Shown here: positions 1 through 31,835 of the stretch, piece after piece | How positions within the stretch are numbered: position 1 is the stretch's first letter | How the letters are laid out: every line of letters starts with the position of its first letter | From: a virus | Virus record (IMG/VR): IMGVR_UViG_3300047457_000907 | Span: 1 to 31,835 of that record | Strand: one strand, 5' to 3' | DNA length: 31,835 nucleotides | Position numbers and translations under genes: made by a program | Notes under the pieces: model-generated | What the model saw: the letters and a program-made list of their open reading frames with translations, nothing else | Told to the model about the DNA's origin: nothing | The model's database searches: none

Positions 1-81
1 TGGAACGGAACAAAGCGGACTGTTGAAGTATCGACAAACGACCATGAAGACGCAATAGCAGTTTGCGCTTTTTCGGGCTAG
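1..81 (+). CDS. 3' end of an unidentified gene (partial)
   Basis: Frame 1 is open from the window edge to a TAG at 79-81 and gives 26 residues (WNGTKRTVEVSTND..., ending AVCAFSG). The composition looks protein-like, but the piece is too short to name. A second frame is also open from the edge to a TAG at 56-58, so the frame choice is uncertain. Imperfect inverted repeats follow directly (GAAACGA at 82 pairs with TCGTTTC at about 126-132), which would suit the end of a transcript. Confidence 0.35.
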   Translation, partial: WNGTKRTVEVSTNDHEDAIAVCAFSG

Positions 82-130
82 AAACGACGGACTGCTATCG
101 TCGGACGATATGCCATTCTCGCGTATCGTT

Positions 131-286
<156 letters not shown>

Positions 287-316
287 ATTACTTCAATCCA
301 GACGGAATGAAGTAAT
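287..316. other. 9-bp stem-loop at the end of the microsatellite
   Basis: ATTACTTCA at 287-295 pairs perfectly with TGAAGTAAT at 308-316 across a 12-base loop. It directly abuts the microsatellite. No T-tract follows, so it is not a classical terminator. It could be an operator or an RNA hairpin. Confidence 0.6.
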
Positions 317-468
317 CAGCCTATCGGTCGGATGGCGCACAATGCATCGGCACACGCGGCAGCGCGGGTCCCTTCACACTACGCCAGGCATCACACCCCA
401 CGGACGCATCCCTCGGGAGATCTCCACCAACTTTTCGAGGTTCTCTCCTGCCCTGTTTGCAGGGTCCC

Positions 469-495
469 TTGAGGCGTTTGGAATCGTGCAATAAT
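469..495 (+). promoter_or_regulatory. weak candidate promoter upstream of the gene at 537
   Basis: TTGAGG at 469-474 and AATAAT at 490-495 resemble -35 and -10 boxes, but with a short 15-base spacer. They lie about 40 bases before the ATG at 537, which has its own GGGGAG ribosome-binding site. This is a pattern match only. Confidence 0.2.
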
Positions 496-536
496 GTGCC
501 CGTAGTTTTCACATTTTCGCCGGGGAGTTTTCGGGC

Positions 537-926
537 ATGAGCGATTCGCTGTTTCAGAGTGAGTTCAAAATCAGCCAGGACCTCGATCTCGTGTCGAGGG
601 CGATTCGGAACCGATGGAACCTGGATCCAGAGAAGCTGGCGACGGTGGCGCAGAAGGCGGTCGAGTTGACGAAGCACCCGGACGAGAAGATCGCGATCAA
701 GGCGTGCCAGGTGGTGGCTGCGATGGCGGCGCAGAGTCAGAAGGACGACCACAAGTACTTGGACCTGGTCTCCGCGGCGAGGCGTCAGCAGACGCCTTCG
801 GTGACGAGCTTCACTCAGATCCAGGTGGGCGACCTGGACTCGGTCTATCGGCTGCTTGATCGGATGACGGGGAGCGAGGTTTTGGAGTCGCCTCAGGCTA
901 TGGACAGGGAGCCATCGGAGGGATAG
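537..926 (+). CDS. small helical phage protein, possibly terminase-small-subunit-like
   Basis: A 129-residue, mostly helical protein. Its N-terminal half has charged and hydrophobic helices with motifs SRAIRNRWNLD (about 20-30) and IAIKACQVVAAMAAQSQKDD (about 53-72). This pattern resembles small phage proteins often found near terminases that are annotated as small terminase subunits or left unnamed. The C-terminus is polar and probably disordered. GGGGAG lies 9 bases before the ATG. The large terminase is 8.5 kb downstream, so linkage does not support a terminase role. A strong terminator follows at 976-1014, so this looks like a short transcription unit. I am confident that it is a gene and unsure of its function. 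Confidence 0.75.
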   Translation: MSDSLFQSEFKISQDLDLVSRAIRNRWNLDPEKLATVAQKAVELTKHPDEKIAIKACQVVAAMAAQSQKDDHKYLDLVSAARRQQTPSVTSFTQIQVGDLDSVYRLLDRMTGSEVLESPQAMDREPSEG

Positions 927-936
927 GTTGGCAGCT

Positions 937-964
937 GTTCGGTGGTGGGGGTGCTCCACCGAAC
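937..964. other. perfect 9-bp stem-loop upstream of the terminator
   Basis: GTTCGGTGG at 937-945 pairs with CCACCGAAC at 956-964 around a 10-base loop. It lies between the stop of the previous gene and a terminator hairpin 11 bases further on, making a tandem double-hairpin 3' end. Confidence 0.6.
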
Positions 965-975
965 GCCCATACGGA

Positions 976-1014
976 CCCCTGGTCAGCGGCGTAGCTGGCC
1001 GGGGGTTTTCTTTT
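976..1014 (+). terminator. intrinsic terminator
   Basis: CCCCTGGTCAGC at 976-987 pairs with GCTGGCCGGGGG at 994-1005 (12 bp, two G-T wobbles, 6-base loop). It is followed immediately by TTTTCTTTT at 1006-1014. It separates the gene ending at 926 from the next gene at 1028. Confidence 0.85.
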
Positions 1015-1027
1015 AGGGAGGGTAGCG

Positions 1028-1228
1028 ATGGATGTGAACTGCGAAGGATGCCTGTTCTGGCAATACACCGGCATGGAGCGTCATGGCGGGTACGAGGGAG
1101 AATGCCGGCGGTATCCACCGGAAGGCTCTGGAGAGGATCGATCCTGGCCGCCGACCAATGCCAACGATTGGTGCGGCGAATGGTTCACCAGAGAGGATCT
1201 GAGCGATGAGTTGCTAGAGGACGACTAG
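1028..1228 (+). CDS. small cysteine-containing protein, putative metal-binding
   Basis: A 66-residue protein with a CxxC near the N-terminus (CEGC at 5-8, followed by LFW), a further cysteine in GECRRYPP, and one in DWCGEWF near the C-terminus. This four-cysteine layout with the GxCRRxPP and WCGEW signatures is common in short phage and bacterial proteins of unknown function and suggests a zinc-binding knuckle. GGGAGG precedes the ATG. The stop TAG shares the tetranucleotide CTAG (1225-1228) with the stop of the convergent gene on the other strand. The function is not known. Confidence 0.8.
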   Translation: MDVNCEGCLFWQYTGMERHGGYEGECRRYPPEGSGEDRSWPPTNANDWCGEWFTREDLSDELLEDD

Positions 1229-1431
1229 TCGAGAGTGTCGTTCATTTCAAAGGCTTCTTCGAGCAGGTGGACCAGCCGGAAGGCAGCCTCCTGCGTCAGG
1301 AAGGTGGGGGGCTTGTCCGGGTCGATGACGATGCCGTAGACGGCAGCCCCATCGAGTTCGTTGGCACCAACGACTTGGGCAAGCACGACGCCAGTGATGG
1401 CGGACCAGATCTCGTTCGGATTGTCTTGCAT
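1225..1431 (-). CDS. hypothetical 68-aa protein on the minus strand
   Basis: Reads leftward from an ATG at 1431, preceded by GGAGG with a 7-base spacer. An upstream in-frame start at 1527 lacks such a site, so I choose the shorter form. The protein (MQDNPNEIW...) has a hydrophobic stretch ITGVVLAQVVG, then GAAVYGIVIDPDKPPTFLT, and an amphipathic C-terminal helix FRLVHLLEEAFEMNDTLD. I do not recognise the family. It is convergent with the small Cys protein, and their stop codons overlap in CTAG. About 415 bases of hairpin-rich DNA lie upstream of it (1432-1850) and could be its leader RNA. Confidence 0.65.
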   Translation of the reverse strand: MQDNPNEIWSAITGVVLAQVVGANELDGAAVYGIVIDPDKPPTFLTQEAAFRLVHLLEEAFEMNDTLD

Positions 1432-1525
1432 GGCGAAGCCTCCATTGCGGGTTATACGCGAGACCTGGGTAATGAACCAGTCGTCGTCTTCAACGACTCC
1501 GGTTCGTCGCTTCGCTCCTAGAGTC

Positions 1526-1836
1526 AAGTTCGCAACGCGAGGCGTTGCGCCTGTACCCGACTCGCAGAGTCGGGATTGAACTTCACGCCCGAGAGGGCGT
1601 GTTGGTTAGAGGCACGGGCGAGTGGCCCGTGCTGGGTAGCGCGCACCTCCCATCCCATCGGTGCGAGGGATGCGTGCGCTCACCAGTCACAAGCCAGGTG
1701 AGCGATCACCAGAAGCTGCGCTTCTGTTCGGACGTAGATGATTTGCTTCGCTGTCATCTACATCCTCACGCAAATCTGATTTTACTGAACCCCCAAAAGC
1801 TGTCAAGAGGGTTTATGGTCACCCCTCACTAGGGGT
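1526..1836. ncRNA. array of consecutive hairpins; candidate structured RNA or hairpin-repeat locus
   Basis: At least nine stems follow one another, most with tiny loops: 1531-1549 (8 bp, loop GAG), 1556-1574 (8 bp, loop GCA), 1584-1601 (7 bp, loop GAGA), 1612-1632 (8 bp, loop GAGTG), 1641-1679 (6+6 bp with internal loop), 1677-1704 (8 bp, partly exclusive with the previous stem), 1710-1726 (7 bp, loop TGC), 1734-1761 (8 bp) and 1821-1836 (6 bp, loop CACT). AAGTTC (1526-1531) and GAACTT (1578-1583) could close the first two into a three-way junction. Several loops share CGAG. No open frame fits. The transcribed strand is unknown; a leftward promoter-like pair lies at 1854-1883. It could be a leader RNA, a stand-alone RNA, a REP-like cluster or a protein-binding DNA site. 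Confidence 0.55.
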
Positions 1837-1853
1837 AGGCGTCTGCTAATAAA

Positions 1854-1883
1854 ATTAATCGCTTGATATTGCGAAATGGTCAA
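1854..1883 (-). promoter_or_regulatory. candidate leftward promoter into the hairpin array
   Basis: On the minus strand, TTGACC (1883-1878) and ATTAAT (1859-1854) are separated by 18 bases, matching five and four of the six consensus sigma70 positions. Transcription would start near 1847, run through the hairpin array and reach the minus-strand gene starting at 1431. This is inferred from the pattern only. Confidence 0.3.
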
Positions 1884-1934
1884 GAAGCCATAACATGGGG
1901 AGCGGTTTCGGAGTTTCAGTGGGGAGGGAGCAGG

Positions 1935-2693
1935 ATGATTGTTTTTGACATTGAGACGGGGCCCCAGGAGGGGCTGTTGGAGAGTCGCTGGGCACCGATC
2001 GAGGGTCGGTATGAGCATGAGCCGTTCGATCCCGAGTCGGTGAAGCGGCTCAAGAAGGAGACGGATGCGGAGTATGCCGAGAAGGTCCAGCTGGCCCACG
2101 AGGCGTACACGATGAAGGCGATCACGCTGAGCGAGAAGTACGCGCTGGATCAGCGGTCGAAGCGGGAGGAGTTCCTCGACGGTTCCTGCCTGCACGCCCA
2201 TTTGGGGCGGGTCCTGGCGATTGGGGTCTTGGAGCGGGACGAGTTCCGGGTGCTGGAGGGTCCCGAGGCAGAGGTGCTGGGTTCCTTCTGGAGCCTCTTC
2301 CGCGAGTGCAGCAAGCGAGCCAGGGAGGTGGTCGGTCACTACATCACCGGCTTTGACCTGCCGTTCATGATCCGTCGCAGCTGGGCATTGGAGGTGGATG
2401 TGCCGGCGGAGGTCTTTAACTGGAACGGGCGGTATCTGTCCTGGCATCCGCTGGTCAGGGACACGGCGCAGCTGTGGCTGCTGGGGCAGTACGTCCGCGA
2501 CACGAAGTGGAGCCTGGACGCGGTGGGCTATGCCCTCGGGAGCGGCGGCAAGGTGGTCGAGGATGTGAGCGGCAAGGGCTGGTGGCGGACGTATGCCGCG
2601 GATCGTGCGGCAGCCATGGCCTACCTGGAGAACGATTGCCGCCAGGCGGCAGCCATCTACCAGAGGATGGCTCCGCCATCGACGAGGGTTTAG
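1935..2693 (+). CDS. DEDDy-family 3'-5' exonuclease (DnaQ / PolB-exonuclease-like)
   Basis: A 252-residue protein with the three exonuclease motifs of the RNase H-like DEDD superfamily: ExoI FDIETG (D5, E7), ExoII in HYITGFDLPFMIRR (D141), and ExoIII as YLEND (Y230, D234), which places it in the DEDDy branch. It is a stand-alone exonuclease without a polymerase domain. In phages such enzymes serve in replication, recombination or proofreading, probably by trimming single-stranded 3' ends. The ATG at 1935 is chosen because GGAGG lies 7 bases upstream; a TTG at 1863 would extend the frame by 24 unlikely residues. It is followed after 2 bases by the HTH-nuclease gene, so the two are probably co-expressed. 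Confidence 0.85.
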   Translation: MIVFDIETGPQEGLLESRWAPIEGRYEHEPFDPESVKRLKKETDAEYAEKVQLAHEAYTMKAITLSEKYALDQRSKREEFLDGSCLHAHLGRVLAIGVLERDEFRVLEGPEAEVLGSFWSLFRECSKRAREVVGHYITGFDLPFMIRRSWALEVDVPAEVFNWNGRYLSWHPLVRDTAQLWLLGQYVRDTKWSLDAVGYALGSGGKVVEDVSGKGWWRTYAADRAAAMAYLENDCRQAAAIYQRMAPPSTRV

Positions 2694-2695
2694 CC

Positions 2696-3184
2696 ATGCA
2701 CATCTGCGGCAGCCGGGGCAAGCCTTCGAGGTACACGGTCGATGACGTGCGAGGCATGGAGCGGATGCAGCGTGCTGGCTTCCCCCTCCGGGCCATCGCG
2801 GCCAAGTACCGCTGTGCGATCTCGACGGTATGCGAATTCATCAATCACGCGGAAGAAATCATGACCCATCCGAATAAGCGCAGGGGCAACGACCTGGAGC
2901 GCGAGATCGTCAACATGGCTGCGGAGCGGGGCCTCCCGGCGAAGCGAGCCTGGGGCAGCAACGGCAAGGCACTCGGGGAGCATGAGACGGTTGACCTCCT
3001 GTTGGCAGGGCTGAAGGTCCAGGCGAAGCGAAGGAAGAAGATTGCGTCGTTTTTAGAAGTGCCCGATGCGTGCGATGCGGTGGTGTTCAGGCAGGATCGC
3101 AAGCCGGCGATGGTGTTGATGAGCCTGGAAAGGCTCTTTGAGTTGCTGAAAAGGGAGACGGAAGATGGCGAAAAAGTCGGCTAA
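2696..3184 (+). CDS. HTH domain fused to Hjc-like PD-(D/E)XK nuclease (putative Holliday junction resolvase)
   Basis: A 162-residue protein. Residues 13-52 look like a resolvase/sigma-type helix-turn-helix (MQRAGFPLRAIAAKYRCAIS). Residues 58-152 match the archaeal-type Hjc or phage resolvase pattern: RRGNDLEREIV (E68), GLPAKRAWGSNG, TVDLLL (D100) and VQAKRRKK (Q109, K111; a QxK variant of ExK), then VVFRQDRKPAMVLM. It would cut branched DNA. An in-frame ATG at residue 56 (position 2861), with a weak GGAAG upstream, could start a nuclease-only form, so this could be one fusion protein or two nested products. It follows the exonuclease and overlaps the 35-codon gene at its 3' end. Confidence 0.75.
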   Translation: MHICGSRGKPSRYTVDDVRGMERMQRAGFPLRAIAAKYRCAISTVCEFINHAEEIMTHPNKRRGNDLEREIVNMAAERGLPAKRAWGSNGKALGEHETVDLLLAGLKVQAKRRKKIASFLEVPDACDAVVFRQDRKPAMVLMSLERLFELLKRETEDGEKVG

Positions 3185-3272
3185 AGGCGTTGGTGGCTGC
3201 AAGAACTGCAAGAAGGCGGTGAAGATCGCGACGAAAACTGCGGCCACGCGACGGGTGAAGAAAACGAAATGA
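3165..3272 (+). CDS. small lysine-rich CxxC protein (35 aa)
   Basis: The frame opens at the ATG at 3165, behind a GGGAGACGGA-type site, and ends at a TGA that overlaps the next gene's ATG (ATGA at 3269-3272). The peptide is MAKKSAKGVGG, CKNCKKAVK, then a Lys/Arg/Thr-rich tail. It is very basic with a single CxxC, which suits nucleic-acid binding, but no family is recognised. It overlaps the end of the nuclease gene by 20 bases in another frame. The stop/start coupling to its neighbour supports a real gene despite the length. Confidence 0.55.
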   Translation: MAKKSAKGVGGCKNCKKAVKIATKTAATRRVKKTK

Positions 3273-3565
3273 AGAAGCGTTATTTCGTGATCGGCTCGCT
3301 GCCCGAGGGCTTTCATGTGGATGCGTTCCTGATCCGTTTCTTCGCGGAGCGGAACGACTGGGTCAGTGGAGTGGATACGTTTCTCCACGATGTCACCTCG
3401 GTGCTGGGTGCGGACGGGGTGATCCTAGGCGGCGACTGGTGCGGGGACAGCTACGCCGTGGCCCTGTTGGCTGCGGCGAGGGCCTGCCATCGTCCGGTGC
3501 TGGATGCGTCCACGATGGAGCATTCGGTGATGATCACCATCCCTTGGGGCGGGGAGCCTGAGTAA
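3269..3565 (+). CDS. DUF4406 / nucleoside 2-deoxyribosyltransferase-like protein
   Basis: A 98-residue protein that begins MKKRYFVIGSLP and contains ADGVILGGDWCGDSYAVAL followed by AARACHRPVLD. This matches the layout of small phage proteins related to nucleoside deoxyribosyltransferases: an N-terminal beta strand, then a xDGVxLLPGW-type loop and a helix leading to a final strand. It may act in nucleotide salvage or modification, but the GW is here GDW and the catalytic residues are not certain. The start overlaps the previous stop as ATGA. Its last codons lie in copy 1 of a 32-bp direct repeat (3528-3559). The second copy is followed by TAA in the same relative phase, so the original gene probably ended there before a cassette was inserted. 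Confidence 0.6.
   Translation: MKKRYFVIGSLPEGFHVDAFLIRFFAERNDWVSGVDTFLHDVTSVLGADGVILGGDWCGDSYAVALLAAARACHRPVLDASTMEHSVMITIPWGGEPE
3528..3559 (+). repeat. 32-bp direct repeat, copy 1
   Basis: It begins TGATGATCACC and ends GGGGAGCCT, identical over 32 bases to 4015-4046. The first copy encodes the end of the deoxyribosyltransferase-like protein (reading MITIPWGGEP). It stops 5 bases before the ATG of the acetyltransferase gene. Confidence 0.95.
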
Positions 3566-4017
3566 TGGGGCTGATTCTTTGTCCGATAACGCTGAAAGAT
3601 GCAAATGTCTTGGTTGCTAGATGGCATCGGCATCACGGCGTTAGGAAATTCGGCCTGTTTGCGATTGCGTGTTGCGTTGAAGGTGAAGAAGAGCCCTGTG
3701 GGACAGTCATTGTGGCTCGGCCAATAGCAAGAGCGTTAGATGACGGATGGACTGCTGAGGTGGCAAGGGTAGCAACCAACGGTCACCCTAATGCATGCTC
3801 TTTTTTATTGGGTGCAGCGTGGCGAGCGTGTCGGGCTATGGGCTACAGACGCTTGGGCACTTACACGCTTCCTCAAGAAGGCGGGGCAAGTCTCAGGGCA
3901 GCCGGCTGGACATGTGTCGGCTCAACCACGCCCAAGAGTTGGAATACGAAATCAAGGCCGAGGGTCGATCACCAGCCGCTTCAGAAGAAATTGCGATGGG
4001 AGCGATCTTGCGACTGA
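3565..4017 (+). CDS. XF1762-family GNAT-like N-acetyltransferase
   Basis: A 150-residue protein resembling phage XF1762-type putative acetyltransferases: LCPITLKDANVLVARWHRHH at the start, FGLFAIACCVEG, CGTVIVARPIARALDDGW, EVARVATNGHPNACSFLLGA, CRAMGYRRLGTYTLPQEGGA, SLRAAGW, and a basic tail ending KKLRWE. These phage enzymes are thought to acetylate an unknown substrate; roles in DNA modification or host takeover are inferred only. The coding sequence is visibly less G+C-rich than its neighbours. It fills the space between two 32-bp direct repeats: its stop TGA is the first codon of copy 2, and its ATG overlaps the TAA of the gene before it. This suggests a recently inserted cassette. Confidence 0.8.
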   Translation: MGLILCPITLKDANVLVARWHRHHGVRKFGLFAIACCVEGEEEPCGTVIVARPIARALDDGWTAEVARVATNGHPNACSFLLGAAWRACRAMGYRRLGTYTLPQEGGASLRAAGWTCVGSTTPKSWNTKSRPRVDHQPLQKKLRWERSCD

Positions 4018-4046
4018 TGATCACCATCCCTTGGGGCGGGGAGCCT
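4015..4046 (+). repeat. 32-bp direct repeat, copy 2
   Basis: Identical to 3528-3559 and offset by 487 bases. It starts at the stop codon of the acetyltransferase gene. In copy 2 the phase that reads MITIPWGGEP is followed at once by TAA, as expected for the displaced original 3' end of the upstream gene. Confidence 0.95.
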
Positions 4047-4078
4047 TAAACCACTTTCGATTTTCAAGGAGGAATTCT

Positions 4079-4369
4079 GTGGCAAAACGGAAGGCAGCCA
4101 AGAAGAAGATCAGCAAGGCGGACATGCCCTGCAACAAACCGAAGCGGACGCCGAACCATCCGACCAAGAGCCATGTGGTCAAAGCATGCCAAGGCGGGGA
4201 GGAGAAGATCATCCGCTTCGGGCAGCAGGGGGTGAGTGGAAGTCCGCCCAGGAAGGGCGAGTCCGAGAAGGACAAGAAGCGACGTGCGAGCTTCAAGGCA
4301 CGTCATGCGAAGAACATCAAGAAGGGCAAGATGTCGGCAGCCTATTGGGCGGACAAAGTGAAGTGGTGA
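4079..4369 (+). CDS. small basic phage protein (DUF6321-like motif)
   Basis: The start is a GTG at 4079, with AAGGAGG 6 bases upstream; this beats longer readings of the same frame, which run into the acetyltransferase. The 96-residue product is lysine-rich (AKRKAAKKKISKADMPCNKP) and has a conserved-looking core: KIIRFGQQGVSG, SFKARHAKNIKKGKMS, and the terminal AAYWADKVKW. I recall this combination from small basic proteins of many phages whose function is unknown; the family name is from memory. The positive charge fits DNA or RNA binding. The next gene's ATG lies 4 bases after the stop. Confidence 0.75.
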   Translation: MAKRKAAKKKISKADMPCNKPKRTPNHPTKSHVVKACQGGEEKIIRFGQQGVSGSPPRKGESEKDKKRRASFKARHAKNIKKGKMSAAYWADKVKW

Positions 4370-4372
4370 TGG

Positions 4373-5209
4373 ATGAGATTAACTTTCGGATCGCTCTTCG
4401 CTGGGATCGGTGGACTCGACCTCGGTTTTGAACGCGCGGGTTTTGAGTGCCTCTGGCAGGTGGAGATCGACAGCTATGCGCGGTCGGTGCTGGACAGGCA
4501 CTGGCCTGATGTGCGGAAGCATGATGATGTAAGGACCTGGCCTTCAGCGGACACGCCATTCGTGGACTGCCTGATAGGAGGCTTCCCGTGCCAGGATGTG
4601 AGCGTTGCTGGAAAAGGAGTAGGGATTCATGGCGAAAAAAGCTCGCTCTTCTTCGAGTTCATGCGAATTGCCGGCGAGATGGGACCCCGATACCTCGTCC
4701 TGGAGAACGTGTCAGCCCTCCTTGCTCGGGGGATGGGAGATGTTCTCGGGACGATGGCCTCGCTCGGGTATGATGCGGAATGGCATTGCTTCGGTGCTGC
4801 CCACGTTGGCGCACCGCATATCCGGGACAGGATCTTCATCCTCGGGTACAGGCAGCGAGTCGTGGCCGACTCCAACTTGCCGGGACTGGAAGAGTGGTCA
4901 GGCATCTGCGAATACACTGGAGCGGAACTCCAGGCCACTCAACGAAGTCATCGAAAGCAGGGTTCGGATGTGGAATCCGCCGGCGGCGGGCGATTCGCAC
5001 ATAGCTGGACCGAATCAGAAGATAGCAACACTGGGCCGCCAGGTGCGCCGCGAGGAGGGATCTGGTCGTTTGAACCCCGAGTGGGTCGAGTGGCTGATGG
5101 GGTTCCCAAGAGGGTGGACCGCATTAAATGCCTAGGAAATGCGGTGGTGCCGCAGGTAGGCCAGTTCGTCGCGGAAGTGCTTCTGGATAGGGCAAGGCGA
5201 GGGTTTTAG
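4373..5209 (+). CDS. DNA (cytosine-5) methyltransferase
   Basis: A 278-residue C5 methyltransferase: motif I FGSLFAGIGGLDLGFE (5-20), motif IV GGFPCQDVS with nucleophile C73, AGKGVGIHG and SLFFEF, motif VI LENV (E111), motif VIII GAPHIRDRIFILG, and motifs IX-X as PRVGRVADGVPKRVDR followed by LGNAVVPQVGQFVAEVLL. It would transfer a methyl group from S-adenosylmethionine to cytosine; no restriction partner is nearby, so protection from host restriction is the likely role. It is short for the family because the region between motifs VIII and IX (about 160-235), which holds target recognition, is brief. A second gene-like frame runs through positions 4629-5135. Confidence 0.95.
   Translation: MRLTFGSLFAGIGGLDLGFERAGFECLWQVEIDSYARSVLDRHWPDVRKHDDVRTWPSADTPFVDCLIGGFPCQDVSVAGKGVGIHGEKSSLFFEFMRIAGEMGPRYLVLENVSALLARGMGDVLGTMASLGYDAEWHCFGAAHVGAPHIRDRIFILGYRQRVVADSNLPGLEEWSGICEYTGAELQATQRSHRKQGSDVESAGGGRFAHSWTESEDSNTGPPGAPRGGIWSFEPRVGRVADGVPKRVDRIKCLGNAVVPQVGQFVAEVLLDRARRGF
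4629..5135 (+). CDS. overlapping +1-frame gene inside the methyltransferase (WPTPTxRDWKSG / NPEWVEWLMGFP family)
   Basis: A 168-codon frame lies wholly within the methyltransferase gene. AAGGAG is 9 bases before its ATG. Its product carries motifs I recognise from phage proteins encoded beside C5 methyltransferases: SWRTCQPSLLGGWEMFSG, RWPRSGMMRNG, LPTLAHRISGTGSSS, SWPTPTCRDWKSG, NSRPLNEVI, and LNPEWVEWLMGFPRGWTALN near the end. The same DNA encodes GRVADGVPKRVDR in the methyltransferase frame, so two recognisable protein families use one stretch of DNA. Its function is unknown. Either both frames are translated, or this family descends from a frame change in a methyltransferase gene. Motif recall is from memory. 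Confidence 0.6.
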   Translation: MAKKARSSSSSCELPARWDPDTSSWRTCQPSLLGGWEMFSGRWPRSGMMRNGIASVLPTLAHRISGTGSSSSGTGSESWPTPTCRDWKSGQASANTLERNSRPLNEVIESRVRMWNPPAAGDSHIAGPNQKIATLGRQVRREEGSGRLNPEWVEWLMGFPRGWTALNA

Positions 5210-5211
5210 CG

Positions 5212-5526
5212 ATGTCAATCTATAGCGAACTATCAATCGTGGCGGTAGCGGCTGTCCTCACGGTCATGGCGTCAGGTGAGGAGAAGCAGATGCGTACCGT
5301 GGAGACCTTTGGCCGCGTGGCCTGGACCGATGGTGGCTTTCTCGTCCAGGAGGTGGAGGTAACCACCTACGACGGCGGTGGAGAAGTCGTCAAGCAGGAG
5401 AAATTCTGGGAGGTCTGCCGCAGGCTCTCGGATGCCGAGTCCATCCGACTTAAGAACAACGAGATGACCAACGGCTATCTGGTGAAGGACCTCTCGGTCC
5501 CCGGTGCCAGGTTGCGGAAGGAATAG
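5212..5526 (+). CDS. hypothetical protein, possibly membrane-anchored
   Basis: The 104-residue reading starts 2 bases after the methyltransferase stop and begins with a hydrophobic stretch (SELSIVAVAAVLTVMASG) that could be a signal or anchor. The rest is a small beta-rich domain: VETFGRVAWTDGGFLVQEVE, VTTYDGGGEVVKQEKFWEVC, MTNGYLVKDLSVPGARL. A second start at 5290 has a better ribosome-binding site (GAGGAG, 6 bases) and would give a soluble 78-residue form. I keep the longer form because the N-terminal segment looks like real protein. The family is not recognised. An intrinsic terminator follows at 5562. Confidence 0.65.
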   Translation: MSIYSELSIVAVAAVLTVMASGEEKQMRTVETFGRVAWTDGGFLVQEVEVTTYDGGGEVVKQEKFWEVCRRLSDAESIRLKNNEMTNGYLVKDLSVPGARLRKE

Positions 5527-5561
5527 GCGAAGTGCATATTGCCTGAGAATCAGCATGCGAG

Positions 5562-5589
5562 GGGCCACGGCCATCGTGGCCCTTTTCTT
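5562..5589 (+). terminator. intrinsic terminator closing the early gene block
   Basis: GGGCCACG at 5562-5569 pairs with CGTGGCCC at 5575-5582 around a 5-base loop, followed by TTTTCTT. It separates the DNA-metabolism genes from the virion-type genes. A small extra hairpin (CGTGGG/CCCACG, 5652-5666) lies further on, just before the next gene. Confidence 0.85.
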
Positions 5590-5687
5590 CGCGCTAGTGG
5601 CTTTTGGCACAAGGTCGTCATGTAGACCGATGCCCTCTCGGTAGGATCCTGCGTGGGAATCCCACGATCAGATCACTGGAGGGCCAC

Positions 5688-6110
5688 ATGGCACTGTCAT
5701 TCGACACAACGCTGCGCAACAACCGCGCCGATGAAATCACCGCATCAGCTGGCACTTCCGCTGTGCTGCGGATCTATTCCGGCACCGCTCCCGCCAACGT
5801 GGGCACAGCCACGGGTGGTGGCAACACGCTTCTGGCGGAGCTAACCTGCGGTACAGCACTCGCACCGGCGGCAAGCACAGGCGTTGGGGGTGTCCTGACG
5901 CTGAACGCGATCACGCAGGACTCGTCAGCGAATGCGACTGGCACGGCGACTTTCTTTCGCATTGTCAATAGCACCAACGGAACGGCGATTGTCCAGGGCA
6001 CTGTTTCAGCAACCGGCGGCGGTGGAGACTTGGAGCTAAACACCACCGCAGTCTCTAGTGGTGCTGCCGTCTCCATCACGAGCTTCGTCATCACCGAAGG
6101 CAACGCCTGA
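5688..6110 (+). CDS. phage virion-type hypothetical protein (beta-rich)
   Basis: The ATG at 5688, behind GGAGG, gives 140 residues; an earlier start at 5604 would run through the intergenic hairpin and is not used. The protein is Ala/Thr/Gly-rich with alternating hydrophobic strands: AVLRIYSGTAPANVG, NTLLAELTCGTALAPAAS, LTLNAITQDSSANATGTATF, FRIVNSTNGTAIVQGTVSA, and it ends ITSFVITEGNA. This matches a common unnamed phage protein family found among structural genes. A virion role is inferred from composition and neighbours. The stop overlaps the next ATG. Confidence 0.75.
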   Translation: MALSFDTTLRNNRADEITASAGTSAVLRIYSGTAPANVGTATGGGNTLLAELTCGTALAPAASTGVGGVLTLNAITQDSSANATGTATFFRIVNSTNGTAIVQGTVSATGGGGDLELNTTAVSSGAAVSITSFVITEGNA

Positions 6111-6583
6111 TGAATGCTGAACAGATCAGGGCCGCGATCCTGGCTGACCCGGATCTCCGCTTGGCTATCGAGCAAGGAGACGACCAGCTGGTGGCTGATG
6201 CGTTATCGCTGCTGGCGGACCCAGAGCCGACTGGTGAGCTGTATACGGAGCGGGCCGTGTTCGCGGCGGTCGGTCCCATCATGGGCGAAAGCATCTTCTC
6301 CAAGCTGGAGAGCTTCGCGTCGACTGGCAACAGCGGCTCGTCCGTGGTGGCTAGGGGCCTTCGATGGTTGCATCCATCGAACGGGGGGCTCGACTTTCAA
6401 AACTCCGATGTCAAGCAGATGCTGGCTGGTCTCAATGTCGCAGGGATCCTCTCCGCAAGTGAGTTGGACGCGCTGAACCACCTGGGTACGCGCCCTGGTC
6501 AGGTGACTATCTCTCAGGTCGGTGAAGCAGTGTCCCCCTGGCGGCCAGATGGCAAAATCCAACCGATCCCGAGCGAGGTGTAA
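6110..6583 (+). CDS. phage hypothetical protein
   Basis: A 157-residue protein starting in the TGATG overlap with the previous gene. The N-terminal half is acidic and helical (MNAEQIRAAILADPDLRLAI, then DDQLVADALSLLADPEP). The C-terminal part reads SASELDALNHLGTRPGQVTI, a motif seen in unnamed phage proteins that sit next to the family encoded just upstream. It has no transmembrane segment or known catalytic motif. Translational coupling suggests the two act together, probably in the virion. Confidence 0.7.
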   Translation: MNAEQIRAAILADPDLRLAIEQGDDQLVADALSLLADPEPTGELYTERAVFAAVGPIMGESIFSKLESFASTGNSGSSVVARGLRWLHPSNGGLDFQNSDVKQMLAGLNVAGILSASELDALNHLGTRPGQVTISQVGEAVSPWRPDGKIQPIPSEV

Positions 6584-6586
6584 CGC

Positions 6587-7117
6587 ATGGCACTGCCCGA
6601 CTATGTAGAGATCACACAGGGGACGGCAATCGTCTTCGGGGAGAGCGGTGCCTCTGGCGTGACGCACACGCTGAGTTTTGATGGGCAGGCGAACGCTACG
6701 GCGCAGATGAGTGCATCGGCAGACCTCGGTGCGAACTACGCTGACGAATACTTGGTCTTCTTTCGCATCGAAACCGGGACTGCCCCCACTGCCGGTAACA
6801 CCATGGACCTCTACTTGGTGTCAAGCTACGACAACACTAACTGGCCTGCTAAGGTGACTGGCAGTGCTGGCTCCTACACGCTCGGCACGAGTGACGCCAA
6901 CATCAAACAGGCTGGTCCCCCAGTCTCCGTGCTAGTTGCGACGGCAGACGGCAACACGGTGCTAGAGCAGCAGCCAGTGATCTGGCGACCGCGTGGACGG
7001 TATGTGGTCGCGATTGTAGACAACAACCTGGGTCAAGCGGTCAGGGATGAGACTACTGCCACCGACAATGGCTCTCGTGTGATCCTGGTTCCGCGACGAG
7101 TGGTCATTAACGAATAG
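6587..7117 (+). CDS. phage hypothetical virion protein
   Basis: A 176-residue beta-rich protein: VTHTLSFDGQANATAQMSAS, EYLVFFRIETGTAPTAGNT, MDLYLVSSYDNTNWPAKV, VIWRPRGRYVVAIVDNNLG and a final RVILVPRRVVINE. The alternation suggests a beta-sandwich such as a baseplate, fibre-base or decoration domain, but I cannot assign a family. GAGGTG lies 6 bases before the ATG. It belongs to the + strand run between the terminator at 5562 and the gene ending at 9061. Confidence 0.7.
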   Translation: MALPDYVEITQGTAIVFGESGASGVTHTLSFDGQANATAQMSASADLGANYADEYLVFFRIETGTAPTAGNTMDLYLVSSYDNTNWPAKVTGSAGSYTLGTSDANIKQAGPPVSVLVATADGNTVLEQQPVIWRPRGRYVVAIVDNNLGQAVRDETTATDNGSRVILVPRRVVINE

Positions 7118-7124
7118 GCCACCA

Positions 7125-8729
7125 ATGCGGTATCCCAGCTGGTCCGATTACGCAACTGGAGATCAGAGCGATGCTCCGCACCTGCATCGCAACCTCTGGG
7201 CTGCCTGGATGCCGATGCTGGGCTCGACAGGCTCAACGCTCTTCGATGTTGGGCCTCGGGGCTACCACGCGGCTGCCAACAATCGAACCAATGCCACCGA
7301 CTGGGTAACCAAGCAGTTTCACTCAGCATACTTCCAAGAAGCGAACGCCACTGGGCGATTCATTCCGCCCCTGTCCTCATCGCTACTTGGTCAGGGTGAG
7401 GCAACGATTTCCTGTTGGGTCTGGCTGGTTGCCACTCCAGCGACAACCGCTGCGATCTATCAGGACACTGCTACTGGGCTCACTGGTGCGAGGTTTGGCC
7501 TGCTCTGGGTAAATACTGGCAACATCCAGTTCCAGATGCGTGATCCGTACACGCAGCGATCATTAAGTCCATTGAGTGCTTCAGTCACTACCGACACTTA
7601 TGGTAGATGGTCTCATTGGTGTGCGACCTACTCAGCATCACAGGCGACGATCAATCTCTATCGAGATGGAATCTCCGTCCGCACGGCATCCAACAGCGGT
7701 GATGTGATTCGTTCCACATCGGCTTACGGTATCGGGATTGGTGGCCGCATCAGTTCCGCTGCTGCGGAAGCATCGAACGACCTGTATCTGGCTGACCTGC
7801 GATTGTGGAATCGCTCTCTCAGCAGCGAGGAAGTTCGCGAACTTGGTTCTGCGCCAGGAGTTGGCTTCCGCCGCAGGAGCATGCTGTCGCGAGTTGCCAT
7901 ATCGCTAGGTGGCGAGACGGTCACAGGCAGTTCTGCGGTAACTACACATTCAGCGACAAGTTCAGCAAGTGGCAGTCAGTCGCATAGTGGCACAGCGTCT
8001 CCTAGTTCAGATTCTGCCACTACATCTGCCTCGGGTTCACTCGCCAACTTAGGCTTGGCGTCAGCGACAACAGAAGCTGCATCCTCGCAAGCCTCTGGTT
8101 CGTTGACTAACTCTGGATCAGCAGCCGCCTCGGCTTCCAGTGCTGTCGGCAGTGCCTCAGGATCTGTTGCCTGCATTGGGTCAGCTGCATCAGTAACCGA
8201 ATCAGCAACCTGTTCTACCTTAGGGGGGACAGGCACATTCGGTGTCGCAGGTGTTGCACTCGAACCCGCATCCTCTGCTGCTTCTGGTGCTGTTTTGCTC
8301 TCGGGCACTGCATCTGGGACTACAGCAGCGTCGAGTGTGGCATTTGGTTCGGTTCTGCTGAGCGGAGCCTTATCAGCTTCGACTGCATCTTCCGCATCTA
8401 CTGCGTCTGGTTTCGTTGGGTTTCAGGGGCAGGCTTCTGTTGCGACATCTGCCTCCTGTCTGGCGTCGGGAACCGTTACGCTGGTTGCTGTCGCTGCCAT
8501 CGTTACCCAGGATGCGGGTGCTCAGGCGGTTGGTCAGATTCCAACAAGCGGGGCTGTTAGCGTTACCCTGGGCTCTGCGACACTTGTGGCCGTGGGCTCT
8601 GTGGTGCAGACAGACATTGAGATATCGGCGTCCGTGGTGAGCAGCGTTGTGCCAGCCGCTGTCGCGGTTCCGCTGGTGGATAGCAGCGTTCGGTCAGACA
8701 ATATCAGGGGCCGCAAGATATGGCTATAA
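7125..8729 (+). CDS. LamG-domain (concanavalin-like) protein with Ser/Ala/Thr repeat stalk
   Basis: 534 residues in two parts. Residues about 25-245 form a LamG/concanavalin-type lectin fold: GRFIPPLSSSLLGQGEATIS, CWVWLVATPATTAAIYQDTA, GRWSHWCATYSASQATINLY, RDGISVRTASNSGDVI, NDLYLADLRLWNRSLSSEE and VRELGS, the usual LamG ending. Residues about 265-500 are about eleven degenerate repeats of 20-21 residues with a core like SATSSASGS and a G two or three residues later. The end is basic (SDNIRGRKIWL). It probably binds glycans on the host surface, with the repeats as a stalk; this is inferred. It has no signal peptide. Confidence 0.8.
   Translation: MRYPSWSDYATGDQSDAPHLHRNLWAAWMPMLGSTGSTLFDVGPRGYHAAANNRTNATDWVTKQFHSAYFQEANATGRFIPPLSSSLLGQGEATISCWVWLVATPATTAAIYQDTATGLTGARFGLLWVNTGNIQFQMRDPYTQRSLSPLSASVTTDTYGRWSHWCATYSASQATINLYRDGISVRTASNSGDVIRSTSAYGIGIGGRISSAAAEASNDLYLADLRLWNRSLSSEEVRELGSAPGVGFRRRSMLSRVAISLGGETVTGSSAVTTHSATSSASGSQSHSGTASPSSDSATTSASGSLANLGLASATTEAASSQASGSLTNSGSAAASASSAVGSASGSVACIGSAASVTESATCSTLGGTGTFGVAGVALEPASSAASGAVLLSGTASGTTAASSVAFGSVLLSGALSASTASSASTASGFVGFQGQASVATSASCLASGTVTLVAVAAIVTQDAGAQAVGQIPTSGAVSVTLGSATLVAVGSVVQTDIEISASVVSSVVPAAVAVPLVDSSVRSDNIRGRKIWL
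7919..8620 (+). repeat. degenerate ~61-63-bp tandem repeats encoding ~21-residue units
   Basis: About eleven protein-level repeats in the C-terminal half of the LamG protein, for example SHSGTASPSSDSATTSASGS, ANLGLASATTEAASSQASGS and TNSGSAAASASSAVGSASGS. Conservation is mostly at Gly, Ala and ASGS positions. The DNA has diverged, so these are old repeats rather than recent slippage. Confidence 0.75.
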
Positions 8730-9061
8730 GGCTAATTCACATCAACGACACTCGTCACATCCGCCTGACGGTTAGCGACGAGCGTGCTGTCTCCGGCATC
8801 TATGACCTGTCGCAGGCCCAGACGGTCGAACTGGCGATTGGCACATGTCCAACGGGGGCTTTAGAGGTGTTCAGCTTTCCAGCGGCGTCCGTGACCGTTG
8901 GCCCGCCAGCAAATGGCGAGCTATCGCTCACCCTCACGCCGGCCCAGACTAGCCTGATACCGGAGGGCAAGCACGAGCTAAGGGTGCGGGTCATCGAGCC
9001 AGATGGCGACCGATACACTGTGTACTCGGAGTTGGTCGCTTTTAAGTGCGCGATGCTTTAG
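8720..9061 (+). CDS. phage hypothetical protein, beta-sandwich-like
   Basis: A 113-residue protein overlapping the LamG gene by 10 bases. Its pattern suggests an immunoglobulin-like or baseplate N-terminal beta domain: AIRLIHINDTRHIRLTVSDE, LSQAQTVELAIGTCPTGALE, GELSLTLTPAQTSLIPEGKH, ELRVRVIEPDGDRYTVYSEL. It probably partners with the LamG protein in the virion, given the coupling. Its stop is only 4 bases from the end of the convergent minus-strand gene. Confidence 0.7.
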   Translation: MAIRLIHINDTRHIRLTVSDERAVSGIYDLSQAQTVELAIGTCPTGALEVFSFPAASVTVGPPANGELSLTLTPAQTSLIPEGKHELRVRVIEPDGDRYTVYSELVAFKCAML

Positions 9062-9065
9062 CGGG

Positions 9066-9359
9066 CTACCTGTGCTGCCACCAGCCCTTCCTGGTAACGC
9101 TAAACCCATTCTGGCTGGTCATGATCTTGTCCAGCTTCGACTCAGCCACACCGAGTTGGCGTGCTACCACCGACTTGCGGAAAGCTTTGCCTCCCATGTG
9201 TCGGATCACCTGATCTAGCAGGTTCTTGCTGGGCTCGGGGCTGCTTGTGCTTTCTGTCCGTACTGCTGCGTCTAGTTCGTCAGCAATGCGGAGCAATTCA
9301 GCGGCCTCCTCCCGGAGTTGCTGGGCCATCTCCTGCCTGGATAGTCGTTTTTTCACCAC
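9066..9359 (-). CDS. small HTH DNA-binding protein on the minus strand
   Basis: I choose the GTG at 9359, because AAAGGAG lies 7 bases upstream; the ATG at 9401 has no site. The product is 97 residues: a basic start (VVKKRLSRQEM), a helical segment (AQQLREEAAELLRIADELDA), a linker, then VIRHMGGKAFRKSVVARQLG followed by VAESKLDKIMTSQNGF, which looks like a helix-turn-helix or winged helix, ending VTRKGWWQHR. It sits against the flow of the structural genes, directly upstream of the large terminase, so a regulatory or small-terminase-like role is possible. Neither is shown by the sequence. Confidence 0.65.
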   Translation of the reverse strand: MVKKRLSRQEMAQQLREEAAELLRIADELDAAVRTESTSSPEPSKNLLDQVIRHMGGKAFRKSVVARQLGVAESKLDKIMTSQNGFSVTRKGWWQHR

Positions 9360-9427
9360 ACCTGGGCTCCTTTTCTGACAATTTCCACCCAAAAACTCCA
9401 TAAGTCAAACCCAATGGAGGCTTTTGC

Positions 9428-10852
9428 TTGGAAAACGAGGAGATCGAGCCGGAAAGGGTCGCTTCCCTGTTGGTGCGAGCCTCGACCCTTGCATGGGGCC
9501 GTATTGCCATGGGCGAGATCTTTCAGGTCTACCCGTGGCTCCGAATTCTGGAGAACAGGTATCTGTTCCCGCTAGAACGTGGGGATATCAGGCGTCTTGC
9601 CATCTCTGCCCCGTCTCAGCACGGCAAGTCGACGGTGGCGGCCAACCTGTTTGCCTCCAGGTTTTTGGCACTGAACCCTAACCGGCATGTGACTATCGTC
9701 AGCTATGGCGATGACCGGGCACAGAACATTGGGAGTCAGTGCCGCGACCTGCTGACGGAGCACGGTCACCTCTTCGGCGTCGAGGTCGACAAGAGCAATC
9801 GCTCCAAGGTCCACTGGTTTCTGAAGGGCTGCCGCGGCTCTATGCGGTCAGTCGGTTGGGGGTCGCCATTGACGGGCTTTCCCTCGGATCTATTGGTGAT
9901 CGACGACATCTGTAAGTCGATGGACGAGGCATTGAGTCCGACATTCCAGGCGAAGTGGATGCAGTTCTGGCAGGCCGTTGCCAGCCAGCGACTCTCCAAG
10001 GATGCGAGGGTTTTGATCATCGGGACCAGGTGGTGCCCTGATGACCTGATTGGGCAGATCCTTAGGGAGAAACGCACCTACGGTCCCCCATGGGTCGAGG
10101 CGATCTTCAAGGCGATTGCTGTCGAGGATGAACTTGACCATAACGGCCAGGTGTGGCGCAAGGAGGGGGAGCCTCTCTGTGCAGACCTGCACCCGATTGA
10201 GCAGTTGCTGGAAGCCAAGCACACGATCCCGCGATTCATCTGGGAGACGATGTATCAGGGCAATCCTGTTACGCCTGATGGCAATCTCTGGGACGCGAGC
10301 CTGTTCGCAGACACGGAGGACAGGGTCGTCTGGTGCGACGAGTTGCCATCGGACCTCCTCTACTCTGTGGTTGCAGTTGACCATGCCCTTGGCCGGGACA
10401 TGAAGAATTCGGACTACTCCGCAATCGTTGCTCTGGCGGTGTCGAAATCTTCGGACAGGCTCTTTGTGAAGGCTTCTCTTGAGAGAACGGGCCCTGATCA
10501 GACCATCGAGAGGCTGATCCAGTTCGTGCGAGAACTTCCAAGTGAGCCAGACATGATTGGCTCGGACGCGAACCAGTTCCAGAGCTTCATCGTGAACATT
10601 GCCGCGGACAGGCTGAAGGACGCCGGCGTTTACACGCCCATCGTTCCAATCGAGGACGAAATGCGAGTGAACAAGGAAAACCGCATTATGGAACTCGATG
10701 GTTCCGTGAGGCATCGAGACTTCATGTTCGTCCGGGATAAGGGCACCGAGATCCTTGTTTCTCAGCTAAAGCAGTTCCCCCACGGGCGACACGACGACGG
10801 ACCAGACGCCCTCCACATGGCATGCAAGATGATGAGGATGATTGCCGAATGA
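9428..10852 (+). CDS. terL: terminase large subunit
   Basis: 474 residues with an N-terminal packaging ATPase and a C-terminal RNase H-like nuclease. Walker A is APSQHGKST (K67), Walker B is LLVIDDICKS (D159, D160), and ARVLIIGTRW is the coupling motif. The nuclease acidic residues are probably D318 (VVAVDHALG), D380 (MIGSDANQF) and D460 (DGPDALHMA). It cuts the concatemer and drives DNA into the prohead through the portal. The start is a TTG at 9428, with GGAGG 7 bases upstream; no ATG in this phase is better placed. Its stop overlaps the portal start as ATGA. Length is typical. Confidence 0.93.
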   Translation: MENEEIEPERVASLLVRASTLAWGRIAMGEIFQVYPWLRILENRYLFPLERGDIRRLAISAPSQHGKSTVAANLFASRFLALNPNRHVTIVSYGDDRAQNIGSQCRDLLTEHGHLFGVEVDKSNRSKVHWFLKGCRGSMRSVGWGSPLTGFPSDLLVIDDICKSMDEALSPTFQAKWMQFWQAVASQRLSKDARVLIIGTRWCPDDLIGQILREKRTYGPPWVEAIFKAIAVEDELDHNGQVWRKEGEPLCADLHPIEQLLEAKHTIPRFIWETMYQGNPVTPDGNLWDASLFADTEDRVVWCDELPSDLLYSVVAVDHALGRDMKNSDYSAIVALAVSKSSDRLFVKASLERTGPDQTIERLIQFVRELPSEPDMIGSDANQFQSFIVNIAADRLKDAGVYTPIVPIEDEMRVNKENRIMELDGSVRHRDFMFVRDKGTEILVSQLKQFPHGRHDDGPDALHMACKMMRMIAE

Positions 10853-12402
10853 ACGAAGAAAATGGACTCGTCGAGCAGCTCTCCAATCGCATCGGCGGAT
10901 TGAGTCGCCAGGCTATGTGCCAAGCAGGCTGGAATGGCTTTGGCACGTTTGCTTACTGGCAGGACTCGGGGAAGCGGCTTCCGTACTACGACAGCATGTC
11001 GCTCGACCAGATGTACATGGTCGGGTTCGAGCTTTGGCGATTCCCAATCATGCGGGCCATGATCGAGCACCTGGTCTCGTACTGCGTTGCCAAGGGACAT
11101 AAGTACGTCCCTCAACGCAAGACTGGCAGGTCTGTGCCCAAGAGCACTCTCCTTCGCATTGAGGGTGCCATGGAAGATGTGATGGAGGAGGTCGACCTCG
11201 GTGTCGCCAATGGTTGGTATCTCCTCCAGGAGGAGACGGTTCGCCGCCATTACAGGGATGGACAGTGGTTCCGCAAGTTTGGCTTCTATGAGGATGGCCG
11301 CCTCTGGGTACGGTTCATTGAGCCGATGGACATTCGGTCTCCAAGCCTTCCGAACGACACAGTCGCGTCACGGGGGCCAGCGGACCAGATCCGAATGGTG
11401 CAGGCCAACGGCCAGATGGTGCCCGTTATCGGAAGTCGCATCTGGCAGGGCGAGTTTGGTATCGTCAGCGACTTGAACGATGCCTGCAATGTGCTTGGCT
11501 ATTGGCGTAGGAAAATTCGGCAGAATGCCGACACGGCTGAGTACTACTTCGAGCCAGCCTCAAATATCCAGGCCGGCAAGTCGGGCGTTGACATGAACGA
11601 CCCGCGTGGCATTCCTGCCTTCTACGATGTGTACTGCCATTGCAAGCAACTGGAAGAGGTCATCAACGCGATGGTCGAGTTATCGATCACGCAGAGCAGC
11701 TTTGCTGCGATCTACACGCACAAGGCAGCAACGACTGCCGATGCCCTTCGCAACATTGCGAAACAGACCCAGAAGATGGCACAGGAGAACGAGGGCCGGC
11801 CCAGCCCCGGCCAGATCGTCCATGTGAAGGGTGCCGAATTGGAACTGCCTGGCATGAACGTCCGGGCAACTCAGTATGTCGAGCTAATCCAGGCGTTGCA
11901 GAGAATCCTTGGCAACGTCTACGGCATCCCGGAGTTCATGTCGACGGGCGATGCCAACACCGGAAACCGCTCGTCCCTGATCGCTGCCGAGGGTCCCTTT
12001 GCGCTGCGAATCCAGCGAGAGCAGAAAAACCAGTCTGCCCACGATGTGGAACTGATGTGGTTGGCGGTGGCAAGGAAGCTCGGGTGGTCTGCGTCTAGGC
12101 TGGCGTCGGTTCAGGCAAGCGTCCGAATTCGCGCTGAGTATCCGACCGCCGCAATCCGTGACTGGGCGAAGGAAATGAGCGTGATGCTTGACCTCTACAA
12201 AGAGGGCGTAATCAGTGCCCAACAGCTGAATCGCAGGATGGATGTCGACGATGAGCAGATGGTCTACGAATTAAATGTTCGAGAAGCCACACCGACCTCC
12301 AGCAACATGGGTAATTCCCAAAATAATCCTTCGCAGGCTGGTGAAATGAATTCCGCAGGGACGCAACCAGCCGTTTCTAATACACAGGAAAACGATGGCT
12401 AA
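10849..12402 (+). CDS. portal protein
   Basis: 517 residues starting in the ATGA overlap with terminase. The pattern fits a dodecameric portal: DQMYMVGFELWRFPIMRAMI, EETVRRHYRDGQWFRKFGFY, LWVRFIEPMDIRSP, a mid-region with IPAFYDVYCHCKQLEEVINA and the long crown helices, then LGNVYGIPEFMSTGDANTGN and a polar Asn/Ser-rich tail. It forms the ring through which DNA enters and leaves the head and binds terminase during packaging. An upstream in-frame ATG at 10822 is not used because it lies deep inside the terminase gene. The position between terminase and protease supports the call. Confidence 0.85.
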   Translation: MNEENGLVEQLSNRIGGLSRQAMCQAGWNGFGTFAYWQDSGKRLPYYDSMSLDQMYMVGFELWRFPIMRAMIEHLVSYCVAKGHKYVPQRKTGRSVPKSTLLRIEGAMEDVMEEVDLGVANGWYLLQEETVRRHYRDGQWFRKFGFYEDGRLWVRFIEPMDIRSPSLPNDTVASRGPADQIRMVQANGQMVPVIGSRIWQGEFGIVSDLNDACNVLGYWRRKIRQNADTAEYYFEPASNIQAGKSGVDMNDPRGIPAFYDVYCHCKQLEEVINAMVELSITQSSFAAIYTHKAATTADALRNIAKQTQKMAQENEGRPSPGQIVHVKGAELELPGMNVRATQYVELIQALQRILGNVYGIPEFMSTGDANTGNRSSLIAAEGPFALRIQREQKNQSAHDVELMWLAVARKLGWSASRLASVQASVRIRAEYPTAAIRDWAKEMSVMLDLYKEGVISAQQLNRRMDVDDEQMVYELNVREATPTSSNMGNSQNNPSQAGEMNSAGTQPAVSNTQENDG

Positions 12403-13357
12403 ACCACAGACGCTCGTCGAGCAGTTTGATTTTCGCGGTTCCGTCGTGGACCGCGAAAACTGGGTTATCCGCGGCGTGAAGGTCCTGGGCCGCGAGAGTC
12501 GGAACGGTCGCATCTACGAGGATGCGGCTATCCAAGACTCGTCGAAGCTGTGCGAGAACCTCCCTGTAACTGTCCGTGGCGGCCACAATCGCGAAGACCG
12601 CGACTATCACTGCCAGAACGGGCAACTGCGAAACGGACAAGCCCGTGGCCTGGGAAGCAGCAAGGCGGCCAGCTATTACGACTGGCACCTGAATCCTGCT
12701 GACGAACTGACGGAAAAGATCTGCTACGACGCGGAGAACTTTCCCGAGAACGTCCCCTTGAGCCATGAGGTGAGTGCCTACCAGGGGGAAATGGACGAAG
12801 ACGGCGTTCTTCATGTGGAGCGTCTGATTGAGGTAGACGGGGTTGCCGCGGTATATCGCGGTGGCACAAACCGCTCACTGTTTGAATCGGAGCAAAAACC
12901 AATGGATCTCAAGACCTTAAAGACGCAACACGCTGAGTTGGTCGAACAGTTGCGTGCCGAGGTCCTCGCTGAGGACACGGTGAAGAGCGAGCTAGTCGAA
13001 GCTCAGAAGCAGCTTGCGAAGGCTGTTGCGGAGAAGGAATCTCTTCAGGAGAAGCTTGATGAGGCAGAAACGTCGCTTTCCCAGTACCGGGCCGTGGAAG
13101 AACGTGCGGCGAAGGGGCGCAGTATCCAGGAAACGGCGAAAGAAGTCTTAGGCGGGTCGATCAGCGACAAGCTGGTAGAGAGCCTGCTTCCTCTCGGAGA
13201 CGAGCAGATCCGTGAAGTGCTTGCCGAGATCAAGGCCAGCAAGACCAGCACTAGCCAGCCGGCGGACGGCGTTTCGACGCCTGACAGCACGAGTGGCGCA
13301 GCATACGCAGGCGGTTCGGCTCCCATCAACAAGATTGGTTTCCAGAACCGCTTCTAA
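12395..13357 (+). CDS. prohead maturation protease fused to scaffold domain
   Basis: 320 residues. The N-terminal ~168 residues look like a phage prohead protease: WVIRGVKVLGRESRNGRIYE, LCENLPVTVRGGHN, EDRDYHCQNGQLRNGQARG, NFPENVPLSHEVSAYQGEM (H124 a candidate catalytic His) and a final RGGTNRSLFES. The C-terminal part (170-300) is a heptad-rich coiled coil (TVKSELVEAQKQLAKAVAEK and onward) followed by a Ser/Thr/Gly-rich tail, typical of scaffold. It would organise capsid assembly and then cleave itself and the scaffold. An internal ATG at residue 170 probably yields free scaffold. The start overlaps the portal gene by 8 bases. Confidence 0.78.
   Translation: MAKPQTLVEQFDFRGSVVDRENWVIRGVKVLGRESRNGRIYEDAAIQDSSKLCENLPVTVRGGHNREDRDYHCQNGQLRNGQARGLGSSKAASYYDWHLNPADELTEKICYDAENFPENVPLSHEVSAYQGEMDEDGVLHVERLIEVDGVAAVYRGGTNRSLFESEQKPMDLKTLKTQHAELVEQLRAEVLAEDTVKSELVEAQKQLAKAVAEKESLQEKLDEAETSLSQYRAVEERAAKGRSIQETAKEVLGGSISDKLVESLLPLGDEQIREVLAEIKASKTSTSQPADGVSTPDSTSGAAYAGGSAPINKIGFQNRF
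12902..13357 (+). CDS. nested scaffolding protein (internal start)
   Basis: An in-frame ATG at residue 170 of the protease-scaffold gene has CGGAG about 9 bases upstream and begins exactly where the protease domain ends (MDLKTLKTQHAELVEQLRAE). The 151-residue product would contain only the coiled-coil scaffold region. This mirrors the nested protease/scaffold arrangement of lambda C/Nu3. The internal start is inferred from the site and the domain boundary. Confidence 0.55.
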   Translation: MDLKTLKTQHAELVEQLRAEVLAEDTVKSELVEAQKQLAKAVAEKESLQEKLDEAETSLSQYRAVEERAAKGRSIQETAKEVLGGSISDKLVESLLPLGDEQIREVLAEIKASKTSTSQPADGVSTPDSTSGAAYAGGSAPINKIGFQNRF

Positions 13358-13369
13358 AGGAGTTTTGAA

Positions 13370-13906
13370 ATGGCTTGCACTGCTACGAGTTCGGTGAACG
13401 TCGGACTGCGACGTAAATATGATCACGCATACCTGGAGCTTCCGGTCGACCCGGAGTGGGGTATCCCGGTCACTAACTGCTGGGTGTTTCTGGATACGAC
13501 GACGAACATGATTCGTCCGTTCTCTTCCACGAGCAGCGTGGAAGACATCCAGAACAGCCCGGTCAAGGGCGTTGTCCAGGACTTTGTCCGCCCCGGTGTG
13601 GATCGCGTCTTGGTTGTCTGGACCTGTGGCGTGTTCCAGTTCGACATCTCGACGGCTACTGAGGTCGTGGGTGGTGTTAGCGGCTTTATCCCGTATCTGG
13701 ACGGGGCTGCTGTGAGCAACACGACCTTTGCCCCTGCGGGCGAGGGTGACACTGCGATCTTGACGGCGATTCAGCATGGTCCGTGTATCTGCCAGTCTCA
13801 GTACACGGACGCCTGCCAGGCTGCTGGCCCCGTGGCTGACGAAAGCCCCACCACTCCACTCAACATTGCCAACGTGACGAACGCGGTCGGCAAGTTCTGC
13901 TCCTAG
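13370..13906 (+). CDS. putative capsid decoration / head protein
   Basis: 178 residues behind a strong AAAGGAG site, placed between scaffold and major capsid genes, where decoration proteins often lie. It is beta-rich (HAYLELPVDPEWGIPVTNCW, VKGVVQDFVRPGVDRVLVVW, VFQFDIS, GFIPYLDG) with seven cysteines, including a CIC pair near the C-terminus. I do not recognise a named family, so the role rests on gene order and apparent expression strength. It could instead be a minor head protein. Confidence 0.6.
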   Translation: MACTATSSVNVGLRRKYDHAYLELPVDPEWGIPVTNCWVFLDTTTNMIRPFSSTSSVEDIQNSPVKGVVQDFVRPGVDRVLVVWTCGVFQFDISTATEVVGGVSGFIPYLDGAAVSNTTFAPAGEGDTAILTAIQHGPCICQSQYTDACQAAGPVADESPTTPLNIANVTNAVGKFCS

Positions 13907-13915
13907 GAGGACATA

Positions 13916-15295
13916 ATGTCCAAAACGAACATCAATGATTTTCTGGTCGAAGGCTACCGCAGTGCCGCGCCAAACGGCACGGTGACCAGCCAGGAACGCC
14001 TTCAAGAAGTCTTCCGCGATGTCGACAACCGTGCCTTGGACCGGGAGTTGGACTTCCAGGAGCTGGACTACAAGCACCTCTTCGAGCGAATCATGCCGAA
14101 GCAGGTGTTCGACCTGTTCAACTCCTCCGGTCGCATCCAGAGCAAGGAGCAGCTGAAGCCGCTCAAGGAATCGGCGGAGGCCGCCATCAAGGCGAGCTAC
14201 TTCGACCAGTTCCTGGATCGCTGCGTTACTCGTCAGCTGTTGCAGTTTACCTGCGACATGGCCCCCACCCTGCTCCGCAGCTTGGTGACGCGGGTTGACG
14301 CCCCCTGCTCCGCGTACAACGACCGCAAGTTGTGCGAGTTCCCGATGGATCCCCCGCCGGATCTGTGTGGGAAGTCGGAGGAGGACGAGGAGCCGGCGCG
14401 GTTCTACCAGCTGGGTCGCCAGCGTTGCTGGACGATGCCGAAGCCGAACTACGTCAGCTTCAGCTTCGCCCTCCATCGCAACCTCGTGTGCGTGGATCCA
14501 ACGGGTGAAGTTCGTCGACAAATCGAGCAGCGTGTTCGCTGGTTCGACATCATCGACGAGAAGAATGCCGCTCGCCTGATGTTTGACATCAAGGGTGCTG
14601 GCATGTGTCAGTATCCCTACAGCTACGACGGCACGACCTACTCGTCAGGCTACAAGGGTGCTGCCGCTGGAGCCCCGTGGGCCAACGTGGTCGAAGACGC
14701 CGACCTTAAGCTGAACGGTTGCAGCGAAGCACCGCTGTGTGCCATCGAGCAGGTGTACGAGGACATGCGTGATCCGTACAACTGTTTCCCGCTGGACTGC
14801 GGCAACGGCTTCCAGGTGATGCTGACCCGCGACTGCCAGAAGTACCCGTACCTCGACATGATCGCACCAAAGTCGGTAACCCGCACGCTGGCGGGCGAAG
14901 ACTGCGATTGTGCTCAGGTGACGGATCGTACTGCACGCGACGGTTGGTCGACGAATCCGCTGATGAGTCGCTGGGTGTACGACGAACTGGTGAAGTTCTA
15001 CAAGAGCGGCAGCTATGTCGACCTGGGTGGAACGACCCGCACCTACAACGACGCCCAGGCGGCCTATGCGGCGGCAAACACCTACTTGGTGTCGAAGTCG
15101 ATGGCGGAGACGTTCGGCTTCATGGTCGACTTCGACGTATCGACTCGCGAACTTTCGGGCACCGACACTTGGCAGTACTTTGATCGCGGCGTCACCTGGA
15201 TGCGGCGGTACGAGCGGAAGGCCAGCTACATGTGGCTTCGTCCCTGGATGACGCTGCTGGTTCGTGCCTTCGGAACTGCCGATCCGCTGGCGTAA
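13916..15295 (+). CDS. major capsid protein (cysteine-rich)
   Basis: 459 residues after an AGGAGG site, directly downstream of protease, scaffold and decoration genes. The N-terminal region is helical and charged (EVFRDVDNRALDRELDFQEL) and may act as a delta domain or N-arm. The rest mixes strands and helices, with IAPKSVTRTLAGEDCDCAQV and a C-terminal RYERKASYMWLRPWMTLLVR. I count 15 cysteines, which is unusual for a capsid protein. Identity rests on gene order, size and lack of other functions, as the sequence is not close to a family I can name. HK97 fold is assumed, not seen. Confidence 0.75.
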   Translation: MSKTNINDFLVEGYRSAAPNGTVTSQERLQEVFRDVDNRALDRELDFQELDYKHLFERIMPKQVFDLFNSSGRIQSKEQLKPLKESAEAAIKASYFDQFLDRCVTRQLLQFTCDMAPTLLRSLVTRVDAPCSAYNDRKLCEFPMDPPPDLCGKSEEDEEPARFYQLGRQRCWTMPKPNYVSFSFALHRNLVCVDPTGEVRRQIEQRVRWFDIIDEKNAARLMFDIKGAGMCQYPYSYDGTTYSSGYKGAAAGAPWANVVEDADLKLNGCSEAPLCAIEQVYEDMRDPYNCFPLDCGNGFQVMLTRDCQKYPYLDMIAPKSVTRTLAGEDCDCAQVTDRTARDGWSTNPLMSRWVYDELVKFYKSGSYVDLGGTTRTYNDAQAAYAAANTYLVSKSMAETFGFMVDFDVSTRELSGTDTWQYFDRGVTWMRRYERKASYMWLRPWMTLLVRAFGTADPLA

Positions 15296-15321
15296 CTTCC
15301 TTTCAGAAAGTGGGGTGATGG

Positions 15322-15753
15322 ATGGAAGATGTTCAATTGAAGCGAGGTCCCGGTCGTCCTCCGAAGACGGCAGTGCAGCAAGCTGCCCTGCTTCAGCAGA
15401 TGGAGTCGCCTGGGCCTCGCGAGGACGATTCGACACAGGCTCGCATTCGCTCTCTGGAACTCCAGCTGCGGGCGTTAAGCGGTCGTCGTGAGAGTCGCGA
15501 AGAGGTGGCTGATAAGGCACGCCAAATCGTTGACAGGATGTTCACCGCTCGGGTCGAAGGTGGAGCTAACCAGTGGCGAGTGCATAACTCGCGTTACAAG
15601 GACGCTCATGGCGATCCGGTGACGCATGACTTTTGGTCCGACGCCAAGGACCCGGAGTCAGCACGCGCTGACTACAACCGCCGCAATGGCCGTTACTGGT
15701 CGCCCGATGAGGGTGACGATCCCCTGAAGTTCGAGCTGATCACGGAGCAGTAA
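15322..15753 (+). CDS. hypothetical protein with AT-hook-like motif
   Basis: A 143-residue hydrophilic protein. Near its start is KRGPGRPPK (7-15), an AT-hook-like GRP core. A helical, charged segment follows (ARIRSLELQLRALSGRRESR), and the C-terminal half reads RYKDAHGDPVTHDFWSDAKD and YNRRNGRYWSPDEGDDPLKF. It lies between the capsid gene and the first fibre gene and overlaps the latter's start by one base. A DNA-binding head protein or head completion factor is possible; no family is recognised. Confidence 0.65.
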   Translation: MEDVQLKRGPGRPPKTAVQQAALLQQMESPGPREDDSTQARIRSLELQLRALSGRRESREEVADKARQIVDRMFTARVEGGANQWRVHNSRYKDAHGDPVTHDFWSDAKDPESARADYNRRNGRYWSPDEGDDPLKFELITEQ

Positions 15754-17810
15754 TGGCGAACGTCAAGCCAGCGGCGAAAAAGTTTTCTCCACTGGACTCT
15801 GACGGGAATCAGATACTGGTCGGAGCTTCCATTCCGCCAGGGAAGTTTCCTGTTGGCAGCCAGTTTTTCCATGATGGCAACTCCATCCTCTACGTCTATG
15901 CAGAGGATGGATGGCAGGCGACTACGGGCGCGAGTGGAGTCGTCGACTCTTTTCTTGGCCTCGCGGACACGCCAAACGGGTACTCCGGTCTAGCGGAGCA
16001 GTTCGTCTGCGTTCGGGCTGACCAAGCGGGAATTGACTTCGTCAATCCATCGGTCGCCACCTCTCGATTGGTGCCGATGGAGGGAGCGTCCTCTGGTGCT
16101 GCTGGTGCAAAAGGGCTGGTTCCAGCCCCTTCCGCCGGCCAGCAGGGCCGCTTTCTTCGGGCCGATGCTTCTTGGCAGAATGTGGTAACGAACGAGGTCG
16201 AGGTCACGCGAGGTGCAGGCCCTCCTGTGGGCTTGCCTGCATCGACCAATGACCTCTATGTTGACATTTCGGCAGCTAACGTCTGGTATTCGACCGGCTC
16301 GCTCTGGGAGAAGATCCAGATCCCGCAGGTGGCTGATGTCTATGCAATCATGCCTGGGACGTACCCGTCGAATCCTTCCGCCCCCACGCCGGCTGAAGCC
16401 GCCAGTTATGCGGCGAGCATCGGGCTGGTTGGGCCAACGGTACTGTCCTACTCAGGCGGAGGCACGGCGACGGACCCTGCTTTCGCCTGGTTCATCGACA
16501 CTGTGGGGTCTGCGGTCTGTGTTCGAGACCTGACGGCCCAGAAAGGCGATCCGGGACCAACGGGTCCAGCGGGTCCCGCCGGCGTCGTGTGGAGGGGGCA
16601 GTGGTCGTCTGGCACAAACTATGCGATCAATGACGCGGTTTATTACCAGGGATCTTCCTGGCGTGCGTTGCAGGCGAACGTCAACGTCACTCCGTTTGCT
16701 GGTGCCAACTGGGCACTGATCGCCCAGAAGGGCGCAGACGGTGTCGCCAGCGATGGGGACAAGGGAGATATCACGGTCTCCTCCAGCGGCACGGTCTGGG
16801 CAATCGACGCAAATGCCGTGACCTACTCAAAGATGCAGGATATCTCGGCGGCATCTAGGCTGCTGGGCCGCGGTTCTACGGGCCCTGGCGACCCTCAGGA
16901 GATCACGCTCGGCACTGGCCTCTCCATAGTCGGCAGCACGCTTACTGCGTCCTATGTGGTCCCTGATGGGGACTATGGCGACATTCAGATCAACCTGGGG
17001 CAGTGGAGAGTCGATGAGGACGCGAATATCGCGTTCAACTCGGCAAACATTGGCTCAGCAGGCGGAGGAGGCGCACAGCTTCACTCTTCGTCCCTCAACT
17101 TGCTTGAGCTTCGTTCAGGCGTCTCGGCCCAGAAGTTTGCTGTTTACAACGCCCACACCTCAAGCGTCTCCTTTGAGCGGCTTGCGATTGGTTGGTCTGG
17201 CAATACAGCGAGACTTGGTACAGAAAAGGGTGCTGGAGGAGGCTCAGCAAGGCCGCTGGCGATCCAGACGGACAGTGTCGAGCGTATCGGCGTATCGGCC
17301 ACAGGTCAGATTACGTTCAATCAGTCCTACACGTTTCCGACAGCGAACGGTGCAAATGGTCAGGTGCTAAGTGCCACATCAGGTGGGACACTTGCTTGGG
17401 TGACGCCGGTCTCAGGCGAGCCCGACGCCTTCTACCATCTGATCGTCTCGTCGACGCCACACGGGCTGACCACCGGCAATGTCGGGCATCCCGTCTTTGG
17501 CGACCAAGCCTATGACGATGTTGACACTGAGTCTTGGCCGACCGGCATATTCGCTGAGTACATCAGTCCGACTCAGTTCCGATTTGCCTCTTACGGGCAG
17601 GCGGTTCTCGTTCCAGTGGCCCTGTTTGAGTCAGGCTACTCAGTCGCGGCGGATGGCAGGTTTGTATTTTGGGACAAGAGCGACCTGAAATACAAGAAGA
17701 ACAAGCCATCCGACTCTGACCCGCGGACAGGGCCTCTCTTGATGGTGAACGAGCAGGTCGGGTCTGCCTACAACTGCCTGGTTATCGCATTGGGTCCAAA
17801 CTCATGGTAA
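15753..17810 (+). CDS. modular tail fibre protein 1 (collagen-like, fibre repeats)
   Basis: 685 residues. The N-terminal part has the fibre motif KGLVPAPSAGQQGRFLRADA (about 119-138). Four collagen-like GxP triplets follow (GDPGPTGPAGPAG, from 265). A carbohydrate-binding-like module at 279-330 reads RGQWSSGTNYAINDAVYYQG, then [17 protein letters not shown] is near 335. A module at 422-551 runs to FNQSYTFPTANGANGQVL, and the C-terminal module from about 570 has HGLTTG, FVFWDKSDLKYKKNKP. Modules recur in the two other large fibre genes nearby. It probably forms trimers that contact the host surface. The gene overlaps its neighbours at both ends. Confidence 0.8.
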   Translation: MANVKPAAKKFSPLDSDGNQILVGASIPPGKFPVGSQFFHDGNSILYVYAEDGWQATTGASGVVDSFLGLADTPNGYSGLAEQFVCVRADQAGIDFVNPSVATSRLVPMEGASSGAAGAKGLVPAPSAGQQGRFLRADASWQNVVTNEVEVTRGAGPPVGLPASTNDLYVDISAANVWYSTGSLWEKIQIPQVADVYAIMPGTYPSNPSAPTPAEAASYAASIGLVGPTVLSYSGGGTATDPAFAWFIDTVGSAVCVRDLTAQKGDPGPTGPAGPAGVVWRGQWSSGTNYAINDAVYYQGSSWRALQANVNVTPFAGANWALIAQKGADGVASDGDKGDITVSSSGTVWAIDANAVTYSKMQDISAASRLLGRGSTGPGDPQEITLGTGLSIVGSTLTASYVVPDGDYGDIQINLGQWRVDEDANIAFNSANIGSAGGGGAQLHSSSLNLLELRSGVSAQKFAVYNAHTSSVSFERLAIGWSGNTARLGTEKGAGGGSARPLAIQTDSVERIGVSATGQITFNQSYTFPTANGANGQVLSATSGGTLAWVTPVSGEPDAFYHLIVSSTPHGLTTGNVGHPVFGDQAYDDVDTESWPTGIFAEYISPTQFRFASYGQAVLVPVALFESGYSVAADGRFVFWDKSDLKYKKNKPSDSDPRTGPLLMVNEQVGSAYNCLVIALGPNSW

Positions 17811-20356
17811 AGACGATTCGCTCGACGAAGGACAACGTAATATCCGTAGTCGGCACTGGAAACGTCGCTGTGGACGACCAGCGTTTTGCTGCCGCAGTCG
17901 CTGCTGCGAATCTGTACTTCACCAATACAGGTCGCTCGGCAACGATTCTGATTGACAGAAACGTCCACATCTTCTCTGACCATGTGTTCACCAGCCCGAC
18001 TGGCCTTGAGTGTACAAAGGGCAGTTGGCTGGTTCGCGAGTTTGCCGGCCCGGTCGTTCCGCAGGGCACTACCTGGAAGGGCGCATGGTCATCAGCGACC
18101 TCCTACGTTCCCAACGACATCGTCACGCACAACAGCGTGTCTTGGAGGGCATTGCAGGCGAACACCGCCCAGCCACCTTCCAGCGGCTCGAACTGGACGC
18201 TCGCATCTGGTCGCGTTTCCTATGGCGGAATTCAGGGATCGCTACAGTACCAGTCTTTGGCGAGCGGGACCATCTCAGACATCGCCTCCAGCGGTGGTGC
18301 CGTCATAACTACCAGCGCGGCGTATCCGTTGGCAGCTGGCGATTGGGTTCTGGTGTATGGGTTTAATCAGCTGACCGACGTAACGCCTCACACGCCTGGA
18401 CTTCCACAGTACCCACTAGAAATCCACCAGATAAATCGCTCGGTCGTCGGAAGCCCGTATACCTATATCTTCAACAACTTCCTTGACGATCCATTCATCA
18501 CAAGTGGTGGGCAGGCTCCAAGAGTTGCCAAGTTGCCCGTTATCCAGGGGGTGCGGATCCGCAATTTCAATTATCGAATGAAGACTGGGTCACTGTCAGC
18601 GAGTGGAGAGGCTCTGTATTTCCAAGGCTGCGTCGACATCGAAATGTCGAATTGCTCATTTGGTTCGCCGGTTCCGGGAACTGTTCGGTTCTTCTGCTGT
18701 TCACAGATTCGCCGCCAGGGCTGCTTCTGGGGCAATCTGGAGAACTTTGAGCTTGACTCGGACAACGGCGACCTCTCCGTCTACGGAATCAATGACTCCG
18801 TGGTTACGTCCGCTGATGTCCAGGGTTGCCGTTTTGGGGCACTGCGGCACGCTTACACAACAGGCGGAGCAAGCTTTCCTGGCGGTGGCCGTGCCGGCAG
18901 TACTAAGGATGTACTCATTCAGGGCTGCACATTCGGAAACAATGGCCGACAGACATCTGGTGGTAGTTGGTCGGGGATGGTGATGATCAACCCTCATGCA
19001 GAGGGCCGGCGCATCACGATCTGCGACAACCAGTTCAATGTCCCTGGAGAGGCAAACATACAGAACCGTGCGATAGCGGTGAGATGGCGCGATGCCATCA
19101 TTCGCAACAACACATTTAACTGCGGCCCTGCTGCAACCCCTGTCGCGATCTACGCGACAAGGGCAACGGTTTCCAACAATACATTCAATGGCGGATTACG
19201 ATGCGAGGTGATCAATCCCGGCACTAACGCGAACGTAGACCGAGTCCGCTTTACAAACAACACGTTTCGTCGGTTCTACTCTCCTGCCATCTACATCAGT
19301 ACTGGCACGGACCACGAAATCACTGGCAACTCATTTGAGGACTGTGCTTACGCAGCGACCGGCGGCTATAGCCAAGCGATCATCCAGGTGGCGGGCCTGT
19401 CCGGTTCTGGGACGATCAAGATCAAGGACAACAGCCTGAACAAGTACAGCAACCTGTACTCAATCGATACCGGCCCTCTGACAACGGGCCAGATCACGCT
19501 GGAGGGAAATCTCTGCCAGGGCTACGGCAACCTCTCGATGGGCCTTAACAGGACGCTCGGGACTACAGGCGGCATTGAGATGCTGAACTTGTCTCGGAAC
19601 AACACCGCAGTTCGCGTTGTGGTCGTCAACCAGGCATCGCACGGAATCAGCTCCGGTTCAATTGGACGCCCGATCACTACCTCACACACGGTCTATGACG
19701 ATACAGTCCTTGGGACTGAGATTGCAGGCGTGCTTGGCGATGTGATTGGCACGAATCACTACATCCTGTATGCACCGGGTGAGTTGTTTGAGATATCATC
19801 GTCGATGATTGATAACTCGTATGTCTTCCCGACAAGCGGCAGGGACCTGTTCTGGGACGCATCGGTAGCAAAGTACAAGCCGGTGAAGCCTGGCGACTCC
19901 GCACCCGATGCGTCGTTCATCCTGCGGATTCACTCCTACTCCGCGACGACAGCAGTCGTATCGGTGCCAGTTGCCAGTCAAGGCAGCCTGATGTTCAGGC
20001 AAGACGCTATCCAGCTGCGTGTCGGTGACGAGGGGTCAAGCCTGTCGACAGGAACGCGGCTTTATACGATGAGAATGCCGTACAACATGAAGCTGGCCCA
20101 AGTGCGTGCGAGCCTTGGTTCGGCCCCAGCTGGGTCATCGGTGCTGGTGGATATCAACAAGTCGGGATCATCGATCCTGTCAACCAAGCTGGCAGTGTCA
20201 GCTGGTCAGCTTTCCAGCGTCACCAGTGCGCCGGCAGCTGTCCTTAGTGACCAGATGCTGCCGTCAGATACTGAAATAAGCATCGACATTGATCAGATTG
20301 GCAGCACAACACCAGGATCCGGCCTGAAGGTGTGGCTGATCGGAAGCAGGTACTAA
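17804..20356 (+). CDS. tailspike-like protein with parallel beta-helix
   Basis: 850 residues. Residues 88-135 carry the same carbohydrate-binding-like module as the fibre before it (TWKGAWSSATSYVPNDIVTH, SWRALQAN). Residues about 335-570 are a right-handed parallel beta-helix of pectate-lyase type, with coil repeats such as IIRNNTFN, ATVSNNTFNG, VRFTNNTFR, HEITGNSFED and ITLEGNLCQG. A C-terminal module (about 600-710) matches fibre 1 (SHGISSGSIGRP, GRDLFWDASVAKYKPVKPGD). Beta-helix tailspikes often bind or cut surface polysaccharides; no catalytic residues can be assigned. Its ATG overlaps the previous stop (ATGGTAA). Confidence 0.8.
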   Translation: MVKTIRSTKDNVISVVGTGNVAVDDQRFAAAVAAANLYFTNTGRSATILIDRNVHIFSDHVFTSPTGLECTKGSWLVREFAGPVVPQGTTWKGAWSSATSYVPNDIVTHNSVSWRALQANTAQPPSSGSNWTLASGRVSYGGIQGSLQYQSLASGTISDIASSGGAVITTSAAYPLAAGDWVLVYGFNQLTDVTPHTPGLPQYPLEIHQINRSVVGSPYTYIFNNFLDDPFITSGGQAPRVAKLPVIQGVRIRNFNYRMKTGSLSASGEALYFQGCVDIEMSNCSFGSPVPGTVRFFCCSQIRRQGCFWGNLENFELDSDNGDLSVYGINDSVVTSADVQGCRFGALRHAYTTGGASFPGGGRAGSTKDVLIQGCTFGNNGRQTSGGSWSGMVMINPHAEGRRITICDNQFNVPGEANIQNRAIAVRWRDAIIRNNTFNCGPAATPVAIYATRATVSNNTFNGGLRCEVINPGTNANVDRVRFTNNTFRRFYSPAIYISTGTDHEITGNSFEDCAYAATGGYSQAIIQVAGLSGSGTIKIKDNSLNKYSNLYSIDTGPLTTGQITLEGNLCQGYGNLSMGLNRTLGTTGGIEMLNLSRNNTAVRVVVVNQASHGISSGSIGRPITTSHTVYDDTVLGTEIAGVLGDVIGTNHYILYAPGELFEISSSMIDNSYVFPTSGRDLFWDASVAKYKPVKPGDSAPDASFILRIHSYSATTAVVSVPVASQGSLMFRQDAIQLRVGDEGSSLSTGTRLYTMRMPYNMKLAQVRASLGSAPAGSSVLVDINKSGSSILSTKLAVSAGQLSSVTSAPAAVLSDQMLPSDTEISIDIDQIGSTTPGSGLKVWLIGSRY

Positions 20357-20369
20357 AGGAGGGGCAGAG

Positions 20370-20687
20370 ATGCGCGAATTGATTCTGGTTCTGCGTGAAC
20401 TGATTGCAAAGTCTAAGGATGGAACGGCTACATTCGTGGACTGGCTCCGTGCAGCAGACGCAGTTATTCATCTGCTGTTGGACTCGCAGATGGGATTTGG
20501 TGAGACTCATTCCGTGGAGGAGGAACTAGAATTGCGCGAGGTAGCTGCTGAGCTTATGGGTGAGCCTGGTGGCGGTGCCAACCTCGGCGTTGCTGGATCA
20601 ATCTTTCTGAGGATCCTGCTCGGCTATCTGGTCAATCAGTTTTTGGACAAGGCCAGCGAGGAGTCTTCGGATGATGCCTCTGCGTAG
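20370..20687 (+). CDS. small protein with one C-terminal membrane segment
   Basis: A 105-residue protein behind AAAGGAGG. The N-terminal part is helical and mixed-charge, the middle acidic (THSVEEELELREVAAELMGE), and residues about 74-93 form a hydrophobic helix (LGVAGSIFLRILLGYLVNQF) before an acidic tail. One membrane segment and the following secreted protein and peptidase raise the possibility of a holin-like lysis component, but it may equally be a membrane-interacting virion protein. It overlaps the next gene by 17 bases. Confidence 0.6.
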   Translation: MRELILVLRELIAKSKDGTATFVDWLRAADAVIHLLLDSQMGFGETHSVEEELELREVAAELMGEPGGGANLGVAGSIFLRILLGYLVNQFLDKASEESSDDASA

Positions 20688-21357
20688 GTCTTTTTTGGGT
20701 GTGTTATCATGCTTCGCCGCAGTGGCGGTTGCATTCGTGGGTGGGGCGGCCCAAGTACAGCAGCAGGTTGCCGTGACCACCAATTCAAGCACCTATGTGC
20801 AGACTGCTCCACCCTCATCTCCGGGTTCGGATATCACTTGGGAAATCCGTGACCCTGTCGGCCATCCATTTCTTGCAAGCAGCGACAACAGGTCCATCGT
20901 GTTCTTTACAGAGGGCCTGTCTAGGATCGTGGTGGTCTGCGATGTGATTGACTGGGACGCTCGCAAGCGAGACAGAGTCGAAACAGTCGTCACTCCAGGA
21001 GTTACCCCCGGCCCAGTTGTTCCAGTGCCGCCTACTCCAACTCCCAGGCCAAGTGGTTTTGCTGGCGAAGTATACGACCAGGCGATGCCGGTGAGGCGAC
21101 CGTCCGAGGCCATCAAGCTCTCGGACAATTATGAGAATGTCTCAGCGCAGATAGCTGCGGGTGGAATAACCACAGTTGAGGCAGCGAACGAGGAAATCGC
21201 TCGACAGAATAAGGCACTTAAACTTGGCCCTGAATGGAGGCCATTTGGTGCTTGGATCGGCTCGCAGTTCGACCAGAAGGTTGACGAACTGCCCGAGGCC
21301 CACGACATGATGCACGAGACTTCGATTGGCCTAGGCGCAGCTGGGGGCAGGGAATGA
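20671..21357 (+). CDS. secreted protein with N-terminal signal peptide
   Basis: 228 residues. The start is a textbook signal peptide: basic MMPLRRSF, hydrophobic LGVLSCFAAVAVAFVGG, and a probable AAQ cleavage region near residue 28. LSC is not followed by a lipoprotein-like mature end. The mature part has a beta segment (SDITWEIRDPVGHPFLASSD, SRIVVVCDVIDWDARKRDRV), a Pro/Thr-rich linker (PGPVVPVPPTPTPRPS) and a helical C-terminus. The family is not recognised. It is coupled at both ends, overlapping the papain-like gene by 4 bases (ATGA). An envelope-acting role in lysis or exclusion is conceivable. Confidence 0.65.
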   Translation: MMPLRRSFLGVLSCFAAVAVAFVGGAAQVQQQVAVTTNSSTYVQTAPPSSPGSDITWEIRDPVGHPFLASSDNRSIVFFTEGLSRIVVVCDVIDWDARKRDRVETVVTPGVTPGPVVPVPPTPTPRPSGFAGEVYDQAMPVRRPSEAIKLSDNYENVSAQIAAGGITTVEAANEEIARQNKALKLGPEWRPFGAWIGSQFDQKVDELPEAHDMMHETSIGLGAAGGRE

Positions 21358-22316
21358 GTGAGAACTTGGGCTGGATTCCACCAAGCGAGCGCGACCTGAC
21401 TCAACGCCGGATGACCCTGGCGTTTGATCGGGAAACGCCTGCCTTCGGTGAGGCCAACCCTTTTCTCATGGAACTGCCCAAGGAGGCCCTCCTCTACAGC
21501 CTGGAGATCAAGGCCACGGGCAATCTCCTGCCGCGTTACTACCAGTTGAGTGGGTCGTGTGTCGGCTTCGCTGGTGCCAGGGCCTACTGCTTGGCCCAGT
21601 GTGGAGATGTCGTCCACCGTGGCGACAGGGAAGAGATCAAGCTGGTGCATCCGTTGCCCACCTACGGCAAAGGTCGTCAGCTGGCAGGATACCGCAGTAA
21701 GGGCGAGGGCAGCTTCGGTGCTGCACAGGCAAGAGCTGTCAAGGAATGGGGCATGCTGGCTCTGGACGATCCTCGCCTTCCCAAGGCCACGCTAACAGAC
21801 GGTTGGCTGAAGTGGTCCTCAAAGACAGAGATTGACTGGAGCTACTCGCCGCAGTGGCCTGTGAAAGAGTCGACGCTGTTCGAGGATGCCAAGAATCACG
21901 TTATTCATTCCGTCTCCAGAGTACGGACGCTCTTGGAGCTAAAGCAGGGCCTAGCCCAGGGTTATGCAGGGACGATGGCTTGCATGTTCGGATCGAAGAA
22001 CATGCGGGTGAGAGATGGCTATCTCATCGCGCCCTGGGATACACGCTGGGCGCATCAGCAAACCATTGCTGGCTATACGGAGCATCCTGTGCATGGCGAC
22101 CTTTTCGCGATAGACAATCAGTGGAACAAGAACGCCCATCCATCGTGTCCCAAGTTGTCCAGTATCGGCTCCGGCGTGAACGGCAGCTACTGGGTGACGG
22201 GAGACACGATGAAGAAGATACTCGCGAGCGAAGACTCCGAGGTGTTCCTGCATAGCAATACCGCTGGCTTCCCTCCACGCAAGATCAGCTGGGGCAACAT
22301 GGGGATCGGAGAATAA
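21354..22316 (+). CDS. papain-like (C1-fold) cysteine peptidase
   Basis: 320 residues with a papain-type signature in the correct order: [14 protein letters not shown] with C69 as nucleophile and Q64 as a possible oxyanion residue, [11 protein letters not shown] with H234, and AIDNQWNKN with N255 and W257. There is no signal peptide. The fold would hydrolyse peptide bonds; the substrate could be host peptidoglycan crosslinks, a host surface protein or a virion protein. It is not a CHAP or NlpC/P60 sequence by motif. It overlaps the secreted-protein gene by 4 bases and is followed 1 base later by fibre gene 2. A virion peptidase or an atypical endolysin are both open. Confidence 0.7.
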
Positions 22317-22317
22317 C

Positions 22318-24960
22318 ATGAGCTGTAAGATCACAGCGGATTGCATCTGCGGCCTTGAAGAATTCGTCCTCGACGTAGTCGCTGGTGGAGGGGGAGGCGG
22401 TGGTGGAGAATGCAACCTCACGACGGGTGACAAGGGTGACATCACTGTCAACACGATCAACAGCTGGTCGATTGACAACGGTGTCGTTAGTTTCCCTAAG
22501 ATCCAGAACGTCAACACGGATCGGCTGCTGGGTCGCGTCTCTGCTGGATCTGGCGTTGTTGAAGAGATTCTGTTCACGGATGTAGCGCAGCAATTGCTGA
22601 CGCAGAACACGATCAATTCGATTCGGACCTACCTTGGCCTGGGAACGTCCAGCACCCAGAACATCAACTACTTTGCGCTCGCTGCACACACGCACGATGC
22701 TGCTGACATTGTCTCCGGCACGATGTCGACAGCTAGGCTTGGAAGCGGTACTGCGAACAGCACCACCTTCCTGAACGGTGCGAACCAGTGGGTGACCATC
22801 AACGCAGCTGCCATCGCGGATGGCGACAAGGGCGATATCGTTGTCAGCGGTTCTGGCGCAACGTGGACCTTTGATCCTTCGGTAGTGACTGCCTTCGCAC
22901 GAACGCTGCTAGACGACGGTACGGCAGCAGCTGCACGGGCTACTCTTGGCATTACCGACCTGACGCTGTCTGCGTTTGGTCAGGCGATGATCACCGCAGC
23001 GAACTCGGCAGCTGGCACGGCCCTGCTCGACTCGTTTACCTCGACCGCCAAGGGACTCGCTCCTGCCTCCGGTGGTGGCACGAGCAACTTCCTTCGTGCT
23101 GATGGGACATGGGCTGCACCCACGACGTTCATCGGCCCCGATACCGTCACAACCACGACGATTATCAACGACGCGGTGACCAACGCGAAGCTGGCCGAGA
23201 TGGCAGCCAGCACGATCAAGGGTAATAACACAGCCGCCACGGCTAATCCCTTGGACCTCACCGGCACCCAGGTCACTGCGATGCTGGATGCGTTCAGCAG
23301 TTCTGCTAAGGGCCTTGCCCCTGCTTCTGGCGGAGGGACTGCGAACTACCTGCGCGCAGACGGCACATGGGCAGCACCACCTGGATCTGGTGGAGTCACG
23401 GACGGCGACAAGGGTGATATCGTTGTCTCGGCAGGTTCATGGCTGGTAGACGACGATGCCGACATCAACTTTCGCTCGGCGACAATTGGTGCAACGAGCA
23501 GTGGTGGTGCTAGGCTGTACTCGACCTATCCCAACCGACTCGATTTGCGAAATTCACTAAGTCCAAACAACCTGGCTGTCTACAACACCTATACCAGCGA
23601 CACTGATTATGAGCGAGTCGAGCTTGGCTGGGTCAATGACTTCGCGAGGGTCCGTACTGCAAAGGGTCTAAGCGGCGGAACCGCTCGCGGCCTGCTATTT
23701 CAGACTGATGACACCACCAGAATCAGCATTGGGGCGGCTGGAGCAGTGACATTTAACGCTGCCTACACCTTCCCAACGAGCGCAGGACTCGGTGGACAGG
23801 TGCTACAGACTAACAACATTGGTCAGTTGAGCTGGGCCACTATTACTGGCTCTCCTGCTGGCTCTACGTCGCAAGTCCAATACAACGAGGCTGGCGCATT
23901 TGGTGCTTCCCCGACATTTACATTTGGTGACACGACAGCCGCAAGCAATAAGCAGCTTTCGCTCGGAAGCAACTCAATCCACGGTTCGATCAAGATTACT
24001 GGCCCGACTCAAACGAGCAGTGTGTTCAGCGAGAATGCGATTAACATCACTCAGTCTTGGAACACTGGACTCGTAGCACCACTTGCACCGATATTTATCT
24101 CGATCACTGACACAAGTTCCGCTACGGCGTCCTCGCTAATCACTGCTCTAGTTGGCCCAAGCACAGTCTTTTCGGTTGGCAAGCGTGGGTATGTCAAAGC
24201 CCGTCATGGCGTCTATGCAGAGAATACGGCAGGTGCCGGGTTCTCTTGGTCTGACGGGACAGGCATTTACTTCGATGCGGCTGGCTCAGCAGGCCAACGC
24301 GACGGTGCGAATGCCCAGAAATTTGCCGTCTACAACAAGGCCGCAACCAACAGCCTTCCTACGACAGGCACTGCTGCTGACCCTGGATCTGCATACGAGC
24401 GTGGTGTCATCGACTGGAAGGGTGAGGCTAACGTCTTTAGGATCGGAACTGAGCAAGGTGCGTCTGGCACTGCTCGACCGATGAAGCTGATCACTGACGG
24501 CACAGAGCGCGTTCGGATTGCCGAGACTGGTGCTGTTCGATTTAACTCTGCCTACTCGTTCCCTACCTCTCAGGGATCAGCTGGTCAGGTGCTGGTCACC
24601 GATGGCGCAGTTCCATCAGTTGGCAGCCCTTATGCTGGTGCCCTTACCTTCCAGAGCGCAGTGCTGTCATCTGTGTCTACTACGGCCAGCACTTCGATCA
24701 CGCTGGCTGCCTCGGACAGTGGCAAGGTGATCTTCACTGCCGCTGGCAGTGCCGTGACGGTTACCATTCCTGCTGCTTTGCCAGCTAACTTCAATGTGCG
24801 GATCATCCAGGGCGGCAATGGTCAGGTCACTGTGCAGGCGGCGTCTGGTGTGACACTTGCCAGCTTGGCGAATAAGGTCGCCAGTGCTGGCGTCAACGGC
24901 GTCATGTGGTTGACCGGCATTTCCACGAACTCCTACAACCTCAGCGGCGACCTCGCCTAG
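22318..24960 (+). CDS. modular tail fibre protein 2
   Basis: 880 residues. The N-terminus ([20 protein letters not shown]) is cysteine-rich and is followed by a run of eight glycines. Fibre modules follow: [20 protein letters not shown] with [10 protein letters not shown] (shared with fibre 1), two copies of [12 protein letters not shown] followed by [10 protein letters not shown] (near 23046 and 23303), then two modules like that of fibre 1 ([20 protein letters not shown] to [19 protein letters not shown] to [13 protein letters not shown]). The C-terminal domain is beta-rich ([40 protein letters not shown]). Repeated modules point to a trimeric fibre shaft with a distal tip. It is preceded closely by the peptidase gene. 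Confidence 0.8.
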
Positions 24961-24968
24961 GTGGACTG

Positions 24969-26531
24969 ATGCCCTACACGTTGATGGATTTCAGTGACGG
25001 TATCGTCCACGATGCGGCCTGGGCCAGCACCCAGCCCAATGGCAGTCGGGTCGTGATCATTGATGGGAAGGGCGACAGTGTCGTTGATCAGTTCAGCATC
25101 GCTGTGGGGCAGGGCCGTAATGGAACCAACGCCCTTCGGGTCAGGTCCGTACCAACCTCAACCGGCGGGGACAACCTGCCAGGCTTCTGGGTTATTCCGT
25201 ACATCAAGGCGTCTAATGGGCTCATGAAGCCTAAGGACTCTCGTGGGTACATGGTTCCACCTGGGACTCGCGTGAATCGATTCGGGGCATGGCTGAAGTT
25301 TCCGGTTGGCTTTCAGCAGGCGTACACGACATCGATTGTGGTAGGAACAAGATACTTCAACTTCAACATCGGAACTTACCACCACGATCCAGGCCAGATT
25401 GACGGAAGCGATGTGCAGGAGACTAACAACTGGCACGGCTACTATCAGGTAACTCTGCGGCATGATCAGGCCCAGGGCGACTGGATCCATATGCTCGTCA
25501 ACGAGATGCCCAGCCATCAGCGTGGTTACGGTCAGTACCGAGTGCCGAATCGTTTCACAGGTTCCGCTGGCGGTATGTGGGATACGCTGACTCGACTTTA
25601 CCTGGACACATCGCCCTACAAGGGCAATCCCGAAGTCCCGTATCCGGTGGATATGCTGGTCGATTCGATGTACTGCGATTACGTCGACGAGGACATGGGC
25701 ATCCAGGTGCAGATCGAGAACTTCGAGGACGGCCAGGACTTCACCTGCATCAGTGGTCAGCAATACAGCCTGACCGTTACCATCACCAATTCAACGGCAG
25801 CGGCGGTGACTGGCAAGCTGTACCACAGATCGCACTACAGCATGAGTCCGCAGTTGATTGATGCAGTGACTGGTGCCAACGCACACAACACCAACGTCAC
25901 GATTGCACCTAATTCGTCGAAGCTGTTTGTCTTCAGGATCACTCCAGCCAGTACCAACAATTACATGACGGGCGTGGTGTTCTCTCCATCCTCGCAGAAC
26001 ATCCCGCCTATGGGTCCGCTCCAGCCAAACCTGAGCGACCAGAGAACTGCCGTCAGTATGAACGTGTACGGTCAGTACAGCCCTTGGGATGGCAAGCTGG
26101 CGAGTGCATCCATCAAGACTAGGCCCCAGGCAGCTGTGACGTTTCCTCTCAAGCCCTGGTCTAGGGGCGGCAAGGTCTACTACGGGGCAGTTGGCGGCAA
26201 CATCACTGGCACATTACCGGCAAGCTCGCCTTCGGGAGAGACGATGGCCTTTAGCAAGGTCGATCAGCAGTCGACGGGTGGGAATATCACGATTGACTCT
26301 GACGGGGACTTCACTTTCGTTCCGACCGCTGGATTCGAGGGTTCGTACTTCTTCCGCTATGTGATCAACGACGGCTATCAGGATTCCAATATCTTTGGTG
26401 CCTGGGTCTACGCTGGTGAAGATGAAGGCGGTGGTGGTGTTGATCCGCCACCTCCTGTCCCCGAACTCAAGATCCAGATGACGGGTGCCAGCACCATGGG
26501 CTTCGCGTCCGGCAAGTTGCTCGTGCGATAG
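24969..26531 (+). CDS. lectin-like receptor-binding protein with Ig-like and cadherin-like domains
   Basis: 520 residues from the ATG at 24969; an earlier in-frame start lies inside the fibre gene and is rejected. Residues 1-240 resemble a concanavalin-like jelly roll: FSIAVGQGRNGTNALRVRSV, VNRFGAWLKFPVGFQQAYT, YYQVTLRHDQAQGDWIHMLV, TLTRLYLDTSPYKG. Residues about 245-345 look Ig-like (QYSLTVTITNSTAAAVTGKL). Residues about 415-490 look like a VCBS/cadherin-type domain (GGNITIDSDGDFTFVPTAGF, EGSYFFRYVINDGYQDSN). A Gly/Pro linker and a short tail follow. It probably binds or degrades a surface glycan. No catalytic site can be named. Confidence 0.7.
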   Translation: MPYTLMDFSDGIVHDAAWASTQPNGSRVVIIDGKGDSVVDQFSIAVGQGRNGTNALRVRSVPTSTGGDNLPGFWVIPYIKASNGLMKPKDSRGYMVPPGTRVNRFGAWLKFPVGFQQAYTTSIVVGTRYFNFNIGTYHHDPGQIDGSDVQETNNWHGYYQVTLRHDQAQGDWIHMLVNEMPSHQRGYGQYRVPNRFTGSAGGMWDTLTRLYLDTSPYKGNPEVPYPVDMLVDSMYCDYVDEDMGIQVQIENFEDGQDFTCISGQQYSLTVTITNSTAAAVTGKLYHRSHYSMSPQLIDAVTGANAHNTNVTIAPNSSKLFVFRITPASTNNYMTGVVFSPSSQNIPPMGPLQPNLSDQRTAVSMNVYGQYSPWDGKLASASIKTRPQAAVTFPLKPWSRGGKVYYGAVGGNITGTLPASSPSGETMAFSKVDQQSTGGNITIDSDGDFTFVPTAGFEGSYFFRYVINDGYQDSNIFGAWVYAGEDEGGGGVDPPPPVPELKIQMTGASTMGFASGKLLVR

Positions 26532-26554
26532 TCTATGGTACGATGTTCATCGTA
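26517..26554 (+). promoter_or_regulatory. candidate promoter with 16-bp palindrome
   Basis: TACGATG (26539-26545) and CATCGTA (26548-26554) form a perfect inverted repeat with a 2-base centre. A weak promoter pair, TTGCTC (26517) and TACGAT (26539) with a 16-base spacer, overlaps it. The site lies just before the small secreted-protein gene and could be an operator. Confidence 0.35.
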
Positions 26555-26585
26555 TGGGCAAAAAGCAATGCACAGGAGTTTGGTT

Positions 26586-26783
26586 ATGAAAGATCGTTCT
26601 TTGGTGAAGTTGGGGCTGGCGTTTCTGGTTGCTGCGATTGTGTCGACCTCCGCTGACGCGCACATCTTTGGGCGGGTGAGTCGAAGTCGTTCGGTGGCCG
26701 TCTCCAAGACGGTTGCGGTGCAGCAGGTCGGAGTCGCCCGTGCTCGGGTTGTGTGCCGCAGCGGTCAGTGTGGGGTTCGCTAA
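26586..26783 (+). CDS. small secreted protein with signal peptide
   Basis: 65 residues from the ATG at 26586, which has AGGAG 9 bases upstream; a longer frame from 26535 is not supported. It starts MKDRSLVKLGLAFLVAAIVS, with a likely cleavage after ADA (SADA-HIF). The mature part is short and basic (GRVSRSRSVAVSKTVAVQQV and a terminal CRSGQCGVR with two cysteines). The family is unknown. The stop overlaps the next ATG (TAATG). Confidence 0.7.
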   Translation: MKDRSLVKLGLAFLVAAIVSTSADAHIFGRVSRSRSVAVSKTVAVQQVGVARARVVCRSGQCGVR

Positions 26784-26998
26784 TGGCCAGGCACTACCAC
26801 TGCAAGCCATGCGGCGAAAAGTGGCGGGGCGACCCGTGGTGCCCGCAGTGTGGACGGGTCTCCAAACTCGATGGAAAGATGGAGCCTGGAATGGCTGCCG
26901 GCGGCAGGCCGGAGGTTGAAAAGGACAAGTGGACCCTGAAGGACGCCAAGTACAAGTACCGGCTCAAGCAGGGGCGAATTTCCAAGAATGGCAAGTAG
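26783..26998 (+). CDS. small zinc-ribbon protein
   Basis: 71 residues from the ATG at 26783. It has two CxxC knuckles, HYHCKPCGEKW and PWCPQCGRV, which would bind one zinc ion, then a basic, lysine-rich C-terminus (WTLKDAKYKYRLKQGRI). Phage zinc-ribbon proteins often bind DNA, RNA or polymerase, but the target is unknown here. The gene is coupled to the secreted-protein gene and followed by a strong terminator. Confidence 0.75.
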   Translation: MARHYHCKPCGEKWRGDPWCPQCGRVSKLDGKMEPGMAAGGRPEVEKDKWTLKDAKYKYRLKQGRISKNGK

Positions 26999-27003
26999 TC
27001 ACG

Positions 27004-27056
27004 GCGTCCGGGCCGCTGTCCTGAGCCCCACCAGGCGGCGGTCTGGGCGCATTTTT
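27004..27056 (+). terminator. intrinsic terminator between fibre and neck/tail modules
   Basis: GCGTCCGGGCCGC at 27004-27016 pairs with GCGGTCTGGGCGC at 27038-27050 (13 bp, three wobbles). CCTG/CAGG may pair inside the loop. ATTTTTG follows the stem. It marks the end of the fibre and small-gene region. Confidence 0.75.
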
Positions 27057-27070
27057 GAGAGGTCTATCAG

Positions 27071-27364
27071 ATGCCGACCCCGTGTGATCCCGATTGCGGA
27101 GACATCCTGCCAGTGGATTGCGCCAGGGCTGAGCAGTTGCGATCAAAGATCATGACACAGATCGAGCGTCTCATCTGTGCGCCAGATGGTCCCATTGAGA
27201 TTGACGGGGTGCGTTACGACAGCAAGGGTAACGCGATGAAGAATCTCAGGGAGATGCTGGACTGGACTTACAGCCTGTGCGAGAGGGCGTCCGAGGCCGA
27301 AGAGGGCCCAATGGTCCTGTGGGTCGGAAGCAAGTCATGTGGCTACGGAGACTGCTGCGGATGA
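27071..27364 (+). CDS. putative head-tail connector protein
   Basis: 97 residues, cysteine-rich (eight Cys: PCDPDCGD at the start, SCGYGDCCG at the end). The core has SKIMTQIERLI, IEIDGVRYDSKGNAMKNLRE and MLDWTYSLCERASE, a helical layout found in small phage neck proteins. Its place as first gene of the neck module and its ATGA coupling to the next gene support a head completion or connector role. The family is not named. Confidence 0.6.
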   Translation: MPTPCDPDCGDILPVDCARAEQLRSKIMTQIERLICAPDGPIEIDGVRYDSKGNAMKNLREMLDWTYSLCERASEAEEGPMVLWVGSKSCGYGDCCG

Positions 27365-27948
27365 TGCCCACCACGACCGTCACCCTGGTCGAGTGCGACG
27401 GCACAGAGTACGAGTCCTGTGGATTCGTAGCCTCCACGGCAGCGACACTGTCCGATGACGGGTCGGTCCTGGTGTCGAAGGTTACGGCAGTCTTCCACGA
27501 GGTGCTCCCCACCGATGCGAGGACAATCCTGGTGGAAGGCGTCGAGTACACGGTCCTGGCGATCCGCAAGGCGATCGGTGCCTGTATCACCAAGATCGAC
27601 GCATTCCGAACAGTACTGACAGGCTGCGATGTCTGCGATGGGCTGCTTTTCTCAGGAATTATCGTTTCAGACTGTAGTGAGGACGCATTCGAGATGGAGC
27701 CTGGAGCGGAGCCGCTGAGGTTTTCAGCCAGGCACCTGAGGAGTGAGACCAGGAAGCTGGGTGACATCCTGACCCACATCGAAACCTACGAGTTGACAGT
27801 AGAGGGCAATCCTGTCCTGACAGCAGACAACGTCATTGAGGGCTGTGGCAGGGCCTACAAGGTACGGGAGGTGGTTGGCAGGAACGGCATCAGGGAACCG
27901 ATGCGAGTCCTCGCAGAGGTCACATCCAGGCCCAGGGCGAGGGTATAG
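27361..27948 (+). CDS. putative head-tail joining protein
   Basis: 195 residues from the ATG at 27361, overlapping the previous stop; a 28-codon extension is rejected because it lies inside that gene. It is beta-rich with seven cysteines: TTTVTLVECDGTEYESCGFV, VLVSKVTAVFHEVLPTDART, EGVEYTVLAIRKAIGAC, HIETYELTVEGNPVLTADNV. The position between connector and gp10-like genes suggests a neck or head-tail stopper role. No family is recognised. Confidence 0.6.
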   Translation: MMPTTTVTLVECDGTEYESCGFVASTAATLSDDGSVLVSKVTAVFHEVLPTDARTILVEGVEYTVLAIRKAIGACITKIDAFRTVLTGCDVCDGLLFSGIIVSDCSEDAFEMEPGAEPLRFSARHLRSETRKLGDILTHIETYELTVEGNPVLTADNVIEGCGRAYKVREVVGRNGIREPMRVLAEVTSRPRARV

Positions 27949-27949
27949 C

Positions 27950-28342
27950 ATGGAGATTGCGAGCAACAGGACTCCCGAGTTGCTGGAAGCTGTTGTCAAG
28001 AAGCTGTCCAACGGCATCGAGCAGGCCATGGCGGCCCATGCCGCGGCGATCCGCTATGAGGTGACTCAGCGTGTCGTTGCGACTTCTGGCCGAAGCGTTC
28101 CCGGTGAGTACCCAGCGAGGGACACTGGGCTGCTCTCCGAGTCCATCGCCTATGCGGTCGACAAGACAACCGGGCACGGCATCGTTGGAGTGACCGGAAC
28201 CCCGGAGCGGCGCAACAAGGACCGCGGTGGGCTCCCACTGCTCTGGCTTGAGGACCTGCAAGGCCGACTAGGCATGCGAGCGGCATTCGAGCAGTACAGG
28301 AGCAACATCGTTGCTGACATTAAGGCGGGGGCCAGCCTATGA
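27950..28342 (+). CDS. HK97 gp10-like tail completion protein
   Basis: 130 residues from the ATG at 27950 behind GAGGG. The pattern matches HK97 gp10-like neck/tail completion proteins: an N-terminal helix (LLEAVVKKLSNGIEQAMAAH), then GEYPARDTGLLSESIAYAVD, GIVGVTGTPERR, and LPLLWLEDLQGRLGMRAAFE with a final helix. It would help connect head and tail. It overlaps the next gene by 4 bases (ATGA). Confidence 0.7.
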   Translation: MEIASNRTPELLEAVVKKLSNGIEQAMAAHAAAIRYEVTQRVVATSGRSVPGEYPARDTGLLSESIAYAVDKTTGHGIVGVTGTPERRNKDRGGLPLLWLEDLQGRLGMRAAFEQYRSNIVADIKAGASL

Positions 28343-28758
28343 CGCTCTGTTGCGATATCAACAGCGACAGCCCATGCACCATCGATGAGGCAGTTAAAAC
28401 AGCCCTCGTTGACGCTGGTGTTCTGGCCTCGATCCACTCTGGTGCCTTAGTGCATCAGGATGAGAAGAACTGGCCGGTGATCGTTTTTGAACTGCTTCAG
28501 CCTTCCTTGGGCAAGCCCAACGGATGCTGCTTGCAGTTTGAGGCGGTCTTGCAGATGCGGATCTATTCGACCACCAAGATGGAGGGCGTGCAGCTCGCCG
28601 GTACGGTACTCTCGGTGCTTAAGGACAGGCAGCCGCTTCAGAGCCTCAGCGGAAACTTTATGGTTTTCAAGCATACGATCCCTCAGCAGCTGGAGCTGCC
28701 TGATGGGATTTTCATGACTAAGGCGAACTACAGTCTCGTGATTGTGACGCCCAAGTAG
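28339..28758 (+). CDS. tail terminator-like protein
   Basis: 139 residues, placed between the gp10-like and tail tube genes, the usual place of the tail terminator. The pattern fits the alpha/beta fold of these proteins: an N-terminal helix (IDEAVKTALVDAGVLASIHS), strands NWPVIVFELLQPSLGKPNG and LQFEAVLQMRIYSTTKMEGV, a helix with GTVLSVLKDRQ, and a C-terminal strand with YSLVIVTPK. It would cap the growing tube at its proper length. There are five cysteines. The assignment is by order and pattern. Confidence 0.65.
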   Translation: MTLCCDINSDSPCTIDEAVKTALVDAGVLASIHSGALVHQDEKNWPVIVFELLQPSLGKPNGCCLQFEAVLQMRIYSTTKMEGVQLAGTVLSVLKDRQPLQSLSGNFMVFKHTIPQQLELPDGIFMTKANYSLVIVTPK

Positions 28759-28774
28759 GAAAAGGAGTTTTATC

Positions 28775-29356
28775 ATGGCGTGTGGACTTTGCCCTGGCTA
28801 CTTTGGCGTGTACTACTGGGACCCGGACTCTGGTGAAGCCGGGGCGTGGGTGGAGTTGGAGAACGTCGATTCCTGGAATGTCGAAGCCAATGTGCAGGAG
28901 GCGACGAAGAAGCGGACCTCCAGCACGAATGGCGTTGCGGTGAAGTTCTGCTCGGATGTCGTGGACTTCACGGCGTCGGTCACCACGACCCTCTGCAAGG
29001 ACACTTGGCTCTTCTGCGACATCCTCGGCGGAAACGGCCAGACGATGGGGTCGACAAAGACCACTTGGTTCTACTTTGGCTGGGGCGATGTTGACGCCAA
29101 TGGAGTGCAGTCTAAGGATCCGCCATCGCTGACTCCGACCACGGTGGTTAGCGGAGATTCGCTCGACGGATACCGAAATGGAACCGATGTGCTTCCTCCT
29201 GGTCATGCCGACAATGGCCTCTACCTCTACGGTTCCGTGGTTCCTCCTGGATTCGGCGGTGACAATACCAACACGGATCCATCGACGGCTACGTTCACGA
29301 TCAACGTGAGTAGCGGTCCAATTCTTCCGCTCTGCGTTGGTCGGGCGGTTGGTTAA
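28775..29356 (+). CDS. major tail tube protein
   Basis: 193 residues after a strong AAGGAG site, 18 bases before the start of the tube-assembly genes' run. Short N-terminus MACGLCPGYFGVYYWD, then WVELENVDSWNVEANVQEAT, KRTSSTNGVAVKFCSDVVDF, TASVTTTLCKDTWLFCDILG: the strand pattern of siphovirus tube proteins. The C-terminal half has a loop rich in Gly/Asn/Pro (YRNGTDVLPPGHADNGLYLY) and a final TFTINVSSGPILPLC. Gene order (terminator, tube, chaperone, tape measure) is the canonical siphovirus order. Confidence 0.8.
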   Translation: MACGLCPGYFGVYYWDPDSGEAGAWVELENVDSWNVEANVQEATKKRTSSTNGVAVKFCSDVVDFTASVTTTLCKDTWLFCDILGGNGQTMGSTKTTWFYFGWGDVDANGVQSKDPPSLTPTTVVSGDSLDGYRNGTDVLPPGHADNGLYLYGSVVPPGFGGDNTNTDPSTATFTINVSSGPILPLCVGRAVG

Positions 29357-29389
29357 TCGTTTCAGTCCTGTTGCACGAAAGGTGGGGCT

Positions 29390-29857
29390 ATGCAACCTAT
29401 GGGTGAAGACTTCACCGTCACTATCGACGGTGAAGAGCGGACGTACTACATCGAGCCGAACTGCTTCATGGAAGCGACGGTAACACGACTCGTGTCTTAT
29501 GTCCGTGCGAAGCGTTCGGAGCAGCGAAAAGAAGTCATGCGCGAACTTGGTGAGGCAGGCAAGGACCTGCCCATCGAGGTCCAGACCAACATGGGCAGGG
29601 ACCTGATTCGTGACGCAATTGACCGCGCCATCATCGACTACGAGTCGGCACTGGCTGCACTCAATTCCGCTGACGGCGAGGGCCTTGCCATCGCTCTGGA
29701 GATGAATGTCCAAGGCATCAACTCAAGGGCGGAAGCACGGAAGGTCATGGCGGCTTATCCGAACATGGCAGAACTGACATCGAAGGTCGTGACGGCTGGC
29801 ATGAGTGCCATCCACGCGGCCCAAGAATACGACCCGAAGACCGGCCTGGGAAACTAA
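29390..29857 (+). CDS. tail assembly chaperone (gpG-like)
   Basis: 155 residues from the ATG at 29390, behind AAAGGTGG. It begins with a beta hairpin (EDFTVTIDGEERTYYIEPNC) followed by helices (NMGRDLIRDAIDRAIIDYES, ALAALNSADGEGLAIALEMN) and ends at TGLGN. It sits between tube and tape measure genes, the position of lambda G. Its last two sense codons, GGA AAC, are part of the frameshift heptamer GGGAAAC. The product would bind the tape measure protein and recruit tube subunits. Confidence 0.82.
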   Translation: MQPMGEDFTVTIDGEERTYYIEPNCFMEATVTRLVSYVRAKRSEQRKEVMRELGEAGKDLPIEVQTNMGRDLIRDAIDRAIIDYESALAALNSADGEGLAIALEMNVQGINSRAEARKVMAAYPNMAELTSKVVTAGMSAIHAAQEYDPKTGLGN

Positions 29858-30081
29858 TTGCTCCCCGCGGTGATGGTGCCAAATCCGTCACGCGGGAAGA
29901 GGCGGATGTGTCGCTGGCTCAAGAGTATCACATGTCCCTTGAGCAGGTTCGCAGGCTGAACCTGTACGACAAGCGACTTATGATGGGCTGGAAGCCATTT
30001 GACAGGGAAACGGCTAAGCAGGCTGCTGAGCAGCATGTCGCCGGCATCCTGTCGATGGCAAAACGCTTCGGAGCAAGGTAA
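29390..30081 (+). CDS. tail assembly chaperone fusion (gpG-T-like) made by -1 frameshift
   Basis: Joining 29390-29854 to 29854-30081, with C29854 read twice, gives 155 + 75 = 230 residues. The added segment begins LIAPRGDGAKSVTREEADVS and includes LAQEYHMSLEQVRRLNLYDK, GWKPFDRETAKQAAEQHV, and it ends MAKRFGAR. The extension is helical and basic, as in T-domains that bind tube protein. No good start codon with a ribosome-binding site supports separate translation. The stop overlaps the tape measure ATG (TAATG). Confidence 0.8.
29848..29896 (+). promoter_or_regulatory. -1 programmed ribosomal frameshift signal
   Basis: Slippery heptamer G GGA AAC at 29848-29854, in the zero-frame register, ends just before the TAA stop (29855-29857). 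A 9-base spacer leads to a stem-loop at 29864-29896: CCCGCG pairs with CGCGGG, one bulged G, TGATGG pairs with CCGTCA, and an 8-base loop. Lambda's G/GT site is the related GGGAAAG. The -1 frame then runs open from 29854 to the TAA at 30079-30081. Confidence 0.85.
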
Positions 30082-31835
30082 TGGCTGGCGACACAATCGA
30101 CCCACTGATCTCAGCTTACATTGAGGTCCTGCTTAAGCCTGACTCCTTGAAGAAAGCCAAGGAGGCCATCGACGGGCTGATTAGCGATCTGGGCAAGGTA
30201 AAGCCTGCCCAGATCGACTTGGCCCTGTCTCCTCAGTCAAAGCAGACGATTGAAACCGTTCGGACCCTGGGCAAAATCCTTCGGGACATCTCTCGCGGCA
30301 GGCCCATTCAGGTTGTGGGTGCTCAGACCGCTGCTGCAACCATGGGACGCATGGTTCAGGCTGCTCGCCAGTCTACGGACGAATTGGGGCGGGCTCTTGA
30401 GTTGCAGTTCAGCTCTGCTGAACGCAGCTTGGCTAAGCGAATCGCTGCTTCGCAGTTCATTCTCGGCAATAGGCAGACGAGCCGTGTAGGTTTTGAAGAC
30501 CTGATGCTTGCTCGCATGACGTTGAACGAGCAGAAGAAGGTCACTCGCGAAAAGCAGCAGCAACGGGACCTTGCACTCAGGCAGGCCAACGAGGAAGCCC
30601 AGAGGGTGGCGAAGCAGGTCGCGCTCCGGGCTAAAAATCGTGGTCGTCGCGATGACGCGACAGTCACGCCACGCGATGTCGAGATCGCTGAGCGTTATGT
30701 AGCGGTGCAGCAGCGAATCCGGCTAGCGGAGGCTGAGGCGGCCAAGGCCCGCAGTGACTTCCAAAACGATGCAGCCAGAGCCACTAAGGCGCAGCTGGAT
30801 TCTGCCAAGCGTCTTGCAGGTCGCAGTGTCGTCAATCTGGCCCAGAAGATGGTTGATGAGCAGGTCGCTGCCGGTAAACGCAAAGACACAGCGATCACGA
30901 TGGAGGACCTGCGTAACGCGGAGTTCATGCAGCGTCTGAAGCAGACCAGGCTGGACATCGAGCAGGAAATTTCTGCCGAGCAGGAGAAGCAGAGAAAAGA
31001 CGCAGAGATCGAGCTAAAGATAGCCAGGGATCGTGCAAGCACACAAGTGAAGCGTGTTGCACAGGACATGGCAAACACATCCTACGAGACTGGTCAGCGT
31101 AGCGATCGCAATGTCACGATTGAGGACATCCGGGCTGCTGAGGCTTATGTTGACCGACTCGGTAAGATCGAACAGGCTGTCTCCGAGACGCTCCAGGCAC
31201 TAAAGGACGAACAGGCTCAGGTCCAGGCCAACATGAGGGCCTGGGACGAGTACAACGAGCAGCTGCTGCAACAGTTTCGCGAGCGTACCGCTGCTGCGGA
31301 AGCGGAGCGTATCGCCAAGGAGCGGACTGACGAGGCAGTCAACCGCCGGCGATTTACCCGCCAGGAGCGTGTGCGTGCGCAGCAGATTGCTGACGATGCA
31401 TATGCCCGCGGTGATCGCCCTGAGACCGCTGCGAAGGTTCTTAGAGCGGACCTTCAGGCAGCCAGAGCGGAGCTACAGGCTTCGAGGGCGAGGGCGGAAG
31501 CGGACGAGCGAGCCGCTCAGGCACAGGAGCGGCGATTGCAGGCAATACGCAAGTCGCTGACAGCCCAGCAGCGAGCCTATGCAGATCGAATCGCCAACGA
31601 GGAGTTGCTTGCAGGGGCACGGACTTCTGCCACCCCAACCGAGAGCGACTACAGAGCAGCGGAGCGTGGCGTCACCGCGCTCAACGACTTGGCGGACGCT
31701 GAAGAGCGTGCAGCGAAGGCGATGGAACTGAGGCTGGAGGCTTTACGAAGAAACCTCACGCTGGAGGAGCGTGCCATTGCCGACCGCAAGGCACGGGAGG
31801 CGATACTTGCTGGAGAAGTCAGGTCTTCGCTGAAG
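30081..31835 (+). CDS. tape measure protein, N-terminal part (runs off the window)
   Basis: The frame opens at the ATG at 30081 and stays open to the window edge, giving at least 585 residues; the gene is truncated by the window. It is dominated by charged coiled coils with long Ala/Glu/Arg/Gln-rich helices (ELQASRARAEADERAAQAQE). Degenerate units of about 60-77 residues begin with motifs such as GRRDDATVTPRDVEIAERY, GKRKDTAITMEDLRNAEF and GQRSDRNVTIEDIRAAEAY. The protein sets tail length, binds the assembly chaperones encoded just upstream, and is usually ejected with the DNA. Any membrane segments or enzymatic domains would lie beyond the window. Confidence 0.85.
   Translation, partial: MAGDTIDPLISAYIEVLLKPDSLKKAKEAIDGLISDLGKVKPAQIDLALSPQSKQTIETVRTLGKILRDISRGRPIQVVGAQTAAATMGRMVQAARQSTDELGRALELQFSSAERSLAKRIAASQFILGNRQTSRVGFEDLMLARMTLNEQKKVTREKQQQRDLALRQANEEAQRVAKQVALRAKNRGRRDDATVTPRDVEIAERYVAVQQRIRLAEAEAAKARSDFQNDAARATKAQLDSAKRLAGRSVVNLAQKMVDEQVAAGKRKDTAITMEDLRNAEFMQRLKQTRLDIEQEISAEQEKQRKDAEIELKIARDRASTQVKRVAQDMANTSYETGQRSDRNVTIEDIRAAEAYVDRLGKIEQAVSETLQALKDEQAQVQANMRAWDEYNEQLLQQFRERTAAAEAERIAKERTDEAVNRRRFTRQERVRAQQIADDAYARGDRPETAAKVLRADLQAARAELQASRARAEADERAAQAQERRLQAIRKSLTAQQRAYADRIANEELLAGARTSATPTESDYRAAERGVTALNDLADAEERAAKAMELRLEALRRNLTLEERAIADRKAREAILAGEVRSSLK

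Follow-up and report, generated by a model that had tools for sequence, protein, structure and literature searches.

Cytosine C5 methyltransferases in one and two chains

In the single-chain C5 cytosine methyltransferases M.HhaI and M.HaeIII, the recognition domain and motif IX stand in the same chain as the large domain; motif IX of M.HhaI reads LTPRECARVMGYP. M.EcoHK31I and M.EaeI, which share the YGGCCR specificity, consist of two chains. M.EcoHK31I requires both polypeptides for activity, and Lee et al. 1995 are said to have found that its small one (~176 aa) comes from an alternative frame inside alpha (~309 aa). Motifs I to VIII and X lie on the large subunit and motif IX only on the small one, the recognition domain being assigned to alpha (PMC3404938). 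M.AquI is also naturally split, with motifs I to VIII on alpha and the distal variable region and motifs IX and X on beta (PMC3404938).

The stretch analysed here, hereafter the window, comprises 31,835 nt of the IMG/VR virus record IMGVR_UViG_3300047457_000907, and its terminase, portal and tail genes mark it as phage DNA. One of its loci very probably encodes a single heterodimeric C5 cytosine methyltransferase, whose subunits would be read from overlapping frames. The closest known enzyme is M.EcoHK31I: in both, motif IX is found on a separate small chain and motif X on the large one, the chains measuring 168 and 278 aa in the window against a reported ~176 and ~309 aa. The small-subunit gene of the window is nested in an alternative frame, as is reportedly that of M.EcoHK31I. 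However, the literature places the recognition domain of M.EcoHK31I in alpha, whereas in the window a conserved recognition-like domain is carried by beta; moreover, M.EcoHK31I is part of a restriction system, while the window holds a phage gene beside which no restriction enzyme was identified. From M.AquI, which has motif X on its small subunit, the window differs in that its alpha holds motif X (LGNAVVPQ) and that the +1 frame encoding beta lies wholly within the alpha gene; the M.AquI partition is matched by relatives from Streptomyces and the phages Nyxis, EricB and Orcanus. The large domain of M.HhaI and M.HaeIII is matched by alpha, but the window, unlike these enzymes, does not hold the rest in the same chain. 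The two chains match PHROG 363 (alpha-type) and PHROG 1008 (beta-type), where their origin from the same DNA is unrecorded and usually one frame is annotated.

The two chains encoded in the window

The alpha chain (278 aa, 4373..5209, on the plus strand like all features of the two genes given here) matches PF00145 (E 3.5e-47, restricted to aa 4-164), TIGR00675 (dcm, E 2.5e-43) and phrog_363 (E 5e-74), and its assignment is also based on AlphaFold2 (AF2) and Foldseek. Motifs I to VIII and X are present, among them the diagnostic motifs I, IV (PCQ), VI (ENV), VIII (RxR) and X (GN), and residues P72, C73, E111, N112, R151, R153, G255 and N256 are invariant; the catalytic PCQ with Cys73 occupies 4586..4594, where P72 and C73 are invariant in alignment A2. 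The best Foldseek match is the large domain of M.HhaI (E 7.8e-18), and a profile match to the M.HhaI/M.HaeIII-type large domain was obtained at E 4.3e-39. AlphaFold2 models aa 1-165 with a pLDDT of ~95 and the final 20 residues with one of ~90, but stays below 50 over 172-241 and 243-251. In the model, alpha is thus folded as the M.HhaI large domain, with a predicted disordered hole at the place of the small domain.

Neither a recognition domain nor motif IX was found in alpha, where EPxVGRVADGVPxRVDR occupies the place of the motif; both are in beta instead. The variable stretch of alpha (~aa 172-231, 4886..5065) is predicted to be disordered (pLDDT <50) and appears as an out-of-frame shadow of the beta recognition domain, with a mean pair identity of 0.149 in alpha versus 0.250 in beta. 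An earlier note on this DNA, made from the sequence alone, had held that the same letters encode the methyltransferase's own GRVADGVPKRVDR and its recognition region; the former is present, but the latter part has to be given up, alpha being variable and predicted disordered there. Motif X follows at 5132..5155 (LGNAVVPQ, with the invariant G255 and N256), the stop codon of beta falling at its first codon.

The beta chain (168 aa, 4629..5135) is encoded in the +1 frame relative to the methyltransferase ORF, from an ATG at 4629 to a TAG at 5133-5135; its assignment is based on phrog_1008, on conservation of the +1 frame and on the shuffle and fourfold-site tests described below. The 168-codon open frame and the AAGGAG Shine-Dalgarno sequence (4614..4619, exactly 9 nt before the ATG) are as the earlier note had described them, and so are the motifs WPTPTCRDWKSG (beta 79-90) and NPEWVEWLMGFPRGWT (beta 149-164) and alpha GRVADGVPKRVDR. 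Across relatives, 26 of 29 testable loci have 4 or more matching Shine-Dalgarno nucleotides ahead of a beta start, against 50% of shuffles, and 18 of 29 have 5 or more, against 19%.

Apart from phrog_1008, annotated as 'DNA methyltransferase' (E 1e-26), little in the databases resembles beta. No Pfam match was obtained for it or its relatives and no NCBIfam match for beta itself, a PDB profile search with beta returned no C5 methyltransferase and nothing relevant, and a fold search with the low-confidence AF2 model of beta alone (pLDDT 61) gave no match. Its conserved elements are W(D/N)P..S.W(R/K)T, WPRxGxMRNG, the PTPxA..D repeats and LNPEWVEWLMGFPxGWT. The first PTPxA..D repeat of the recognition domain, WPTPTCRDWKSG, lies at 4863..4898; its T81 and P82 are at least 90% conserved in alignment A1, and such repeats stand in frame in the single-chain methyltransferase of prophi104-2. 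The element LNPEWVEWLMGFPxGWT resembles C5 motif IX, and the motif-IX sequence carried by beta is LNPEWVEWLMGFP; at 5070..5120, LNPEWVEWLMGFPRGWT is read in beta with an identity of 0.79 and EPRVGRVADGVPKRVDR in alpha with 0.57. By its motifs, neither chain alone is a complete C5 methyltransferase; alpha and beta together hold the full set.

Immediately upstream of the locus, around 3565-4017, is a Mom-like DNA modification gene (phrog_1384, E 1.9e-29). It is flanked by a perfect 32-bp direct repeat, TGATGATCACCATCCCTTGGGGCGGGGAGCCT, at 3528-3559 and 4015-4046, which encodes the tail of the ORF preceding the Mom-like gene; the arrangement looks as if this gene had been inserted as a cassette.

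Constraint on both frames and their occurrence in relatives

In the window alone, 14 of 200 synonymous shuffles of alpha also keep the +1 frame open; the open frame by itself is weak evidence in this one sequence, and the comparative evidence is decisive. Of the 44 representatives sharing less than 70% alpha identity, all have an open beta frame and nearly all a third frame broken by stops. A leave-one-out HMM of beta was then applied to 100 synonymous shuffles of alpha per locus, which leave the alpha protein intact, and the real beta score exceeded all 100 shuffles in 40 of the 40 loci tested (for the window, 154 bits, the best shuffle reaching 70). Third-base identity at fourfold sites of alpha is 52.5% where both sequences compared lie inside the overlap, 28.6% outside it, and 25.5% by expectation. 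The third bases at P235, G238 and V240 have an identity of 1.00 and those across alpha 235-245 are near-invariant, while from L254 to P260, in motif X just past the beta stop, identity has fallen back to background, at 0.25-0.42.

The fourfold third positions of beta, which are first positions of alpha, fall into three zones: 0.63 versus 0.28 opposite alpha motifs VI to VIII, an almost free 0.335 versus 0.280 opposite the variable (recognition) stretch, and an intermediate 0.46 versus 0.28 at motif IX. Selection thus acts on both frames in the front part, almost exclusively on beta over the recognition stretch, and at motif IX chiefly on beta and to a lesser degree on alpha. Purifying selection is therefore found in both frames, where the earlier note had proposed to look for it, the fourfold sites of alpha being constrained inside the overlap only. 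A chance open frame is rejected by the comparison (shuffle HMM and fourfold sites), not by the window alone. None of the three outcomes that the earlier note had regarded as refuting (a +1 frame interrupted in close relatives, motifs lacking homologues as separate proteins, synonymous variability indifferent to the second frame) was encountered; the frame, for one, is open in all representatives.

A viral scan with the alpha sequence of the window alone gave no relatives, the peptides being too specific, and the alignment was used instead. A beta that is +1 relative to alpha was found in all 68 distinct beta-selected viral loci, in 80 of 80 alpha-selected ones (L226 only at 14 bits) and in 80 of 80 selected by DNA pattern, three sets that partly overlap, and in 80 of 80 prokaryote genome loci, including those of two archaeal (Poseidoniaceae) MAGs. 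Motif IX in frame with alpha was found in none of the 80 alpha-selected viral loci. A different architecture was considered for six genome loci with extra or same-frame matches and rejected, these being explained by single indels or a second gene copy. With tblastn of beta against phages, 36 records were retrieved (from phages of Mycobacterium, Paenibacillus, Synechococcus, Microcystis, Acinetobacter, Xanthomonas and others), and in those examined beta stands at the methyltransferase locus in the +1 frame. Many relatives have a beta of 270-320 aa that is nearly co-extensive with alpha. Where motif IX is in frame, as in the canonical phage C5 methyltransferases of Javan123, Miro, the SPbeta hybrid and C4.1, a full +1 beta is absent; C4.1 has only a weak match of 20 bits.

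The earlier note had likened the +1 motifs to those of stand-alone phage proteins found beside methyltransferases. This did not hold: apart from one extra tandem copy in L046 and L047, each homologue sampled is encoded +1 relative to a C5 methyltransferase gene, and genomes and viral contigs yielded no other beta-only locus. The Streptomyces loci L309 and L324, considered as beta-only, were rejected as such, being AquI-like with an alpha that ends early. A plasmid search returned three beta homologues only, EcoHK31I not among these. Annotation covers alpha only in Spikelee, S-H1, ABMM1, ctgrD200 and the Leptospira and Rhodoplanes plasmids, beta only in FoX4, and both frames in Leyra.

Natural variants assign beta to the enzyme. 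In Streptomyces (L157, L309, L324), the mycobacteriophages Nyxis and EricB and the Arthrobacter phage Orcanus, alpha goes no further than motif VIII; PTP repeats or an equivalent, motif IX and motif X (IIGNGVVVQQA or a similar sequence) are encoded by the +1 ORF that overlaps it. In Mycobacterium prophi104-2, a single frame encodes one chain with motifs I to VIII, PTPxA repeats, FSEWMQGWPLGWV and IIGNGVVPQQA. Taken together, the AquI-like loci and this fusion argue that beta is the C-terminal recognition and motif-IX half of a C5 methyltransferase placed in another frame. With such an in-frame single-chain homologue, the birth of the family by frame change, raised in the earlier note, is plausible.

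Several further arrangements were observed. The extra beta ORF of L046 (3526-3996; also in L047) directly follows the alpha/beta gene; its own frame is open, the alpha frame of this copy is broken by seven stops, with the GN of motif X changed to GS, and its recognition part has diverged, so that it is possibly an alternative specificity subunit. In L083 (1855-1865, Mycobacterium phage Llama group), L127, L122 and L167, both alpha and beta change frame at what looks like one indel, and in Llama-type phages the product is annotated as two DNA methylase genes; these could be broken copies, sequencing errors or recoding. In L117 (2464-4731), L119 and L121, from Micromonospora and Dactylosporangium, beta has no stop after motif IX and continues in frame into the downstream gene, a possible long fusion. 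Finally, the canonical single-chain methyltransferases of Firmicute phages in L251 and L252 have long +1 ORFs ending in LSDILExxVxEKYxLS, partly like the N-terminus of beta and possibly a second frame-shifted family.

A candidate dual-coded enzyme and its meaning

As alpha lacks motif IX and is predicted to be disordered over the recognition stretch, while beta has both a recognition domain and motif IX, the two are best read as subunits of one enzyme. Alpha, in frame 0, would form the AdoMet-binding catalytic large domain with motifs I to VIII and X, its frame across the recognition stretch serving mostly as a flexible linker. Beta would be started by internal initiation inside alpha, from its own Shine-Dalgarno sequence and the ATG at 4629, and would provide the DNA-reading small domain, made of the target-recognition repeats and motif IX; its binding to alpha would then complete an enzyme able to methylate DNA. 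Judged from sequence comparison, the +1 frame is a real gene, and the biological role is probably an orphan modification of phage DNA.

It is improbable that beta is a separate regulatory or accessory protein, such as a counter-defence factor, which overlaps the enzyme incidentally and acts outside it. The want of a confident structural match for beta and its conserved N-terminal part WPRSGMMRNG, unlike any known methyltransferase motif, would suit such a protein; however, alpha is everywhere without motif IX and a folded recognition domain, beta always supplies the motif-IX sequence, motif X is found on either chain, and the domains can be fused into one. Programmed +1 ribosomal frameshifting, by which the front of alpha would be joined to the C-terminus of beta as one chain, is somewhat less probable still. 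Conservation of the beta frame extends upstream of any junction, opposite alpha motifs VI to VIII (G104, L110, S114, L117, A118, A129), Shine-Dalgarno sequences are enriched at beta starts, and a single shift in the window would cost motif X; these points outweigh the openness of both frames and the prospect of a fusion uniting motifs I to VIII with the recognition domain and motif IX.

The two remaining explanations deny beta a product. A constraint on synonymous sites exerted by an RNA or DNA element is highly improbable: the near-invariant third bases at alpha 235-245 could be so explained, but the nearly free third positions of beta over the recognition stretch are a coding signature, no Rfam family was found in the overlap, and every relative has an open beta frame, stops interrupting the third frame in nearly all. 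The most remote reading is that alpha alone is translated and that the +1 similarity is a by-product of conserved methyltransferase residues and codon use. Such an effect does exist, since shuffles still average 13-67 bits in most loci, alpha motifs VI to VIII partly mimic beta, and the canonical methyltransferase L251 gives a 20-bit +1 match. Yet the real score beats every shuffle in each locus, beta is better conserved than alpha over the recognition stretch, the signal runs past the alpha stop in AquI-like loci, and beta is open where alpha has decayed. The heterodimer encoded by two overlapping genes accordingly remains the preferred reading, and the true overlap proposed in the earlier note is borne out by the comparative, shuffle and fourfold-site evidence.

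Long overlaps between genes on the same strand are described as rare in prokaryotes and difficult to prove, only a few being fully established (PMC9927249). A literature search in open-access papers found no prior description of a widespread overlap of this kind; what is new is its breadth across phages, bacteria and archaea, the evidence of selection and the evidence for a recognition domain on beta. Tentatively, and with considerable doubt, these loci may form a family of fully dual-coded C5 methyltransferases that is ancient and spans phyla, the recognition subunit being encoded in the +1 frame of the catalytic subunit; the overlap would fix the linkage and ratio of the subunits, and extra betas as in L046 and L047 would give one catalytic subunit several specificities. 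If true, this family would be among the most widespread long same-strand overlaps in prokaryotes and viruses, and largely unannotated. With hundreds of independent, divergent examples of one gene type, dual-frame constraint becomes directly measurable, and a testable route to overlap is offered by the succession of a single chain, a split in which beta holds motif X, and the nested pair. Moreover, many orphan Dcm annotations in phages and bacteria would lack the half by which the DNA sequence is probably read, and it would be misleading to predict specificity from the annotated ORF alone or to express only that ORF in another host.
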